59,920 bases of DNA from positions 1-59,920 of IMG/VR virus record IMGVR_UViG_3300035199_000797; one strand, 5' to 3'. The position numbers were made by a program, and so were the translations under genes. This stretch comes from a virus. Shown here piece after piece: positions 1 through 59,920 of this stretch. How positions within the stretch are numbered: position 1 is the first letter of the stretch; every line of letters begins with the position of its first letter. The notes beneath the pieces are model-generated. The model was not told the origin of the DNA. It did no database searches and worked only from the letters and a program-made list of their open reading frames with translations.

Positions 1-107
1 CGCCCTGGTCAGACAAAAAGCCGCCGAACAGGCGGTGCGCGGCGCCGGCTGAACCAGCCTGGCAATTCGGCCGCCTGACGACCGCCCCAACGATCCCCAC
101 GGGCCCC

Positions 108-136
108 TTGACGCGCCGCCGCCCGCCGGTTATTTC
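108..136 (+). promoter_or_regulatory. Promoter of tRNA-Glu
   Basis: A -35 box TTGACG at 108-113, a 17-bp spacer and a -10-like TATTTC at 131-136 lie just before the tRNA, putting the predicted start near 143, six bases before the mature 5' end. The spacing is ideal; the -10 box is only fair. This is host sequence outside the prophage. Confidence 0.45.
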
Positions 137-148
137 TGCCCCGTCCGC

Positions 149-224
149 GTCCCCATCGTCTAGTGGCCCAGGACGCCGGCCTCTCACGCCGGAAACAGGG
201 GTTCGACTCCCCTTGGGGACGCCA
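149..224 (+). tRNA. tRNA-Glu (anticodon CTC)
   Basis: Full cloverleaf. The acceptor stem GTCCCCA (149-155) pairs perfectly with TGGGGAC (214-220), followed by discriminator G221 and an encoded CCA (222-224). The anticodon stem CCGGC/GCCGG flanks loop CTCTCAC with anticodon CTC at 183-185, and the T-arm contains GGTTCGACTCC. The gene stays functional because the phage supplies an identical 3' half, the usual solution of tRNA-targeting tyrosine integrases. Confidence 0.97.
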
Positions 225-225
225 G
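179..225 (+). repeat. attL: attL core (47-bp repeat, tRNA-Glu 3' end)
   Basis: These 47 bases match 59794-59840 exactly. The match runs from the anticodon stem of tRNA-Glu through the CCA and one base beyond. One base upstream differs (g178 against a59793), with five more matching bases beyond it, which sets the left border of identity. Confidence 0.92.
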
Positions 226-229
226 TTTT

Positions 230-276
230 CTGCCAAAAACGAAAAGCAATTTGCGACTTGCGACTAATTTGCGACT
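230..276. promoter_or_regulatory. Probable integrase arm-type sites, left end
   Basis: Just inside the prophage lies CTGCCAAAAACG (230-241), which recurs directly beside the right core (59779-59790). Three copies of TTGCGACT follow (251-258, 258-265, 269-276). The same octamer occurs inverted at the right end (AGTCGCAA, 59758-59765). Short repeats flanking the core on the phage side are what tyrosine-integrase arm-binding sites look like; binding itself is inferred. Confidence 0.5.
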
Positions 277-279
277 TTT

Positions 280-1371
280 TCATTCGTCGCTCTCATCGAT
301 CTTTTTTCGCGCCCGTTTTGCCGCTTCCCGGCCAGGCTTCACATAGGTCTCCAAAACCGGCGAATTTAATTTGTGACCGCTGAAGGAAACGATCTCTGCC
401 ATGGTCGCGCCCTTGTTCCCCATGTTGGTCAAAGCGGTGGTTCTGAGATCGTGGAATGTCAGGCTGCGCTCCAGGCCGGCCCACTTGCATGCCCTCCTGA
501 AAGCCTTCCCGAACGCGTTCTTGTCCTTGTACGGTTGCGTCGTCATTTCGTTGACGATGATGTGCGTGTGGAAGCGGTTGATGCCGTCGAGCATGGTCCG
601 CGTTTTGTCGGCCAGCGGGATCCACAGCTCTTTGCCGCCGCGCCTCTTCTTTTGCGTCACCGTAAACCCGCCCTCGGAATATTGATCCCAGGTTAGGGCG
701 AGAATGTCCTGCTGTGGCAGGCTGGTGTCGAACGCAATCTGTGTTGCCAGCGCGATCGATGGCCTGGACGGCGCGATGTTGCCTTGCTCCGATTTGTGCG
801 AGGTCATCGCGGCTGCGATCACGCGATCTACTTCCCATTGTGTCCAGATCACGTTCCGGCCTGCCGGGCTCTCCATTTTGAAGCCGTACATTGGATGGGT
901 ATCGATGATCTCCAATTCCAGAGCATACGAAAACAGCCGGTGAACCCACTTCATGATCTTGCGGGCTTTGTGGGCCGATCCTTCGATGCGGAGATCATTG
1001 TAGAGGGCGCGCAGATGGCTGCGTCGAATTGCCTTCACGCGCACTTTGCCCACCTCGGCGGCAAACACCCGGAACGCATAATCGATCTCTTGCTGGGTCC
1101 GCGGCGCTTTCGTTCCATACCACGTGGGGTCTTTTTCAAATCGCCCTATCAGCCAGTTGATATCGCCTTTTGGGACGGCGACCAGCGGGTTCGCTTTCAG
1201 GGCATCCCACTCGGCATTGTAGGCGGTGACCTTCGCGACGGCCGCTTTGTGGTCCTCCCCAATCGTTTCGCTACGGTAGCCTGCTTCGCGCATAGCCGGT
1301 GATGGCGTGAAGCGGTAAACCTCGCGCTGGTCCACCGTGGTCCATTTCCGCAAATGCCTGGTCTTTTTCAT
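280..1371 (-). CDS. int: Tyrosine-recombinase integrase
   Basis: Phage site-specific recombinase of 363 aa, next to attL and reading toward it. The N-terminal part carries a SAM-like core-binding domain (about residues 65-160); the catalytic domain follows (about 175-345). Visible catalytic residues are H307 and R310 in the HDLR motif, H333 in the SGH motif and the nucleophile Y343 in ETY. The first catalytic arginine, expected in a TGLRxGD-like box, is proline here (residues 216-222 read TSLPQQD; codon 715-717 is CCA). One base change would restore CGA, Arg. The start overlaps the stop of the excisionase-like gene by four bases (ATGA), so the two are probably translated together. The family call is certain; activity is in doubt because of P219. 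Confidence 0.95.
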   Translation of the reverse strand: MKKTRHLRKWTTVDQREVYRFTPSPAMREAGYRSETIGEDHKAAVAKVTAYNAEWDALKANPLVAVPKGDINWLIGRFEKDPTWYGTKAPRTQQEIDYAFRVFAAEVGKVRVKAIRRSHLRALYNDLRIEGSAHKARKIMKWVHRLFSYALELEIIDTHPMYGFKMESPAGRNVIWTQWEVDRVIAAAMTSHKSEQGNIAPSRPSIALATQIAFDTSLPQQDILALTWDQYSEGGFTVTQKKRRGGKELWIPLADKTRTMLDGINRFHTHIIVNEMTTQPYKDKNAFGKAFRRACKWAGLERSLTFHDLRTTALTNMGNKGATMAEIVSFSGHKLNSPVLETYVKPGREAAKRARKKIDESDE

Positions 1372-1598
1372 CCCGCCATCCCCATCCGTTTTTCGAATGC
1401 CAGTAGATGAGGATCAGTCTGCGCCTCTTCTGTCTCGCCTCGCAAGACGGCGTCCAGCTGCGGAACGCTCCATCGCTGCGGCCTGCTGCGCTTGGTAATC
1501 GGTCCCGGCCAGACACCTTGCTTGACCTCACGGCGGAACTGGGCGGCTGATGAACAGCCTACGTGCTTTGCCGCCAGTTCTGCCGAGACCGCGGTCAT
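1368..1598 (-). CDS. Excisionase-like small DNA-binding protein
   Basis: A 76-aa protein if started at the ATG at 1598, which has GGAG about 12 bases upstream and lies two bases beyond the stop of the ASCH gene; a longer in-frame start at 1646 lacks such support. The segment AELAAKHVGCSSAAQFRREV followed by WPGP resembles the winged-helix fold of MerR/Xis-type proteins. Position directly upstream of the integrase, with a 4-base overlap, supports a role in excision directionality. Sequence similarity to known Xis proteins cannot be judged by eye, so the role is inferred mainly from fold and context. Confidence 0.6.
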   Translation of the reverse strand: MTAVSAELAAKHVGCSSAAQFRREVKQGVWPGPITKRSRPQRWSVPQLDAVLRGETEEAQTDPHLLAFEKRMGMAG

Positions 1599-1600
1599 GG

Positions 1601-2185
1601 CTATCCGGCCTTCTCCACTGTGGGCGGGATCCAGGTGATAAGCCAACCTGAGAACGGAAGCCCGTGGGTCTTCTCGAACCAGGCCAGCATTTCCGCGGCG
1701 TCGGCAAAGCCGTCCTTGCTCGCCATCGCCTCCGAGTCCGCCATCTTGAAAGTATCGCCATCGTGCGCCACCGCTACGTCAAGGTGGCCGTCGCTGGTGC
1801 ACCGCATGGTGATTGGGAGCACCGACAGGCACTGGACCTCCGCGAGCAACCGGCAAGCCTTCGTCCGCATCCCGGTGTAGAGTTTGAGGGGAGCGCCTGG
1901 CGTGGCGGGCATGCGGCCATCTTTTCGTTCGGCCCGGATGGTCTGCCGCTTGGCGCCGCTCTCGACCAACGGCGCAAACCGCTGTTGGAAATTCAGGGCT
2001 GGCATTTGTCTCTCCCTTTCCTTTCGCGCCGCGGCCCGCTTTGCGGCGATGGTCACGCGGTCATAATCGCGCTTGCAGGGAACACACCAGTTAAGCAGTT
2101 TCCCGTTCGCCCGCGTCCGGAACTGATCCCGTGGTCTGGCCTTGTCACATCTGGTGCATATGATCACGCCGGCGAATTCGCTCAT
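1601..2185 (-). CDS. Zinc-ribbon plus ASCH-domain fusion protein
   Basis: A 194-aa protein from ATG 2185, chosen because AGGGAG lies six bases upstream; an in-frame ATG at 2221 has no such site. Residues 1-60 carry two CxxC pairs (CTRC and CVPC) as in a zinc ribbon, followed by a basic helix. Residues about 65-190 resemble the ASCH domain (PUA-like beta-barrel), with QQRF near its start and a KRQTIR motif. ASCH proteins are thought to bind RNA or modified nucleotides and are frequent in phage early operons. The join between the domains (ERERQMPALNF) looks like a fusion of two formerly separate phage genes. Confidence 0.72.
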   Translation of the reverse strand: MSEFAGVIICTRCDKARPRDQFRTRANGKLLNWCVPCKRDYDRVTIAAKRAAARKERERQMPALNFQQRFAPLVESGAKRQTIRAERKDGRMPATPGAPLKLYTGMRTKACRLLAEVQCLSVLPITMRCTSDGHLDVAVAHDGDTFKMADSEAMASKDGFADAAEMLAWFEKTHGLPFSGWLITWIPPTVEKAG

Positions 2186-2235
2186 GTGTCGCTCCCTGGG
2201 GACGTATTTATCGCTAGCCAATCGACAACCAGCGC

Positions 2236-3033
2236 GTGAGGCGGCAAAATGACGACATGATAAGAATTGTTAGAGAGGCGTTCTGGTTCTGGGATATCCG
2301 GTGGACAGTTTCCGCTCTCTACATTGCTGTGATGTGGCTGATTAGTTGGTTTTCCAAACCGGAATTCCGCGCTTGGTTTGGCTGGCCTAGTTGGTGGCTT
2401 GAAATTGTCGACGAACCGGAGGCCCTGGGTTCTTTCCTTGGCACAGCAGTCGGCGGCCTTTTTGTTGCCGTCGCCGCCGGCATCGGTTTTTGGGGCGTCA
2501 AACACTCGACCATGACGGAAGACCGCCGACAACGTGAGGCCCAGGAAAGGCGTGCACACAGCGTTAGCGCCGCATTGGAGGGCGATCTCCTTAATTTGGC
2601 CTCTGTTTATGAGACGCTCGCTAAGAATATAGTCAGGACAGATGATTTTGGTGATGCAAAATTGGCGCCGGCAGCATTGCAGTCGTTGCAAGGTGATCGC
2701 ATATTTGACCAGTTTGTAGACCGTCTGGGGGAGGTTCACCCCGAAATTCTGCCATACCTCTTGAACGTTTACCAAACCCGGGGAATCCGGATCGAAGAAA
2801 TAAAGTTTGCAAATGCTATGGAGGAAGGGCCTGGACGCAACGACATGTTTGGCAAAGTCGGATTGAAATTGATCTACGCAGGTTTGTTCGCGCGATCTGT
2901 CGCCGAGAATTTGAAGGCTGCGAGGCAACAATATGATATACTGGACTTTGCAGCTGCGGACATCCGTGAGAGTGCAGTGCAGGCAAGGCTCGTGGAACTG
3001 CGCGCAAAGAACGATGACGACGACGTAGAATGA
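2236..3033 (+). CDS. Two-TM membrane protein, function unknown
   Basis: A 265-aa product from GTG 2236; an ATG at 2257 (MIRIVREAF) is an equally good start and neither has a clear ribosome site. Two hydrophobic segments (about residues 23-43 and 65-85) precede a mainly helical cytoplasmic part of about 170 residues ending in an acidic tail. It faces against the surrounding leftward operon and has lower GC, so it is probably a separately acquired lysogen-expressed gene (moron). The layout, short TM anchor plus soluble domain, would suit superinfection exclusion, but no domain is recognised. Confidence 0.7.
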   Translation: MRRQNDDMIRIVREAFWFWDIRWTVSALYIAVMWLISWFSKPEFRAWFGWPSWWLEIVDEPEALGSFLGTAVGGLFVAVAAGIGFWGVKHSTMTEDRRQREAQERRAHSVSAALEGDLLNLASVYETLAKNIVRTDDFGDAKLAPAALQSLQGDRIFDQFVDRLGEVHPEILPYLLNVYQTRGIRIEEIKFANAMEEGPGRNDMFGKVGLKLIYAGLFARSVAENLKAARQQYDILDFAAADIRESAVQARLVELRAKNDDDDVE

Positions 3034-3153
3034 CATCATCTCTCTTCCTGCAGTATCCCGCTCACTAATGCTCGCGGTTCTTCGATCCACGTTTCAAGCT
3101 CCATTGCCTAGCTCCTTACCGAAGTTGTGAAAATGGGCGATGTATCTGGGCGA

Positions 3154-3279
3154 CTATTCGGGCTCTGTCGCCCTTGCTGGTAATTTCAACCCGTTCAATC
3201 GATCTAGCGTGGCGGGCATGAAGTTTGCAATGTCTCGTTTGCCCAGCCGGTTGCACTCGGGCAGCAACTCCCAGCGCAT
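3154..3279 (-). CDS. Possible 41-aa small protein
   Basis: Open frame of 41 codons starting nine bases after the DUF5131 stop and reading MRWELLPECNRLGKRD at its start. The composition looks protein-like and the position fits the operon, but there is no clear ribosome-binding site and another frame is also open here. The rest of 3034-3288 shows nothing else. Confidence 0.32.
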   Translation of the reverse strand: MRWELLPECNRLGKRDIANFMPATLDRLNGLKLPARATEPE

Positions 3280-3288
3280 CTTTATCAA

Positions 3289-4125
3289 TCATTGCGCTGG
3301 CTCCATTCCGGCCGGAAACTCCTGGTGCTCTACACCATCGAGTAGATGACCGGCGCGGGACTTGCCGACTTTCCAATATTCTCCATCACGCCTCAGATCC
3401 GGGGCAATCGTTGCTGTATCGATGATCTGATTGCTTGGCATCCATTCCCCCCATTGTTTCATAAAGAACGGAACGCCAGCCGCTTTGCACTGATCCCGCA
3501 ATGACCGTGCCCATTCGGGATGCATTGGCCGGGCGTTCGGACCGCTTTCGCCGCCACAAATGGCCCAGCCGATGTAATCCAGCCAGGGCGCCCAATCGAC
3601 TGGCCCCAAGGCAGGTTCGTAGCTTACGAAAGTTTTCCAGCCATTAATGGCCAACGTCTTTATCGCCGGCAATCGGAGACGCGCCATCTTGTCGTTTTCC
3701 ACCGTGACGCCGATGCGCACGTTCGGCATGGGCGTCTCTGGCAAATATTTGCGCAACAGGGCATGGCGCTTGGAGAGCAACAACCAGTCCAGATCTGGCG
3801 TCTCGTTGATACGGCCCAACAACCTTGTGCGCCATGCCCGGGGAACTTCCTTATCGGCCCAATCGGCGAGAGAGGCGCAGAACACCCGCCGCCGCCGCCC
3901 ATGTTCTGCCATGAAGGCCGGAGCCTGGCGCTGCCATTTCAACGGCTTCTTCCAATTGGCGTCCGAGGTTAGCCGGCGCGGCCGGCCATGACCCCATTGC
4001 ACGGTCTGGAACCTGTTGGCCCGGGCCTCTGCATAACAGTGATCGCAGGCCGGGCTGACCGCGGTGCAGCCCTCCCATGGATTCCATGTGGCGTCCGTCC
4101 ACTCGATGTTGCTTTGCTCAGCCAT
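3289..4125 (-). CDS. DUF5131 (phage Gp37/Gp68-like) protein
   Basis: A 278-aa protein with the family hallmarks: N-terminal SNIEWTDATWNPWEGC, then a cysteine cluster C-x7-C-x2-C (CTAVSPACDHCYAEA), later CASLADWAD and CGGESGPNARP. The family is widespread in phages and resembles radical-SAM or iron-sulfur proteins in its cysteine pattern; its reaction is not established. It abuts the HNH gene (stop and start directly adjacent) in the leftward early operon. Family assignment is firm, function unknown. Confidence 0.9.
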   Translation of the reverse strand: MAEQSNIEWTDATWNPWEGCTAVSPACDHCYAEARANRFQTVQWGHGRPRRLTSDANWKKPLKWQRQAPAFMAEHGRRRRVFCASLADWADKEVPRAWRTRLLGRINETPDLDWLLLSKRHALLRKYLPETPMPNVRIGVTVENDKMARLRLPAIKTLAINGWKTFVSYEPALGPVDWAPWLDYIGWAICGGESGPNARPMHPEWARSLRDQCKAAGVPFFMKQWGEWMPSNQIIDTATIAPDLRRDGEYWKVGKSRAGHLLDGVEHQEFPAGMEPAQ

Positions 4126-4473
4126 CTACCGCTCCATTTCCCGCCGCAGCCGTTGCACGGCCGGCGATCGCTTCGCTAGGTCTTCGGCTATGGCCTTCAT
4201 GTTGATGCCGTGCAGGGCCTCGAATGACGCGCGGCCCTTGTGAACCCGTTCATGATGGTAGACACACATGGGCACCGTTTCATCGTCACCACCGCCAGCG
4301 CCTCTGCTGATGACGTGATGGGCCTGGATTTTGCCCGTGCATTTATCAGGCTCCTTCGCCTTGCCGACGCACTCAAAGCCGCGCACGAACTGAAGGTGCG
4401 CCTGGCATTCAATGCGGGTGGTATTCCGCTTGATGCCGGACCTAGGCGGCTTGCGGCGGGCGAGATGTGTCAT
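4126..4473 (-). CDS. HNH-type nuclease-like protein
   Basis: A 115-aa protein from ATG 4473, which overlaps the stop of the J-domain gene (ATGA). It has the pattern C-x8-C (CVGKAKEPDKC), then IQAHHVISRGAGGGDDE, VPMC, YHHERVHK, matching zinc-binding HNH/DUF968-like phage proteins with a beta-beta-alpha metal fold. Such proteins in recombination operons are candidates for nicking or branched-DNA cleavage. It probably acts with the exonuclease/annealing pair upstream; this is inference from context. Confidence 0.78.
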   Translation of the reverse strand: MTHLARRKPPRSGIKRNTTRIECQAHLQFVRGFECVGKAKEPDKCTGKIQAHHVISRGAGGGDDETVPMCVYHHERVHKGRASFEALHGINMKAIAEDLAKRSPAVQRLRREMER

Positions 4474-5075
4474 GCCGCCAGTTCCCTCTGCGCCGCTTCC
4501 CATGCAAGATTCAATTCAGCCATCTGTTCCTTTGTGCCGCCATTGTCTGGATGATGTAGCCGTGCGCGATTGCGGTAGGCGCTCTTGGCATCGTCCAGGG
4601 TGCGTATTGCATCGCCATTGGAGGGTGACAGAACCGTCCGCCAAGGCTTCTTTTGCCCTGGTGGGGGCAGTGCCTCAAAGCCCGCGAAAGCCCGCTCAAG
4701 CATGGTTGCCCCGCCGTGGCGCTCCATCTGACGCATGCCCGAGATAGCCAGAGCCAAGGCGTTGATGTTGGCTTCCGGCTGCCACCATGTGTCGTGCGCC
4801 ATGACGAGCTGGCGATCGTCCCGCATGAAATGTACGGCAACGCCTGAATCGTCTGGGAGCCTCTGGTTGCTGCGGGGCAGGCCATCGTTGCGAAGTTCAA
4901 GATTGCTGGAAATCACCACGTGTCGGGCTCCCAAAAGGCGAAGTTCATTCAACAGGCGTTCGCGCGCCTTGGCGATTGTAAGGTTGCGGCCAAACTTGGA
5001 GTATATGTGCGCCCGGTGCTCAAGGCTGGTGCGCGGCCATCCATTGGGCCAGTGGAGCGGATAGGCTTGAGTCAT
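4470..5075 (-). CDS. J-domain (DnaJ-like) phage protein
   Basis: A 201-aa protein with a C-terminal J domain (about residues 140-200): LDDAKSAYRNRARLHHPDNG contains the HPD tripeptide needed to stimulate Hsp70 ATPase. The N-terminal 130 residues are not recognisable. J-domain proteins in phage early operons are thought to recruit host DnaK for replication or remodelling. Four-base overlaps with both neighbours show tight translational coupling. Confidence 0.8.
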   Translation of the reverse strand: MTQAYPLHWPNGWPRTSLEHRAHIYSKFGRNLTIAKARERLLNELRLLGARHVVISSNLELRNDGLPRSNQRLPDDSGVAVHFMRDDRQLVMAHDTWWQPEANINALALAISGMRQMERHGGATMLERAFAGFEALPPPGQKKPWRTVLSPSNGDAIRTLDDAKSAYRNRARLHHPDNGGTKEQMAELNLAWEAAQRELAA

Positions 5076-6157
5076 GACGCAGCCTTCTCCAATTCCGCTT
5101 TCCGTGTAGCGTAGAAACCCCGAAGCTCCGTCACCGCTTCATCCGGCATGGCGACGAAATGCACTTCGTAGACCCGCAGCAATAGTTCCAGACTCCCGGC
5201 GTTATCGGCAACGGCGAACGCCTGCATGGCTTCATCGTACTTGGCCTTCCAGGGTTCCGGAGCGTTGGCCAGTTCGTCCTCTACCGCGTCCATGGCCGCT
5301 TGGTGGGCTGTGCCATCGGTCGAGGCATCGTCTTCGGCTTGAGTGGTGCTCTGGTTAAGCTCCGCCGCGATCTCGCCGCCGGTGTCGGTTTGGAACTCAT
5401 CTGAGACATTGGATTCACCACGCTGCAACGAGCCGTAGACCACACGCAGGGCGCCGATATCGTTGGCGGTGAGCCTGTCTGCCGCATGGCCGATCTTCGC
5501 CTCAATCTGGACGCGCGTGATACCCATGGCGGCGAAGGCTTGTAGAAGTTTCTCCCGGCGTATCTCGATGGGCACACCGCCACCGTCCTGCAGGGTCGAC
5601 ATGCACGTGGCCTTGGCTTCTTCGACGAAGGCCTTCGGCACCACCTTCAATATGCACTCACGCAGCCGCCGCGCGCCGGCGTTGGCGTTGTTTTCGTAGA
5701 TGTCTCGCATGTCGACCAGGGTTTGAGGTCCACCGCGCTTGTCCCGCTTGTGGGGCACGATGAAGGTATTGACGGCCTTGGTGTTGGTTTCCAGATCCCA
5801 GGCATAGGTGAGCATTTCGGACTCACCTTTTTGATCGTTGCGGCTCAACTCCGAGACGCCATAATCGATGTTGCCCCAACATCGGGCCAGCTCCGTAGCC
5901 AGATGGATAGACGGCCCGCTGACCTGTGAGCCGCCCCGGTTGAAACGGAAGAAGGCAAGATCGGCCAGGGCCTGCACCTGGCAGCCTTCCCGCATCCGGT
6001 CCCATGCGGCAAGGGTGTCCCGGGGCCGTTCCTGAGCAACCACCAGGGCGCCTTGTACTTGGGCAATGGCGCGGCTCTGTTCGATATGGGTGGCCTGGCT
6101 TGCCGGCGCCGGCGTTGGATTGGTCAGGTCGCCTTTGGCCATGGGGGCGTCGTTCAT
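5072..6157 (-). CDS. RecT-like recombination protein (probable)
   Basis: A 361-aa protein from ATG 6157, chosen because GGAG lies about eight bases upstream and the ATG overlaps the exonuclease stop (ATGA); the longer frame to 6349 is out-of-frame read-through. Central features are GPSIHLATELARCWGNIDYG, a WDLETNTKAV segment and RDIYENNANAGARRLRECIL. These match a phage family usually found beside RecE-like nucleases and thought to act as single-strand annealing or recombination mediators. The C-terminal 100 residues are acidic, as in protein-interaction tails. Operon position strongly supports recombination; the exact biochemical class is inferred. Confidence 0.62.
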   Translation of the reverse strand: MNDAPMAKGDLTNPTPAPASQATHIEQSRAIAQVQGALVVAQERPRDTLAAWDRMREGCQVQALADLAFFRFNRGGSQVSGPSIHLATELARCWGNIDYGVSELSRNDQKGESEMLTYAWDLETNTKAVNTFIVPHKRDKRGGPQTLVDMRDIYENNANAGARRLRECILKVVPKAFVEEAKATCMSTLQDGGGVPIEIRREKLLQAFAAMGITRVQIEAKIGHAADRLTANDIGALRVVYGSLQRGESNVSDEFQTDTGGEIAAELNQSTTQAEDDASTDGTAHQAAMDAVEDELANAPEPWKAKYDEAMQAFAVADNAGSLELLLRVYEVHFVAMPDEAVTELRGFYATRKAELEKAAS

Positions 6158-7149
6158 GCTGTGGCTCCGTTCTCTGGTGTGGGATTGCCTGTTGCGAAGT
6201 CGCCGCGCTCGCTGCGTTCGGTCAGCTGATAGGCGGCGTATTGCGGCAGACCTAAGGTGATGATGTCGTCGGCATAACCGGGCCAGTTGCCGGTATCCAG
6301 GCACCGCGCGAAGACCTCGCGGGCCTTGTGGTTCTGGATCTTCGCCCATGCCAACGCCTCTTCATCGGGCGTAGCGCAGGTCACCAGATAGGGCCGCTTC
6401 TTTTCCTGAAACACGAACAGGAACTTTGGGTCTTCGATCAGGCCCAAGGCGTTGATGCCGTCCAGATACCAATCCGCCTGTTGGTGATAGCCATAGTCGT
6501 ACATGGCTCTGCGGAGATAGGCGGGGTCCGCCGATCGGGTGGTTTTATAATCAGCGATGATGCGGTGCTTTTCCGGTGTGTAGTCGGGCCGGGCCCGGCA
6601 CACAATGCGATAGGCCGGATCGAGCCAGTAAAGGGATTGTTCGGCGCGGCCGTTCTGAAACGCCGCGTGGGCAAAAGGATGGGCCACCAAAGCCTTGTGC
6701 ATGCCCTTGATGATTTCGAACTGATCAAACTTGAGCGGTACCCGCCCGCTGTCTTTGATGTCTTGCACGAGAGCCTTGCCGGCCTTGGTGGTGCCATTTT
6801 GGCCCTCGGGCAGAGCTTCGAACTTTTCCTCCCAGGCATTGCCCTCAAGCAACCATTGGTGCGCCGCCTTGCCCAGGTTCAGGTCAACGGTGGGCTCGAA
6901 CGGCTGCCGGCTCTCTTCGTCGAATTTGGCGGGGCACTCATTGACGATCGTGCGGGCGCCCGACGATGACAGTGAGCGGCCCTTCAGGAAGGTATCAGCG
7001 TGATAGTCGGCTTCGGATAGGTGGTAGACGCCGGGTGTCCAAATAGAGGACTGTGCGTTGGCTGGGCGTCCCTGGCGTTGGTCTGCCGGGATCCTTTGGT
7101 CCAGGGTATCCGGTGGGAACTCGCCAAGGTCGGTGACGAGGGTGGTCAT
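6154..7149 (-). CDS. RecE-like PD-(D/E)XK exonuclease
   Basis: A 331-aa protein with the nuclease core of RecE C-terminal/DUF3799 type: KAAHQWLLEG (H97), E170, PDY (D189) and the catalytic D200-Y-K202 in IIADYKTT, then YGYHQQADWYLDG. Together these give the H-E-D-K arrangement of PD-(D/E)XK enzymes. It should resect double-stranded DNA ends to load the annealing partner encoded next (overlap ATGA). About 40 N-terminal residues are disordered. The assignment is good; processivity and polarity cannot be read from sequence. Confidence 0.82.
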   Translation of the reverse strand: MTTLVTDLGEFPPDTLDQRIPADQRQGRPANAQSSIWTPGVYHLSEADYHADTFLKGRSLSSSGARTIVNECPAKFDEESRQPFEPTVDLNLGKAAHQWLLEGNAWEEKFEALPEGQNGTTKAGKALVQDIKDSGRVPLKFDQFEIIKGMHKALVAHPFAHAAFQNGRAEQSLYWLDPAYRIVCRARPDYTPEKHRIIADYKTTRSADPAYLRRAMYDYGYHQQADWYLDGINALGLIEDPKFLFVFQEKKRPYLVTCATPDEEALAWAKIQNHKAREVFARCLDTGNWPGYADDIITLGLPQYAAYQLTERSERGDFATGNPTPENGATA

Positions 7150-7442
7150 TGGGATGCCGTCTCCGGCGTGGCATTGGCCAGAGCTGCCTCTGTCATCGCG
7201 TACCGCTCGACGCCTACTCGGTGCAGTATGCCTTCGGCTTCAAGTTTGCGGACGCGCGCGGCGGTCATTCCAATCCCATTGTTGGGGTCGCGATCGTCGG
7301 CGGTTTCGGTGAAGTATTTCGTGAGCTTGACGGGCCGGTACAACGTTGCGCCGCCTCTGAGCGCGGCTTCAATGCGTGGCCATACATGATCGTCACCGCG
7401 CTTGGCTATGGCGCGAGAGCTTTCGCCGGTTTCCGATTTCAT
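7146..7442 (-). CDS. Hypothetical 98-aa early protein
   Basis: Encodes 98 residues with a helical C-terminal half (MTAARVRKLEAEGILHRVGV) that could be a small winged-helix element. Four-base overlaps with both neighbours (7146-7149, 7439-7442) mark it as a genuine member of the leftward operon. No family recognised. Confidence 0.68.
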   Translation of the reverse strand: MKSETGESSRAIAKRGDDHVWPRIEAALRGGATLYRPVKLTKYFTETADDRDPNNGIGMTAARVRKLEAEGILHRVGVERYAMTEAALANATPETASQ

Positions 7443-7627
7443 CGGGCGGACTCCTGCATGCGGGCGAAATACTTGCGGGCCCGCTCTGCATCCTCTCGCG
7501 CCTGGGTCATGAGAAGACCGCGGCGCGTCCCGGTATGCGACTTCGCCGAAGCGAGGGATCGGCAGGCCGCGGTGGCCCAGAACTGATAATCAAAAGCAGC
7601 GGTTCGGCGTGTGTTGGGCAGCTTCAT
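7439..7627 (-). CDS. Hypothetical 62-aa early protein
   Basis: Started at ATG 7627 (MKLPNTRRTAAFDYQFW) because it overlaps the stop of the small membrane ORF upstream and gives chained 4-base overlaps. Ends in an amphipathic helix (AREDAERARKYFARM). No family recognised; reality rests on operon architecture. Confidence 0.52.
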   Translation of the reverse strand: MKLPNTRRTAAFDYQFWATAACRSLASAKSHTGTRRGLLMTQAREDAERARKYFARMQESAR

Positions 7628-7740
7628 TGCGACACCCCGGCCATATAGATTTCCAACATCCGAGCGCCGAAGATGACCGCCAGCCAGAACGCCGGGACCA
7701 GAACGATCCCGGCGGCGAAGGTGAGGGGCCTGCGGCTCAC
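7624..7740 (-). CDS. Small single-TM protein (38 aa)
   Basis: GTG start at 7740 overlaps the preceding stop (GTGA), and the TGA overlaps the next ATG. The product contains one hydrophobic stretch (GIVLVPAFWLAVIFGARML) flanked by a basic N-terminus (VSRRPLTF). A tiny membrane protein in the early operon could alter host membrane or exclusion functions; no homologue is recognised. Confidence 0.5.
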   Translation of the reverse strand: MSRRPLTFAAGIVLVPAFWLAVIFGARMLEIYMAGVSQ

Positions 7741-8249
7741 GCCGCGGCCTCCTCACGGTTTATTGGTTGGATGGCACCATGGATGCGGGCGGCTTCCTCA
7801 AGGACCCGTTGCATGCGAACCGCCTTGCCGTTCTCGCTGGTGTCAAAATGGCCAATGACGGCTTCGGCAGCTTCTAGAGAAGCCTCGCGGATGCCCATGT
7901 CGCCGAAGTTGATATTCTCGATGGCACGGATGACGCAATGATCATGGCCGTTGCTTTCGCCCTTGGCCTGATAAATGGGTTCGCCGTTCGCCTCGCGGAT
8001 GCTCAATGCCTGGCAGCGGTCACAAGGGCAGCGGTTGGTCTGATCGCTCGCCACGTTGGCGCCGCAGTGGTACCCGGTGGGGATTGTCGCCTTGAATAAG
8101 TCCCGCGCACCCTTCACCAGCGTTTCAGCTTGCAGCACGTGATCTGCAATGATCCGGTCGTCGCTGGGGACGGTCTGCACAACAGCCGCATGAAGGTGGC
8201 CATATGCGTCGTCGAGCATCTTGAGGGCGGTTTGGGTGTTGGGGGCCAT
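7737..8249 (-). CDS. Hypothetical 170-aa protein, first gene of leftward operon
   Basis: First gene after the leftward promoter, with purine-rich GGGAGAG upstream of ATG 8249. Residues about 62-80 contain YHCGANV then NRCPCDRC, a possible metal-binding cysteine cluster; the C-terminal half is helical. Immediate-early position suggests takeover or regulation, but no family is recognised. Confidence 0.72.
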   Translation of the reverse strand: MAPNTQTALKMLDDAYGHLHAAVVQTVPSDDRIIADHVLQAETLVKGARDLFKATIPTGYHCGANVASDQTNRCPCDRCQALSIREANGEPIYQAKGESNGHDHCVIRAIENINFGDMGIREASLEAAEAVIGHFDTSENGKAVRMQRVLEEAARIHGAIQPINREEAAA

Positions 8250-8285
8250 TTTATCTCTCCCGCTTTGGTGTTGCTGACGAGAATG

Positions 8286-8314
8286 AATATAGTCGCATTT
8301 AAATGTGAATACAA
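8286..8314 (-). promoter_or_regulatory. Leftward early promoter (PL-like)
   Basis: On the minus strand: -35 TTGTAT (8314-8309), exactly 17 bases, then -10 TATATT (8291-8286), placing transcription start near 8279, 30 bases before ATG 8249. The best sigma-70 promoter in the left arm, it would drive the whole operon to the integrase. It overlaps an inverted repeat that may be an operator. Confidence 0.6.
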
Positions 8315-8329
8315 CAAGATTTTCACATT
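8293..8329. promoter_or_regulatory. Candidate operator over the leftward promoter
   Basis: AATGTGAA (8302-8309) and TTCACATT (8322-8329) form a perfect 8-bp inverted repeat spanning the -35 box. TCGCATT at 8293-8299, in the spacer, is also found in the repressor/Cro intergenic operator (TATCGCATTA). Either could be bound by the repressor; which one is not decidable from sequence. Confidence 0.42.
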
Positions 8330-8420
8330 AAGATGGGTTATTTTATGTCGGATAGTATTTTGATGTGACCAGGTTGTTCTGAGGCTTGATTGACACCGAA
8401 TCGCGTGCGTAGACTTTTGG

Positions 8421-9161
8421 ATGAATTGGCTACACAACCTTGCGTCTATTGAGCGAAACCTGCGCAAACGCCTGGCGGCCCTTGGGCTTCATGTTGAACG
8501 CCACCATGATTTCGAACAGTTGCGGGATACCGTTGCAGCCGCGGTGACGACACCCTTTAATCCGACGTTCAACCCGGACCTGAGTGACATTGACCCTCAA
8601 AGCTGGTGGCTGGCCGCCCGTGATGGAGCCGGGGATATCGTCGCCACACATGCCGTCAGAGTATTCCGCGACAAAGATTTGGAAGTGTTGATCTGGAACG
8701 GTCTGTTGTTCTTCCGCCGCGAGGACAGGCCCCTGAACTGGTACGAGATCGCTCCCCGCCACCAGCCAACCAAGAACCGGGTGCAAGGCACGTGGTCGCA
8801 CGCCGGAGCAACCTGGGTGCGCAAAGACTGGCGAGGCAGGGGCCTCACCAGTCTATTGCCAATTCTGGATCAAATTGATTGCCTGCGCGATCCCTCAATA
8901 GGCCATGTAACCGGCATCGCTTTTCAGGAAATCGCCGGCCGTTCGATCTTGGAGAAGGGTTACGGCTTCCCACCCGAGCGCGCCGAGAAAATCCTGGACG
9001 GGCATTTCCCAGGCACAGGCCGCAAAGAAGAGCTTTGGCTGTGCCACATGCCCCGAGAAATGGCGATAGGGCATCTAACTTCCGTGTTTAGGGCCGTGAT
9101 AGAGAATGTCCGAGATGGTGATGATGTGTCGGATCTCTCCCGTACTGTCGGCGACGGGTAG
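8421..9161 (+). CDS. GNAT-fold acyltransferase-like protein (module copy A)
   Basis: A 246-aa protein. The GNAT core is seen in the beta-strand/loop WVRKDWRGRGLTSLL (about residues 131-146), matching the acyl-CoA-binding V-x-x-x-x-R-G-x-G pattern, followed by an alpha helix and GYGFPP. It shares short motifs, in order, with the protein at 56213-56932: NPTFNP against NPSFEP, and near the C-terminus a x-L-x-H-x-x-R-E motif (LCHMPRE against LTHISRE). Its 3' end overlaps the convergent PAS-like gene by 87 bases, just as in the other copy. Substrate unknown; a LuxI/FeeM-like signal synthase is one possibility, a protein or small-molecule modifier another. Confidence 0.72.
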   Translation: MNWLHNLASIERNLRKRLAALGLHVERHHDFEQLRDTVAAAVTTPFNPTFNPDLSDIDPQSWWLAARDGAGDIVATHAVRVFRDKDLEVLIWNGLLFFRREDRPLNWYEIAPRHQPTKNRVQGTWSHAGATWVRKDWRGRGLTSLLPILDQIDCLRDPSIGHVTGIAFQEIAGRSILEKGYGFPPERAEKILDGHFPGTGRKEELWLCHMPREMAIGHLTSVFRAVIENVRDGDDVSDLSRTVGDG

Positions 9162-9683
9162 AATGAGCCGGTCATATGCGCTGACGCGTCCATCTATCAT
9201 TGTTCCGCTAATTCGATGAATTACCGGCCGCCGCTCAGGCAGCGCTTCCATGTAGCCTTTGCAGGTTACCTCCACCATATCGGTGGCTGGTAGATCCCCG
9301 ACGCGCCTAGCGATAAACGATTTGGATTCAAAGGCTCCGAAACTGTGGCCCCAGAACCGGAATAGCCAGTTCTCAGGAGAATCTTCGCTCAACGCAATGA
9401 GCGTGGCGCGTGGCCCCTCAAGTAACCACGGGCGCAATAGGTCGTACAATTTGCCGTCTCGACCTTCCTGGAACACCCCGTCCGTCGCGATATTAAACCA
9501 CGACTCCATCGCCATGCTCATACGAAGGTCAGTGATGGCCTCAATTGGGAAACGCTGGCTAAGAGCTACCGTCGACGGCTTAATGGGTAGAAGCGGCACT
9601 TTGGGCTTTGCGAAAGGCCGTGGCGTCGATAGCGGTACTACATTATGAGAGATTCTACTTTTATGCGAGCACAAAACACACAC
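9075..9683 (-). CDS. PAS_5-like domain protein (module copy A)
   Basis: A 202-aa product from GTG 9683 (preceded by a G-run); an ATG near residue 55 is an alternative. Residues about 70-195 fit the PAS_5-type sensor fold: FRFWGHSFG, RRVGDLPATDM, then AYDRLILPVADSTGEI and IITI. PAS domains bind small ligands or cofactors. It is convergent with the GNAT-like gene and overlaps its last 87 bases. A matching Y-x-R-L-x-x-x-V-x-D-x-x-G motif occurs in the PAS-like protein at 56858-57556. No output domain is present, so it is a stand-alone sensor. Confidence 0.68.
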   Translation of the reverse strand: MCVLCSHKSRISHNVVPLSTPRPFAKPKVPLLPIKPSTVALSQRFPIEAITDLRMSMAMESWFNIATDGVFQEGRDGKLYDLLRPWLLEGPRATLIALSEDSPENWLFRFWGHSFGAFESKSFIARRVGDLPATDMVEVTCKGYMEALPERRPVIHRISGTMIDGRVSAYDRLILPVADSTGEIRHIITISDILYHGPKHGS

Positions 9684-9757
9684 CCCCCGTCTTTCTTGCT
9701 ATCAGATCAAGATAGTACAAAGTAAGCGTGCCGGTGTAAAGATTATGCTATTCAGGG

Positions 9758-10264
9758 TTATCCAGATGCGATTGCTTCTTCAATCGCACGGTTGGCCTCG
9801 TCTCGTTCACGGGCAAGATCAAAATATGCGCTGATATCAGCCGCGGATGGTAGTTGGCCGGTATCTCGGTAGATCCGCGTAAAATTCGAGCACCCAATTG
9901 CAATGTTCCGCGCCAATTGTTCCGGCGTCTGATCCTGGCTAAGGGCTGCGTCATTTTCGATGCAGAACCGGGCAACGCGATCGATTAAGGCAGGCGGCAC
10001 GTTTTTGTCTCGCTGCTGCGGGGCTGCGGAAAATTCGACCTCACCAATTATTTCGCTGACGGTGGAATCAACCGCGCCGGCGAACTTCATGAGTATGTCA
10101 AGCCGCATAGATTGGGATTGACGGCCCAGGAAATTCCGCAACGTGGAATCGGCAACACCAGCGTCTCTCGCCCATGGGGATACTTCTAATCCCCGAGCCT
10201 TCATAAACCGCTTGATCGCCTGCCTTATCTGTTCTGCATCGCCCGCGTTCATGGGAACAATCAT
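9758..10264 (-). CDS. CI-type lysogeny repressor without peptidase domain
   Basis: A 168-aa protein with an N-terminal XRE-type helix-turn-helix (about residues 10-65): MKARGLEVSPWARDAGVADS then TLRNFLGRQSQSMRLDIL. It is divergent from the Cro-like gene across an 87-bp intergenic region with an inverted repeat, the classical switch. The C-terminal 90 residues are helical and show no S24/LexA serine-lysine peptidase motifs, so RecA-stimulated self-cleavage is unlikely. The start may be ATG 10264 or the ATG four codons later; GAGG lies very close to the first. Confidence 0.8.
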   Translation of the reverse strand: MIVPMNAGDAEQIRQAIKRFMKARGLEVSPWARDAGVADSTLRNFLGRQSQSMRLDILMKFAGAVDSTVSEIIGEVEFSAAPQQRDKNVPPALIDRVARFCIENDAALSQDQTPEQLARNIAIGCSNFTRIYRDTGQLPSAADISAYFDLARERDEANRAIEEAIASG

Positions 10265-10272
10265 TACCTCAC

Positions 10273-10340
10273 TATCGCATTAAACGGCGACAACATTATT
10301 GTGTGATAAAACTCGTTGATAATCCCATAATAATGCGATA
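10273..10340. promoter_or_regulatory. Repressor/Cro operator region
   Basis: TATCGCATTA at 10273-10282 is mirrored exactly by TAATGCGATA at 10331-10340, giving two operator-like sites near the two divergent starts. A partial match (TTGTGTGATA) lies between them around 10300-10309. The arrangement mimics a lambda-type operator with outer strong and inner weak sites. Protein binding is inferred. Confidence 0.55.
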
Positions 10341-10344
10341 CATA
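10316..10344 (+). promoter_or_regulatory. Rightward early promoter (PR-like), possibly leaderless
   Basis: TTGATA (10316-10321), 17-bp spacer, then a weak -10 TACATA (10339-10344) place the start at or beside the ATG at 10352. No ribosome-binding site precedes that ATG, so the Cro mRNA may be leaderless. The right operator half (10331-10340) overlaps the spacer and -10, suiting repression. Confidence 0.4.
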
Positions 10345-10351
10345 CATTTCC

Positions 10352-10558
10352 ATGGGAATAGAAGACGCTATCGCCAGGGTTCGCGCATATGCAGAATCCA
10401 AGGGCTGGAGAAAATCCCGGTTAGCGAAAGAGGCGGGCCTCAAAGACACCACGCTACGGCACTTTGACAGACCGACCTGGAACCCAACCGCCGATACCCT
10501 TCGGAGGTTGGAGGCAGTTATTCCTGCGGAGTTCGTGCCGCAGGACCGGGCAACATGA
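10352..10558 (+). CDS. Cro-like regulator
   Basis: A 68-aa helix-turn-helix protein: GWRKSRLAKEAGLKDTTLRH, then DTLRRLEAVIP, the XRE/Cro fold without extra domains. First gene of the rightward operon, divergent from the repressor. No Shine-Dalgarno is seen before ATG 10352, in line with a leaderless transcript. It overlaps the following small membrane ORF by four bases. Confidence 0.78.
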   Translation: MGIEDAIARVRAYAESKGWRKSRLAKEAGLKDTTLRHFDRPTWNPTADTLRRLEAVIPAEFVPQDRAT

Positions 10559-10710
10559 CCATCTCCGCCGGCTTCCTCATTGCCATGGCGTTTTCGCTGC
10601 TGGCCAGCTTCACCAGGGATCTGCCGTCGTTGATCTGCCGTCATGGCCATTCAGGTGGTGATGGAGGGCAGGGGACGGCAACCGGACATGCGGGGGAGAA
10701 TTCCGCATGA
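10555..10710 (+). CDS. Small membrane protein (51 aa)
   Basis: ATG at 10555 overlaps the Cro stop (ATGA), with GCAGGACCGGG upstream. The product begins MTISAGFLIAMAFSLLASF, one hydrophobic helix or an uncleaved signal, followed by a Gly/His-rich tail of about 30 residues. Coupling to cro argues it is real; function unknown. 10711-10778 holds nothing obvious. Confidence 0.5.
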   Translation: MTISAGFLIAMAFSLLASFTRDLPSLICRHGHSGGDGGQGTATGHAGENSA

Positions 10711-10778
10711 GCTTTGTTCCGACTAATCTCGATGCCTGCAAGGGGTGGGCGGTGGTGCCCAGACTATGGAGAAATCTT

Positions 10779-11573
10779 TCAGGGGCAAATCCGGATCGGA
10801 GGCTTCAAGCCGGGGTTCAGAATCGGAGGAACATCCCCATTTTTCATGCAGGCGGCATCGATTTGGTACTGCGCAATATTTGCAAGACTGAGATCAGCCC
10901 CTCCAAGATCGGCCCCTCCAAGATCGGCGCCTCGGAGATCGGCGCTGAGGAGGTCGGCCCGGTTAAGGTTGCTACCCACCAAATTGGCACCGTTCAGTTT
11001 AGTAGAGGAAAGATCCGTCTGGCTCAGGTCAGCATCGACGAGATCTGCACAAAACAACTTTGCGAAGCTAAAGTTGCCCTTAGATGCCTGCAAACGGTGC
11101 AGATAAGTAGTCTCTGGACAATCCCACCAGTTGACGAGATGTTCCGCCGCCTCATTGCCCTTAAAAAGCTCGGCAAGCGCGGGCGGCGTAAGGTCGATGC
11201 CCTGCAGGGTAATCTTCTTCTTCGCATAGGGCCACCACCCTTGGAGCCACTCAGGGTCCTGGGAGTTGAGATATTCGAGGGCATTAATCTTGCCGCTGTT
11301 GCCGGGCGCCTTCGTTGTCACAAGTTGCCATGCGCGGGCGATCCGTTCTTCGCGACGGTCCGCCATTTCGATGGTGAAGGCGAAGATTGCTATCAGGATG
11401 GCCACCGGCTCGATGGCCCTGATAAATTGAGCCGGTCCCCAATTTTCTATTGTTGCCGCGATGATGCCGGACCCTCGGCTCATCGCTCTGAATGGCGAGA
11501 CCAAGAATCTGAATGGCCAGACCAAGTAAACGTATGCCATCTCTTTCAAGCTTTCCCACGCGTCTTTGAGCAT
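10779..11573 (-). CDS. Membrane-anchored pentapeptide-repeat protein
   Basis: A 264-aa protein from ATG 11573, preceded by GGGGGTGG; an upstream in-frame ATG at 11621 is less convincing. One TM helix (about residues 55-75, AIEPVAILIAIFAFTIEM) precedes a cytoplasmic region and then pentapeptide repeats A(D/N)Lxx (FCADLVDADLSQTDL, NLNRADLLSADLRGADL). The repeats should fold as a right-handed quadrilateral beta-helix of about three turns. Pentapeptide proteins can mimic DNA or scaffold membrane complexes. It opposes the rightward operon and so is probably lysogen-expressed cargo. Compare the larger one at 57733-59610. Confidence 0.82.
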   Translation of the reverse strand: MLKDAWESLKEMAYVYLVWPFRFLVSPFRAMSRGSGIIAATIENWGPAQFIRAIEPVAILIAIFAFTIEMADRREERIARAWQLVTTKAPGNSGKINALEYLNSQDPEWLQGWWPYAKKKITLQGIDLTPPALAELFKGNEAAEHLVNWWDCPETTYLHRLQASKGNFSFAKLFCADLVDADLSQTDLSSTKLNGANLVGSNLNRADLLSADLRGADLGGADLGGADLSLANIAQYQIDAACMKNGDVPPILNPGLKPPIRICP

Positions 11574-11638
11574 CGCCACCCCCAACACCATTGGTGGCAA
11601 CAGCCTAATGTTTCGCAACAAAAATGTGAACTGGCATC

Positions 11639-12073
11639 ATGACCCGTGCCCAAGACATAGAGCCCGCGCCGGGCAGTTACGGCGATCAACTGAGACAGCA
11701 ACTGGAAATGGAGAAGGCGATGGCAGAGCAAGTAGGCACGAACGGCAAAGGCGAAGGCGCTGGCATCGGGCACAACGTCGCGGACTTGAAGAAGATGATC
11801 CAGGACTGCGCGAAGTCGATGATCGAAATCAAGGGAGAGCGCAAAGACCTGAACGAGAGGGCAGGGGACATCCGCCAGAAGCTGAGAGACGCCGGCGTTC
11901 AGACAGCCGCCTTCGATTACGCGGTACGCCTGTTCGAAATGGAGCAAGAAGCGCGTGGTTCGTACATGGACACGCTGCGGCTATCCATGGAGGCGCTGTC
12001 GGTTGGCGAACAGGGATCGCTCCTCGCGGCGTTTGAAGGCGCCAGGACCAGCGAGCAAGCCGACGCCACCTAA
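11639..12073 (+). CDS. GapR/DUF2312-like DNA-binding protein (probable)
   Basis: A 144-aa protein. Residues about 45-135 form a coiled coil: LKKMIQDCAKSMIEIKGERK, DIRQKLRDAGVQTAAFDYAV, RLFEMEQEARGSYMDTLRLS. The pattern of a leading long helix, then a turn with a conserved D-A-G, then MEQEAR resembles the DUF2312/GapR family, which in Caulobacter binds overtwisted DNA near forks. It opens the replication segment, consistent with a DNA-metabolism role. It overlaps the RuvC-like gene by one base (TAATG). Confidence 0.6.
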   Translation: MTRAQDIEPAPGSYGDQLRQQLEMEKAMAEQVGTNGKGEGAGIGHNVADLKKMIQDCAKSMIEIKGERKDLNERAGDIRQKLRDAGVQTAAFDYAVRLFEMEQEARGSYMDTLRLSMEALSVGEQGSLLAAFEGARTSEQADAT

Positions 12074-12627
12074 TGCCCGGTCTGCTTGCCCTCGATATCG
12101 CGACCGTGACCGGTTGGGCCTATACCGCCGATCCAAATGACCTGGATCTAGAACCTGAGTTCGGATCGATGCGGTTGCCCAAGACCGGGCCGGACATCGG
12201 AGCATTCCTCTGCGCATACCGTGAATGGCTGATGCCGCTGATCGAGCAGCTGCGGCCAAAGGACGTGGTGTTCGAGTCTCCAATCATGCCGGCGACCTCG
12301 CAGATCATCATCCTGCGCAAGCTGTACGGCCTGGCCGGCGTGACCGAAATGGTCTGCACCGAACACCAGACCGCCTGCACCGAGGCCTACATGCAGAAGG
12401 TCCGCAAACACTTCTGCGGCCATGCAAGGCCAGGCGACAGGAAGGCGAAGGGCCTGGAGCGCCGACGGCAGATCAAGGCTGCGGTTGTCCAGGCCTGCCG
12501 GGATCGAGGCTGGAACCCAACAAACGACGATGAAGCCGACGCTCTGGCGGTGCTGGATTACGCCCGCGCAGTGCTGTTCCCGGAAACGGCCGGCGAGGGG
12601 CTGCCGCTGTTGAGGGAAGCGGGATGA
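12073..12627 (+). CDS. RuvC-like Holliday-junction resolvase
   Basis: A 184-aa protein of the RNase H-like resolvase fold. Acidic catalytic residues: D8 in LLALDIATVTGWAY, E69 in VVFESP, and the C-terminal pair in NDDEADALAVLDYA. Phage RuvC-like enzymes cut four-way and other branched junctions before packaging. It overlaps both neighbours by one to four bases. Length and motifs fit the family well. Confidence 0.82.
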   Translation: MPGLLALDIATVTGWAYTADPNDLDLEPEFGSMRLPKTGPDIGAFLCAYREWLMPLIEQLRPKDVVFESPIMPATSQIIILRKLYGLAGVTEMVCTEHQTACTEAYMQKVRKHFCGHARPGDRKAKGLERRRQIKAAVVQACRDRGWNPTNDDEADALAVLDYARAVLFPETAGEGLPLLREAG

Positions 12628-13262
12628 ACGCCCCGGTTGCCATCGTGCGCGATCCTTGGCCTTGGTCTGACCAAACAGAGCTGGCCAAGGAAGCCGAATG
12701 CTTCGAGACGCCGGCCTGGGCGGTTGAGGCCATCCTGGACGCCGAGCTGCTCACACCCATGGTCATAGATCCCTGTTGCGGTCGCGGCGTCATGGCGCAA
12801 GCCGCCGATCGCCGCGGGCACAACGTCTACGCGATGGACAAATACGATTGGGGCTTTGGCGCCACCGGGCTTGATTTCCTGCATGATCACGACGTTTGGG
12901 GCATGATCCCCGGCGCCACGGTCTTCATGAATCCGCCCTTCAGTTTTGCCGAGCAATTCGTCGAGACCGCTCAAGAATGCGGCGCCCGCAAGATCATCTG
13001 TTTCCAGCGCTTCGCTTGGTACGAGAGCGAACGCCGCACCAAGTTCTGGGCCAAGTATCCACCCAACCGCGTCTATGTCTGTGCCGATCGCGCAACGTGT
13101 TGGCGCATCGATATCGCGCCCAAGGACCGCAAGTCTGGCACCACCACCGCCCACGCCTGGTTTGTTTGGGAGCACGGCCAGCCGCCGGGAACGCTGCTGG
13201 GCCGGCTCTCGAAGAAGCGGCACCCACAAGGTGATCCTGTACAGGGGAGGGCAGCGGAATGA
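12624..13262 (+). CDS. SAM-dependent DNA adenine methyltransferase-like protein
   Basis: A 212-aa protein with an AdoMet-binding motif I (MVIDPCCGRGVMAQ) and the catalytic NPPF motif (ATVFMNPPFSFAEQ) typical of N6-adenine methyltransferases. A Trp/His-rich C-terminus (TAHAWFVWEHG) is common in phage members. No restriction partner is adjacent, so it is probably an orphan methylase protecting phage DNA or timing replication. The target site cannot be inferred. Confidence 0.78.
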   Translation: MNAPVAIVRDPWPWSDQTELAKEAECFETPAWAVEAILDAELLTPMVIDPCCGRGVMAQAADRRGHNVYAMDKYDWGFGATGLDFLHDHDVWGMIPGATVFMNPPFSFAEQFVETAQECGARKIICFQRFAWYESERRTKFWAKYPPNRVYVCADRATCWRIDIAPKDRKSGTTTAHAWFVWEHGQPPGTLLGRLSKKRHPQGDPVQGRAAE

Positions 13263-14281
13263 GCCACAGGGCCATGAACTGGGCAACATCGGTGCGCGGC
13301 ATAAGCAGCACCCAAAAGCTGGTGTTGCTCGTCCTGGCCAATGACTACAGGGACGACGAAGATTGCGCCTTTCCAAACCAGCGCCGGATCGCCGATCACG
13401 CTTGCCTATCGCGACGTGCTGTGCAGACCGCACTCGATGGGCTGACAAGATCGGGGCTCATCACGCGCCGGCACAGACAACGCGACAACGGCTCGCGAAC
13501 CAGTGATGAGTACAATTTCAACTTCAACCTAAGCGCACCGGATGCGCCTAGGGATGAAATCCAAGGCGCACCTGAGGCAATCCAAGGCGCACCTCATACC
13601 ATCCAAGGCGCACCTCAGGCAGGCCAAGGCGCACGAGGTGCGCACCCAGAGCCGTTACTAGAACCGTTACCTGAACCGTTACCTGAGCAGGTCCCCGATG
13701 AACCGCAATTGGCCATGGACGCTTGGAATGCCATGGCCGAAGAGTTGGGCTTGGCTCAGGTGCAAGATTTCACCACCGAGCGACGGGCCAAATGCCGTGC
13801 TCGTCTGAAGCAGTGTGGCGGCCTGGAGGGCTGGGGGGCGGCGCTGGCAAAAATTCGCGGCGATCCGTTTTTTTTGGGCGGCGGCCCCCGAGGCTGGATG
13901 GCCGATTTCGATTTTCTGATGCGAAAAAGCAAGTTCACCAAACTGATGGAAGGCGGATATGACCACAAACCTACCGGTGGCAACGACAAGCGGCCGCCTG
14001 ACCACGAACTCCGACGCCGAATTGCTGGCGCGGCGGCTAGTGTCATGGAGGCCGAGCGACGAAGTGCCGGACGATGCGACACCGGAGCGCCTGGCCAGCC
14101 TGCAAACGGAATTGACATTGAGGCTGGAGCCAGCGGGGGCGGAGGCGACAGCGGCGATCCTCTACGAGTTGTTTCTGGTGCTCCCGGCGCCGGCGGAGGC
14201 GGCAATGGCGAAGTACATCGAACGCCTTCAGACCTACCCGGCCTGGGCCTTGAAAGCGGCGATCGACAAGGTGATCGATAA
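13259..14281 (+). CDS. Replication initiator-like helix-turn-helix protein
   Basis: A 340-aa frame. Residues 1-90 form a Rep-type winged helix: SSTQKLVLLVLANDY, FPNQRRIADHACLSRRAVQT, LTRSGLITRRHRQ. A Gly-Ala-Pro-Gln repeat linker follows (IQGAP repeated at seven-residue spacing), then a conserved C-terminal block ending FDFLMRKSKFTKLMEGGYD (about residue 235). The DNA of the linker contains iteron-like repeats, as in lambda O. The last 107 codons overlap the next gene in another frame and have poor codon-position bias, so they may be non-conserved read-through. Confidence 0.8.
   Translation: MSHRAMNWATSVRGISSTQKLVLLVLANDYRDDEDCAFPNQRRIADHACLSRRAVQTALDGLTRSGLITRRHRQRDNGSRTSDEYNFNFNLSAPDAPRDEIQGAPEAIQGAPHTIQGAPQAGQGARGAHPEPLLEPLPEPLPEQVPDEPQLAMDAWNAMAEELGLAQVQDFTTERRAKCRARLKQCGGLEGWGAALAKIRGDPFFLGGGPRGWMADFDFLMRKSKFTKLMEGGYDHKPTGGNDKRPPDHELRRRIAGAAASVMEAERRSAGRCDTGAPGQPANGIDIEAGASGGGGDSGDPLRVVSGAPGAGGGGNGEVHRTPSDLPGLGLESGDRQGDR
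13559..13684 (+). repeat. Iteron-like direct repeats, candidate replication origin
   Basis: Four copies of ATCCAAGGCGCACCT-type repeats start at 13559, 13580, 13601 and 13622, exactly 21 bp (two helical turns) apart; the fourth is slightly diverged. Three 12-bp repeats (GAACCGTTACCT-type) follow at 13649, 13661 and 13673. They lie inside the initiator gene, the place lambdoid phages keep their origin. Confidence 0.55.
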
Positions 14282-14615
14282 CCACAAATACGCTTCCACG
14301 CCGACCATTGGCGACATCATCGAAACCATGCGGGCGCTTCCCGGCTACATCGAACGATTTAGGATCAGGGCCAACGTATCGATCTTGCAGATCCGGCAAC
14401 GGCGCAACCCGCCACGGCCACGGCAAGCGGTCTGCACCCCACCGCCCGCACCCAAGGTCAAACCCGTGCCACGCGAGCCCCTGAGCGCCCGACAGGCGGA
14501 AGAACAGATGCTGAGGGACCAGGAGAGGGTGAGGGCGGAAATGGCGGCTGACGGCATGGATGGCGCCGTTGATGAGCGTGGCAACCTGGTTGAGAGCCCG
14601 GGGGCAACCGTATGA
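13959..14615 (+). CDS. Replication-associated protein, possible helicase loader
   Basis: A 218-aa protein whose start lies 323 bases inside the initiator frame; codon usage shows this frame is the coding one in the overlap (third positions are G/C-rich). Recognisable stretches are YIERLQTYPAWALKAAID, KYASTPTIGDIIETM and a basic, proline-rich tail. Position after the initiator resembles lambda P or DnaC-type loaders, but there is no Walker motif. Function inferred from place only. Confidence 0.68.
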   Translation: MTTNLPVATTSGRLTTNSDAELLARRLVSWRPSDEVPDDATPERLASLQTELTLRLEPAGAEATAAILYELFLVLPAPAEAAMAKYIERLQTYPAWALKAAIDKVIDNHKYASTPTIGDIIETMRALPGYIERFRIRANVSILQIRQRRNPPRPRQAVCTPPPAPKVKPVPREPLSARQAEEQMLRDQERVRAEMAADGMDGAVDERGNLVESPGATV

Positions 14616-14821
14616 GCGTCCAATCCCAGCTAGGCCGGATGGTGGACCGCCGCCACGGTGTGGAAATCGACAGGCAGGGGCAAATGGCCCGCGAGGGCTG
14701 GCGGACGCTTGGCCTGCTGATTTGCAGCGAGAACGACCCGCGCCTTTCCTGGGTCGAGCGGGAGCAGATCAGGCAGATCGGGACTAAATTGAACGGCGAG
14801 CGGAGGGACGGTGTTGGTTGA
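14612..14821 (+). CDS. Hypothetical 69-aa protein
   Basis: Small basic protein (MSVQSQLGRMVDRRHGVEID), overlapping its upstream neighbour by four bases and the next gene by eleven. Predicted mostly helical. No family recognised. Confidence 0.65.
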   Translation: MSVQSQLGRMVDRRHGVEIDRQGQMAREGWRTLGLLICSENDPRLSWVEREQIRQIGTKLNGERRDGVG

Positions 14822-15536
14822 ACGTGCTGGCGGGGATCCCAAGTTGATAGCCGAGCATATCGACCGGCTGATGGAACGCGCGACAGAGGCCGGCGCGGTG
14901 CCGATCGATGTATCACCGTTCCAACAAGCCGCGGCTTTGGATTGGAGCAAGGCCCAGGCCCACAACCGGCGCCTTCGCAGGGCCCGCCCCAACCGCATGG
15001 CATTCGCCAAGGAGAAGCTGCCAGACCGCGACGGCGGCACGGTAGAGACACGGCGCAAGATCAAGACCGACGTGATCGCCAGGTTGCTCAAGCAGGGCGA
15101 TATCGAACGCATACACCAATCCGCCGCGGATGAAATCCACGATGTCCAGGTGGCCTTGATGATGTGCTTTTTGCCGTCCAAAGGTTCAGAGGTGCGCGTT
15201 GATGATACGCCCAAGCGGCCGGGCCCGTTGGACAAACTGAGCGCACATCACGAGCGGGTCTTCCGGCTACGATACACGCCGTGGGTTAAGTCCATGATGG
15301 CCAGGCCGGTGGAGTTCAGGGCGCTCGAAGGGGGCAGGGAGCGGCTATTCGCTTATCGGCATGCTCTTGCGATTGTCACGGATGTGGTACTGGATAACGT
15401 CGGTATGCGGGAGGTTGAGGGCCGGCATGGAATCCGGCACGGGCACGCTAGGAGGATAGTGCGGGGCTCGCTGGATCGATATTGTTGCGTGGCGGGTTGG
15501 GTAAAGAGGAGAGGTGTTAGCGACCAATATAGTTGA
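14811..15536 (+). CDS. Probable late-gene regulator with C-terminal helix-turn-helix
   Basis: A 241-aa product from GTG 14811, chosen for GGAGGGAC just upstream. The C-terminal 70 residues read as a helix-turn-helix (LDNVGMREVEGRHGIRHGHA, then RRIVRGSLDRYC), similar in layout to sigma-region-4-like phage late regulators. It is the last gene before the cargo and packaging genes, the position of Q-type regulators. Its 3' end recurs three times downstream. It overlaps the convergent gene at 15517 by 20 bases. The DNA-binding role is inferred; no specific family is recognised. Confidence 0.66.
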   Translation: MLVERAGGDPKLIAEHIDRLMERATEAGAVPIDVSPFQQAAALDWSKAQAHNRRLRRARPNRMAFAKEKLPDRDGGTVETRRKIKTDVIARLLKQGDIERIHQSAADEIHDVQVALMMCFLPSKGSEVRVDDTPKRPGPLDKLSAHHERVFRLRYTPWVKSMMARPVEFRALEGGRERLFAYRHALAIVTDVVLDNVGMREVEGRHGIRHGHARRIVRGSLDRYCCVAGWVKRRGVSDQYS

Positions 15537-15820
15537 CTTGGCCATCAGCCTGGATCAACGCTATTTCGATCCCGGCAATTCGGCAGCGGTCAATCATCTT
15601 CTGCGCCAGTCGGCTTGTCCCCTCAGTGCAAGGGACGACTGCAACATTCCTTTCCTGGCCTGGGTCGCGAGACATTAAGAGGCCGACTACTTCACATAAT
15701 CCACTACGAAGTCGAGATTTTAGACCTGGGTGGCGTGTGTTTAGTATCCCGCCCTTGCACTCCGCGATGATTTTTTGACGGTCGGTCAATGCCACGACGT
15801 CTCCCAGACCGGGTTTCAGG
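15385..15820. repeat. Long repeat copy 1 (regulator 3' end plus antisense gene 3' part)
   Basis: This roughly 430-bp stretch matches about 20270-20710 base by base with scattered differences, spanning the regulator C-terminus, its stop and two thirds of the convergent gene. The intact members of both genes are here. Confidence 0.8.
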
Positions 15821-16119
15821 CTGACAACAATGGTTCTTTCCCCATCGTTGTAAACACCGCCGTATTGTGTGCTCCCGACAGCCTTTGTGTGCTGAAATCC
15901 ATGCTTTTCCAACCATCCGCGAATGTCGAACCGTTTACCGTGTTCGCCATCAGGGTGAATTTCGATCTCTCGCAGGCCGGGCACCGTCTCAAATAGATGC
16001 ATGGAAAAGGCAAGCAATACCGCTGCTTCTGTAAGGTGATGCTCCATACTACCGTCGGTTTTGTTCTTTCGACTTTCTGGGGGCACACGTTTATCAATGA
16101 GGTCTTCGTAAGTTTTCAT
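15517..16119 (-). CDS. PD-(D/E)XK-like nuclease-fold protein (cargo)
   Basis: A 200-aa protein. The likely nuclease core is DIRGWL (about residue 64), then GDVVALTDRQKIIAECKGG (about 104-122), which gives a D...E-x-K pattern of restriction-endonuclease-like folds. A Rossmann-like end follows (NVAVVPCTEG, IEIALIQADG). A role in anti-phage restriction or DNA repair is plausible but unproven. Convergent with the regulator. A 5'-truncated homologue lies at 20401-20781. Confidence 0.65.
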   Translation of the reverse strand: MKTYEDLIDKRVPPESRKNKTDGSMEHHLTEAAVLLAFSMHLFETVPGLREIEIHPDGEHGKRFDIRGWLEKHGFQHTKAVGSTQYGGVYNDGERTIVVSLKPGLGDVVALTDRQKIIAECKGGILNTRHPGLKSRLRSGLCEVVGLLMSRDPGQERNVAVVPCTEGTSRLAQKMIDRCRIAGIEIALIQADGQVNYIGR

Positions 16120-16244
16120 GGATTAACACTAGCATGGTTCCTGGTCGCGATGCTGTGAGGTTGACTTCGCGTTAAAGGGCGAGACGGCAAATAATAGTTG
16201 GGCCGACAGCCAGGTGCGCCGCTGAACCGTCAGACATTACTGAA

Positions 16245-16364
16245 ATGTGCGAAATCGATGAGCGGTATGGGGTGCGGCACGGCCATGCGCGGAAGATAGT
16301 GCGGGGTTCGCTGGAGCGGTACTGCATCGTTGCTGGGTGGATGGACAAGGGGAGCTGCGTCTGA
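16245..16364 (+). pseudogene. Regulator 3'-end remnant (copy 2)
   Basis: An open 39-codon frame (ATG 16245, TGA 16362-16364) reads MCEIDERYGVRHGHARKIV, then RGSLERYCIVAGW, aligned with the last 40 residues of the regulator. Homology begins at the methionine of GMREVE. Flanks 16120-16244 and 16365-16529 show no other coding sequence. The frame is intact and could be translated as a mini helix-turn-helix peptide. Confidence 0.75.
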
Positions 16365-16529
16365 GGGCAGTCGCATTTGCTTCGACTGGCCTACGTCGGA
16401 AATCGAAGGTGACCTCCCTCCCTAATTGTCCTCATTCACAAGGAATGCCTGTTCTGATGATGGTCCCGAATGCTACTCACTTCATGCCAAGAGGCGACGA
16501 TTGGGCCCTTGCCTATTTCTTTTGCATAT

Positions 16530-17192
16530 TCAACTGCCTGTAAACTTTGTACCAAACACAAAGGCGCCAACAAAAAGGCCCAACACAGCAGCTAGAATAC
16601 TCCAGAGTTGCGTTGGTTTGAGGCCGTTAACCAACTGGCCGATTGTGAGGTCGGCAGGATTACCGCCCAACAAGTCACTGGGGTTCTTTTCCTTATTGGG
16701 AGAGAATTGATCTATTCTTGATTTCCAGCTGGAAAGTACACCATTGAACTCTACGGAGTTAAGAGATGATGGTTCTGGCTCCAGATTTTGCACATACCAA
16801 TCATAGCCAGGTTCAAGCAATCCTTCGCTCTTTATACCATTTTCCACGATGACAAGAAGTGGAAGGTTACGTGAATAACACATGGCAGCTTCAATGTGGT
16901 TCCACGGCGTAGGAAGCTTAATATCACTCAAAGGCTTTTCGTTTTGCCCGCCTCTTTTGTCTAAACCTTGTTGGAAATATGAACGTTCGAGTGCTAAGAC
17001 CACCGCTCCTTCGCATTTATCCATCAGCTCTTCTACTGTTTTAAGGGGCGCTTCTGAACTGAAAGTATTTCTCCCTACTGTATGTGGAATAAGTCCTTCA
17101 ATACGAAGGCGATCTTCCACGGCGCGTACAAATTGTTCCTGCGCGTCGGTAAATGTTCCGCCGACACTCAAGAATATGTTGCGCTCTGCCAT
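16530..17192 (-). CDS. TIR-like domain protein with C-terminal membrane anchor (cargo)
   Basis: A 220-aa protein. Residues 1-125 resemble a TIR-like or nucleoside-deoxyribosyltransferase-like Rossmann fold: NIFLSVGGTFTDAQEQFV, DRLRIEGLIPHTV, then MDKCEGAVVLALERSYF with a candidate catalytic Glu, and LPLLVIVENG. A single TM helix ends the protein (LWSILAAVLGLFVGAFVFG). TIR effectors degrade NAD+ or signal in phage defence, and a membrane anchor suggests an abortive effector. Lower GC than neighbours and cargo position fit transfer. The family call is by pattern only. Confidence 0.62.
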   Translation of the reverse strand: MAERNIFLSVGGTFTDAQEQFVRAVEDRLRIEGLIPHTVGRNTFSSEAPLKTVEELMDKCEGAVVLALERSYFQQGLDKRGGQNEKPLSDIKLPTPWNHIEAAMCYSRNLPLLVIVENGIKSEGLLEPGYDWYVQNLEPEPSSLNSVEFNGVLSSWKSRIDQFSPNKEKNPSDLLGGNPADLTIGQLVNGLKPTQLWSILAAVLGLFVGAFVFGTKFTGS

Positions 17193-17380
17193 CGATTATC
17201 ACCCCCTGTTTCCCAAAAAAACACTACGATTCTAGCCAGACCGATCAAGTTCGGCCGGATTTGGCTAGTCTCCAGTAATAACGGCCGGTTGCGGTTAGCA
17301 TAATCGATGCAAAACCAAAATCAAATAATTGATATTCCCTCCGTACTGGGTCGAAAATTTTCGCCATATTTCACGCCGCC

Positions 17381-17502
17381 ATACGCTAGGTGAAGGACCG
17401 ACATGGTGTTCGGCACGGCTGTGATCGGAATATAGTGCGAGGAGGGGGCTGGAGCGGTGTTGTGGCGTGGCGGGGTGGCTGGATAAGAGAAGTCGCGTTT
17501 GA
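17381..17502 (+). pseudogene. Regulator 3'-end remnant (copy 3, frameshifted)
   Basis: The sequence aligns with the regulator 3' end from the same start point as copy 2. The first half reads VKDRHGVRHGC, the second half in another frame reads GLERCCGVAGWLDKRSRV, so an indel has broken it. The surrounding 17193-17380 and 17503-17550 hold nothing else recognisable. Confidence 0.7.
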
Positions 17503-17550
17503 GTAGGTTCGCTTTGTCGCGCGTAGCTCGCTGTGTGCCAAAACCGGTCG

Positions 17551-17889
17551 TCACCGATTATCAAATTTCTCCTTCAGGTCCTCCAGCATTTGCTTTTCCG
17601 CTTTCTGCTGTTCCAGTTTCTGTGCTTCCTCGTCTGCAAGGCGCGCTTTCATCTCTTCATCGGTCTCGGGCCTCTGGAAATGGACCTTCACATTCAACCC
17701 ATAATTCCTGTGTGAATCTTGAAAACTGACGGTTTCAAAGGCCGCACTGTCCCGATATTCCTCCGGCACCAATCCGAGGTATTTCTCAACCCATGGGATC
17801 AGGTCGACCAGTTTCTTTGGCATACAGTTCCACTCGGGTCCAAATTCCTCTTCGCAATTCAGCACGACATTTTTGGTTTTCCTAGTCAT
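17551..17889 (-). CDS. Hypothetical 112-aa protein (cargo)
   Basis: N-terminal 70 residues look globular (PKKLVDLIPWVEKYLGLVPE), and the last 35 form a charged coiled coil (DEEAQKLEQQKAEKQML). It stands between two regulator remnants as a single-gene cassette. Unrecognised; a defence or regulatory role is only suggested by location. Confidence 0.55.
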   Translation of the reverse strand: MTRKTKNVVLNCEEEFGPEWNCMPKKLVDLIPWVEKYLGLVPEEYRDSAAFETVSFQDSHRNYGLNVKVHFQRPETDEEMKARLADEEAQKLEQQKAEKQMLEDLKEKFDNR

Positions 17890-18141
17890 ACCCTTTCCTC
17901 GCCGCCTTCCTCATACCGCAGTGCGTTACGATTTATCTCCCCCACAGGTTCAGGGAGTCTTTGAGCATATCCACGGCTCGATTATAAACCATCCTGTGCT
18001 CGGTGCGTGCGCCTCGGTCAGAGCCCGGTCCGGCGAAGCCGGGCGCGGCAGCCTAATTGTGGTCTATCCTAGGAAATAATTGCACTCCCCGGTTGTCGCC
18101 ATGCATAATTAATTCGAGATTAGAACTCGCTTGAGGCATGC

Positions 18142-20232
18142 ATGGTATCTGGAGAGGACATACGAAACTTTTTTCAAACCAACTTCAATATGCGAAGTAC
18201 GCTTTTTTGGTTGCATCAAAAGCGTGAACTCCAGCGACACCAGAGCTTTTTCGATACCGTTGAAAGTCAGCCTCTGACGGGTCTTCAACGCCGCTCAGTC
18301 ATCCTTGATGAACGTAGAAATCTGGTCGTTGCCGGTGCCGGCACCGGCAAGACATCCGTGATCGTCGCCAAGGCGGGCTATCTGATCGAAAGCGGCAAGT
18401 GCAAGCCGGAAGATATCTTGCTCCTTGCGTTCAATGCGGATGCAGCGAAGGAATTGGCTGAAAGATGCAAGAAGCGCTTGGGAGTCGAAATCCAGGCATC
18501 AACTTTCCACGGCTTGGGTAACCAGATCATCGGATCGGTCGAACCCGTAGTGCCCACCATTTCCCGCCTCGCGCTGGACCAACAATATTTCGGCCAGTTC
18601 CTCGGCACGGTCATCAATGAGCTCAAAGGCGATACTTGGGTCTGGAGAAAGGCCCGAACCTTTGTTCTAGGACACCTCAAAACCTATAAGGCGGAAGCCG
18701 ATTTCAATTCGCGCGATGCCTATGAGGCCTACATCCGCGCGGTTGAGCTTCGCGCCCTATCGGGCGATCTAGTGAAGAGTTTCGCCGAGCTGGATATTGC
18801 CAATTTCCTTTTCCACAACGGTGTCCGGTTCGAGTACGAAGCGCGCTACCCGCACGTGCCTGAGCGGTATCAGCCTGACTTCTATCTCCCGGACTACGGC
18901 ATCTGGATCGAACATTTCGGGATCGACAAAAAGGGCAACACCGCGCCATTCATCGACCGAAATAAATATCACCGCGAGATGGCATGGAAACGCGGGATAC
19001 ACGCTCTGTACAACACGAAGCTGCTGGAAACTTTTAGTTGGCAGAAGTCAGATGGCGTCCTAACGCGGCGGCTGAACGATCTTCTGAAAGGCGCCGGGGT
19101 CGAGTACGCACCACGCTCCCAAGACGAGATTCTTGAGGCCCTGCAACGGGCGGGATACACGACGCAGCTCGCCGTCCTGGTCGGGACGTTCCTCTCCCAT
19201 TTCAAATCCAACCATTTGTCGTTGGCGAAGTTGAAGCGCAAGGCGAAAGCGTCGGCAAATGCCGCGCGGGCCAATGCGTTTTGTGAGCTGTTCGAGTACT
19301 TCTTCGAACGATACCAATCCGAACTCGACAGCAAAAATCCAAGAGAGATCGATTTCAACGACATGATCGCATCGGCGACGCGGTACGTACGGTCCGGCGA
19401 ATTCTCTGTTCCCTGGAAGTACATCATCGTCGATGAATTCCAGGATATCTCCGTCGGCCGGTATCTATTGCTCGAAGCCATGTTGAAGAGCCGGCGTGAC
19501 CTTAAGTTTTTTGCCGTCGGCGATGATTGGCAATCCATTTATCGCTTTGCCGGCAGCGACATTTCGATCATGAGCCGGTTTAGGAGTTTTTTTGGCCGCG
19601 CCACGATTGTGAAGCTCAACCGCACCTTTCGCTTTAACGACAAGATTGCCTCCGTCAGCGGAGACTTTGTTCAGAAGAACCCGAACCAGATAAGAAAGAG
19701 ACTCCACTCAAAGATCAAATGTGAAGGCCCGCAAATATTCTTGCACTGGGCCGATACGATCTGGGGCAAACAACATTCGGACCGTACGACGCTTGTGACC
19801 GTCATCGACTTGTTAAAAAAGGAGCCTAGTCTGGAAGGTGCCTCTCTTCTGATATTGTCGCGATATAATCATCAGCTACCGGACCGCACAGCCATAAAGG
19901 TCCTTATGGATTTTTGGCCTGGTGAATTGAAACCTCCCTCGACGGTACATAGAGCCAAAGGACTGGAAGCCGACTACGTGATCGTAAACGGGTTGAGCGC
20001 CGAGAAATACGGGTTCCCTTCAGAATTCGAAGATGACCCTTTGCTGAATCTCGTGCTTGCGCATCCAGACAAGTTCGAACATGCCGAAGAGCGAAGATTG
20101 TTCTACGTCGCATTGACTCGGGCAAGACGCCAGGTCCACCTGATTGTTGACCGAACTCATCCGTCATGTTTCGCACTCGAGTTGCTTAACGGCGAGTACA
20201 ATGTGAAGCATATCGGCTTTTTGCCCAGATAA
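18142..20232 (+). CDS. UvrD/helicase IV-like SF1 helicase (cargo)
   Basis: A 696-aa superfamily-1A helicase. Q-motif LTGLQRR at about 46, Walker A AGAGTGKT at 64-71, motif II VDEFQDIS near 430, GDDWQSIYRF near 455, and motif VI RRLFYVALTRAR near 652. An insert around 235-265 (YPHVPERYQPDFYLPDYG, then WIEHFG) resembles the nuclease-like module of helicase IV proteins with a PDF...E pattern. Such helicases occur in DNA repair and in defence systems. It stands in the cargo region, reads with the late genes and is followed directly (TAATGA) by a regulator remnant. Confidence 0.85.
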   Translation: MVSGEDIRNFFQTNFNMRSTLFWLHQKRELQRHQSFFDTVESQPLTGLQRRSVILDERRNLVVAGAGTGKTSVIVAKAGYLIESGKCKPEDILLLAFNADAAKELAERCKKRLGVEIQASTFHGLGNQIIGSVEPVVPTISRLALDQQYFGQFLGTVINELKGDTWVWRKARTFVLGHLKTYKAEADFNSRDAYEAYIRAVELRALSGDLVKSFAELDIANFLFHNGVRFEYEARYPHVPERYQPDFYLPDYGIWIEHFGIDKKGNTAPFIDRNKYHREMAWKRGIHALYNTKLLETFSWQKSDGVLTRRLNDLLKGAGVEYAPRSQDEILEALQRAGYTTQLAVLVGTFLSHFKSNHLSLAKLKRKAKASANAARANAFCELFEYFFERYQSELDSKNPREIDFNDMIASATRYVRSGEFSVPWKYIIVDEFQDISVGRYLLLEAMLKSRRDLKFFAVGDDWQSIYRFAGSDISIMSRFRSFFGRATIVKLNRTFRFNDKIASVSGDFVQKNPNQIRKRLHSKIKCEGPQIFLHWADTIWGKQHSDRTTLVTVIDLLKKEPSLEGASLLILSRYNHQLPDRTAIKVLMDFWPGELKPPSTVHRAKGLEADYVIVNGLSAEKYGFPSEFEDDPLLNLVLAHPDKFEHAEERRLFYVALTRARRQVHLIVDRTHPSCFALELLNGEYNVKHIGFLPR

Positions 20233-20420
20233 TGAGAGTGTGGGACAGGGACGCGGTTCATTTCGGCAATGTCGTGCTCGATAATGTCGGCTTGCGGGAG
20301 GTCGAGGAGCGGCACGGGGTGCGGCATGGACATGGGCGGAAGGTGGTGAGGGGGCTGGAGCGGTATTGCAAAGTGGCGAGGTGGTTAGAGAAGAGAGGTT
20401 TTATCGACCAACATAGTTGA
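20232..20420 (+). pseudogene. Regulator 3'-end remnant (copy 4)
   Basis: A 62-codon frame starting in the stop of the helicase (TAATG), reading VVLDNVGLREVEERHGVRHG, then HGRKVVRGLERYC, which matches the regulator C-terminus over about 45 residues. As in copy 1, it overlaps the convergent nuclease-like frame by exactly 20 bases. It may be translated by coupling to the helicase. Confidence 0.75.
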
Positions 20421-20710
20421 CCTGGCCATCAGCCTGGATCAAAGCTATTTCGATCCCGGCAATTCGGCAGCGATCAATTATCTTCTGGGCCAGCCGATTT
20501 GTCCCTTCTGTGTAGGGGACGACTGCGATATTCCTTTCCTTGCCCGGGCAGCGAGTCATTAAGAGGCCGACCGCCTCACATAGTCCGCTACGAAGGCGGG
20601 ATTTTTGACCTGCGTGGCGGGTGTTCATTATCCCTCCCTTACATTCCGCGATGAATGTTTGGTGGTCGGTCAATGCCACTACATTCCCAAGACCAGGTAT
20701 CAGCCGTAGC
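20270..20710. repeat. Long repeat copy 2
   Basis: Diverged duplicate of 15385-15820 (regulator 3' end, stop, and 3' two thirds of the convergent gene). The match fades near 20710. Differences are mostly third-position-like, so both copies evolved under coding constraint or were acquired separately. Confidence 0.8.
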
Positions 20711-20781
20711 GTCAGGTACATACGAATTAGTAGGTGCATGACACTTGTCGCGATATGGAGCCTAGAAATTTGTATGCCCAA
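20401..20781 (-). pseudogene. 5'-truncated copy of the nuclease-like gene
   Basis: Encodes the C-terminal 100 residues of the 15517-16119 protein (PGLGNVVALTDHQTFIAECK, NRLAQKIIDRCRIAGIEIAL) but lacks its first half, including the DIRGWL acidic motif. Upstream bases (20711-20781) give unrelated codons. Probably non-functional as a nuclease. 20782-21046 is AT-rich with no gene visible. Confidence 0.7.
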
Positions 20782-21046
20782 TAACCATATGTTAACGTAA
20801 TTAGGTATTGACTAAGTCTCGACGTTGTGGCTAAGGAAGCGAATCGTTGCATAACAACAAGTTTCGCAGTAATATAAGCATTATTGTTAGTATGGAACCT
20901 AAACCCCTTTAGCCTCAATAGGTTAGAGTCCTCGGCAGCAAGATCAAATACACATAAAAGTGTGCGGGGCGAAAGTAAGCCAGCCGATTCTGTTGGCGCG
21001 GCGAGTGTAGTAGCCGCCCCCACTTCGACGGAGAAAGGATTATGTC

Positions 21047-21271
21047 ATGTCGCAAAAGGAGCTGTTGATAAACCGACTTGTCGATGACGAACAGCGTCGG
21101 CATGTCGATATAAAGTTTTTGCGTGGCCCGCGTGAGGCCTCAGAGGAAGACTTTTGCCAAGAAGTGAACGCCGCGCTTTTTCAGGTCCGTAGTGGCCAGG
21201 CCGCTTCCGAAGAGGCCTTTGAAGAAGACGTGACGCCCGTTGATTGGCGAGAAGTAGTCAATAACTTGTAA
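21047..21271 (+). CDS. Small acidic protein (74 aa), partner of the next gene
   Basis: ATG 21047 follows GAGAAAGGA by a good distance, so the start is well supported. Acidic throughout its second half (ASEEDFCQEVNAALFQV, ASEEAFEED). It lies 45 bases before the ImmA-like gene in the same direction, a layout typical of toxin-antitoxin-like pairs. Unrecognised. Confidence 0.6.
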   Translation: MSQKELLINRLVDDEQRRHVDIKFLRGPREASEEDFCQEVNAALFQVRSGQAASEEAFEEDVTPVDWREVVNNL

Positions 21272-21315
21272 GGCGCGGCCTTTGCAACCTATCTGACATG
21301 TGTTAGATAGATTGC

Positions 21316-21906
21316 ATGCCTATGGATATATTTGAATACTTCGGAAGCTTTACTAGACTTCCCGTAACAATAGATGATATTGCCGGCTTTATGTTGGAAC
21401 GGCAGTATATTGACAGAATCTTTTTCCATCCCGTTAAGGTTGAAAGTGCTATTCTGCATGCCCTATATCATCGTGTAGATGAAATATCTCCACCATACGC
21501 TCCTGATAGAGAAGTGAGGGTTGCTCATATCTACTATGCAAAAGACCTTGATTTGCAATCCCGGCGTATTGCTGTCTGCAAGGAGTTGGTTCACGTTCTT
21601 GATGGCGAGGGAACACGCGCATTATCAACCGAAGAGATCGGTACGCTGATTTCACAGGTCGTGTTGCCATTTGATATCCAGAATGCCAATCGCGCTGCCA
21701 TCTGGGACCGATTCGCGATCATAAATGCGTTGAGGCTCCTCTTTCCAAGAGATGCACTCGAAGCATTTCTTCCTTTCTATGAAAAGGGTGAGGTTACCGC
21801 AGAAGAACTCTCGATACTGGCAGAGATTCCTGAAATGTATGTGAGATTTCTTATGACACCACAATGGCAGACCATTTTGGATGCAATGGAAAATAATGAA
21901 AATTAA
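21316..21906 (+). CDS. Degenerate ImmA/IrrE-like protein
   Basis: A 196-aa protein with the ImmA/IrrE helical layout. RRIAVCKELVHVLDGEG stands where HExxH should be, giving K-E-L-V-H, so the first zinc ligand is lost. IWDRFAIINALRLLFPRD matches the second helix, and VTAEELSILAEIPEMYVRFL matches the C-terminal segment usual in these proteins. ImmA-type proteases cleave phage repressors; this one is more likely a catalytically dead sensor or partner of the 74-aa protein. GC is low, suggesting transfer. Confidence 0.55.
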   Translation: MPMDIFEYFGSFTRLPVTIDDIAGFMLERQYIDRIFFHPVKVESAILHALYHRVDEISPPYAPDREVRVAHIYYAKDLDLQSRRIAVCKELVHVLDGEGTRALSTEEIGTLISQVVLPFDIQNANRAAIWDRFAIINALRLLFPRDALEAFLPFYEKGEVTAEELSILAEIPEMYVRFLMTPQWQTILDAMENNEN

Positions 21907-22034
21907 GGCCCTTAGCCCAAACTGAACAAAATGCGGCATGGCCGGCGATCCGCTCGATAACTTGGAATTTGAGCATACACACCCAAGCACCTAGCGATTG
22001 ACTCTGACATGCGTATGCGGCGTTCGCAGGCCGT

Positions 22035-22127
22035 TCAAAATTTTACTTGACCGTCGGTCCAGGGCAAGAGTTCGTCGACTCGGCTTTGCGGGGTGGCTTT
22101 GGGCGTTGGGATGTTGCCAAGGTTATC
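22035..22127 (-). pseudogene. IS66-type transposase C-terminal remnant
   Basis: The minus strand reads DNLGNIPTPKATPQSRVDEL then LPWTDGQVKF and stops at 22035. The R-V-D-E-L-L-P-W motif is typical of the last residues of IS66-family transposases. A stop codon precedes the fragment, so only about 30 codons remain. Confidence 0.5.
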
Positions 22128-22166
22128 TCAGCCCCACAACAAGCGGCGCGGCGCCGGCGCCACTAT

Positions 22167-23375
22167 TCAAAAGAGCTTGAGCTTCAGCCAGATCGGCCGG
22201 TGATCCGAGAACACCCGCGTTGCATCGTCTAGGCTCTGGTTCTCCGTCCTCGATTTCGCCTTATCGAGCGCCGCGGCATCCAACAAGGTGAAGGCTTCGG
22301 ACTTTGGCACAGCCTTCGATTTCGCCAGTTCTTCCGCGTATTTGGTGACGCCGTAGCTACGTGTTTTTTCCACTTTGGCAACTTGTGCCTTGATATAGGA
22401 ATTGGCGTCCATGAACGAGATTATGCCGCAGTCCTTCAGTAGGCTGCCGTCGTGCGCCAGCATTTGTGCCAGTGGGGGGCTCAGCAAAAACTGATCATAG
22501 AACTGGCCGGCGCTGCGAAACGCCAGGTTCGTCCTCAAATCATCTGACTTGGCCTTGCCCAGGTAGCTGATGTCACGGAACAGGTGAAATATTTTGCCGC
22601 TTTGATCGAGAGCGGCTACATGCGCCTCGCCCAGGTAGTTCTCAACTCTGGACGTTTTTTGATAACCCCAGTTCATATCACCCAGCGCGATCGCGAGCTG
22701 GCTGTCACGAGCCGCCAACCAATCCGCCATCTTGATCATCTGGCTGCCGCGGTCCGGATCTTTCGGAGTCAGATGGACCGAACCGATGCTGATTTCTCGG
22801 CTCTCCTCACCCTTGGTGGCATCGAGTTGCCAAACGGCCATATCCCGCTTCGGGCCCAGGTCGAAGTAACCCACCCAAGCCGCTGAGAGCTCATATCCAG
22901 GGGGCTGTTTTCGATATGCGATAAGCGAGGTTTCTCTACCCGCTCCGCTACCCGAGGCGCCATCTGCAATGTCCACCGCCCAGTCCGAACCAAAGAGAAT
23001 ACGCAACTGGGCGACCATCGAATCCAGGATCTTTTGCTGGAACTCCGTTGCAGGGTCATCGTGTAAGAGGCCCAGGCCTACTTCCTGCAGCATGATGACA
23101 TCGGCCTCGTCAATGAGGTCCACCAATGCCGCCAGGTCCTTCGGCCCGCGGCCCACGTTGCCGAAATTCCGGACATTCATGCTCACCAATGTCAATTGGC
23201 CTTCCGTCGAAGGGACGAGGCCTTTGGCGAACCGTGGATCATTCGTTACGACGTTGGCGTCTGCGCGGGATGGATAGTTCTGCGCAGAGGATGTCGGCGC
23301 GAGAATTACCGCGGCAAGGAGTATCGTCAGCGCGGCCGGCCATTTCAGAAACGGTCCAAAGAGGAAATCTCTCAT
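22167..23375 (-). CDS. Exported DNase I-like (EEP family) endonuclease
   Basis: A 402-aa protein from ATG 23375, eight bases after AGGAG. A signal peptide is seen (MRDFLFGPFLKWPAALTILL, ending near SSAQ). The endonuclease/exonuclease/phosphatase fold has its catalytic set: N in SMNVRNFG, E in MLQEVGLG, H in SVHLTPKD, D and N in GDMN, and SDHRPIW near the end. It should cleave DNA or RNA, or a phosphoester, outside the cytoplasm with a divalent metal. First of several exported nucleases in this island. Confidence 0.82.
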   Translation of the reverse strand: MRDFLFGPFLKWPAALTILLAAVILAPTSSAQNYPSRADANVVTNDPRFAKGLVPSTEGQLTLVSMNVRNFGNVGRGPKDLAALVDLIDEADVIMLQEVGLGLLHDDPATEFQQKILDSMVAQLRILFGSDWAVDIADGASGSGAGRETSLIAYRKQPPGYELSAAWVGYFDLGPKRDMAVWQLDATKGEESREISIGSVHLTPKDPDRGSQMIKMADWLAARDSQLAIALGDMNWGYQKTSRVENYLGEAHVAALDQSGKIFHLFRDISYLGKAKSDDLRTNLAFRSAGQFYDQFLLSPPLAQMLAHDGSLLKDCGIISFMDANSYIKAQVAKVEKTRSYGVTKYAEELAKSKAVPKSEAFTLLDAAALDKAKSRTENQSLDDATRVFSDHRPIWLKLKLF

Positions 23376-23469
23376 TTGCATTTCTCCTAACTGAAAAGGC
23401 CGGCGCTCCAATGGCGCCAGAGGACTTGTGGCCAGGTGCTTTGGCGCGCTTTCGCCGGAGGCAAGTTGC

Positions 23470-24477
23470 TCAATTCGCCCCATAGGTAATTTTCACCGTC
23501 TTGCCGTCTGCATCAGTCCCACGCCCTGTGCCCATGCCCAATTTGTGACTGATGTAGGTTCCCGATGCACTTCTGCCGTCGGAACATGTGATTGCCCATG
23601 TTCCGGTCGGCAGTTTGTCCGTTCCATATTTCCCCGACGCGAATTGCCACCTGCCCTGGCACGAGATGTTTCCCATGTATACATCGAATGGGCCCTCTCT
23701 ACTGGTGATCTGGTAATTCAGGTATCCAATTAACAGATCGCCGGATCCACCCCAATTTGCGGCAATTGGAACGTATTTCCATTCGCCCTCAGCTATAACT
23801 CTTCTGTCGTTGTCTCCGGTTGGATTGGCAGGCTTTGCCGCCATTTTATTCTGTTCCGTGGGCGGCTCGTACCCACCTTTATGGCCAGATAAAAGAACTA
23901 CGCGTTTTGCGAACTCAGATCCAATCGTCTCTGTTTGACAATATAACCCTCTGACCAAATTGTTGGCGGAATACGAAAATGGTCGCCCGGCACTCGTATC
24001 GTCATATCCAAATCCCCAACTAATACAGTTTCCGTCGCCTACTTTAAGAAAATGAATATTTAGTTTGCCAAGCTGGCCGTGAAATGATTCCGATGCTCCC
24101 CATTCGATCACTTTGTTTGCTGTGAGTCCAAATGTGGATTCGATCGTATCCTTATCGTCGATGCTACCTTGGAAATCCCAGGTGAATCCAGGATCGGCTT
24201 TCCATCCGGCAACAATTGCAAACCGGTTAGCGGCCTGCCATCGAATAATCTCAACAAATCCTGGCAAAGAGCCTGTCCACGCTCTCTTTGCTGTTTCAAG
24301 TTTCAGATCTATGGCTTCGCCTCTGAATATGACCTCCAACTCGTCCTCCGACACCGTCTTCCAGGCTATATCTTCAGCATTTGAAACATTTGGGGCCACA
24401 AGGAGGGCGAGGATAAGGGCATAAAGAAAATGCCTGGCCCCGCACTTCGCGAGGGTGAAACTCAAAGGTAGATGCAC
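23470..24477 (-). CDS. Exported protein of unknown function
   Basis: A 335-aa product from GTG 24477, chosen because GGGAGG precedes it and a signal peptide begins there (HFLYALILALLVAPNVSNA). The middle region is beta-rich. The last 70 residues (NISCQGRWQF, GTWAITCSDG, GMGTGRGTDADGK) form a small Cys-containing beta domain common in exported alphaproteobacterial proteins. Located between exported nucleases in the same orientation as the EEP gene; likely a partner, but no activity is recognised. Confidence 0.62.
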   Translation of the reverse strand: MHLPLSFTLAKCGARHFLYALILALLVAPNVSNAEDIAWKTVSEDELEVIFRGEAIDLKLETAKRAWTGSLPGFVEIIRWQAANRFAIVAGWKADPGFTWDFQGSIDDKDTIESTFGLTANKVIEWGASESFHGQLGKLNIHFLKVGDGNCISWGFGYDDTSAGRPFSYSANNLVRGLYCQTETIGSEFAKRVVLLSGHKGGYEPPTEQNKMAAKPANPTGDNDRRVIAEGEWKYVPIAANWGGSGDLLIGYLNYQITSREGPFDVYMGNISCQGRWQFASGKYGTDKLPTGTWAITCSDGRSASGTYISHKLGMGTGRGTDADGKTVKITYGAN

Positions 24478-24777
24478 GCCGGCCTCCCATCCGAGCAGTT
24501 GTCCGCCGCGGCTTATTTTGCCCTTACGGCCTGCCCAGCTACACGTTATCGTAATGACACGTCGAACTGTATGCAATCTTCTCAGCGGTGGGCGTTGGTT
24601 GATATGGCGATAAAATTTAGAGCGGTGCGGCAGGCTGGCCGGGCACAAACCATCATGACGTGCGCCTTTCAGGGCTTGATGGTAGGCTTTTCGGCAACTT
24701 GCTAGTGGAGAGGGCGATGCGAATGCGTTTGCCAGCCAGCGTGCTCCGCTCCTAGACAATTGACAGGGAGATAAATC

Positions 24778-25764
24778 ATGCGGCTGATCCTGTTATGCGT
24801 TTCCTTCACGTTCTGTCTACTGCTCCAGCCGGCGTCCGCCTGGGCCTGGGGCCAGAACGGCCACCGTATCGTTGCGGCCATCGCAGAGGCGCACCTGACC
24901 CCCGAGGCGGCGGCAATGGCCAAGAAGATCCTCGGCGGCCGTAGCCTGGCGCAGGTCGCGACCTGGCCGGACGAGATCCGCTCCGATCCCAGCTGGAACT
25001 GTTCCAAGCCGTTCCACTTCGCCACGATCCCGCCCGGAGCAAAGTATCCGGATAAAGGCGTTGCCGAGGGTGACTCTCTGCAGGCGGTAACCTATTACAC
25101 CGACCAGCTCATCGCCCAGAACACGTCCGCCAGGGACAAGGAGATCGCCCTCAGTTTCGTTGTCCACATCATCGGCGATATCCACCAGCCTCTGCATAAC
25201 GGCCTCGGTTGCGATCTCGGCGGCAACACTGTGCGCGTGGAATACTTTGGCCAGTCGAAAAACCTGCACTCGGTCTGGGACACGGCAATGCTTGAGTCCG
25301 AAGGCCTGAGCTTCACCGAGTTCGCCAATTTCCTCGACCACGAGAAAGTCCCTGATGCCGTCGCCTCAACCAGCTCGACGCCGGTCGACTGGATCAAGGA
25401 CAGTCAAAAGCACCTGCCTGGCGCCTACCAGTGCGACGTCGGCAAGAAAGGGGACGGATGCAAGTGCTATTGCGGGGATTGCGCCAACGGCCTGTCGCCG
25501 ATCGGCGGCTGCGGTATCCAGACCTGCTCAATCGATCCAGCCGCCATGACGGTTAAGCCGGTTCTGAAGTACACCTACAAGTTCCGGAACCTGCCCGTGG
25601 TCAGGGAGCAGCTACTGGCAGGTGGTATCCATCTGGCGGCGCATCTGAACTGGGTGCTGAGCTCGGCGCCGACGCCACCTGCAGCTTATAAGAAGATGAG
25701 CGACCAGGTGCGTGCTTTGCAGGACTGGGACAAGGCGCCGGGGAGCTGTCACGGCGACTCGTAG
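24778..25764 (+). CDS. Exported S1/P1-family nuclease, copy 1
   Basis: A 328-aa protein with signal peptide (MRLILLCVSFTFCLLL to ASA) and mature start at WAWGQNGH, supplying the N-terminal Trp/His zinc ligands. Other ligands are present: TWPDEI, FHFATIPP, HIIGDIHQPLHNG and LHSVWDT. S1/P1 enzymes are zinc-dependent single-strand DNA/RNA nucleases and 3'-nucleotidases. A cysteine-rich insert (GCKCYCGDC) near residue 230 is unusual and may form extra disulphides. The ATG follows GGGAGA. Confidence 0.88.
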   Translation: MRLILLCVSFTFCLLLQPASAWAWGQNGHRIVAAIAEAHLTPEAAAMAKKILGGRSLAQVATWPDEIRSDPSWNCSKPFHFATIPPGAKYPDKGVAEGDSLQAVTYYTDQLIAQNTSARDKEIALSFVVHIIGDIHQPLHNGLGCDLGGNTVRVEYFGQSKNLHSVWDTAMLESEGLSFTEFANFLDHEKVPDAVASTSSTPVDWIKDSQKHLPGAYQCDVGKKGDGCKCYCGDCANGLSPIGGCGIQTCSIDPAAMTVKPVLKYTYKFRNLPVVREQLLAGGIHLAAHLNWVLSSAPTPPAAYKKMSDQVRALQDWDKAPGSCHGDS

Positions 25765-25790
25765 CGGTGCATTTTTGAGAGTGTTTTCCG

Positions 25791-25818
25791 TTGGCCTAGG
25801 CCATCATGCCCAGGCCAA
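25791..25818. terminator. Hairpin between convergent genes
   Basis: TTGGCCT (25791-25797) pairs perfectly with AGGCCAA (25812-25818) across a 14-base loop, just after the S1/P1 stop. No strong T-run follows in either direction, so termination is possible but not certain. Confidence 0.33.
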
Positions 25819-25888
25819 TGCTAGGGGTATCCGATAGCAAAGGATCAAGGGTTGACCCTGGGAAAATTGTTCGAGAGCGGTGGACGGC

Positions 25889-27052
25889 CTACTTCCTCCC
25901 GCCTGCTAGTTCGGTGATTGACGCCAATTGTGCCCAAGGTATGGGTATCCGGCGCGGGTTCGACCCGTCCACCGCCACCCGCCAAAGTCCGCCACTGGGT
26001 TCTCCTGCGTTAATTGGAGATGCTACAGCGTAAAATAAAAAAAATGATTCATCGTTAGAAAGTGTAAATTCTCCAGCATGCGTTACACCATTAGTTATCG
26101 TATTGAAATAAGTTACCTTTTTGTTTTTTCCATTTTCACGAGCCCAAATTCCCTGAGTTTTTGGTGGATTTACAAGCTTACCTATCGTTCCTTTATTTGA
26201 TCCGAAATATAATTTATGTCCATTATTTGCAGGTATTGGAGATCCAGAATAAGCGCGAGCAACATTAGATATATCATTGTCCATTACAAACTCTGGTCGC
26301 CAGTCGTTTTTATTTTCATTTATCAATATAATACCATTGTCACCGTACTTCTTTCTAAATTCCCAGTAGTTTCCATCAGATAAATACCTGGGATCCTTGG
26401 GATTGAAAAAAATATTACCTGACATATCTCCTGCGAAAACAAACTCATCCCCACGCCCCGTATAGTAAGGCCTGCTCGTCGCTCTGAAATCGAAATCAGT
26501 CAGGGTCTTGGTCTTGCCGGTTTTCAAGTCCAGACTATAAATATCAACGCCGGCAACGCGGACACGGGTGCGCGTCTTGGTGTTATCGGGGGTTTGGCTT
26601 ACGGTTGCAAAAATCAGCTTTCCGCCGTTCGGATGATACGATGGCCAAAGTTTGTAGCTGTCCGAATCCTCGACGATGCGCCAGTGCTCCGTCGCCAGAT
26701 CCATGATCGCCAGCTTGGTCGAATACCGGCCGGTGTCGTTGAGTTCGAATACCACCTCCTTGCCGTCGGGCGAGAACATGGCCCGCAGCCAGCTGTGGTG
26801 CGCCGGCTTGCGGTAGACCTTCAGGTTACCGCCATCCAGGCCCCAGGCAACTAAGTGACATTTCCGGGTGCGTGCCAGACCCGCCGGGCAATAGGTCGTC
26901 ATCACCCGCTCATTCGATGGGAACAGGACGCCGGTCATGATTTTTGCGTCTTCGGGCAGGACGGGAGACTTTAACCAGTCGGGTGGCTCATCGCCGCATG
27001 CGCCCAAGGCGAGCGTCAGGGCCAATGCCGCCAAGTGCCAGGCGGCCTTCAT
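25889..27052 (-). CDS. Lipoprotein with beta-propeller-like repeats
   Basis: A 387-aa protein. The signal peptide ends in lipobox LGAC (ALALTLALGACGDE), so it is lipid-anchored. It then shows TolB/WD40-type blades (MFSPDGKEVVFELND, SYHPNGGKLIFATV, DEFVFAGDMSG, KLYFGSNKG, LSNDESFFLFYAV). Such propellers bind proteins or polysaccharides in the periplasm. The promoter-proximal half of the gene is GC-rich, but the segment at about 26030-26440 is markedly AT-rich, so the gene looks mosaic. Confidence 0.75.
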   Translation of the reverse strand: MKAAWHLAALALTLALGACGDEPPDWLKSPVLPEDAKIMTGVLFPSNERVMTTYCPAGLARTRKCHLVAWGLDGGNLKVYRKPAHHSWLRAMFSPDGKEVVFELNDTGRYSTKLAIMDLATEHWRIVEDSDSYKLWPSYHPNGGKLIFATVSQTPDNTKTRTRVRVAGVDIYSLDLKTGKTKTLTDFDFRATSRPYYTGRGDEFVFAGDMSGNIFFNPKDPRYLSDGNYWEFRKKYGDNGIILINENKNDWRPEFVMDNDISNVARAYSGSPIPANNGHKLYFGSNKGTIGKLVNPPKTQGIWARENGKNKKVTYFNTITNGVTHAGEFTLSNDESFFLFYAVASPINAGEPSGGLWRVAVDGSNPRRIPIPWAQLASITELAGGRK

Positions 27053-27156
27053 TCGGTCGATATCCCAATTTGAAGACAGTCGCCGTCGGGCCTAATTCGC
27101 ATTGGCCGCACCACCCCATCCTCAACCGACATTTCCCAGATAAACTTCATTTCCAT
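27049..27156 (-). CDS. Possible 35-aa ORF coupled to the lipoprotein
   Basis: ATG 27156 to a TGA that overlaps the lipoprotein start (ATGA), reading MEMKFIWEMSVEDGVVRPM. The frame is open for about 40 codons further upstream without a start (WLSRKLRKNLFLQW), so it may be the tail of a truncated gene instead. Confidence 0.3.
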   Translation of the reverse strand: MEMKFIWEMSVEDGVVRPMRIRPDGDCLQIGISTE

Positions 27157-27312
27157 GGTGATAGTATCCAAATCGCGCCACTGCAGAAATAGATTTTTGC
27201 GCAGCTTTCTAGATAACCAAGGCCCAATCTGTTGACAGAGCTCATGTGGCCAAGTTTGTCGTCATCTAGACATATTTCTCTCAACGTTTTTCCTTTTTTT
27301 GGATTTCCTTGG

Positions 27313-27451
27313 CGCAAACCGGATTGTAGATCAGGGCGTGAAGCCGAAACCTGATCTCGTTATTGCGGAACATCCGGCATCAGGGCGGCGTCCCGTTGAG
27401 CGCGTCCTTGCCTTCGTTGATGTACTGCTCCGCTTCGACCCGTAGATTGTA
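27313..27451 (-). pseudogene. IS1380-type transposase remnant
   Basis: The minus strand reads YNLRVEAEQYINEGKDALNG, a stop, then CRMFRNNEIRFRLHALIYN. These match the C-terminal portion of IS1380-family transposases (EAEQ...KEGK and NE(V/I)R...HALAYNL). The in-frame stop and missing ends show a dead fragment. Confidence 0.58.
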
Positions 27452-27515
27452 AGAACCACTCCCCGCTTGACATTGGGGACGAAAAACACCAAGTTCTCGT
27501 CAGATTCGATTTCTG

Positions 27516-27545
27516 CGCCCCGGTGAGATTCACGCGGGGCGTTTT
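27516..27545 (+). terminator. Intrinsic terminator-like hairpin
   Basis: CGCCCCG (27516-27522) pairs with CGGGGCG (27535-27541), with inner GTGA/TCAC extending the stem, followed by TTTT. It sits between the IS1380 remnant and the convergent stop of the second S1/P1 gene. The intervening 27546-27617 shows nothing else. Confidence 0.5.
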
Positions 27546-27617
27546 CGTTGGGGGGCAGGAATGTGGGTCAACATGGGGGCCGTCATAATCGATAGATGGT
27601 CAGGACGGGCTCCATGC

Positions 27618-28595
27618 CTAGTCCCAGAGGTTTTTCATTAACATCGACCTTAATCGAATGCCGGCTAGTGTGAGGCGCAATTTCACGTTGACGAGGCCAT
27701 TCCTCTGATAGGCGTCAGTCAAGTTTGGCGCGACAACGCGATTGCATGGATTGCCCGCGGTAAAAGGGCTGCCATCGGATCTGCAATATTTAGTCACCGG
27801 TAGCCGTGTCTGTACATAGGATTCGTTGGCCCAGTCGATTGGCGTTCCTGCAACGACTAGCTCAATTGAAAATTTCGACGTTCTCACTTTGTCACTCGTT
27901 GCTCCTGAAGCAATTAGTTTATCTGAGAATCTACGGGGATTCGCTTTGAATTTGGCCAAGATTGGATCGGCGTATGCCTTCCAGCCCTTACCCTCCATGG
28001 CCTTCTTTAGAATGCCGGTGTCCCAAATCCAGTGGAGCGCCTTACCAGAGCCATAAAATCCATATACGTCGGTATAGCGATTACCGCCCCAATCATCCGC
28101 GAAGCTGACATGCAGGGGTTGATGGATATCGCCAACCCAGTGTCCGAGGAAGAACAAGGCTTCTGCGCGTTCGAAATCGCTGCCCTGAACCGAACTGTGA
28201 TACTCAATGGCCTTCAGCACACAGCCCTCGACCTTGGGGCAGTCGTCCCGATCAACTAAGGGATCGTCACGTTTCAGATTTATGTAGTGCCATTTATCGA
28301 ACCGGGCATAGCGGTTGAACCAAGGCTTATATTTGGTATCACCGCCTTTGCTGAACTTCCTACCCTGTGCCCTGGCAAGGTCGGCGAAGGTACAGGCCGA
28401 AGCGTAGTCTTTGTACCTCGTGCCTTCGAACTCGAACGCTTCGCGGAGGGCGTCAAGCTTCGCCTTGGCCGATTCTGGCAGGAGCTCGTATGCGATATAG
28501 CAGACAATCTTGTGGCCATCGTCGCCCCATGCGGCCGCCGGATTGTTCGCCAGCAAGGCCAGGCCCATGGCGAATAGGAAGAATACTCGTTTCAT
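27618..28595 (-). CDS. Exported S1/P1-family nuclease, copy 2
   Basis: A 325-aa protein with signal peptide (MKRVFFLFAMGLALLA to AAA) and mature start WGDDGHK. Zinc-ligand motifs are all seen: FADLARA, KWHYINL, HWVGDIHQPLHVSFADDWGG and LHWIWDTG. It is clearly diverged from copy 1 and lacks the Cys-rich insert, so it is not a recent tandem duplicate. Predicted periplasmic or secreted single-strand nuclease/3'-nucleotidase. Confidence 0.9.
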   Translation of the reverse strand: MKRVFFLFAMGLALLANNPAAAWGDDGHKIVCYIAYELLPESAKAKLDALREAFEFEGTRYKDYASACTFADLARAQGRKFSKGGDTKYKPWFNRYARFDKWHYINLKRDDPLVDRDDCPKVEGCVLKAIEYHSSVQGSDFERAEALFFLGHWVGDIHQPLHVSFADDWGGNRYTDVYGFYGSGKALHWIWDTGILKKAMEGKGWKAYADPILAKFKANPRRFSDKLIASGATSDKVRTSKFSIELVVAGTPIDWANESYVQTRLPVTKYCRSDGSPFTAGNPCNRVVAPNLTDAYQRNGLVNVKLRLTLAGIRLRSMLMKNLWD

Positions 28596-28760
28596 ATGAA
28601 GGCGCTCCCAGATGCGATCCTGACCATCAGATTTCCCGCTAGCTCCGGGATTGTAGCGCGATCACAGGATTCCAGGGTTCTTTCTGGCGTCGGGTGGTCG
28701 CTTTCTTGTGACCAGCCCTTACGCGCTCGGGGTCGTGTTAGACCCGGCGCCAGAAAGGAC

Positions 28761-29132
28761 ATGAGCATGTCGAAGATCGTAACGGTGAACTTCCGCAGTG
28801 ACGAGTTGGTGGCTATCGAGCGTGACGATGGATACTACGTGGCGCTGCGCCCGATCTGTGAGGCCATGGGACTGAGTTGGGGTAGCCAGCTCCAGCGCGT
28901 CAGGCGAGACCGGATATTGTCGGAAGGCATTGTGGTGATGAAAACGCCATTAAGCCGTCATGGCCAGGAAGAGGTCTGCATGAGGATCGAACTGGTCAAT
29001 GGCTGGGTGTTCAGTATCGACGATAGCCGAGTGAAGGACGAGGAAACTCTTGAAAAGGTGCTTGCGTACAAACGTGAGTGCTATCAAGCGTTGAGCGAGG
29101 CATTGGTAGGCAGCGAACAGCACATGGTATGA
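28761..29132 (+). CDS. P22_AR N-terminal-like antirepressor
   Basis: A 123-aa protein from ATG 28761, preceded by AGAAAGGA; longer in-frame ORF to 28596 is not supported. FRSDELVAIERDDGYYVALR, then PICEAMGLSWGSQLQRVRRD matches the phage antirepressor N-terminal domain. Antirepressors bind and inactivate CI-type repressors. Because this repressor lacks a peptidase domain, the protein may provide the induction route, or it may act on other prophages. A terminator follows directly. Confidence 0.78.
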   Translation: MSMSKIVTVNFRSDELVAIERDDGYYVALRPICEAMGLSWGSQLQRVRRDRILSEGIVVMKTPLSRHGQEEVCMRIELVNGWVFSIDDSRVKDEETLEKVLAYKRECYQALSEALVGSEQHMV

Positions 29133-29138
29133 GATTAG

Positions 29139-29165
29139 GGGCGGTCCTGGTGGCCGCCCTTACTC
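29139..29165 (+). terminator. Terminator after antirepressor
   Basis: GGGCGG (29139-29144) and CCGCCC (29154-29159) close a 9-base loop, followed by TTACTCGTT. An almost identical hairpin occurs at 41469-41489 before the tape-measure gene. Confidence 0.52.
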
Positions 29166-29235
29166 GTTCATGTTTTTGAACAAGGCTGGAAATCAGCCAA
29201 CAGACCGGTACAAATGCTTTGTGCCATGGCCGGAC

Positions 29236-29637
29236 TCAGCAATTTTCTCGGAACTCAAGATATGCCTCCCGCTCCAGACTGTTAGCCCAATTCGTGCCCA
29301 ACCAAAGAAGAAGCCCAGACGCAAGTGCTACAATCGCAGTACCAACGATCCACCGCCTGCCGAAACGACTACCGAATAAATAATCCGACACACCCGCAGT
29401 GATAACGGCAATTGACAGCCACATCGTCAAACCATAGATGAAAATCATGGCCGGAAACTCTGTTAAGGTCATGTAGTGACCTCCAGCTGTGGCTATCCAA
29501 CATGTTGTACTAGGGAAAAATACTGCTCGCAAAGCAGCTCCCCATTGCAACGCGAGCAAACCCAATGGCCACCCAGCGACAATGGCGGTTTCAACCACAT
29601 AACCTAGAATTAGCGCAAAGAAACGAACCCGGATCAC
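29236..29637 (-). CDS. Small integral membrane protein
   Basis: A 133-aa protein with about four hydrophobic segments (ALILGYVVETAIVAGWPLG, FPAMIFIYGLTMWLSIAV, VGTAIVALASGLLLWLG). It reads against the late operon, so it is probably cargo expressed in the lysogen. Unrecognised. Confidence 0.52.
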   Translation of the reverse strand: MIRVRFFALILGYVVETAIVAGWPLGLLALQWGAALRAVFFPSTTCWIATAGGHYMTLTEFPAMIFIYGLTMWLSIAVITAGVSDYLFGSRFGRRWIVGTAIVALASGLLLWLGTNWANSLEREAYLEFRENC

Positions 29638-29946
29638 TCGAATTTCCTTTGTTGGTTCGGGAGACTGTACAAGAAAATCTAAGTCGATTGTTTGCTCGGC
29701 ATCAGGCTGAAAAAGACTGGCATTTTCTGCTCTGGAATAAACTATGTCATGCCTTGAGCCAGCAATCGACCTTGTAGCTGGGTGCTAAGCAGAAGTCAGC
29801 TTAGTTCCGGTTTAGGGCAAAAATGTGACTTGAGGCCGAGCGCAGAGGCTTGGCGCAAGGTTGAATGGCGGCATGGGTGGCCAGGGCGCAGGAGCCGATC
29901 ATCGCAAACTGGCCCGCCCATCCACCGTCCCTTTGGACATCAGAGC
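29638..29946. other. Non-coding gap before packaging genes
   Basis: No convincing gene is seen on either strand. It should contain the late promoter or antitermination target upstream of the packaging genes, but no clear sigma-70 promoter is visible. Confidence 0.4.
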
Positions 29947-30291
29947 ATGACGGAACGCAATCGTCGATACGACAAGCAGCGCGGCAGCTCAGCCAAGCGC
30001 GGGTACGGCGCACGGTGGCAGAAGGCGAGGGCAGCCTACCTTGCCAAGCATCCGCTCTGCATCATGTGCGAGGAGCTGGGGCGAGTAACGGCGGCGACCG
30101 TGGTGGATCACATCGAGCCGCATAAGGGCGACATGGCCAAGTTCTGGGATAGCGGTAACTGGGCCGCCCTCTGTGCTCGGTGCCATAACTCGGCAAAACA
30201 AAGTTTCGAGCGCACAGGCATCCTCAGGGGCTGCGACGCGGATGGAATGCCATTAGATCCGAACCACAGATGGCGCGACGCCAAGGGGTAG
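29947..30291 (+). CDS. HNH endonuclease of the packaging module
   Basis: A 114-aa protein from ATG 29947. Cys pairs CIMC and CARC flank the HNH core VVDHIEPHKGD, FWDSGNWAALCARCHNSAKQ. Small HNH proteins next to terminase are standard in HK97-like phages, where they assist terminase cleavage at packaging. A longer frame upstream lacks a supported start. Confidence 0.88.
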   Translation: MTERNRRYDKQRGSSAKRGYGARWQKARAAYLAKHPLCIMCEELGRVTAATVVDHIEPHKGDMAKFWDSGNWAALCARCHNSAKQSFERTGILRGCDADGMPLDPNHRWRDAKG

Positions 30292-30385
30292 GGGGCTTCC
30301 GGTCTTCACAGGGCGTAACCCCTTGAACCGGCGTTGTAACTTTTTGTGCGCAACCGCGAATTAACATTCCGGGGAAATTCAATTC

Positions 30386-30793
30386 ATGGCCATCCGCGGC
30401 AGAAAACCAACCCCTACCCATCTGAAGATCGTCAAGGGGAACCCGGGCAAACGGGCGTTGCCGAAAGACGAGGTGCAGACCGGCGGCGATTTGGTCAAGC
30501 CCAAGTATCTCAAGGCCAAGCGGGTTTCGGAACTCTGGGCTGAAATCGCATCTTCATGCTGGTGGCTGGGAGATGCCGATAGCTACAAGGTCGGCATGTG
30601 GTGTTCGCTGCAGGCGGAATTCGAGAAGGGCCCGGCGAAGATGGTGGCGGCTCGGATTACGCAGCTTCGCGCGCTCGGATCGGAACTCGGTCTTGATCCT
30701 GCATCACGATCGCGTCTCGGGAGCATGAAGGGGAACAGGCGTGGCGAAGGCACGGAAGACGAGGCCAAAGACCCCGCCGACAAATACTTCTGA
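30386..30793 (+). CDS. terS: Terminase small subunit, P27 family
   Basis: A 135-aa protein opening MAIRGRKPTPTHLKIVKGNP, the P27 signature, followed by a helical body and ITQLRALGSELGLDPASRSR near the C-terminus. It recognises packaging sites and activates the large subunit. The gene overlaps terL by 53 bases. 30292-30385 shows no extra gene. Confidence 0.92.
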   Translation: MAIRGRKPTPTHLKIVKGNPGKRALPKDEVQTGGDLVKPKYLKAKRVSELWAEIASSCWWLGDADSYKVGMWCSLQAEFEKGPAKMVAARITQLRALGSELGLDPASRSRLGSMKGNRRGEGTEDEAKDPADKYF

Positions 30794-32531
30794 TCCGACA
30801 ACCTGGTACGCCAAACAAGTTACGAAAGGCGCGATAGTAGCAGGGCCGCATGTCCGTGACGCATGCGCGCGGCATCTGCGGGATCTGAAGGAGGACCCGA
30901 AGCGCGGCCTTAAGTGGGATTTGAAGGCGGCCAACCGGGCCATCAAGTTCTTCCCCGATGTCCTGCGGCTCAATGGCGGCAAGTTCGAGGGCAAGCCTTT
31001 CGTGCTCCTGCCCTGGCAGGCGTTCGTGATTGGTAGTGTCTTCGGATGGAAGGCTGCGGACGGCACACGAAGATTTCGCGTCGTCTTTGCTGAGACGTCC
31101 AAAGGATCTGGTAAATCGCCCCTCGCAGCCGGCGTCGGTCTTTTGATGCTGGCAGCCGATGGCGAGGCCCGGGCTGAGGTCTACTCGGCGGCGACCAAGA
31201 AAGACCAGGCGAAGGTATTGTTCCGCGATGCCGTGGCTATGGTGGAAATGTCACCGGCGCTGAGCGAGCGCCTGGTCATGACCGGGGGGGAGGTTGAGAA
31301 GACCAATATCGCCTATCTGGCGACGGGCTCTTTTTTCCGCCCGATCAGCACCGAGGACCGCGGCAAGGGGCAGTCGGGCCCGCGGCCCCATTGTTCGCTG
31401 GTCGACGAGATCCATGAGCACCCGACGAATGCCATGGTCGAGTTCCTGCGGGCAGGGACCAAGGGCCGGGAACAGGCGTTGATGTTCATGATCACGAACT
31501 CGGGGTCTGATATGCAAAGCGTCTGCCGCGAGTATCATGATTACGGCGCCAAGGTGGCTGCGGGGATCCTGCAGGACGATAGTTTTTTCGCTTATATTTG
31601 TGGTCTGGATGAAGGCGAGGACCCCTTTAAGGACGAGTCTTGCTGGATCAAGGCGAACCCGAGCCTGGGTGAGACCTTCGAGCTAAAATACCTTCGGGAG
31701 CAGGTAACTCAGGCCCGCGGCATGGCGTCGAAGGAAAACCTCGTGCGGCGCCTGAACTTCTGCGAATGGACCGATGCCGCCGACGCTTGGATTAGCCGGG
31801 AGCTGTGGCAAGCTTGCGAGGTGGATTTGGACTTGGCGGAGTTCCATGGCCGGCGCTGCCATGGCGGGCTGGATCTATCAAAAAAATTGGATCTGACCGC
31901 GAAGGCGATGGTGTTCGAGTCCGACGATGGAACATTCGACGCATTTGTAGAGTTCTGGACGCCAGGCGAGACCATAAAGGACCGAGAAGACAACGACCGG
32001 GTGCCGTACAGCAAGTGGGTCAAGGACGGCTATTTGATTGCCACGCCGGGTAAGTCAGTCAAATACTCATTCGTCGCCGAACGGTTGGGTGAGGAGGCGG
32101 TGGATTTTGATATCGGCTGCATCTCGTATGACCGTTGGCGTATCGACGACCTAATTGAAGAACTTGAAGACGCCGATGTTCCGGCCTGGAAAATGACCGC
32201 CGATAATCAAACCGGCGACGGTATAGCGTTGATTGAATGCGGCCAAGGATTCAAGGATATGGCCGGGGCCGTTGATGCTCTGGAAGAACTGATCACTGAT
32301 GGGAATATCCGCATTCACCGAAACCCGGTGTTGAGATGGAACGCCGCGAGCGCGGTTCTGGAAGAAGACGCGGCGGGCAACCGCAAGTTCACAAAGCGAA
32401 AATCGACTGGTCGCATAGACGGGATTGTCGCGCTGGCCATGGCGGTGAAGGCCGCAAAGGCGGCGCCGGAAGAAGACGCCAATATCGAATATCAGCCGGG
32501 GCAAATGTTTCTTTCGCGAGGGGGCGGTTAA
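30741..32531 (+). CDS. terL: Terminase large subunit
   Basis: A 596-aa HK97-type packaging motor. Walker A-like ETSKGSGKSPLAAG (about 116-129), Walker B CSLVDEIHEH (about 217), coupling motif MITNSGS; nuclease acidic residues in HGGLDLSKK, YDRWRID and RIDGIVALAMA. It cuts concatemers and pumps DNA into the prohead through the portal. Starts inside terS; its TAA overlaps the portal ATG. Confidence 0.95.
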   Translation: MAKARKTRPKTPPTNTSDPTTWYAKQVTKGAIVAGPHVRDACARHLRDLKEDPKRGLKWDLKAANRAIKFFPDVLRLNGGKFEGKPFVLLPWQAFVIGSVFGWKAADGTRRFRVVFAETSKGSGKSPLAAGVGLLMLAADGEARAEVYSAATKKDQAKVLFRDAVAMVEMSPALSERLVMTGGEVEKTNIAYLATGSFFRPISTEDRGKGQSGPRPHCSLVDEIHEHPTNAMVEFLRAGTKGREQALMFMITNSGSDMQSVCREYHDYGAKVAAGILQDDSFFAYICGLDEGEDPFKDESCWIKANPSLGETFELKYLREQVTQARGMASKENLVRRLNFCEWTDAADAWISRELWQACEVDLDLAEFHGRRCHGGLDLSKKLDLTAKAMVFESDDGTFDAFVEFWTPGETIKDREDNDRVPYSKWVKDGYLIATPGKSVKYSFVAERLGEEAVDFDIGCISYDRWRIDDLIEELEDADVPAWKMTADNQTGDGIALIECGQGFKDMAGAVDALEELITDGNIRIHRNPVLRWNAASAVLEEDAAGNRKFTKRKSTGRIDGIVALAMAVKAAKAAPEEDANIEYQPGQMFLSRGGG

Positions 32532-33820
32532 TGAGCCTGTGGAAACGACTGTCGGCGGCCCGCCATGCGTTCCTTGAACGTGATCAGGGATCTATCGACC
32601 CACAGGCCGCGACAATCGATTACTACGACGTCGATGGCGTTGGAAGTTCGGAAGAATTGTCCCGCGCATTGGCTGGCGGTGCGCGGTCGGTTTCTGGCGA
32701 AGTCGTGTCGGCAAATCGACTTATGGGCGTCGCAGCAGCTTATGCAGCGGTCCGTGTCGCAACCGATTCCGTGGCGCAGTTGCCGTTGATGCTGAATAGG
32801 CGTGAGGGCGGCAAACGAATTGCGGACCGCGATAACCCGTTGTTCAAGCTTTTGCATGACCGTCCCAACGAATGGCAGACATCGTTCGAATGGCGAGAGA
32901 TCAAGCAAAAGGACTTGGAGCTGCGTGGTAACGCATATTCGCTCAAGGTTCTGGGTGTAGGTGGCGCCGTCCAAGAGTTGTTGCGGCTGCACCCGGACAG
33001 GGTGGTGCCGAAGCAAGATCCCGGAACCCTTGCGGTTAGCTACGAATACACCCGGCCTGACGGGCGGAGACTGACGTTTCAGCGCAGGGAGATTTTCCAT
33101 GTTCGCGGTATGGGGGATGACGGGATTGTCGGTTTGAGCCCCATTGCCTTGCACCGCGAAACGGTCGGCGATGCTTTGGCGCTCCGCAATAATGGTTCGC
33201 GGTTTTTCTCCAATGGCGCCAAGCCACTTGGCGTTATCGAGATGCAGGGGGACATGCAGGCGGCTGCGCAGGAGGCGTTTCGAAAGGACTGGGAATCCAC
33301 TTATGCCGGCGGCGAGAACGCTCACAAGACGTTGCTTCTGCCGCGCGGCCTTGAATACAAAGCCATGTCGATCAGCATGCGGGATGCGCAATACATCGAG
33401 GCGCTGAAGTTTTCAGTCACTGAAATTGCTCGAATTTTCCGGGTGCCGCCACACATGATCGCCGATTTGGACCGGAGCACGAACAACAACATTGAACACC
33501 AAGGCATCGAGTTCGTTGTGCACTCGATGGCGCCCCGTCTCATTCGGTGGGAACAGGCCATCAACCGCGATCTCCTCGAATATGACCCAAGCCGATACGT
33601 GGTCTTCAATGTTGCGGCGTTGCTGCGTGGAGATTCAAAGACTCAGGCCGAAGCGCTGGAAATCATGCGACGTAACGGCGTCATCCACGCCAACAAGTGG
33701 CTCGAACTCATGGACATGAACCCGCGCGAAGATCCGGGCGGCGAAGAATACATCGTCGAGGCCAATATGCGGGTCCAGGACGGGACGAACCCGAGCACGG
33801 AGACGGAAGATGACAATTAG
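32531..33820 (+). CDS. Portal protein, HK97 family
   Basis: A 429-aa protein from ATG 32531 (TAATG overlap with terL). Typical blocks are AAYAAVRVATDSVAQLPL, NEWQTSFEWREI, LRLHPDRV, and near the end DLDRSTNNNIEHQGIEFVVH. It forms the dodecameric ring at the unique vertex for packaging and tail attachment. It overlaps the protease by eleven bases. Confidence 0.95.
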   Translation: MSLWKRLSAARHAFLERDQGSIDPQAATIDYYDVDGVGSSEELSRALAGGARSVSGEVVSANRLMGVAAAYAAVRVATDSVAQLPLMLNRREGGKRIADRDNPLFKLLHDRPNEWQTSFEWREIKQKDLELRGNAYSLKVLGVGGAVQELLRLHPDRVVPKQDPGTLAVSYEYTRPDGRRLTFQRREIFHVRGMGDDGIVGLSPIALHRETVGDALALRNNGSRFFSNGAKPLGVIEMQGDMQAAAQEAFRKDWESTYAGGENAHKTLLLPRGLEYKAMSISMRDAQYIEALKFSVTEIARIFRVPPHMIADLDRSTNNNIEHQGIEFVVHSMAPRLIRWEQAINRDLLEYDPSRYVVFNVAALLRGDSKTQAEALEIMRRNGVIHANKWLELMDMNPREDPGGEEYIVEANMRVQDGTNPSTETEDDN

Positions 33821-34661
33821 AACCCTCCCGGAAATCAAGGCATTGCAAGTCAAAGGCCTGTCGTTTGAGCCGGAAGAGGCGGCGCTGGCCCGATGGGATG
33901 CCGGCGTCCGCGCCGCGGCGGAAGGCGATGACAACGTAATTTCCATCTATGACGTTATTGGCGAGGACTTTTGGACGGGCGAGGGCATGACCTCGAAGCG
34001 GGTTGCCGGCGCCCTGCGGCGGATCGGCGCCAGGGACGTCACGGTGAATATCAACTCGCCGGGCGGGGACTTCTTCGAGGGAACCGCGATCTATGAACTG
34101 CTGCGCCAGCATTCCAATCGGGTCACGGTCAAGGTCGTGGGCCTCGCTGCCTCCGCCGCGTCAGTGATCGCGATGGCCGGGGATGAAATCCAGATATCCG
34201 AAGTCGGCTTCATTATGGTTCACAACGCCTGGGCCGTGGCGTTGGGTAACCGCCATGATCTGCGCCAGGCCGCCGATACGCTGGAACCCTTCGATACAGC
34301 CATGGCCGGGCTGTACGGCGCCCGCTCCGGGGTCGACAAGGACGAAGCTGCCGACTGGATGGATGCGGAGACCTGGTTCAACGGTCAGGGCGCTGTTCAG
34401 GCGGGCCTGGCCGACGTGATCATGGCGCCCGGGGAAATTGATCAGAGCGCGGAAGCGCCGAAAAATTTAGCGGCCGTGCGCCGCATTGAGTCCGCCTTGG
34501 CCTGCCAAGGCATGTCCCGCAGTGAGCGCCGTAGCCTCATCGCGGAAATCACCGGTCGGCAAGCCGTAGCTGCCGAACCAAGCTCTGCCGTAGCGAGCGA
34601 TGCCGCGCCCAGTCTGAGGGCGCTTATGGAGACCATTCGGTCAGCCACACCGCGGGTCTAA
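33810..34661 (+). CDS. ClpP-like head maturation protease
   Basis: A 283-aa protein with the ClpP fold: VNINSPGGDFFEGTAIYELL, nucleophile Ser in GLAASAASVIAMAG, and His in FIMVHNAWAV. It cleaves the capsid N-terminal scaffold and itself during prohead maturation. Position between portal and capsid is canonical. Confidence 0.94.
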   Translation: MTIRTLPEIKALQVKGLSFEPEEAALARWDAGVRAAAEGDDNVISIYDVIGEDFWTGEGMTSKRVAGALRRIGARDVTVNINSPGGDFFEGTAIYELLRQHSNRVTVKVVGLAASAASVIAMAGDEIQISEVGFIMVHNAWAVALGNRHDLRQAADTLEPFDTAMAGLYGARSGVDKDEAADWMDAETWFNGQGAVQAGLADVIMAPGEIDQSAEAPKNLAAVRRIESALACQGMSRSERRSLIAEITGRQAVAAEPSSAVASDAAPSLRALMETIRSATPRV

Positions 34662-34685
34662 GCCCGTAAACCATGAGGTAATACT

Positions 34686-36119
34686 ATGAATATGCATCGC
34701 CCGCCGACGCGGGGAATCCTATCCGTGCGCGCGGAAGCAAGCCCGGACGTAAAACCGGTTATCGATGAGCTGCAGAAGGCGTTCTCCGATTTCCAGGCCG
34801 CAAATGATGATCGCATTGCCGCCCTGGAGAAGGGGCGCGACGATGCCATCACCAACGAAACCGTCGACAAAATCAACGGGCATGTAACCGTTCTGCAAGA
34901 GAAGCTTGACGATGCCTTGAAGCAGGCTTCCGCCGCGACCGCCGGCGCCGATGAGGCGTTGAAGGTCGCCCAGCGATTGGCGGTTGGCGGCAATCCTGAC
35001 GCCGCCAAATCTTTGCAGGATCTGCAAGCCAACGCTCGGTCTTTCGCGGCGGTACGGCTGGGTAAGCCCATCGACGACATCAGGGAGGTTGATGTTGAGC
35101 AGTATCAGACCTATTGCGCGGCGTTTCGTTCCTTCATTCGGCGTGGCGGCGCTGACGGTGAACTGCTACCCGGGGAGGTTCGCGCTGACCTAATGTCGGG
35201 CTCTGATGCGGAAGGCGGTTTCTGGGTGCCGACCGAAATGGCCAGCCGTGTCCAAACCCGGCTCTTCGAGACATCCGATATTCGAAACATCGCAACCGTC
35301 GAGAGTACCACGGCTGACAGTTGGGAACTGCCCATCGACGTCGATGAGGCGGAGTCGGGCGGTTGGGTGTCGGAGCGGGAAACGCGAAACGACACCGATA
35401 ACCCTCGTACGGGCATCCAGAAAATCGAGACCCATGAGCAGTATGCGCAACCGCGTGCCACGCAGCGGATTCTCGATGACGCCACCCGTGACGTGGAAGG
35501 CTGGCTGGCTGGGAAAATCGGCGACAAGCTAAGCCGCACGGAAAACACCGCCTTTGTCTCTGGTACGGGTTCGGGCCAGCCTCGCGGTATCTTTTCCTAT
35601 GGTGCCGCGTCGCTGGTAACTGACGATAGCTCCCGTGCCTGGGGTGTTCTTCAGCATATCATTTCCGGCTCCGCAACAGGCTTCCCAACCGTATCGGGCA
35701 GCACCGCGAGCGATCCGGATGCGCTGATCACGATGATTTCGAAGCTCAAGCCTTTCTACCGTGGGGCGGCGCGCTGGCTGATGAACCGTGCGACCGAAGC
35801 GGCCATCCGGAAACTGAAAGACGCGGACGGGCGGTATCTGGTTGGCATGGGCGACATCCGGGACGGTGTCGTCGGCTTCAATCTGTTCGGCTACCAGATG
35901 TCGACCGCGGAAGACGTGGCCGATATCGCATCGGACGCATTCGCGATTGCGTTTGGCGATTTCGGGGCCGGATACACGATCATCGATCGTCAGGGTCTTC
36001 GTGTTCTGCGCGATCCCTACACCTCGAAACCGTTCGTGAAGTTTTACACCACCAAGCGTGTCGGCGGCGACGTCACTGATTTTGACGCCATCAAGCTGAT
36101 GAAATTCGCGGCATCGTAA
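34686..36119 (+). CDS. Major capsid protein, HK97 fold
   Basis: A 477-aa protein. An N-terminal coiled-coil delta domain (about 15-115) acts as internal scaffold and is normally removed by the protease. The HK97 body follows: GGFWVPTEMASRVQTRLFE, WLAGKIGDKLSRTENTAFVS, GTGSGQPRGIFSYG, and RGAARWLMNRATEAAIRKLK. It has GAGGTAA-type ribosome site before ATG 34686. Confidence 0.95.
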   Translation: MNMHRPPTRGILSVRAEASPDVKPVIDELQKAFSDFQAANDDRIAALEKGRDDAITNETVDKINGHVTVLQEKLDDALKQASAATAGADEALKVAQRLAVGGNPDAAKSLQDLQANARSFAAVRLGKPIDDIREVDVEQYQTYCAAFRSFIRRGGADGELLPGEVRADLMSGSDAEGGFWVPTEMASRVQTRLFETSDIRNIATVESTTADSWELPIDVDEAESGGWVSERETRNDTDNPRTGIQKIETHEQYAQPRATQRILDDATRDVEGWLAGKIGDKLSRTENTAFVSGTGSGQPRGIFSYGAASLVTDDSSRAWGVLQHIISGSATGFPTVSGSTASDPDALITMISKLKPFYRGAARWLMNRATEAAIRKLKDADGRYLVGMGDIRDGVVGFNLFGYQMSTAEDVADIASDAFAIAFGDFGAGYTIIDRQGLRVLRDPYTSKPFVKFYTTKRVGGDVTDFDAIKLMKFAAS

Positions 36120-36131
36120 GGAGATTGAACA

Positions 36132-36569
36132 ATGCCAAATCGTTCCATACATGACCGTATTTCGGTCCTACGCCACCTAAATGGTGTCTTCACGTCGACT
36201 CAGTCTCCGAGCGCCGGGGTAGATCTGTTGGGGTTGTTTTCCGCGGAAATCGTTGCTGACGTCGGGGCGGTGCCGAATATCGCCAACTCGCCGCAGCCGG
36301 GTTGGACCCTTGCCTTGCAGCATTCCGACGCTGCGGCTTCGGGCTTCGCGGCAGTGGCATCGACGGACGTCGTTTTGCCGGATGGCGATGCCCTCGGCGG
36401 TAGCGGTGTCTTCGCCACCATCGATGCCGCGGTGGAAGACGACACCATTTATCGTCTCGGATATGTCGGCAACAAGCGTTACGTCCGCGTGGTCGCCACG
36501 GCTGCGAACACGCCGGGCGCCACGCCTGTTTGCGTCAATGTCCTTGGCGAGAAAATGCTCACAAGCTGA
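36132..36569 (+). CDS. Putative head decoration or capsid-associated protein
   Basis: A 145-aa protein immediately after the capsid gene with GGAGATTGA upstream. Features: VLRHLNGVFTSTQSPSAGVD, YRLGYVGNKRYVRVV. The family is common after the capsid gene in alphaproteobacterial phages and is usually described as capsid-associated. The exact role is not established. Confidence 0.65.
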   Translation: MPNRSIHDRISVLRHLNGVFTSTQSPSAGVDLLGLFSAEIVADVGAVPNIANSPQPGWTLALQHSDAAASGFAAVASTDVVLPDGDALGGSGVFATIDAAVEDDTIYRLGYVGNKRYVRVVATAANTPGATPVCVNVLGEKMLTS

Positions 36570-36577
36570 TAAAGGGG

Positions 36578-36608
36578 GGCGGCCGGGGGTGAACCTCGGC
36601 CGCCGTTT
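36578..36608 (+). terminator. Hairpin terminator after capsid genes
   Basis: GGCGGCCG (36578-36585) pairs with CGGCCGCC (36597-36604) over an 11-base loop, followed by GTTT. It probably attenuates transcription after the highly expressed capsid genes. Confidence 0.55.
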
Positions 36609-36614
36609 GGTCTT

Positions 36615-36839
36615 ATGAAGAAAATCAATTTCATTCGCCCCGGTTTCCGCCATGCCGACGATGGTGTGACGGTCATCACATATGCCGAGGGCGAGCGCGA
36701 AGTATCGGACCGCTGTGCTGAGGTTGCGGAGGCGGAGGGTTTTGCGATCCCTTTGGAGGAATCGGAGGCCAAGTCGGACAAGGGCAAGCCTGGCCGCCAG
36801 TCCCGCGCCTCTGGGAAGGGGAAACAGTCTGCATCCTAG
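36615..36839 (+). CDS. Small hypothetical head-region protein
   Basis: A 74-aa protein (MKKINFIRPGFRHADDGVTV) with a charged, low-complexity C-terminus. It may be translated with the next frame: the following conserved protein sequence begins at 36821 in the -1 frame, inside this gene. See the next entry. Confidence 0.6.
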   Translation: MKKINFIRPGFRHADDGVTVITYAEGEREVSDRCAEVAEAEGFAIPLEESEAKSDKGKPGRQSRASGKGKQSAS

Positions 36840-37381
36840 CAAGCGGACAATCAGCTGGAAACGGAGACATCGACAGAGTCCGGGGGCGAGCCCGAACAAT
36901 CGCAATCAACAATTCGTGGGAATTGGCGCCTTGGTCCGACCTTCTTTACGCCTGTGACGGCGCATGGTGGGACCGGTATGAGGGTGTGCCGGATTTCGCG
37001 GGTATTCGTGTGACGCAAGATGCCCGGGCCCGTGACCGCTGGGGCTGTTTGTATGTGCCGAGCGTTGATGAACCCGGGTTATCGCTGGATCCTTCGGTGA
37101 TCCATCAAGGGGGAAACAGCGGCTATCAGGCGTTGAACCTTGCGGTCTTGCTCGGAGCCAGGCGGATATTGCTTCTCGGCTTTGATATGGGTGGCGAGCA
37201 CTGGCACCCCAGACATCCATACGGGCTGAATAATCCATCCGAGGGGAACTTTGCGCGGTGGCTGCGGGCCTTCGAAACAGGGCTTCCAGATTTAGAGCGG
37301 GCAGGCGTCGAAGTCATCAACGCTACCCCGGGTTCCGCCCTTAACTGCTTTCCAAAAGCCAACTTGGAGGTTTTGCTTTGA
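36833..37381 (+). CDS. Glycosyltransferase-like or DUF115-like phage protein, start unclear
   Basis: The conserved protein continues upstream of any start codon: the frame reads ILASGQSAGNGDIDRVRG, RARTIAINNSWELAPWSDLL, then YACDGAWW, GGNSGYQALNLAVLLGARRI and LLLGFDMGG. The first possible start in this frame is TTG 36923, which would remove the nucleotide-binding-like N-terminus. Either a -1 shift from the upstream 74-aa frame (near AAGGGGAAAC, 36816-36825) or an indel is needed. Homologous proteins sit in the head operons of many phages of this group; function may be glycan or nucleotide-sugar related, unproven. Confidence 0.62.
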   Translation: MLASGQSAGNGDIDRVRGRARTIAINNSWELAPWSDLLYACDGAWWDRYEGVPDFAGIRVTQDARARDRWGCLYVPSVDEPGLSLDPSVIHQGGNSGYQALNLAVLLGARRILLLGFDMGGEHWHPRHPYGLNNPSEGNFARWLRAFETGLPDLERAGVEVINATPGSALNCFPKANLEVLL

Positions 37382-37400
37382 ACACGAAACGCCTTGCGCA

Positions 37401-38195
37401 TTGACTTCCAGGGCGGTCGCGATCCTGCCTCGTGGGCACGCCCACGCGGCGCTATGGCACCAGGCCTTTCGCGATGGACTGAAGCGTCACGATATCGCGC
37501 CCGTGGCGCCGCGAGACGCCGATGTTCTGGTTGTCTGGGGCTGGGCCCAACAAGACATGATCGCGCCGCATATGGCCTCTGGCGGCGACGTTATCGTCAT
37601 GGAGCAGGGCTTTCTCGGCAATAGGTTGGAATGGTCCTCGATCGGTTTCAACGGCCTGAATGGGCGCGCCGATTTCGTCAATCCAGGCAGTCCGTCGGAT
37701 CGGTTTGAGCGGCATTTCGCCGGCCTGATGAAGCCCTGGAAACAAGACGGCGAGTATGTGCTGTTAATGGGCCAGGTGCCGGGCGATCAGGCGCTTGCGC
37801 ACGTGGATATCCGGGCGTGGTACCGAGACGCCATCTCACGATTGGCGGACTGGGAAATGCCGGTGATGTTCCGCCCACATCCATTGAGCCTCGATACTCC
37901 GGCCCCGGACGGCGCCATTGGGCTTTCCGGTGATCTGTCCGCGGCCTTGGACGGTGCGGCGGCGGCGGTGACGTTTAACTCGAACACCGGCGTTGACGCG
38001 GCCTTGGCCGGCGTTCCCGTCTATGCCCTGGACGAAGGTTCCATGGCGCGGCCTGTCGCCTGTCATGACCTGTTCATGGCGCCGCAGCGGCCTGACCGCG
38101 GGCAATGGGTCGCCAATCTGGCGTGGTGCCAATGGACGGTAGATGAAGTGGCGGCTGGCGAGGCCTGGGCGCATCTGCGGAGACACTGGGAATGA
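37401..38195 (+). CDS. Glycosyltransferase-like protein
   Basis: A 264-aa product from TTG 37401 without a good ribosome site. GT-B-like features: DVLVVWGWAQQDM, VIVMEQGFLG, then YVLLMGQVPGDQ, MFRPHPLSLD and AAAAVTFNSNTGVDAALAGV. The RPHP and N(S/T)NTG segments resemble capsule-export or GT-B transferases. Together with the preceding gene it makes a two-gene insert between capsid and connector genes; it may decorate the virion or host surface. Confidence 0.66.
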   Translation: MTSRAVAILPRGHAHAALWHQAFRDGLKRHDIAPVAPRDADVLVVWGWAQQDMIAPHMASGGDVIVMEQGFLGNRLEWSSIGFNGLNGRADFVNPGSPSDRFERHFAGLMKPWKQDGEYVLLMGQVPGDQALAHVDIRAWYRDAISRLADWEMPVMFRPHPLSLDTPAPDGAIGLSGDLSAALDGAAAAVTFNSNTGVDAALAGVPVYALDEGSMARPVACHDLFMAPQRPDRGQWVANLAWCQWTVDEVAAGEAWAHLRRHWE

Positions 38196-38770
38196 CGTTA
38201 TCGCTTGATACGGCGCCAGGCTCGGAGCCTGTAACGTTGATGGAGGCGAAGGCGCACTTGCGCGTCACGGCTGACGATGAAGACGCCTATATCACAACAC
38301 TCATTACCGTGGCGCGGCAATGGGTGGAGAACCACACGAAAAGGGCGCTGATAACCCAGACATGGGATTTAGTTTGCGACCATTTTCCCGGCGAATTCAA
38401 AATGCCGTTGCCACCCCTGCAGAGCGTGACCTCGATCGCCTACACGGACACAGCGGGCAACGGCCAGACCCTATTGGCGGCGGATTATCAAGTTGACGCC
38501 GTCGGCAATCTGCACGGACGCATTCGGCCGGCCTCCGGGATGTCCTGGCCCAAGACGCGGGCCGAAATGAACGCTGTCACGGTGAAGTTCGTTGCCGGTT
38601 TTGGTGATGACGCAGGGGACGTTCCGGAGCAAATCAGACAGGCAATTTTGATCATGATCGCGGAACTACGATTGCGCAGGGAAGACGCCATCGTGGGGGC
38701 GCCTATTACGACCGTGCCAATGGGTGTGGAAGCCTTGTTGTCGTCCTATAAGACTTGGAGCTTCGCCTGA
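38192..38770 (+). CDS. Head-tail connector, HK97 gp6-like
   Basis: A 192-aa protein: MEAKAHLRVTADDEDAYITT, ARQWVENHTKRALITQTWDL, IRQAILIMIAELRLRRE are the gp6/Phage_connect_1 hallmarks. It docks below the portal. It overlaps both neighbours by a few bases. Confidence 0.92.
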   Translation: MTLSLDTAPGSEPVTLMEAKAHLRVTADDEDAYITTLITVARQWVENHTKRALITQTWDLVCDHFPGEFKMPLPPLQSVTSIAYTDTAGNGQTLLAADYQVDAVGNLHGRIRPASGMSWPKTRAEMNAVTVKFVAGFGDDAGDVPEQIRQAILIMIAELRLRREDAIVGAPITTVPMGVEALLSSYKTWSFA

Positions 38771-39087
38771 TGCGGGCCGGGGATATGGACCGCATGATCA
38801 CCATCCGTCAGGTCAGCGTGGTTCAAGGCCCCGACGGAGCGGATATTGAAACCTGGTCTGATCTGGCGAGCGTTTGGGCGAAAGTACGTCCGGCTCGCGG
38901 TCGGGAGAACACTGGGCAGCCCGGCATAATCGCGGAGGCTGATACGGTGTTCACAATCTGGCATCGAGCGGATGTCACACGCCGCATGGAAATCAGGTAC
39001 GACGGCGACGACTACGACATCAAGTCGATAAATGAGCTTGGCCGACGGGAAGGCCTGGAAATCCACGCGACGGCACAAGTCACATGA
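38770..39087 (+). CDS. Head closure (head-tail adaptor) protein
   Basis: A 105-aa protein from ATG 38770 (TGATG overlap). GDMDRMITIRQ, TWSDLASVWAKVRPARG and YDIKSINELGRREGLEI match the SPP1 gp16-type closure family, which seals the portal channel and binds the tail. Confidence 0.9.
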   Translation: MRAGDMDRMITIRQVSVVQGPDGADIETWSDLASVWAKVRPARGRENTGQPGIIAEADTVFTIWHRADVTRRMEIRYDGDDYDIKSINELGRREGLEIHATAQVT

Positions 39088-39470
39088 CAATCCAGGATGA
39101 GCTTTTCACCCGCTTGAAGGACGACGCGGGGGTCTCGGCGATAGTGGGCACCGGGATCTATCCGGTTCGGTTGCCGCAGAATAAGTCGACCCCGGCACTG
39201 GTCTATACGCAAATTTCCGGTCCGCGCCTACACGACCTGGGCGGCGCTTCTGATCGGGCCATGCCACGGTTCCAGGTCGATTGCTGGGCAGATACGGCCG
39301 CCGCGGCGAAGTCGTTGGCCGATGCGGTGCGGGCTTCACTGAACGGCTTTAACGGCACCCTGACGACGATCAAGGCGACAATCAGGCTCGACAACGAGCA
39401 AGAAGATTACGACGACGGCGCGAAGCTATACCGCGTCATTCAAGACTACCGACTTAACCACACAGAATAG
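39084..39470 (+). CDS. DUF3168 tail-completion protein
   Basis: A 128-aa protein (GIYPVRLPQNKSTPALVYTQ, RFQVDCWADTAAAAKSLADA, YRVIQDYRLNH) typical of DUF3168, which terminates the tail at the head-proximal end. ATGA overlap with the closure gene. Confidence 0.9.
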   Translation: MTIQDELFTRLKDDAGVSAIVGTGIYPVRLPQNKSTPALVYTQISGPRLHDLGGASDRAMPRFQVDCWADTAAAAKSLADAVRASLNGFNGTLTTIKATIRLDNEQEDYDDGAKLYRVIQDYRLNHTE

Positions 39471-39477
39471 GTGATCC

Positions 39478-39747
39478 ATGGCCCTTTATGTTGTAGGCGG
39501 GCGTCTGATCCGCGCCCGCAATGGCGATCACGCCTGCGAAATCGCTGAACAGCCGGAAGCCGACGTATTGCGCGTCAAGGAGGACGGCGAATACGGCTTT
39601 GTAACGGTGCCGGGATCCGGGCCGCAACCGCTCGAAGCCGAACCGGATGAACCTGACGAAATTGAGATCACCAATCTGAACGACAAAGGCGCTCGCCGAT
39701 TCAAGAACAAGAAAACCGGCGAAGAGCGCGCCGAAAAGAAAACCTGA
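39478..39747 (+). CDS. Small hypothetical tail-region protein
   Basis: An 89-aa protein with a beta-rich first half (MALYVVGGRLIRARNGDHAC) and acidic then lysine-rich tail. No family is recognised. The following 99 bases hold no gene. Confidence 0.65.
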   Translation: MALYVVGGRLIRARNGDHACEIAEQPEADVLRVKEDGEYGFVTVPGSGPQPLEAEPDEPDEIEITNLNDKGARRFKNKKTGEERAEKKT

Positions 39748-39846
39748 ATACCGCCAGAACGGTGGTTGCCCTAAACGCGGCCTGGGCACCCGCGCCCGCG
39801 AACGCTGTGAAAGCGCCCGCCCTCCCAACTAGATGGAGCCCCGAAT

Positions 39847-40263
39847 ATGCCAACCTATCTTGCCGACGGTACTGTTTTTTCACGAGGCGATTCCGCGTCC
39901 CCTGAGGTCTTTACGCCAATCGCGCAAGTGCAGGCGATCGGGACAATTGGCCAAACCAGACCCCTGATCAATGTCTCCAATCTGTCATCCACCGGGACGG
40001 AATGGAAGAAAGGGCTCGCGGACGGCGAGGAAATAACCCTGGCCATTCAATACGATCCCGACGACACCGGGCACGGCGGCTTGCGCGCGGATTTGGCCGC
40101 CAACACGACCCGGAACTTCAGGGTGACGTTTACCGACAGCCCGGCACAGACCGTCACGTTCGCCGGCCTGGTGACGGGCTGGGTCAACGACGGCATCGAG
40201 GTCGATGGCGTGCTGATGCTGCAAGTCACGATCAAGCCTAGTGGCGATCTGACGTACGCTTAA
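39847..40263 (+). CDS. Major tail tube protein
   Basis: A 138-aa protein with lambda V-like features: FTPIAQVQAIGTIGQTRPLI, GTEWKKGLADGEEITLAIQY, and a terminal TGWVNDGIEVDGVLMLQVTI. It polymerises into the tail tube. Length and place before the chaperone fit. Confidence 0.88.
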   Translation: MPTYLADGTVFSRGDSASPEVFTPIAQVQAIGTIGQTRPLINVSNLSSTGTEWKKGLADGEEITLAIQYDPDDTGHGGLRADLAANTTRNFRVTFTDSPAQTVTFAGLVTGWVNDGIEVDGVLMLQVTIKPSGDLTYA

Positions 40264-40281
40264 ACCTGAAAGGAGCCATGA

Positions 40282-40647
40282 ATGGCACGCAAAGCGAAGA
40301 CAGACGATTTTCTCACCAAGGCCATGGCGCTTGGGAAACCACAACCGGTTGACGATATCCCCGGCCTTGGCATGAAGGTATTCGTCCAGTCCCTGAGCGG
40401 GGCGGCTGTAGACGCCATTGCGGAGCAATGCCTGAAGCCCGGAAAGGAGACGACGGACGACGACGCCTTCGATGATGAGGCGCTAACCTTACAAATCACT
40501 GTTGCCTCGATTGTCGACAAGAAAGGCAAACGGCTGATCCCCGAAGGTCGGGAAAGCGAATGGTCCAAGCTGCCGGCACTTGTTCAGGCGCCTTTGCGGC
40601 TGGCCGCTTTGCGGGCCAACGGTATGAGTGGCGCGGCGGGAAACTGA
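40282..40647 (+). CDS. Tail assembly chaperone, gpG-like
   Basis: A 121-aa protein (MKVFVQSLSGAAVDAIAEQC, LTLQITVASIVDKKGKRL). It binds the tape measure before tube assembly. Its 3' end carries a slippery heptamer immediately before the TGA, giving a second, longer GT product through a -1 shift. Confidence 0.85.
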   Translation: MARKAKTDDFLTKAMALGKPQPVDDIPGLGMKVFVQSLSGAAVDAIAEQCLKPGKETTDDDAFDDEALTLQITVASIVDKKGKRLIPEGRESEWSKLPALVQAPLRLAALRANGMSGAAGN

Positions 40648-41006
40648 CCGAGCGTCGGCGGTTTCTCTACCGCCTGGCGCTGGCTTTGGGCTGTCCTGAC
40701 GTGGATCTGTTGGCGGGCAGCCTGGCCGACTGGCAGCTTCGCGAATGGGCGGAGTTTTTTCAGCTTGAGCCCTGGGGGGCCGAAATGGAGTGGTACCGCA
40801 CCGGTACCATTGCCGCGATGATTGGCAATACGGCGCCGAACCGGAGGAGAAACGCCAAGACGTTCGCGGCGAAGGACTTCGTGCCTGATTTCCAACCGCG
40901 GCGGTCGAGGACGAAATCCGGCAAGCCAAACACCAAGGCGTTGCGGGCGAGCTTCATGGAGACATTCGGGCACCGAATAAAGCACACCAGAAAGAAGGAA
41001 CCTTAG
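40560..41006 (+). CDS. Tail assembly chaperone frameshift extension (T domain)
   Basis: Open -1 frame. The functional part is read only after the shift at 40638-40644, so it starts effectively at 40644: LTERRRFLYRLALALGCPDV, LADWQLREWAEFFQLEPWG. The full GT product spans 40282-41006 (about 241 aa). The T part binds tail tube protein. Codons between 40560 and 40640 in this frame are not expected to be used. Confidence 0.82.
   Translation: MVQAAGTCSGAFAAGRFAGQRYEWRGGKLTERRRFLYRLALALGCPDVDLLAGSLADWQLREWAEFFQLEPWGAEMEWYRTGTIAAMIGNTAPNRRRNAKTFAAKDFVPDFQPRRSRTKSGKPNTKALRASFMETFGHRIKHTRKKEP
40638..40644 (+). promoter_or_regulatory. Programmed -1 frameshift site
   Basis: G-GGA-AAC in the zero frame fits the X-XXY-YYZ rule and is followed directly by the TGA at 40645-40647. 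A -1 slip continues as CTG ACC GAG CGT, giving LTERRRFLYRLALALG. Lambda uses G-GGA-AAG in the same place. Confidence 0.85.
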
Positions 41007-41008
41007 TC

Positions 41009-41425
41009 ATGGTGGGCAGGATCGATTTTGACATCAAGGGGGCCGATGAAATGGAGCGGCTTCTTAAGGAACTCGGCCCCAAAGTTGCTGCCCGCGTCGG
41101 CGATCAGGCGTTGCGCGCGGGGGCCAGGCCCATCGTGGCGGAAGCCAAGCGGTTGGTGCACAAGCGAACCGGAGAGTTGAGGAAATCAATCACGGCAAGG
41201 ATCGAGCGCAAACGGAAGGATGATGATGAGCGGGTGGTGTTGATTGGCTTCAAGGCCCCGGCCAGCCGCCGCGCGCATTTGGAGGAATTCGGGACAGCTC
41301 ATTCGCGAGCGCATCCCTTCATGCGGCCGGCGATGGATTCGAAGGCCGGTGAGGCCCTGGACGAGATCGGCCGCGTTATGGCCAAGGGGATCACCAGAGA
41401 GGCCGCGAAACTGGCGAAGAAGTAG
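41009..41425 (+). CDS. HK97 gp10-like tail protein
   Basis: A 138-aa protein: MERLLKELGPKVAARVGDQA, GARPIVAEAKRLVHKRTGEL, HLEEFGTAHSRAHPFMRPAM, the HK97 gp10 signature. It normally sits between closure and DUF3168 genes; here it lies after the chaperones, an unusual position. Confidence 0.88.
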   Translation: MVGRIDFDIKGADEMERLLKELGPKVAARVGDQALRAGARPIVAEAKRLVHKRTGELRKSITARIERKRKDDDERVVLIGFKAPASRRAHLEEFGTAHSRAHPFMRPAMDSKAGEALDEIGRVMAKGITREAAKLAKK

Positions 41426-41468
41426 GGGTTGGCCCGGTTCGTTCCGGCGAAGGCAATAATCGAGTTTC

Positions 41469-41494
41469 GGGCGGTCCAGGTGGCCGCCCTTTCC
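41469..41494 (+). terminator. Hairpin before the tape measure
   Basis: GGGCGG (41469-41474) pairs with CCGCCC (41484-41489), followed by TTTCC. Nearly identical to 29139-29159, so it is a repeated element. It may attenuate transcription. Confidence 0.48.
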
Positions 41495-41513
41495 TTATAG
41501 AAATAGGTGAACA

Positions 41514-44500
41514 ATGGGATCAATGGGCAGCCTGGTAGCGGACATGCGCCTGAATTCCTCCGCGTTCACCCGGGACTTGGGAAAAGCACGGCGCGACGTT
41601 GCGAGCAACTCGGCCCAGATGAAGAAGTCGATGCGCAGTATCGAGCAGGCATCGCGCAATGTGTCGAAGCGATTTGGCCAGCTTCGCGGAGCTGCGGTTG
41701 CGCTGGGCGGTGCTCTCGCTGTTCGGCAATTCACGTCCTTCGCCAAGGCCGCAATTAAATCCGCCGACTCGATCGCAAAGCAGTCACGTCAATTGAAGAT
41801 TGCTGCATCTGAGTTCCAGCGTTATCGCATCGAGGGTGAAATTGCCGGCGTCGAGACAGCGAAATTGGAATCTGGCCTGGGCGCTTTCGTGAAAAGGGTT
41901 GGCGAACTGCGCGCCGGAACCGGCACGCTGGTGACGATTTTGGACAAATCAAATGTCTCGCTGAAAAATCAGCTTCTCGCGGCGACAAGTTCCGAACAGG
42001 GCTTCCGCATTATGCTGAAGGCGATCAGGGAGTCGGAGTCGGCGTTCGACAAGCAGGCCCTGGCCGCCGCCGCCTTTGGCCGCCAGGCCGGGCAGTCGAT
42101 GGTGCTATTGGCCAATTCCATCGGCACGCTCGACGCAGAAATGGTGAAATTGGTTCAGCGCAGCGATACGGTTCTTGCGTCGGGCGAGAAACTCAACGAC
42201 CAGTTCACACTGCTGCAGACGACATTCGGTGCTGGCTTTGATACGGCCATCATTAACGATCTGTCGGGGTCGGTGGGCGACCTGAAAAACGGGATGGTGG
42301 AAGCCCGTACACTTGGCGAGCAATTCGGCAAAGCCGTTGGAACATCGCTTCGTGCAGTGGCTGAGGCGGCGAAATTCGCGGGCCGGCATATGCGCGAGAT
42401 CGGCGCCGCGATTGCTGCCGTGGTGGCGTTCAAGGGCGCCGCCATTTTTGGCGGTATCGCCGTGGCCGTTGGCCGCTTCGCCCTTAGTTTGAAGGCCGCG
42501 GCGACGAGTGCTGCGGCATTGAATGTCGCGTTGAAGCTCAATCCGATCGCCATCGCGATAGGCCTTGCCGCCAGCGCGGCGGTCCTATTGGCCACCAACA
42601 CCAACAAGGCCGAAGAAGCGGCGCGCCGGCATAGGGAGGCAATTGACGCCGTAAAAGCCGCACTGGGCAAATCCGCTCCGGAGTTCAAGCAAGCCTCCAA
42701 GTCCGCGCGTCGGCTTGCAGAGGACGACATCACGGCAGCGGAGGCGCGGCTGCGGCTGATTGATGTGCTTATCGCCTCCCAGGGCGTGGGCATGCTGGGC
42801 AATGATACCGCGACCTCCAGACAGTTGGCGGAGATCAAGGCGCTCGGAGAACGCATTGCGGAAACCAAACGGGGCCTCCAGGACCTGGCCGCGGCGGGTA
42901 AAGAGGCAAGTGCCGAAATAGCCGAGGCCAACAAGGCGGCGGCTGACGCCGCGCCCCTGAAAGCCTTCACGGCGGATATGGCGAAAGTGGTGGCAGGGTG
43001 GAAGGCGGCCGCCGAAGAGCGGAAAAAGACGGCTGCCGCAATCGCGAAATCCACGAGTGCACTAAAGGTTGAAGCTCATCAGCAGCGGCTTCTAGCCAGG
43101 GCGCTGAAAGTCTCACAGGCGGAGTATGAGCGGGTAAAGGAGAAAATTGATCTCGCCAATGCGGCTGCAAAGCTGGGCAAAGGCGTTACGGACAAACAGG
43201 CGGGCGCCTACGTCGAGGCATTCCGGAAGGCGCAAAAGTTCCGCAAAGAGCTCGTAAATCTCAAGAAAGCCCAACAAGGCGCCAAGGCGACCATTGCGAG
43301 CCTGACAACCACGACTGATCGCTACAACGATGAGGTCAAGTCCCTCGACGACCAGCTTCGGCGCAAACTGATCACTGAGGATCAGCACGCAGAGGCTGTC
43401 AGAAATATGAGATCCGAACTATTAGGCGTCACGGATGCGACTCGGCAGTATCAGGATCGTTTGAACCATCTTAACGCCGCACGTGAACATGGAATTCTGA
43501 ACGAGCAACAGCAGGCCAACGCGGTTGGCTATGCGCGGCTGGAGATGCTGCGGATGCAGGCCGAACAGCAGCGTACCTTTGGCGCGGGAGCCCGGCTCGC
43601 CTCGGCTCAATACTTCGACGGCATACGCAGCCATTCAGAAAACGCGCGGCAATTCGTAGGCAATGCCTTCACGGGTCTGGAGGGGACACTTTCTGATTTC
43701 TTTGCCAGCGGCGAGGTTTCATTCGGGAGGTTCACTGACCTGGTCAAGCGGGGCCTGGCCGACATAGCCGCCAAGGGCGTGATTTCGGTGGCCGGTTCGT
43801 TCGCCAAGGGGGCGCTGGAAACTGTTGGCGGATCGATTGGCAGCAGGATTGCCAACACGGTATTCGCGGCGGAGGGCGGCCTTATCACCGGGCCCGGTTC
43901 CGACCGTAGCGACAACATACCGGCGATGCTGTCGCCTGGGGAGTTCGTGGTCAACGCGGCGTCAGTCCGGAAGTATGGGCGTGGGTTGTTCCACCAGCTT
44001 AATGCCGGCGACCGTGGCCCTGTGGAAACCGCCAGCGGGCTGCCGGGGTTTGGGTTCGGATCCTTCATTTCGAAAGCCTTCAAATCCGTTGCCAAGGTGG
44101 TCAAGAAGGTGGCCGGTTTCATCGTTTCGAGTATCAAGGGCACAATTCAGGGGTTGGCGTCGGGCGACCCTCTGGCGATTGCGGCTATTGTGTCTTCGTT
44201 CGTCCTGCCAGGCATTACCACGGCTATTTCAGGCGCCGTATCGTCGGCTCAGGCAGCGGTCGCATTTGGCGGCAATCTATCAGCGGGTGCCGGCTTTGGC
44301 GCCGCGGCCAGTCTGTCCGGTCAAATCGGCACGATCGCTCGGGCTATCTCGTCAGGCATTTCCGACAGTTTCGCATCGGGAATTCTTGGCGGTTCATTTT
44401 CGCCGACATCCGTTGCGTCCTCCCTTGTGAGCGGAGCCGTCGGCAAGGCCGCGACCACGGCAGTATCCGAGACGTTGGTTGGCGGCCCGGCCGATAAATC

Positions 44501-44921
44501 GGGGCTGGCTCAGACCTTCATCGCCGGTGAAGGCGGCCGGTTTGCAAAGAGTATCGGCGGCTCCTTCGATAAGCTTGTCGTGGATGCCGCGCCGTTTCTG
44601 GCTGACGTGCCGCAATTCAAGAAAGGCGGGTTCGTACCGAATACCGGCCTGGCGAATTTGCATTCCGGTGAATTCGTGGTGAACAGCCAGGCGGTGGACC
44701 GGGTTGGCGCAAAGAATCTCGCACGCCTCAATACGGGGGCTATTCAGGCGGGAGACGCCGCCAATGACAACATTGCCCGCGCCATAGCGAATGACAGCCG
44801 TATACAGAGCGATAATTTCCACCGTCTTGAAGAAACAATTGCTGAGGGTTTGGGCGCCTTGCAGCGCGAAATCCGCAATATGCAGGGCGCAGACCGCGTG
44901 GCCGGCGTGAGGGCGGCCTAG
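41514..44921 (+). CDS. Tape measure protein
   Basis: An 1135-aa protein. The N-terminal coiled coil (LGKARRDVASNSAQMKKSM) is followed by hydrophobic helices around 290-360, long coiled coil (about 440-720), and GPGSDRSDNIPAMLSPGEFV, a repeat of the (M)LSPGEFVVN motif that recurs near residue 1050 as NLHSGEFVVN. By the usual length rule this implies a tail of roughly 170 nm (inference). ATG 41523 is an alternative start. Confidence 0.93.
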   Translation: MGSMGSLVADMRLNSSAFTRDLGKARRDVASNSAQMKKSMRSIEQASRNVSKRFGQLRGAAVALGGALAVRQFTSFAKAAIKSADSIAKQSRQLKIAASEFQRYRIEGEIAGVETAKLESGLGAFVKRVGELRAGTGTLVTILDKSNVSLKNQLLAATSSEQGFRIMLKAIRESESAFDKQALAAAAFGRQAGQSMVLLANSIGTLDAEMVKLVQRSDTVLASGEKLNDQFTLLQTTFGAGFDTAIINDLSGSVGDLKNGMVEARTLGEQFGKAVGTSLRAVAEAAKFAGRHMREIGAAIAAVVAFKGAAIFGGIAVAVGRFALSLKAAATSAAALNVALKLNPIAIAIGLAASAAVLLATNTNKAEEAARRHREAIDAVKAALGKSAPEFKQASKSARRLAEDDITAAEARLRLIDVLIASQGVGMLGNDTATSRQLAEIKALGERIAETKRGLQDLAAAGKEASAEIAEANKAAADAAPLKAFTADMAKVVAGWKAAAEERKKTAAAIAKSTSALKVEAHQQRLLARALKVSQAEYERVKEKIDLANAAAKLGKGVTDKQAGAYVEAFRKAQKFRKELVNLKKAQQGAKATIASLTTTTDRYNDEVKSLDDQLRRKLITEDQHAEAVRNMRSELLGVTDATRQYQDRLNHLNAAREHGILNEQQQANAVGYARLEMLRMQAEQQRTFGAGARLASAQYFDGIRSHSENARQFVGNAFTGLEGTLSDFFASGEVSFGRFTDLVKRGLADIAAKGVISVAGSFAKGALETVGGSIGSRIANTVFAAEGGLITGPGSDRSDNIPAMLSPGEFVVNAASVRKYGRGLFHQLNAGDRGPVETASGLPGFGFGSFISKAFKSVAKVVKKVAGFIVSSIKGTIQGLASGDPLAIAAIVSSFVLPGITTAISGAVSSAQAAVAFGGNLSAGAGFGAAASLSGQIGTIARAISSGISDSFASGILGGSFSPTSVASSLVSGAVGKAATTAVSETLVGGPADKSGLAQTFIAGEGGRFAKSIGGSFDKLVVDAAPFLADVPQFKKGGFVPNTGLANLHSGEFVVNSQAVDRVGAKNLARLNTGAIQAGDAANDNIARAIANDSRIQSDNFHRLEETIAEGLGALQREIRNMQGADRVAGVRAA

Positions 44922-46433
44922 TTGTCCGTTTTCACCAATCCATATGCGGAAAAGCATTATCTCGCGGTCCTTCAGCCTTACGATCCAGGCGGCAGCCCGG
45001 CTGGCGTGGTGTCGCTCTACTATTCGACGCACGGTTTTACGACTGAGCCCGGCGATACGCCGTCCAACACCCATTTCGAGGGCCGTCTTGCGGACGCGAT
45101 CACGTTTCGCCGCTCGATGTTCCAGTCGGGTCTAATTGGCGGCCGTTCCGTTCCGGGTTATGGCGTTTTGAGGCTCGCCAACGCGGATGGCGGTTTGGAT
45201 CATCTGGCGGACTACGCCTGGGACGGGCGGGCCATCACGGTGATGATCGGCACGAAGGGCGATGGCTATTCGGATTACACGACAATCTTCGAAGGCACCG
45301 CGCAGGGCATCGAGTTCGACGGCCTGGAACTGGTTGTGCAATTGCGCGATCTGCAACACAAGATCGACGTGCCGATGCAGGCCGCATTGTTTGCCGGCAC
45401 TGGCGGTGACGAAGGTGTCGCGGACCTGACGGGCCGGCGCAAGCCGCTCTGCTACGGCCGTTGCCTGAATATAACGCCTGTCATGCTCAATGCCGCCTCA
45501 GGCACCTACATGGCGCATCCCGGGCCCATCGAGGACGTGGATGCGCTCTATGTGGGCGGTGTCGCGTATACCAAGGTCGGCGGCTCACCGGCTGCCAATC
45601 AGTACAGCGTCAATGTCTCCACCGGCGTCGCGACCGTGGGCGGTGCGCCGGTGACGGGCCAGGTCACTTGTGATGTGAAGGGGGCAAAACCATCGACCTA
45701 CCTAACGACAGTGGCCGACATCGCGAAAGAGATCGTCATGACGCAAGGCGGGCTGACGTCCGGCGATCTCGACCTCACGAGCTTCACGGATCTCAATACC
45801 GCCAATAGCGCGACGGTTGGAATTTACATCAATGGTGGTTCGGAACGCTCGATCCTGTCGGTTCTCGACGAACTGACCGCCAGCATTGGCGGCTTCTATG
45901 GCTTTGACCGTTCGGGCAAGTTCGCGGTTGGCCGACTGGAAGCCCCGACCGGAATGGCGGATGCGGCATACGATGACACCGAAGTGCTGGAACTGACGCG
46001 GTTGCCCACGGCAGTGCCGGCCTGGCGGATCGTGCTCGGCTACGAACCTAATTGGACGGTTCAGGTTGAATTTCAGGTGGGCGGTGCGCCCGCGGCGCAG
46101 CGAGATTTCACGGCCCGGTCGTTCCGCCATAAAACCGCCGAAGACGCGGCCGTCCAAACGACACACCTGATGGCCGGGGAGCTCAAAGTAAACACACTGA
46201 TCGATGGCGCGGGCGACGCGGGCACAGAGGCCTCCCGCTTGCTCACGCTCTACAAGGCCGACCGTGATGTTTACCGCGCACGGCTCAAGGTGCAGCCGTT
46301 TCAACGTGAACTCAACGACGAGATCAACATCGAGGACCCGCGCTATGGGTTGGCGGCTGGGAAAGACTTCCGCGTTGTATCGGTCAATGAGAACAGTGCC
46401 GACAACGAAGTCGAACTGGAGCTATGGGGCTGA
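44922..46433 (+). CDS. Tail tip/baseplate-like protein
   Basis: A 503-aa product from TTG 44922, next to the tape measure stop. Beta-rich: GRSVPGYGVLRLANADGGLD, TGRRKPLCYGRCLNITPVML, AVPAWRIVLGYEPNWTVQVE. This family is found after the tape measure in alphaproteobacterial siphophages. It probably forms the distal tail or tip hub; exact role inferred. Confidence 0.72.
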   Translation: MSVFTNPYAEKHYLAVLQPYDPGGSPAGVVSLYYSTHGFTTEPGDTPSNTHFEGRLADAITFRRSMFQSGLIGGRSVPGYGVLRLANADGGLDHLADYAWDGRAITVMIGTKGDGYSDYTTIFEGTAQGIEFDGLELVVQLRDLQHKIDVPMQAALFAGTGGDEGVADLTGRRKPLCYGRCLNITPVMLNAASGTYMAHPGPIEDVDALYVGGVAYTKVGGSPAANQYSVNVSTGVATVGGAPVTGQVTCDVKGAKPSTYLTTVADIAKEIVMTQGGLTSGDLDLTSFTDLNTANSATVGIYINGGSERSILSVLDELTASIGGFYGFDRSGKFAVGRLEAPTGMADAAYDDTEVLELTRLPTAVPAWRIVLGYEPNWTVQVEFQVGGAPAAQRDFTARSFRHKTAEDAAVQTTHLMAGELKVNTLIDGAGDAGTEASRLLTLYKADRDVYRARLKVQPFQRELNDEINIEDPRYGLAAGKDFRVVSVNENSADNEVELELWG

Positions 46434-47284
46434 TGACGATCAAATCGGCGCTGATCTACCGAAACTGGGCCGATGACGCCACGCTATCGGCTGGCTCGTG
46501 GGTGGCCGGCCTGCCGCTAACGAACCTCTTGAACCAACAGCCCACCAAGGTTGCGCGCAGCGCCGATGCCGCGTTGGCCAGCACCAAGTTTGACGTTGAT
46601 CTAACGGGGCCGCGGTCGATTAGCCTCGTATCGCTGCTTCGGCATAATCTTGAGAACTCGGCGCGGTGGCGATTCCAGATCAGCAATGTCGCGAACTTCA
46701 GTGTCACGGTGCATGACAGCGGATGGGCGGACGTGTGGCCCGCGATCCAGACATGGGGCCAGCTCTCGTGGTGCGAATTCCAATGGGATGGCCGGTTCCC
46801 GGCAGCGGAGGCGCAGGATCTAGGGCCAACGACCTATGGCTATCTCCCGACCGCTGTTGTGGGCCGCTACGTGCGGATCGAGATCGACGATACCATCAAT
46901 GGCGATGGCTACGTGCAGGCCGGACGCCTCTATGTCGCGCCGGCCTGGTTTCTCGGCGTCGGTTACGATTGGGCCATCCAGTACATCGACGAGAGCAGGC
47001 GCAGTCAGTCCCGTGGCGGCCAGCGTTACGTGGACGCCATCCCGAAACGGCGGCGGATTACCTTTCTGGCCAATGGCATGACGAAGGACGAAGCCTACGT
47101 GCAGGCGTTCGACGCGGAGCGCCTGAATGGCATAAGCGGCGATGTGGTCTTCGTGCCCGATATCGCCGACGTGGTGCAGCGGATTCGGCAGGGCGTTTAT
47201 GGGACCTTCTCCAGGACTTCGCCGTTGCCCAACGAAGGCCCGGACCACTACACGAAATCTTTCCATATCGACGAACTTCTGTGA
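46433..47284 (+). CDS. Tail protein with carbohydrate-binding-like region
   Basis: A 283-aa protein from ATG 46433 (TGATG). Residues about 25-165 (AGSWVAGLPLTNLLNQQPTK, WCEFQWDGRF, VGRYVRIEIDD) resemble a discoidin/galactose-binding jelly roll, then a conserved C-terminal part. Likely part of the tail tip contacting the cell. Confidence 0.66.
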   Translation: MTIKSALIYRNWADDATLSAGSWVAGLPLTNLLNQQPTKVARSADAALASTKFDVDLTGPRSISLVSLLRHNLENSARWRFQISNVANFSVTVHDSGWADVWPAIQTWGQLSWCEFQWDGRFPAAEAQDLGPTTYGYLPTAVVGRYVRIEIDDTINGDGYVQAGRLYVAPAWFLGVGYDWAIQYIDESRRSQSRGGQRYVDAIPKRRRITFLANGMTKDEAYVQAFDAERLNGISGDVVFVPDIADVVQRIRQGVYGTFSRTSPLPNEGPDHYTKSFHIDELL

Positions 47285-47292
47285 GGTAGAGC

Positions 47293-48255
47293 ATGTCTTT
47301 CACAATCACGATCGGAGGGCAGACTTTCACGGAGGCCAACTTTGCCGGCTTCGCGTACGCCGATGAAACGGCCGGGTTCCCCATGGCGTTGCAGAAGATG
47401 GTCGAGCACGTAGCCAATGCATTCCGCGGCACCGCGACCGACAGCGTGACGGTTGGCGCAGGGGCAAAGCTCTTCACAATCACGAATGCAAACGGGCAGA
47501 TCCCGGCCTTTGATGTCGGCATGCCGGTGCGCGTGGCCCGTACTGCCGATCCGTCCGGTACCTATATGCAGGGCGAGATTACCGCGTGGAACCCAACGAC
47601 CGGCGCCACGACGATCAATGTCTCGTCCAAGGTTGGATCCGGCACTTTTACCGACTGGACGATTACGGTTGGTGGGTATCAAACCTTGGCGACCGCATCG
47701 CCACTTGGCTTGGCTGACGGCGGCACCGGTGCTGCTACTGCCCCTGCAGCCCTGGCTAACTTGGGTGCTGCCAACCATGACAACATTGTCGTTGACGCCA
47801 ACGGCATAATGAGCTTGCCCACACAGCCTGCGTTCCTGGCGACATTGTCGATCAATGCGAACGTGACAGGCGATGGCACCAACGCAACGGTGTCATTCAT
47901 AAATGAAATTAAGGATGCAAATAACGACTATGACGGCACCAACACACTAACGGCGCCGGTGCCGTCGGCGTGGGCGTTCTCCTTTGCTGTCACGTTGGAT
48001 GATATCGGGGCCAGCCATGTCCGGGCAATCGCTACCCTGGTGACAAGTAACCGGACGTATTCATTTGGCGAGATAAATGCGGCTGCCGTCGCGGAGGCGC
48101 AATCGACAACGGATAGGGTGGTTTTAAAGGGGTCAGTTGATTGCGCGGATATGGATGATAACGATACGGCGGTCGTCAAAATTAATGTTTTTGGCAGTTC
48201 AAAGGTTATTGATTTGGAAGATGGTTTTTTCTCCGGCCATCAGTTGTTGTCATAA
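47293..48255 (+). CDS. Tail fibre with C1q-like C-terminal domain
   Basis: A 320-aa protein. The middle region carries the fibre motif LADGGTGAATAPAALANLGA. The C-terminal 130 residues (FLATLSINANVTGDG, AWAFSFAVTLDDIGASHVRA, VVKINVFG, SGHQLLS) resemble a trimeric C1q/TNF-like receptor-binding jelly roll. Predicted adhesin. Confidence 0.75.
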   Translation: MSFTITIGGQTFTEANFAGFAYADETAGFPMALQKMVEHVANAFRGTATDSVTVGAGAKLFTITNANGQIPAFDVGMPVRVARTADPSGTYMQGEITAWNPTTGATTINVSSKVGSGTFTDWTITVGGYQTLATASPLGLADGGTGAATAPAALANLGAANHDNIVVDANGIMSLPTQPAFLATLSINANVTGDGTNATVSFINEIKDANNDYDGTNTLTAPVPSAWAFSFAVTLDDIGASHVRAIATLVTSNRTYSFGEINAAAVAEAQSTTDRVVLKGSVDCADMDDNDTAVVKINVFGSSKVIDLEDGFFSGHQLLS

Positions 48256-48261
48256 GGGAAA

Positions 48262-48555
48262 ATGAAAATGCCTTTACTTGTTGTGGAAATAAGCGATGCC
48301 GATCTGGCAATCGTCGAGCATGTTGTCGTCGAGGCCCAGGCGTGGCTGGCGGCGGCTATGGCTGGAAAAATCGCCGCCTGTAAATCGAGGATGGCGGCCG
48401 AGGCGATGAGCGTGTTGAGCGACGATGCGGCCGTCGATGCGATGCCGGCATCGACCGACGGTTTAATCGCGGCGTTGCAGGCGCGGCCGAATTATAAGAA
48501 CCGCGCCGGCCGCGAGGCGGTGTTGGTTGATGCCAAACCGCCGCCGGTGGCGTAA
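48262..48555 (+). CDS. Small fibre-associated hypothetical protein
   Basis: A 97-aa protein, alanine-rich and helical (VVVEAQAWLAAAMAGKIAAC), following the fibre gene; may be a fibre assembly chaperone like other short ORFs in this place, but no family is recognised. TAATG overlap with a 22-codon ORF. Confidence 0.6.
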   Translation: MKMPLLVVEISDADLAIVEHVVVEAQAWLAAAMAGKIAACKSRMAAEAMSVLSDDAAVDAMPASTDGLIAALQARPNYKNRAGREAVLVDAKPPPVA

Positions 48556-48623
48556 TGCTGGGGTTTGGTGCCGAGCTGGGCAAGGTCTTGGCGATCAAGG
48601 CCAAGGTTCCGAAGCCGGAGTGA
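48555..48623 (+). CDS. Possible 22-aa ORF
   Basis: ATG overlaps the previous stop (TAATG); reads MLGFGAELGKVLAIKAKVPK, ends TGA five bases before the next ATG. The tight fit between neighbours suggests translation, but it is too short to judge. Confidence 0.38.
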   Translation: MLGFGAELGKVLAIKAKVPKPE

Positions 48624-48628
48624 GAATC

Positions 48629-48934
48629 ATGCGCATCCTGACCCTGGCCGCCGCACTGGTGGCTTTTTTTATGCCCGTTCTGGCCCAGGCCCAAGTCCCG
48701 CCGGCGGCAGTTTGTGGTGAGCGTGACGGGTTCCTGGCCCATTTGAGCCGGACCCACAACGAGGCTCCATCCGCCATGGGTATCACCGCGTCCGGAAGGG
48801 TCCTGGAGGTTCTGACCTCGGCCAACGGCACCTGGACCATCATCATTACTCACCCCAACGGCATTACCTGCATGGTGACGGCTGGGGAGGCCTGGGAAGA
48901 CCTTGAGCGGGTAGCGGAGGGGCCGATCACATGA
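48629..48934 (+). CDS. Exported small protein of host-like family
   Basis: A 101-aa protein from ATG 48629. Signal peptide MRILTLAAALVAFFMPVLAQ; mature part AAVCGERDGFLAHL, GRVLEVLTSANGTWTIIITH, GITCMVTAGEAW. The pattern matches small periplasmic proteins widespread in alphaproteobacterial chromosomes. Possibly acts in lysis or host-envelope modification. Confidence 0.66.
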   Translation: MRILTLAAALVAFFMPVLAQAQVPPAAVCGERDGFLAHLSRTHNEAPSAMGITASGRVLEVLTSANGTWTIIITHPNGITCMVTAGEAWEDLERVAEGPIT

Positions 48935-49197
48935 TGGACCGGGATGAGATCCAGGCGATTTCACAACAGGCGGGCGTCGCCGCGGCCCACAGCGTCATGC
49001 GGGACACCTGGCGCCTGCTGGGCGTCGACATCGATGACCAGGCCCAAGTCAACGAGTTCCGCGCCGATCTGATCCATGCTAGGCGCTGGCGCAAGATCGT
49101 TGATGCTGCCGGGCGCAAGGCGGTGCTGACCGTGCTGACCGGAGCGTTGGCGTTGGTGGCGGCCTTGGTTTGGGATGCGCTGAAGCCTGGCGCTTGA
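48931..49197 (+). CDS. Small TM protein of the lysis region
   Basis: An 88-aa protein with soluble helices and one C-terminal TM (AVLTVLTGALALVAALVWDA). ATGA overlap with the exported-protein gene. It might be a holin-type or lysis accessory protein. Unproven. Confidence 0.6.
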   Translation: MMDRDEIQAISQQAGVAAAHSVMRDTWRLLGVDIDDQAQVNEFRADLIHARRWRKIVDAAGRKAVLTVLTGALALVAALVWDALKPGA

Positions 49198-49270
49198 GGA
49201 GCGGTTCTGCTTAGGCCCGCATAGTCGCTGTCAGGTTGCGCACTGGCTGGTTGGCCGATAACCTGCAAAG

Positions 49271-49540
49271 ATGGATTTGCGGGAGGCATATGAGGCGTTT
49301 AATTCTGCCGTGAAAACGCTTGACGTCGACAATCTCGACGACGGTGAATTGCGCCAATACCTGAAGGCCGATACACCAACGCTCTACGAGATCAAGTTTG
49401 CCATGGCTAGCTTACATGATGTAGTACAGTTTGCAGTCGAAAGAAGGGTTTCTGCGGCGCCGGCGCGCTGCCACCCGACATTAAGCCAAAGAGCAAAACG
49501 CTCACCTATTCTGAAACTCAATAAATTTGAAAGACCCTGA
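49271..49540 (+). CDS. Hypothetical 89-aa protein
   Basis: First 55 residues look structured (LREAYEAFNSAVKTLD, TPTLYEIKFAMASLHDV); the rest is basic and low in bias. No clear ribosome site. It opens the lower-GC insert that carries the FGE-type system. Confidence 0.42.
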   Translation: MDLREAYEAFNSAVKTLDVDNLDDGELRQYLKADTPTLYEIKFAMASLHDVVQFAVERRVSAAPARCHPTLSQRAKRSPILKLNKFERP

Positions 49541-49573
49541 CGACATACGACGAAGATCAGTTAGAGGAATTCA

Positions 49574-50359
49574 GTGGCGAAGAAACGACGCGCTAAAGGG
49601 CGGTTTAGAGACTTCATTGGGGGGCAGGACACCGCTGAGGGGATTCTGCCCCTGACCCATATCACACGTGCGTTCTCGTTCGATGATATGTTGGACGGTG
49701 ACGGTCTTGAGCCCGAGCCCTGCGATGTTTTCGGCGAGGAACTTATCTATCTCTTTTATGGCCGGCCGGCTTATCGGGCAAGAGATGGTTCCAACGCGCG
49801 ATTGGAGTATTCATGGCCAGTTGTTTTCATTTTCGACCCCAAAGAAGTTCAAAGCGTAAAGCGCGTATTTCCTTTCGACACAGGAGCTTTCAAGAATGGA
49901 CGCTATAATGGATTCTTCGACGAACGTAATGTAAGGAACGATTTTGAATTGCATCCGACTATAGAAAGTGCCCGCCAAATTGTTGGCACATTTTACCAGG
50001 ACCATACTGAATATTTCACGGGCCTATCAAGGAAGAACGTAGATCTTCCAATCCGCCAATTCGAAGCGCAAGGCATTCATGAAATGGCAAAATTACCTGG
50101 GGATAGCCGTGACGAACGATCCTCGGCAATTGAAGTCCAGATTAGCGATTTTATCAATTTCAGGGATAGCCTTTTGGCTATAGTAATTCCGGATGTCTAC
50201 CTTGACGATTCCGAAACTATATCCGCTCTTAAAAATTGGCAGATCGATTTCGACAACATTAGGACCTATCAAACGCTGCACAACATGGGCGGGGAAGCAT
50301 GGATTGGTCAGATTTATGCGATCGTTAGAAACCTTTACGAAAAATTGGGGTACCTCTAA
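49574..50359 (+). CDS. Conflict-system-type protein (unknown enzyme), partner of FGE protein
   Basis: A 261-aa protein starting at GTG 49574 (GAGGAATTC upstream). LTHITRAFSFDDMLDGDG resembles the N-terminus of ADP-ribosyltransferase-like toxins (Hi-T followed by a short helix), then LIYLFYGRPAYRARDGS and VFPFDTGAFKNGRYNGFF. The active site cannot be assigned. It overlaps the FGE-type gene by one base (TAATG), so the two form an operon. Its lower GC suggests transfer. Confidence 0.5.
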   Translation: MAKKRRAKGRFRDFIGGQDTAEGILPLTHITRAFSFDDMLDGDGLEPEPCDVFGEELIYLFYGRPAYRARDGSNARLEYSWPVVFIFDPKEVQSVKRVFPFDTGAFKNGRYNGFFDERNVRNDFELHPTIESARQIVGTFYQDHTEYFTGLSRKNVDLPIRQFEAQGIHEMAKLPGDSRDERSSAIEVQISDFINFRDSLLAIVIPDVYLDDSETISALKNWQIDFDNIRTYQTLHNMGGEAWIGQIYAIVRNLYEKLGYL

Positions 50360-52605
50360 TGATATCAACGAATAATTCAGAGTTCAGCCATCAAATCGCT
50401 GACTCGTTGGTGCAGAATGGGCGGCTCGTGGGCTGTCTGCGGCTGGGTGGCAAATCGCCGAGCGCCGTGTTGCCGGTATTCATCGACGCCGATAATTTGG
50501 ACGCTCCAATGCTTCTCTACCAGCGAATTGATGAGATGGGCCTAGTTCTTAAATTTGTCGAAGACCGAGACCTTAATTCGAACCAATTACTGAGTGTGGA
50601 GAATACGGGCCAAGACCACATAGTGGTTTCCATCGGCGACCCCGCTGCGCAAGCCTACGAAATCAATGAAATGAATGTGTTCGTGGCACAGGGCGATGTA
50701 TTTCGAGAGCGAATGAGTGCTGCTCTCGATGATGAGACTTTTTCGGGAAGGCCCTTTACCGGGCTTGGAGTTGCGCGTTTTCTCGGCGATGCTGCTGCCG
50801 AACGACGCTATCTAGAGGCCTGCAATCATGCTCTCTCCACATACACGCCACGTATGGCACAAGCCGGGCGAACCTCGACGGATATGGGGAAAATTGTTGT
50901 CGGGTCTGCCGGTGAATCCGAACCGAGCACAGAAAATGAACTAGGAACAACAGAGGAAATACCCGATGGAAATCAACGAATTGTTAGTGCTGCGATCAAT
51001 TTCCACAGAAAATTTGCGGATATGCCACGCCTCGTTGCAGATATCGACCCGCCCGTCAGGCAACGTTCCGTACAGCCGAATTTTCGCAATCTAATAAGCG
51101 CGACCACCAACCTGAAAAGCGCGCTAAGGACTTCGAGCTCCCTGCCAGCCATATTTCCATTGGTCGAAGTTGAGGAACTTCTCGAAACCATTCTGCTTTT
51201 TCCAGACAGCAGCCCTCAAGAACTTCCGACCCTACTTCAAGCGGCGGAGAGTGTTCTGTCGGACCTGCGTAACGAGTATGTCCCGCGAAATCCCGCGGAT
51301 GGCGACGACAAAGAATTGCCGGGTTTTGGAAACCTGCGCCAGGCGGCGAGTGAGGTTGTCGCGGAATTGCGGGGAGTATTCTTGAGATTAGACCCGGTCG
51401 TTGTCGCGGCGACGACACCGACCAGCGAGGAATTAGCGGCGTTCGCCCCAGAAGCAGGGCAAGTCGACTTGTTGGCCGAAGTGGTCAACGACACGCGTGA
51501 GGCGGACGCGGCGATCGAGCGCGGCAAGAAAGAAATTGAGCAAAACAATTACCACCTCGTCGGCATCAACATCACTATCAAGTTAAACGATCTTAAGATC
51601 GGCGATGCTCTGATCCGTGCCATCGCCAAGTTGGACATGGTGCGTCTGCATTGGCTCGAGAAGCTGGGTGGAAGCCTGGCCAAGGCTCCCGAGGCAATAC
51701 TAACATTGGCAGAAGCATTGCCACCTGCTCTCGGTGCAATCGAAATTGTCGCCAGAGAACTGAGAGAGGGGACTGCCAGGATCGCATCTCATCTCAATCA
51801 GTTATCAAGTGGCACGACGCAATTGTCACATGGAATCAGACCTGATCTTTCTAGCTTCCGCGACGCTGAGTGGTCGCCGGAGATGGTGGTGATTCCCCAG
51901 GGGACATTCCTGATGGGGTCGCCGGTGGGTGAGGAGGACCGCGATGATGATGAAGGTCCGCAACACGATGTGGCAGTCAGCGGCTTTGCGCTTGGCCGTT
52001 ATCCGGTCACGTTCGAGGATTATGATCGGTATTGCGAGGCGAAGCGGATCGAAAAACCCGGTGATGAAGATTGGGGCCGGGGCCGGCGGCCGGTGATCAA
52101 TGTCTCGTGGGAGGATGCCCAGAATTATATCATATGGCTGAACGAGACCCTTGAGTTATCACTGGGCACCTATCGCCTGCCGTCCGAGGCTGAATGGGAG
52201 TACGCCTGCCGGGCGGGGACGGCGAGCCGTTATTCAGGCGGTGACCATGAGGCAGAGCTAGACGCCCAGGCCTGGGAGACGGAGCTTGACGCCCATGCAT
52301 GGCATAGGGAGAACTCGGATTCAGGATCCCATCGGGTGAGCGAGAAGCTTGCCAACCCCTGGGGCCTTTTCGACATGCATGGCAATGTCTGGGAATGGAC
52401 CGAAGATCGCTGGCACGACAATTATAATGGCGCTTCAGGTGATGGCTCTGCCTGGATTGCAGGTAACGACAAACTCCGTGTTCTTCGCGGCGGCTCTTGG
52501 AACAACGGCCCTAGGAACCTGCGCGTGGCGGCCCGCAACAAGGAGGGCCCGGAGGAGCGCTACTTCACCGTGGGCTTCCGCCTTGCCAGGACGCTTTCGC
52601 GCTAG
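50359..52605 (+). CDS. Multidomain protein with C-terminal FGE-sulfatase/C-type-lectin domain
   Basis: A 748-aa protein. Residues 1-500 are unassigned and partly helical. Residues about 507-748 form a formylglycine-generating-enzyme-like (CLec) domain: EMVVIPQGTFLMGSPVGEED, GRYPVTFEDYDRYC, YRLPSEAEWEYACRAGT, NVWEWTEDRWHDN, RVLRGGSWNN and VGFRLART. The catalytic cysteines of true FGE are not obvious. Such domains serve as variable ligand-binding heads in DGR systems and in bacterial conflict systems. The last 40 residues look like a DGR variable region (see findings). Confidence 0.78.
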   Translation: MISTNNSEFSHQIADSLVQNGRLVGCLRLGGKSPSAVLPVFIDADNLDAPMLLYQRIDEMGLVLKFVEDRDLNSNQLLSVENTGQDHIVVSIGDPAAQAYEINEMNVFVAQGDVFRERMSAALDDETFSGRPFTGLGVARFLGDAAAERRYLEACNHALSTYTPRMAQAGRTSTDMGKIVVGSAGESEPSTENELGTTEEIPDGNQRIVSAAINFHRKFADMPRLVADIDPPVRQRSVQPNFRNLISATTNLKSALRTSSSLPAIFPLVEVEELLETILLFPDSSPQELPTLLQAAESVLSDLRNEYVPRNPADGDDKELPGFGNLRQAASEVVAELRGVFLRLDPVVVAATTPTSEELAAFAPEAGQVDLLAEVVNDTREADAAIERGKKEIEQNNYHLVGINITIKLNDLKIGDALIRAIAKLDMVRLHWLEKLGGSLAKAPEAILTLAEALPPALGAIEIVARELREGTARIASHLNQLSSGTTQLSHGIRPDLSSFRDAEWSPEMVVIPQGTFLMGSPVGEEDRDDDEGPQHDVAVSGFALGRYPVTFEDYDRYCEAKRIEKPGDEDWGRGRRPVINVSWEDAQNYIIWLNETLELSLGTYRLPSEAEWEYACRAGTASRYSGGDHEAELDAQAWETELDAHAWHRENSDSGSHRVSEKLANPWGLFDMHGNVWEWTEDRWHDNYNGASGDGSAWIAGNDKLRVLRGGSWNNGPRNLRVAARNKEGPEERYFTVGFRLARTLSR
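52490..52590 (+). other. Candidate DGR variable region
   Basis: In the last 33 codons of the FGE domain many codons have the form NNC (AAC, AAC, GGC; GCC; AAC; GGC; TAC, TTC, ACC), as expected when AAC codons of a template are mutated at adenines. It lies at the expected surface loop positions between GGSW and GFRLA. Confidence 0.35.
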
Positions 52606-52612
52606 CGAAAGC
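52593..52612 (+). promoter_or_regulatory. 8-bp-stem, 4-base-loop hairpin spanning the FGE stop codon
   Basis: GCTTTCGC (52593-52600), loop GCTA, GCGAAAGC (52605-52612): a perfect stem. DGR targets need a hairpin of this size just after the variable region. It may also be an ordinary mRNA structure; no T-run follows. Confidence 0.5.
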
Positions 52613-52778
52613 TTACCCCCTGATCCTTTTCTTCTTTACCCCTTGGGATGAGGACCGAACGTGGCGCCTGTGGCGCCGCGAAAGCGGACCGCAAGGGGCG
52701 AAGCCCCCAGCAACTTGAACTCGTCGGCCGGCAACGCTGCCGGCCCCTGACGTCGAAAACGATCACAACTTCACCAAC

Positions 52779-52801
52779 GCCGCCCACCGAGGCGGCTTTT
52801 C
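52779..52801 (+). terminator. Terminator before lysis genes
   Basis: GCCGCC (52779-52784) and GGCGGC (52791-52796) with a 6-base loop and TTTTC. An additional hairpin, GGCCGGCA/TGCCGGCC, lies at about 52723-52744. The 52606-52816 gap contains no gene. Confidence 0.6.
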
Positions 52802-52816
52802 TCATGAGGTAACACC

Positions 52817-53269
52817 ATGCTCTCTCTCCTCGGTTCCCTATTGGGTTTCGGCACCTCGTTCCTGCCCAAGGTGATGGACTATTTCCAGGACCGCCAGGAC
52901 AAGGCGCATGAATTGAAAGTGATGGATCTGCAGATGCAGGCGCAGACCCAGGCCCATACCCAGCGCCTGGAGGAAATCAACATCGATGCCGATATCCGCG
53001 AGACGGAGAGCCTGCACCGCCACGACCGCAAGGCCGGTATCGCCTGGGTCGATGCCCTGCGGGGCTCCGTGCGCCCGGTCGTGACCTACGTCATGGTGCT
53101 GGAGTTCGTGATCATCAAAACGGCGGTGATGTATCTGACATTTGATGCTGGCGGCGTGACGCTGGCCACGCTGGAGGTGGTGTGGGACGAAGAAACCCGG
53201 GCCCTGTTCGCCGCCATCCTATCCTTCTGGTTCGGCCACCGGGCCCTGAAGAGTTTCTATCTGAAATGA
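52817..53269 (+). CDS. Holin-like protein (GTA-type 3TM family)
   Basis: A 150-aa protein: N-terminal hydrophobic stretch MLSLLGSLLGFGTSFLPKVM, a coiled-coil middle (MQAQTQAHTQRLEE), then LRGSVRPVVTYVMVLEFVII and ALFAAILSFWFGHRALKSFY. This layout is that of the three-TM holin of gene-transfer agents. It would open the inner membrane for the lysozyme encoded next (overlap ATGA). Confidence 0.82.
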   Translation: MLSLLGSLLGFGTSFLPKVMDYFQDRQDKAHELKVMDLQMQAQTQAHTQRLEEINIDADIRETESLHRHDRKAGIAWVDALRGSVRPVVTYVMVLEFVIIKTAVMYLTFDAGGVTLATLEVVWDEETRALFAAILSFWFGHRALKSFYLK

Positions 53270-53709
53270 AGACCAACGAAGCCGGCCTGGCGATCATCAA
53301 GCATTTCGAAGGCTTCTCGCCGGCGCCGTACCTGGACCCTATAGGCATCCCTACCATCGGCTATGGCTCGATCTGGGGCTTGGATCTAGCCAGGGTGACC
53401 ATGACGCATCCGGATATCAGCGAGGGCGATGGGGAGATCCTGTTGGCCCGGATGCTGCAACATACCGAACGGGCGGTGCGGCGGCTGATCCGTGTGCCGC
53501 TGTCCGAAGGCCAGTTCTCCGCCCTGGTGTCGTTTACCTACAACCTGGGCAGCGGTAATCTGCAGGCCTCGACCCTGCGCCAGAAGGCCAACCGCGGGGA
53601 CCTGATCGGCGCGGCGGACGAGTTCCCCAAATGGCGCCTAGCCGGCGGCCGAATCCTGCGTGGCCTGGTGCGGCGGCGGGCGGAAGAGCGGGAGCTGTGG
53701 TTGGGTTGA
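53266..53709 (+). CDS. Endolysin, GH24 lysozyme
   Basis: A 147-aa protein from ATG 53266. IIKHFEGFSPAPYLDPIG carries the catalytic Glu, PTIGYGSIWG the Thr-containing motif, and FSALVSFTYNLGSG and EFPKWRLAGG the rest of the T4-lysozyme-like fold. It cleaves peptidoglycan between MurNAc and GlcNAc. No signal peptide, so it depends on the holin. Confidence 0.93.
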   Translation: MKTNEAGLAIIKHFEGFSPAPYLDPIGIPTIGYGSIWGLDLARVTMTHPDISEGDGEILLARMLQHTERAVRRLIRVPLSEGQFSALVSFTYNLGSGNLQASTLRQKANRGDLIGAADEFPKWRLAGGRILRGLVRRRAEERELWLG

Positions 53710-53797
53710 TAGTGGCGGTTTCAAGTAACTTGATACAGGGACGCTCGGCCCACTGGATGGCTCCTCGACGGAGTACCATTATCAGTTACAGTCTTGT

Positions 53798-54892
53798 TTA
53801 TTCAGCCGTTGCTCTGGTGTCGTGCTCTTCCAGATAATCTTCGGCTGCCTGATACAAAGGTGAAGGCGTTGTGAGCATCTTAATCCATTCCCTCGCAGTG
53901 GTGGGCTTCGTTGGCGAAATCGGTTTTATTTCTCGAAGCTGATCTTCGGCACTTTTGTCCCTTTTGCTCTCTGGAAGCTGTTCCGCTTCTGCGGCAGCAG
54001 AGAACCAGAACGCTCTCATCCCGCCAGTCAATATTTCAGCCATAGCCATGCCGTAATGAAACGCCGCACTCTCGTTCAGAGAAACTAAATATTGTGTCAA
54101 ATCGCCCTTGACATCAAAATCGTATATATCCGGCAATCCTGTGAAAGTATTTTCACTTTTGGATTCAAATATCAGAATGCCGATTAGGTAAAAATTATTA
54201 TCCACGCCCTGGAATCGTATTGGAAAGACTAGAATAGATTTATAGTAAGATTGCCAATCATCTAAATGGGATTTATATATGTTTGCGTGCTTCCGAAGGT
54301 TGTTGCTTACAAAACATTCCAGTGATGGCCAGTCGACGATTGAATCGCCAACACCGCAAATGGATGCCCACGCAGAATCTTCACCAATTTTTGGCTGCAC
54401 CAGCGGAAGAGTACGACTTCGATCCGGGAGCGGTCGTGAAGAAGCTAGTATTCCGACTGACGCCTCCGATAAGTCCTTGGTGCCCTCGCTAACGGGTAGA
54501 ACAACCTCGATCCGGCAGTTGATAGTGCTCGTATCAACGTTCAATAAAGCCGCCATCGCGCGCGCAATCCCTTCACATAAATCATTGGCGGATTCGACGG
54601 CTAATACATGGTTCCTTTCAAGGAGATACTTTTGGAAAATTCGGATATTTGCAATCACATCACTCCGAAACAAAGATATTGGCCGAAGTGTCGCTCGGCG
54701 TATAAACGGCCCAACGAATCTATGACCACCAATCAATTGGGCAACCCGAACGACGATATCCACCAACCCCACACTTTCTCTGCCGACGCCTGATGGTGTG
54801 TTGAGGCTCAGTGCCGATGCTCCTTCGGAGAAAAAGGGACCTTCTCGCACAAGTGCGTCTCGGGTCTCAATAAGGAATGATTTCAGTCCCAT
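53798..54892 (-). CDS. GAF-like domain protein (cargo pair, second gene)
   Basis: A 364-aa protein. Middle-to-C-terminal residues (about 210-300) fit a GAF-type sensor: SYYKSILVFPIRFQ, NNFYLIGILIFESKSENTF. The rest is helical. Encoded just after a three-TM protein on the same strand (one base gap), away from lysis genes. A sensor/effector defence pair is plausible, yet unproven. Confidence 0.55.
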   Translation of the reverse strand: MGLKSFLIETRDALVREGPFFSEGASALSLNTPSGVGRESVGLVDIVVRVAQLIGGHRFVGPFIRRATLRPISLFRSDVIANIRIFQKYLLERNHVLAVESANDLCEGIARAMAALLNVDTSTINCRIEVVLPVSEGTKDLSEASVGILASSRPLPDRSRTLPLVQPKIGEDSAWASICGVGDSIVDWPSLECFVSNNLRKHANIYKSHLDDWQSYYKSILVFPIRFQGVDNNFYLIGILIFESKSENTFTGLPDIYDFDVKGDLTQYLVSLNESAAFHYGMAMAEILTGGMRAFWFSAAAEAEQLPESKRDKSAEDQLREIKPISPTKPTTAREWIKMLTTPSPLYQAAEDYLEEHDTRATAE

Positions 54893-54893
54893 C

Positions 54894-55190
54894 TTAATCT
54901 TGGTCCCCGTCGATTTTGCCGCCTATCTTCACCAAATTACCCACAATAAAAGGTGCTGCGGCGCCAGCCACAACCGCTCCCACCGATCCTGCAATTTGCC
55001 CGGAGTCCCAAAGCATCCATGCTAAGAAGCCGCCGATGCTTATTCGTATCAAGCCCGCTACATATGTCGGGAGCCTTGTATATGCGATTGGCCACTGGCC
55101 GTGGCTCTGAGCGACCCGTGTCCATAGCTCAATGCCTTCGACTATCCCGCCGCCAGCAAAGCCACACAATATGACGCTATACCATTCCAT
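54894..55190 (-). CDS. Small multi-TM protein (cargo pair, first gene)
   Basis: A 98-aa protein with three hydrophobic segments: MEWYSVILCGFAGGGIVEGI, YVAGLIRISIGGFLAWMLWD, GSVGAVVAGAAAPFIVGNLV. First gene of a two-gene leftward unit with the GAF-like gene. May be a membrane-active effector. Unrecognised. Confidence 0.58.
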   Translation of the reverse strand: MEWYSVILCGFAGGGIVEGIELWTRVAQSHGQWPIAYTRLPTYVAGLIRISIGGFLAWMLWDSGQIAGSVGAVVAGAAAPFIVGNLVKIGGKIDGDQD

Positions 55191-55521
55191 GCGCCGTTAA
55201 ATTGACATTCTCCAGTCACTCTCCAATTTTATGATGATGTTATCCAATATGCGCCCCTGTGGATATGATTTTTACCGTCAACCTTTGTTGGCTCGAATTT
55301 CGTACCGGCTGGTCATGTAGCGCTGAAGATGGTTTTGGCTATAACTGCAGTGTCGATAGCCTCAATTTGTAGCGTAGGTGTCATTGACCAGGTAATTGCG
55401 GGCGCGGTCACAATCGACCACACTCCTGTCGCGGAGTTGATCAAGAATTTTAAGGGCATTATCAAGTTCGAAGCTTAGGACGATACCTAGTTTGCTTATT
55501 AGGCCGCCCTGCCCCTGATCT
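55191..55521. other. Intergenic stretch with possible gene fragment
   Basis: The minus strand is open from 55574 to 55362 and reads LGIVLSFELDNALKILDQLR, which looks protein-like, but it is out of frame with DUF6961 and lacks a start in the upstream part. It may be the tail of a lost gene. The remainder should hold the promoter of the 54894/53798 pair; no clear match is seen. Confidence 0.3.
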
Positions 55522-55719
55522 TCAATGCACCGCCCCCTCAACCTCCACGTCCTGCAACTCCTCAACAGCCGCAAGAACCCGCCGCCAAACCGCCCGGCCG
55601 TCTAAGTCCCCCTTATCCAGCATCTCATCCACCCGCATGCCGGCGTGAAAGGCTGCATCTTCGCCGTGCTGATCGATCAACAGCTTGGCGGTGCGGTAGA
55701 TGTCGAGGGTGGAGGTCAT
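55522..55719 (-). CDS. DUF6961-like small protein
   Basis: A 65-aa protein, start ATG 55719 with AGGAAGGG upstream. DIYRTAKLLIDQHGEDAAFH, then LDGRAVWRRVLAAVEEL match the DUF6961 family found on alphaproteobacterial chromosomes and prophages. Function unknown. Confidence 0.78.
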   Translation of the reverse strand: MTSTLDIYRTAKLLIDQHGEDAAFHAGMRVDEMLDKGDLDGRAVWRRVLAAVEELQDVEVEGAVH

Positions 55720-55749
55720 GGGTGGCCCTTCCTGACGACACTCTGGCCG

Positions 55750-56115
55750 TCAGTTTTGACGCTTCTCCGTTTCCGAAATGGTATCGACCCCAATTCTGGA
55801 TTTTGTTTCGTCGAGAGGCACCAAGGCTATGCGAAAGCCCGTTCGAGCATAGCGTTTGCGAAACGCCATATGTATCACCCAAACGCTAACAATAGGCGCC
55901 CAAATGGCCGAAAATACGTTAATGACGACATTACTATGACCCTGCAAGTCATCCACCTCCAGAAGGCCAAGAATTATCCCGGCGATAAAGACCACAATCA
56001 TGCCGCCCACGACTAGCAGAATCACCGTGCGCCACCAGATGAGCCACCAAATCGACAAAACCGCGCCCATCGATAACATGATCTCTTCGTCTCTCAAATC
56101 GGACTGTTCGGGCAT
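55750..56115 (-). CDS. Small membrane protein
   Basis: A 121-aa protein with three hydrophobic segments (IMLSMGAVLSIWWLIWWR, VILLVVGGMIVVFIAGIIL, VINVFSAIWAPIVSVWVIHM). Start ATG 56115 follows GAGGAGTAAAA. It reads with the leftward accessory block. Unrecognised. Confidence 0.62.
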   Translation of the reverse strand: MPEQSDLRDEEIMLSMGAVLSIWWLIWWRTVILLVVGGMIVVFIAGIILGLLEVDDLQGHSNVVINVFSAIWAPIVSVWVIHMAFRKRYARTGFRIALVPLDETKSRIGVDTISETEKRQN

Positions 56116-56212
56116 TTTTACTCCTCTTCACCATTAGTAGTGGCGAACGGTTCAAGTTTGCGCAACCGAAAATTTTTGGACAAACCGCCCCCCAGAAAAG
56201 AGGTAACGCCCC

Positions 56213-56932
56213 ATGACGGCCATTGCACCCGCACGCGACATCCACGCCGAATATGCTGCCCTGCAGGACGCCTACGATGCCGAAGAGGCCGCGCTCCGGG
56301 CGAAAGGCTTCACAGTCGCGCCCAAGTGTACCTCCGACTGGCTGGCGTTCATGCGGCTCTATGGCGCCAATACGAACCCATCCTTTGAGCCGTCGCAGGC
56401 AGTGACGGCGGAGAACAGCCTATCGTTGATCTGCCGGGATCCCGATGGCCAGGCGGTCGGAGCGATCGCACTCCGCGCCTATGACATGGCGGATATCCGC
56501 GAGCACCTGGTTACGGGGCGTCTGTGGTGGCCAGCCCATGAAGCGATCCAGCACCGGGTTGAATATGTGCTGCCCGGCGACTTCCCGCCCATATCCGGTC
56601 GCGTGGTGCAGATCGGCGGCTTGAAGGTTGTTCGCAATGGGCACCGGATTGGCAGCCACCTCGACGCCATGGCGCGGCTGGCAGCGGCGAGCCTCTTTCA
56701 TGCCGATCACATCGTTGCCATCCGAATGTCGGACAAGGTGGCGGAAATGCCGGGTGACTATTACGGGGCAAGGCGCACGGCGCTGGCGGTCCGGGCCCTA
56801 TCGATCGGCTGCCCGGCGGCGGAGTTTCACCTGACCCATATCAGCCGGGAAGAGCTTCTAGGCGGCCTCATGGATGGCGGCGATGACGACGTGCTGGACG
56901 CAGCCCATATCGTCGGTTACGCCGGTTACTAG
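56213..56932 (+). CDS. GNAT-fold acyltransferase-like protein (module copy B)
   Basis: A 239-aa protein from ATG 56213 (GAGGTAAC upstream). GNAT core: VQIGGLKVVRNGHRIGSHLD, with the acyl-CoA loop R-x-G-H-R-I-G. The motifs NPSFEP and EFHLTHISREELLG match copy A (NPTFNP, LWLCHMPREMAIG) in order and spacing. Overall similarity is low, suggesting old divergence. It overlaps the convergent PAS-like gene by 75 bases. Confidence 0.7.
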   Translation: MTAIAPARDIHAEYAALQDAYDAEEAALRAKGFTVAPKCTSDWLAFMRLYGANTNPSFEPSQAVTAENSLSLICRDPDGQAVGAIALRAYDMADIREHLVTGRLWWPAHEAIQHRVEYVLPGDFPPISGRVVQIGGLKVVRNGHRIGSHLDAMARLAAASLFHADHIVAIRMSDKVAEMPGDYYGARRTALAVRALSIGCPAAEFHLTHISREELLGGLMDGGDDDVLDAAHIVGYAGY

Positions 56933-57556
56933 GCGCCGGTAGCCGAGCGCCGTTGTGGTCTGGCGCCAGACAAAATCATAGGACGGGCGCCGGCGCAGCT
57001 TGGCCCGGAAGTACGCCTCTTCGGCCTGCTCCCGAAAGGCAGGGTAGGGGATGCTGGATAGCCACTGCCCATCGCCCGCGGATTCTTCGGTGTTGCGCCC
57101 GCGGTGAACAAAGAACCAGCGGTTCGGATCGTTCGCCGCCACGTTGACCACGTGCAGGGTATCGACAAGCGGCTCCAGATCTAGCGGGTCGTGGTCGGCC
57201 TCGAGCAGATCCTTGATTGGCGCCAGGCCGTCCTGCTCGTAGTGGTCGAAGTCCTCCACCTTCATATGAGCCACCTTGATATCGCAGCCAGGGCTGTTGA
57301 AGCGGCTTTCCATGGGCGGAGACACCTTGATGGTGCGGCCATCTACCGTGGGCCCTGTGCGCTCTCCAGCCCTCCCCATCCGCCCTATTGCCAGCTCTGC
57401 CGCTGTTGCTATTGCGGGCTCGATAACGGCCCCTGCAGCTGCGCCCAGGCCCGGCATTGCCCCTGCCGCCATCCCCAACGCCTCACCAGCGAAGAGCGGG
57501 CCCATGCGCCTTGCAGCAGCGGACCATCTACTGGGTATACGGGGCCTTGATTTCAC
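56858..57556 (-). CDS. PAS_5-like domain protein (module copy B)
   Basis: A 232-aa product from GTG 57556, which overlaps the stop of the 42-aa gene (GTGA). An alternative ATG at 57265 has AAGGTGG upstream and would remove a Gly/Ala-rich hydrophobic region (residues 22-60). Residues about 115-230 fit PAS_5: DPLDLEPLVDTLHVVNVAAN, then ALGYRRLVTGVTDDMGCVQH. The last motif aligns with copy A (AYDRLILPVADSTGEIRH). Confidence 0.65.
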   Translation of the reverse strand: MKSRPRIPSRWSAAARRMGPLFAGEALGMAAGAMPGLGAAAGAVIEPAIATAAELAIGRMGRAGERTGPTVDGRTIKVSPPMESRFNSPGCDIKVAHMKVEDFDHYEQDGLAPIKDLLEADHDPLDLEPLVDTLHVVNVAANDPNRWFFVHRGRNTEESAGDGQWLSSIPYPAFREQAEEAYFRAKLRRRPSYDFVWRQTTTALGYRRLVTGVTDDMGCVQHVVIAAIHEAA

Positions 57557-57681
57557 TGCTTCAACGCTTTCTCCAATTTCGCCACATACGCGAACAGCGC
57601 TTCGATACCGCTCCGGCTAAGTTTGCCGTCTGTATCGAACTGTTCCCGCATATCGGCCAATTCTTCGGGGTTGAGGGGCAT
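57553..57681 (-). CDS. Small 42-aa protein coupled to the PAS gene
   Basis: ATG 57681 to TGA 57553, reading MPLNPEELADMREQFDTDGK, then IEALFAYVAKLEKALK. AAGAGAA lies upstream. The 4-base overlap with the PAS gene and the clean helical content support translation. Unrecognised. Confidence 0.58.
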   Translation of the reverse strand: MPLNPEELADMREQFDTDGKLSRSGIEALFAYVAKLEKALKQ

Positions 57682-57732
57682 GGCTAAATTCTCTTGTTGT
57701 GCGACACTGCTCAAGGCGTTTGGCATCCGGGC

Positions 57733-59610
57733 CTACCACGACCTCGAGCGACCGCCATTAAAGAATAATCTCTCTGGATCGGGGATCTCCCAGTCCTTGC
57801 GGCATGCTTTCATCCGATATCTTGCCTCGAAGTTTCTGGGAAGTTTCGTTTCCAGATCGCCACAAGCGAAGACGAGCATGTCCCTTGTCAAGCCGCTCAC
57901 ATTTCGTAGGTCGGCGGCACTGAAGTTGACCCCTGCGAATTTGACGCCCGCCATTTTGGCGCCTTGAAGATAGGCACTGCGGAGGTCGGCTCCCTCGAAA
58001 TTGGCGCCTTTGAGGATTGTGCCTTCAAGGTTGGCGCCATGGAGATTTGCCCAAGACAAGTTTGCCCCATTGAGGTGCGCGAGTCTGAGGTTGGCCCCTT
58101 GAAGATTGGCGAATCGGAGTTTGGCCCATCGGAGTTTAGCCGATTCGAGATTAGCCCCCTGGAGTTTCGCCTGATCGAGTGTTGCCCGCTGAAATTCAGC
58201 GTCCTTGAGGTCGGCCTTCGCAAGGAACACTGACTTGGCTCCTGAAAACCGGAGGTCCGCACCCCTTAATTTGGCGCCTATCACTTCAGCCATTGCCTTC
58301 TGGAATTCCAGCCTGTCAGTTATATCCGGCATAACAGACAGATTGGCAGGCTTGGTTGATACATCAACTTCTGTCAGTTCGGCGTAGGTGGCGAAACCCA
58401 ACAGGTCGACAGCCACAGGTCCACCGATGGCGAGATACGTCAGACCAAGTGATACCAACAACACTGAAGTGGTGACGCGAGCTTCCAGAAACGGTCGTCG
58501 CCAATCGAGGCCAGCTTGAGTACCTGCCAACGTAGCCTTCATTCGTCGAAAGAAAGAAATGCCGGCCCATGAAGTAACTGCTATCGCGACGATCAAAAAT
58601 GCGCTGCCGATCCAGTCATGCCTGGGCAGATAGCGGAGCCAACACGCCCACAATGTGACGGGCACAAGAAACCATGCGGCAAGTACAGACAGCCCAACTT
58701 TGATCAGGGTCAATGGCGTCCGACCGGCGTTGAGTTTTGATACGTAAATGGTAACGAGGCTGGTCAGCAGCCAGGGATAGGCGGTCGCTTCCAGCCTGCG
58801 GCCATCGGGAAAAATTGCCGGAAGCTCGCCCAGGCCGTCCCACATGCTTTGCAAGTAGACATGTTGGTAAAAGTAGAGCACCAAAAGGATCATGGGCGCG
58901 GCCAAAAAGAACCAAGCTATCGGAATTGACGCATTGATGATCGGCAGCGGCGTACCCGATGAATTTGTCAAAAGGGCGGCATCGGTCGTAGTGGCGATGG
59001 TCAGCCAGACGTAGACACATGCGCTGATCATGGCGAGGAAGATGTTGCGGGCGTGTTTGGAATTTTCCTCGACTTGCTTGAGGCCCCGGAATTTCTCAAT
59101 ATCGTCCGGCAGCTTCGCATTGGACAAGTTAGTACCCGCGAGTTGACCGGCCTGGAGACCTGACACCTTCGACAAATTCGCATCGTTCAAGGCCGCGTTG
59201 CGCAAATTTGCGTTTAATAATTTGGCGCCCCCGAATTCAGCGTATCCGAGATTGGAGCTTCGAAGATCGGCCAACCTGAGGTCGGCGTCCTGAAGGTCGG
59301 CGCTATGAAGGTTGGCGCAATGAAGGTCGGCCTGAAAAAGTTTGGTATTCGCAAGTTTGGCTTCAAAGAAATCCACCTGCGAGAGTATCGCGCGTTTAAG
59401 ATCGGCGCCTTCCAAATTTACGCTCAGGGCGGTCGCGCCGGTTATATTGGCTTGCTGGCCTTCTTTGCCGCGGCTCTTCACCCACTTGTCATGCTCGGCA
59501 AGCATGTCTTTCAACTCGTCTTGGGAAATTTCGACACCAGCCATTACTCTGCCCTCCAGAACTTTCTGCGTCCAATTTTCGTTCTCAGCCCTATCGAGGC
59601 GCCTTTCCAT
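57733..59610 (-). CDS. Polytopic membrane protein with two pentapeptide-repeat domains
   Basis: A 625-aa protein. Two pentapeptide blocks (about residues 55-160 and 430-580, e.g. [20 protein letters not shown] and [20 protein letters not shown]) flank about six TM helices (190-400; [32 protein letters not shown]). Each block should be a beta-helix on the cytoplasmic side. Such proteins are thought to organise membrane complexes. A smaller relative sits at 10779-11573. An internal ATG at 59544 is an alternative start. Confidence 0.86.
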
Positions 59611-59755
59611 ACTAGCGCACCTTCAATCCCCATACGATATTGCCCTGCTATGGTGAGAACGCACGTTCGCTCTTTCCGCAATCAATTTGTAGGGTCGGAG
59701 AAGGGGAGTAGCCAAACGATTTGGTCTGAATTTAGGTAACTTTTGGCTGTAAAAA

Positions 59756-59790
59756 TTAGTCGCAACATTCGCAGACTGCTGCCAAAAACG
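59756..59790. promoter_or_regulatory. Probable integrase arm-type sites, right end
   Basis: TTAGTCGCAA (59756-59765) is the reverse complement of TTGCGACTAA at 258-267. CTGCCAAAAACG (59779-59790) equals 230-241 and abuts the core. 59611-59755 otherwise shows no gene. Confidence 0.48.
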
Positions 59791-59793
59791 CCA

Positions 59794-59840
59794 GCCTCTC
59801 ACGCCGGAAACAGGGGTTCGACTCCCCTTGGGGACGCCAG
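59794..59840 (+). repeat. attR: attR core (47-bp repeat, tRNA-Glu 3' end)
   Basis: Identical to 179-225. Only the 3' part of the tRNA is present, so it is no functional tRNA. The last 80 bases of the window (59841-59920) are host sequence without recognisable features. Confidence 0.92.
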
Positions 59841-59920
59841 GCACTTCTAACATCCCCGCATCGTTGCTTGTACCGCTGGGAACCCGTAGGCTGCCGCCAT
59901 CATAGGTAGCGGGAGAGCAA

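Follow-up and report, generated by a model that had tools for sequence, protein, structure and literature searches.

The window, by which we mean the whole 59,920-nt virus record analysed here, holds a complete prophage. A real 60-nt direct repeat (Table 1) forms attL and attR of this prophage, which is integrated at tRNA-Glu and carries terminase, portal and protease genes in addition to its integrase. Within it lie two gene pairs of the same design, copies A and B; in each, a GNAT-like gene on the plus strand runs tail to tail into a PAS-like gene on the minus strand. Overlapping convergent pairs of this kind had been described from the letters alone (hereafter, the sequence-only reading), and the ORF coordinates, including overlaps of 87 and 75 nt, prove exact to the base. 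The pairs had also been placed at both ends of the prophage, which is correct for copy B, about 2.2 kb from the right att site; copy A, about 8.2 kb from the left att site and adjoining a Cro/C1-type repressor-like gene, lies near the end and not at it.

Table 1. Coordinates of the two gene pairs and associated prophage features in the window.
Feature	Position	Strand	Remarks
attL/attR direct repeat, 60 nt	166-225 and 59781-59840		93% identical; 166-225 is the 3' end of tRNA-Glu
Integrase gene	280-1371		
Predicted GNAT-fold protein, copy A (P0001), 246 aa	8421-9161	+	motif A-like RGRGL
Tail-to-tail overlap, copy A, 87 nt	9075-9161		
Predicted single-domain PAS-fold protein, copy A (P0002), 202 aa	9075-9683	-	GTG start; PAS core at about residues 40-196
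17-mer CTATC-N7-GATAG	9699-9715		perfect 5-base inverted arms; 16 bases upstream of PAS A start
Cro/C1-type HTH (HTH_26) gene	9758-10264	-	directly upstream of PAS A, same strand
Putative GNAT-fold protein, copy B (P0003), 239 aa	56213-56932	+	
Tail-to-tail overlap, copy B, 75 nt	56858-56932		
PAS-like protein, copy B (P0004), 232 aa	56858-57556	-	alignment, synteny, rank 4 of 214

The motifs previously quoted for the two families are likewise present. The GNAT copies carry NPTFNP and LCHMPRE (copy A) or NPSFEP and LTHISRE (copy B), and the PAS motif is found in both copies, as YDRLILPVADSTGEIRH and YRRLVTGVTDDMGCVQH. A profile of relatives aligned to P0003 confirms that the GNAT copies are homologous (hhalign E 2.3e-7 over 195 columns). 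Copies A and B share 22-26% identity in their alignable parts and occupy long tree branches, so they do not stem from a recent duplication and are either old paralogues or separate acquisitions.

Family assignments were examined with profiles built from relatives alone, with no window protein included, against which all 214 window ORFs were scored. The GNAT profile ranked P0001 and P0003 first and second (E 9.8e-12 and 2.2e-7; next ORF 0.006). An AlphaFold2 model of P0001 from a shallow alignment (mean pLDDT 65, pTM 0.69) retrieved GNAT-fold acetyltransferases as all of its 50 best PDB matches (best E 1.8e-4, probability 1.00); the structure models are of moderate confidence, with target-normalised TM mostly 0.4-0.65. 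P0001 is thus predicted to adopt the GNAT alpha/beta fold, and P0003 probably does so by homology. Motif A for acyl-CoA (Q/R-x-x-G-x-G/A) is recognisable in P0001 and degenerate in P0003 (NGHRIGSHL). Relative to the GNAT superfamily at large, including EctA, LuxI-like enzymes and GNAT toxins, the window GNATs share the predicted fold and a motif A-like sequence but match no Pfam or NCBIfam model. Their N-terminal region is extended, and in some family members it includes a P-x-F-x-P motif. No curated GNAT HMM was matched by the proteins tested (Pfam, E <= 1; NCBIfam, E <= 0.1), and the LuxI-type Autoind_synth family gave no Pfam match at E <= 1 for P0001, P0003 or their relatives.

On the PAS side, the corresponding profile ranked P0002 first (E 8e-5) and P0004 fourth (E 0.026) of the 214 ORFs. 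The P0002 model, again from a shallow alignment (mean pLDDT 67, pTM 0.66), shows one PAS core, preceded by an N-terminal tail of low confidence; it has 87 PDB matches at E <= 0.001, and the 50 best are all PAS- or LOV-containing proteins. NifL and the DPO receptor VqmA are among them, and the best viral match is a phage PAS domain. P0002 is therefore predicted to have a PAS fold, with no Pfam match to an HTH family. P0004 aligns over the PAS core with weak similarity to the profile (E 0.026-0.07) and is the weakest of the four assignments, its putative fold following from alignment, synteny and rank; its N terminus is Ala/Gly-rich and possibly membrane-seeking. The GNAT and PAS folds named in the sequence-only reading are accordingly borne out, directly by predicted structures for copy A and by alignment for copy B. 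The more specific label of PAS_5 (PF07310) as a Pfam family is not, as neither the window at E <= 10 nor P0002 or P0004 matches it. Pfam at E <= 1 returned nothing for P0001-P0003 and one unrelated weak match for P0004, and PHROGs, NCBIfam and PADLOC models gave nothing convincing for the four proteins. An NCBIfam TIGR03252 match to P0002 (E 0.0016, far below the family cut-off) was attributed to chance, as were pentatricopeptide and C5a-receptor matches in profile searches of the PDB. A LOV photoreceptor was also rejected; the photoactive Cys of the GXNCRFLQ helix is absent from P0002 and its aligned relatives, as read from the alignment.

The immediate surroundings of copy A include two features of possible regulatory interest. 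The HTH_26 gene is context of PAS A and lies outside the conserved pair. Between the two genes, the 17-mer with perfect inverted arms is a possible operator; it is the single perfect match in the window, but 13 of 100 shuffles also yield two matches at no more than one mismatch. When the two pairs were scanned for promoters and terminators, the numbers were near chance.

The association of the two families recurs well beyond this prophage. Sampling covered plasmids, chromids and viral contigs. Searches of plasmids with tblastn placed P0001 relatives on rhizobial plasmids (best E 2e-8), and Azospirillum was reached through a copy in Roseibium aggregatum, where a SnoaL-like gene separates a GNAT gene from the PAS-like gene that faces it. 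Nine complete alphaproteobacterial replicons hold 12 full-length GNAT and 13 PAS matches; 11 of the 12 and 11 of the 13, respectively, lie within 1 kb of a partner, and every one of these pairs is convergent. Random placement of the genes yields 0.03 close pairs on average and never more than 2 in 100,000 placements, although the nine replicons are mutually related and the 11 pairs are not 11 independent events. Among viral contigs found through the GNAT gene, a convergent PAS gene is present in six of eight and absent from two, while a ninth contig ends at the PAS gene; searches that began with PAS led to the same contigs as those that began with GNAT, and several of these contigs encode integrase, tail or virion genes. 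A recurring convergent association had been named in advance as the test that could overturn the functional-unit claim, and it is found both on replicons (11/13) and on viral contigs (6/8).

Two pairs on one element, as in this prophage, also occur on Azospirillum argentinense plasmid p7 (NZ_CP032328.1). Its pairs overlap by 4 and 53 nt, and the plasmid encodes phage tail, capsid and CII-type proteins. Further pairs occur on Azospirillum chromids, and A. brasilense Sp7 harbors one. The 163-kb p7 (loci L084, L087 and L088) additionally encodes a type I-E CRISPR-Cas set, Qat genes and a third, truncated GNAT (35999-36382). A DUF5131 gene lies near a pair both in the prophage (3289-4125, minus strand) and in p7 (L073, 3174-4232, minus strand).

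Exceptions to the pairing are of several kinds. Bradyrhizobium plasmids carry the GNAT and PAS families far apart, six rhizobial replicons have GNAT without PAS, and in A. argentinense Az39 one PAS gene lacks a neighbouring GNAT. The hypothetical family of rhizobial plasmids (for example pNGR234a and R. bangladeshense p3) is homologous to the window GNAT but, unlike it, has no PAS partner that we found on its replicons. A P0004 match in Sinorhizobium was rejected, being antisense to a longer glycosyltransferase-like ORF.

Phages related to this one by terminase were sought as well. A terminase scan of genome contigs gave no match, and the same scan of viral contigs identified 44 related phages. 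P0003 searched against 22 of these 44 records produced one marginal, unconvincing match, and a GNAT and PAS profile search of the related-phage loci found the pair in none. No match came from P0001 or P0003 as a single query against viral and genome collections, nor from tblastn in named phages. Because the terminase-related phages examined carry no pair, the module is cargo and lies outside the core gene set of this phage group. More broadly, it travels as cargo on temperate phages, phage-like plasmids and chromids of Alphaproteobacteria, and this prophage has two copies.

What is constant across the pairs is orientation, and what varies is the overlap. Over 15 pairs, the two gene tails overlap by 87 nt at the most and by 4 nt in others, lie 5-18 nt apart, or are separated by as much as 460-733 nt; the widest-spaced pairs have room for a gene between, and sometimes a whole gene lies there. 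The overlap, which the sequence-only reading took to be a retained feature, is indeed kept in both window copies but is not conserved across the 15 pairs. Antisense control through overlapping 3' ends, also suggested there, is consequently not a conserved property, given that the tails lie anywhere from an 87-nt overlap to 733 nt apart. In the viral contig (provirus) L093 (8001-9188), the GNAT frame stays open through the whole antisense PAS gene to the contig end.

Retention of both genes as a unit, on the other hand, agrees with their recurrence in convergent order and with their correlated tree distances. Across the 15 pairs, GNAT and PAS distances correlate at r 0.92, or 0.88 with one pair per tight clade (permutation p ~1e-4 or less). 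The pairs co-diverged, which shows co-inheritance and is not proof of interaction, with shared ancestry of the carriers contributing. In Azospirillum groups, dN/dS values of 0.07-0.36 for both genes point to purifying selection. Taken together, we assign a probability of about 95% to the view that the GNAT/PAS pair is an evolutionarily conserved, convergently encoded two-gene module.

The genes that surround relatives of the pair offer some indication of its chemistry. Rhizobial GNAT relatives adjoin genes for an EctB-type transaminase, an ATP-grasp L-amino-acid ligase and glutamate synthase; in loci L003, L006, L082 and L086 these occur in varying combination and resemble a small-molecule biosynthesis locus. 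Genes for a DegT aminotransferase and an aspartate kinase lie close to the Roseibium pair. From such neighbours we infer that the GNAT substrate may be an amino-acid-like small molecule. In Azospirillum-type loci (L083, L084, L089-L092, L096), a gene for a helical protein, with weak relatedness across subgroups, lies directly upstream of PAS on the same strand, and in four of them (L084, L089, L090, L091) a Crp/Fnr regulator is encoded upstream of the PAS gene. Judged by position, the helical protein and the Crp/Fnr regulator are possible third and fourth partners of the Azospirillum pairs; neither gene is present beside the window copies.

Functional gene pairs are usually organised as operons, and for this reason a conserved convergent pair is unusual. 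The sequence-only reading knew of no described system of this form, and our search of the open-access literature found none. The GNAT and PAS folds themselves are old; the novelty lies in the module, very probably a functional unit without an earlier description. Although both genes fall outside the family models searched, the two travel jointly in strict convergent orientation across two alphaproteobacterial orders.

Two known systems invite comparison. The nearest functional precedent, by analogy, is VqmA-phi of VP882-like phages, a PAS-based receptor of the host-made autoinducer DPO through which a small molecule controls phage fate (PMC12802170). In both cases a temperate phage encodes a PAS protein, and VqmA is among the fold matches of P0002; VqmA-phi differs in having a fused DNA-binding domain and a host-made ligand, whereas the protein predicted here is a single-domain PAS without HTH, faced by a phage-borne GNAT gene. 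MopJ is a single-domain PAS protein without an effector domain that regulates by acting on other signalling proteins (PMC4432633). It and other single-domain PAS_5 proteins resemble the window PAS proteins as small, single-domain PAS proteins in Alphaproteobacteria, but MopJ is a conserved chromosomal gene outside any mobile pair, and PF07310 matches neither P0002 nor P0004.

For the function of the module, we propose an enzyme/sensor mechanism. The GNAT would transfer an acyl group from acyl-CoA, probably acetyl-CoA, onto a small amino-acid-like molecule, and the PAS protein would bind the product, or its substrate, in a ligand pocket. Because the PAS protein lacks a DNA-binding or kinase domain, the ligand-bound form would act through direct contact with a partner protein, one in control of lysogeny or host behaviour. 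This partner would be the Cro/C1-type regulator beside copy A or, in Azospirillum, the helical protein and the Crp/Fnr regulator. The two diverged copies in one phage would then constitute two insulated enzyme/sensor channels. The small-molecule context of GNAT relatives and the Crp/Fnr or Cro/C1 genes upstream of PAS make plausible arguments for this mechanism. Several observations weigh against it: the two genes are not transcribed together, as those of an enzyme/sensor pair usually would be; GNAT occurs without PAS on rhizobial plasmids and so can work alone; neither the helical-protein nor the Crp/Fnr gene lies beside the window copies; and the structure models are moderate, P0004 is weakly similar to the PAS profile, and the tree correlation is partly carrier ancestry. 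As a whole, we hold the mechanism tentatively and rate its chances well short of even. If correct, it would describe a phage-borne small-molecule synthase with its own receptor. A stronger version, in which the module is a mobile, self-contained signalling cassette of a phage-borne acyltransferase signal maker and a matching PAS receiver, with each of the two pairs a private channel feeding into lysogeny or host behaviour, is unlikely; were it true, the phage would encode both synthase and receptor, in contrast to VqmA-phi with its host-made signal. Even if the enzyme/sensor reading fails, two families annotated as hypothetical gain a shared context from their recurrence.

The order of events might instead be reversed, with the PAS protein sensing a host cue (redox, flavin, heme or a host metabolite) and the GNAT acting as an effector that acetylates a host or phage molecule, such as a regulator, tRNA, DNA or a cell-surface component, and not as a signal maker. 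Some phage enzymes with a GNAT fold, such as Mu Mom, have macromolecules as their targets; besides VqmA, the P0002 model matches flavin-, light- and redox-sensing PAS domains, and GNAT stands alone on rhizobial plasmids. Set against these points are the aligned PAS proteins, which lack a LOV-type cysteine in the helix where it would be expected, and the small-molecule gene context of rhizobial GNAT relatives, and we consider this sensor-first arrangement possible but on balance doubtful. The location of several pairs close to contig (provirus) ends, of one between tail-fibre genes and integrase in viral contig L091, and of the second p7 pair next to Qat anti-phage genes would also suit a moron near prophage ends with a role in defence, anti-defence or superinfection exclusion. 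Since PADLOC matches none of eight GNAT/PAS proteins and the other annotated pairs have no annotated defence genes alongside, such a role seems quite improbable.

GNAT toxins such as TacT and AtaT exist, and the occurrence of two genes together on mobile elements, at times in more than one copy, recalls a toxin-antitoxin system with the GNAT as toxin and the PAS protein as antitoxin. The genes are convergent and not co-directional, though; the partner is PAS-like and no RHH antitoxin; the GNAT is larger than TacT/AtaT-type toxins and is kept without PAS on many rhizobial plasmids and two viral contigs. A toxin-antitoxin function is very improbable on these grounds. There remains the case of hitchhiking, in which the two cargo genes are unrelated and share no more than an insertion cassette; the lack of co-transcription, the variable gap lengths and the extra gene sometimes found between them would agree with it. 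That account must contend with always-convergent recurrence down to about 20% protein identity, spanning phages, chromids and plasmids of Rhodospirillales and Hyphomicrobiales, and we give it the slightest probability of all.

Finally, the prophage displays features apart from the two pairs. A 300-nt direct repeat (82% identical) occupies 15451-15750 and 20335-20634, and a related four-copy 52-nt family has further copies at 16304 and 17442. The gene at 50359-52605 (plus strand) encodes a 748-aa protein of which the C-terminal third matches the phage kinase family phrog_18508 (E 5e-54). The final gene before the right att site (57733-59610, minus strand) encodes a 625-aa protein in which pentapeptide repeats are numerous and the middle part is probably membrane-embedded.
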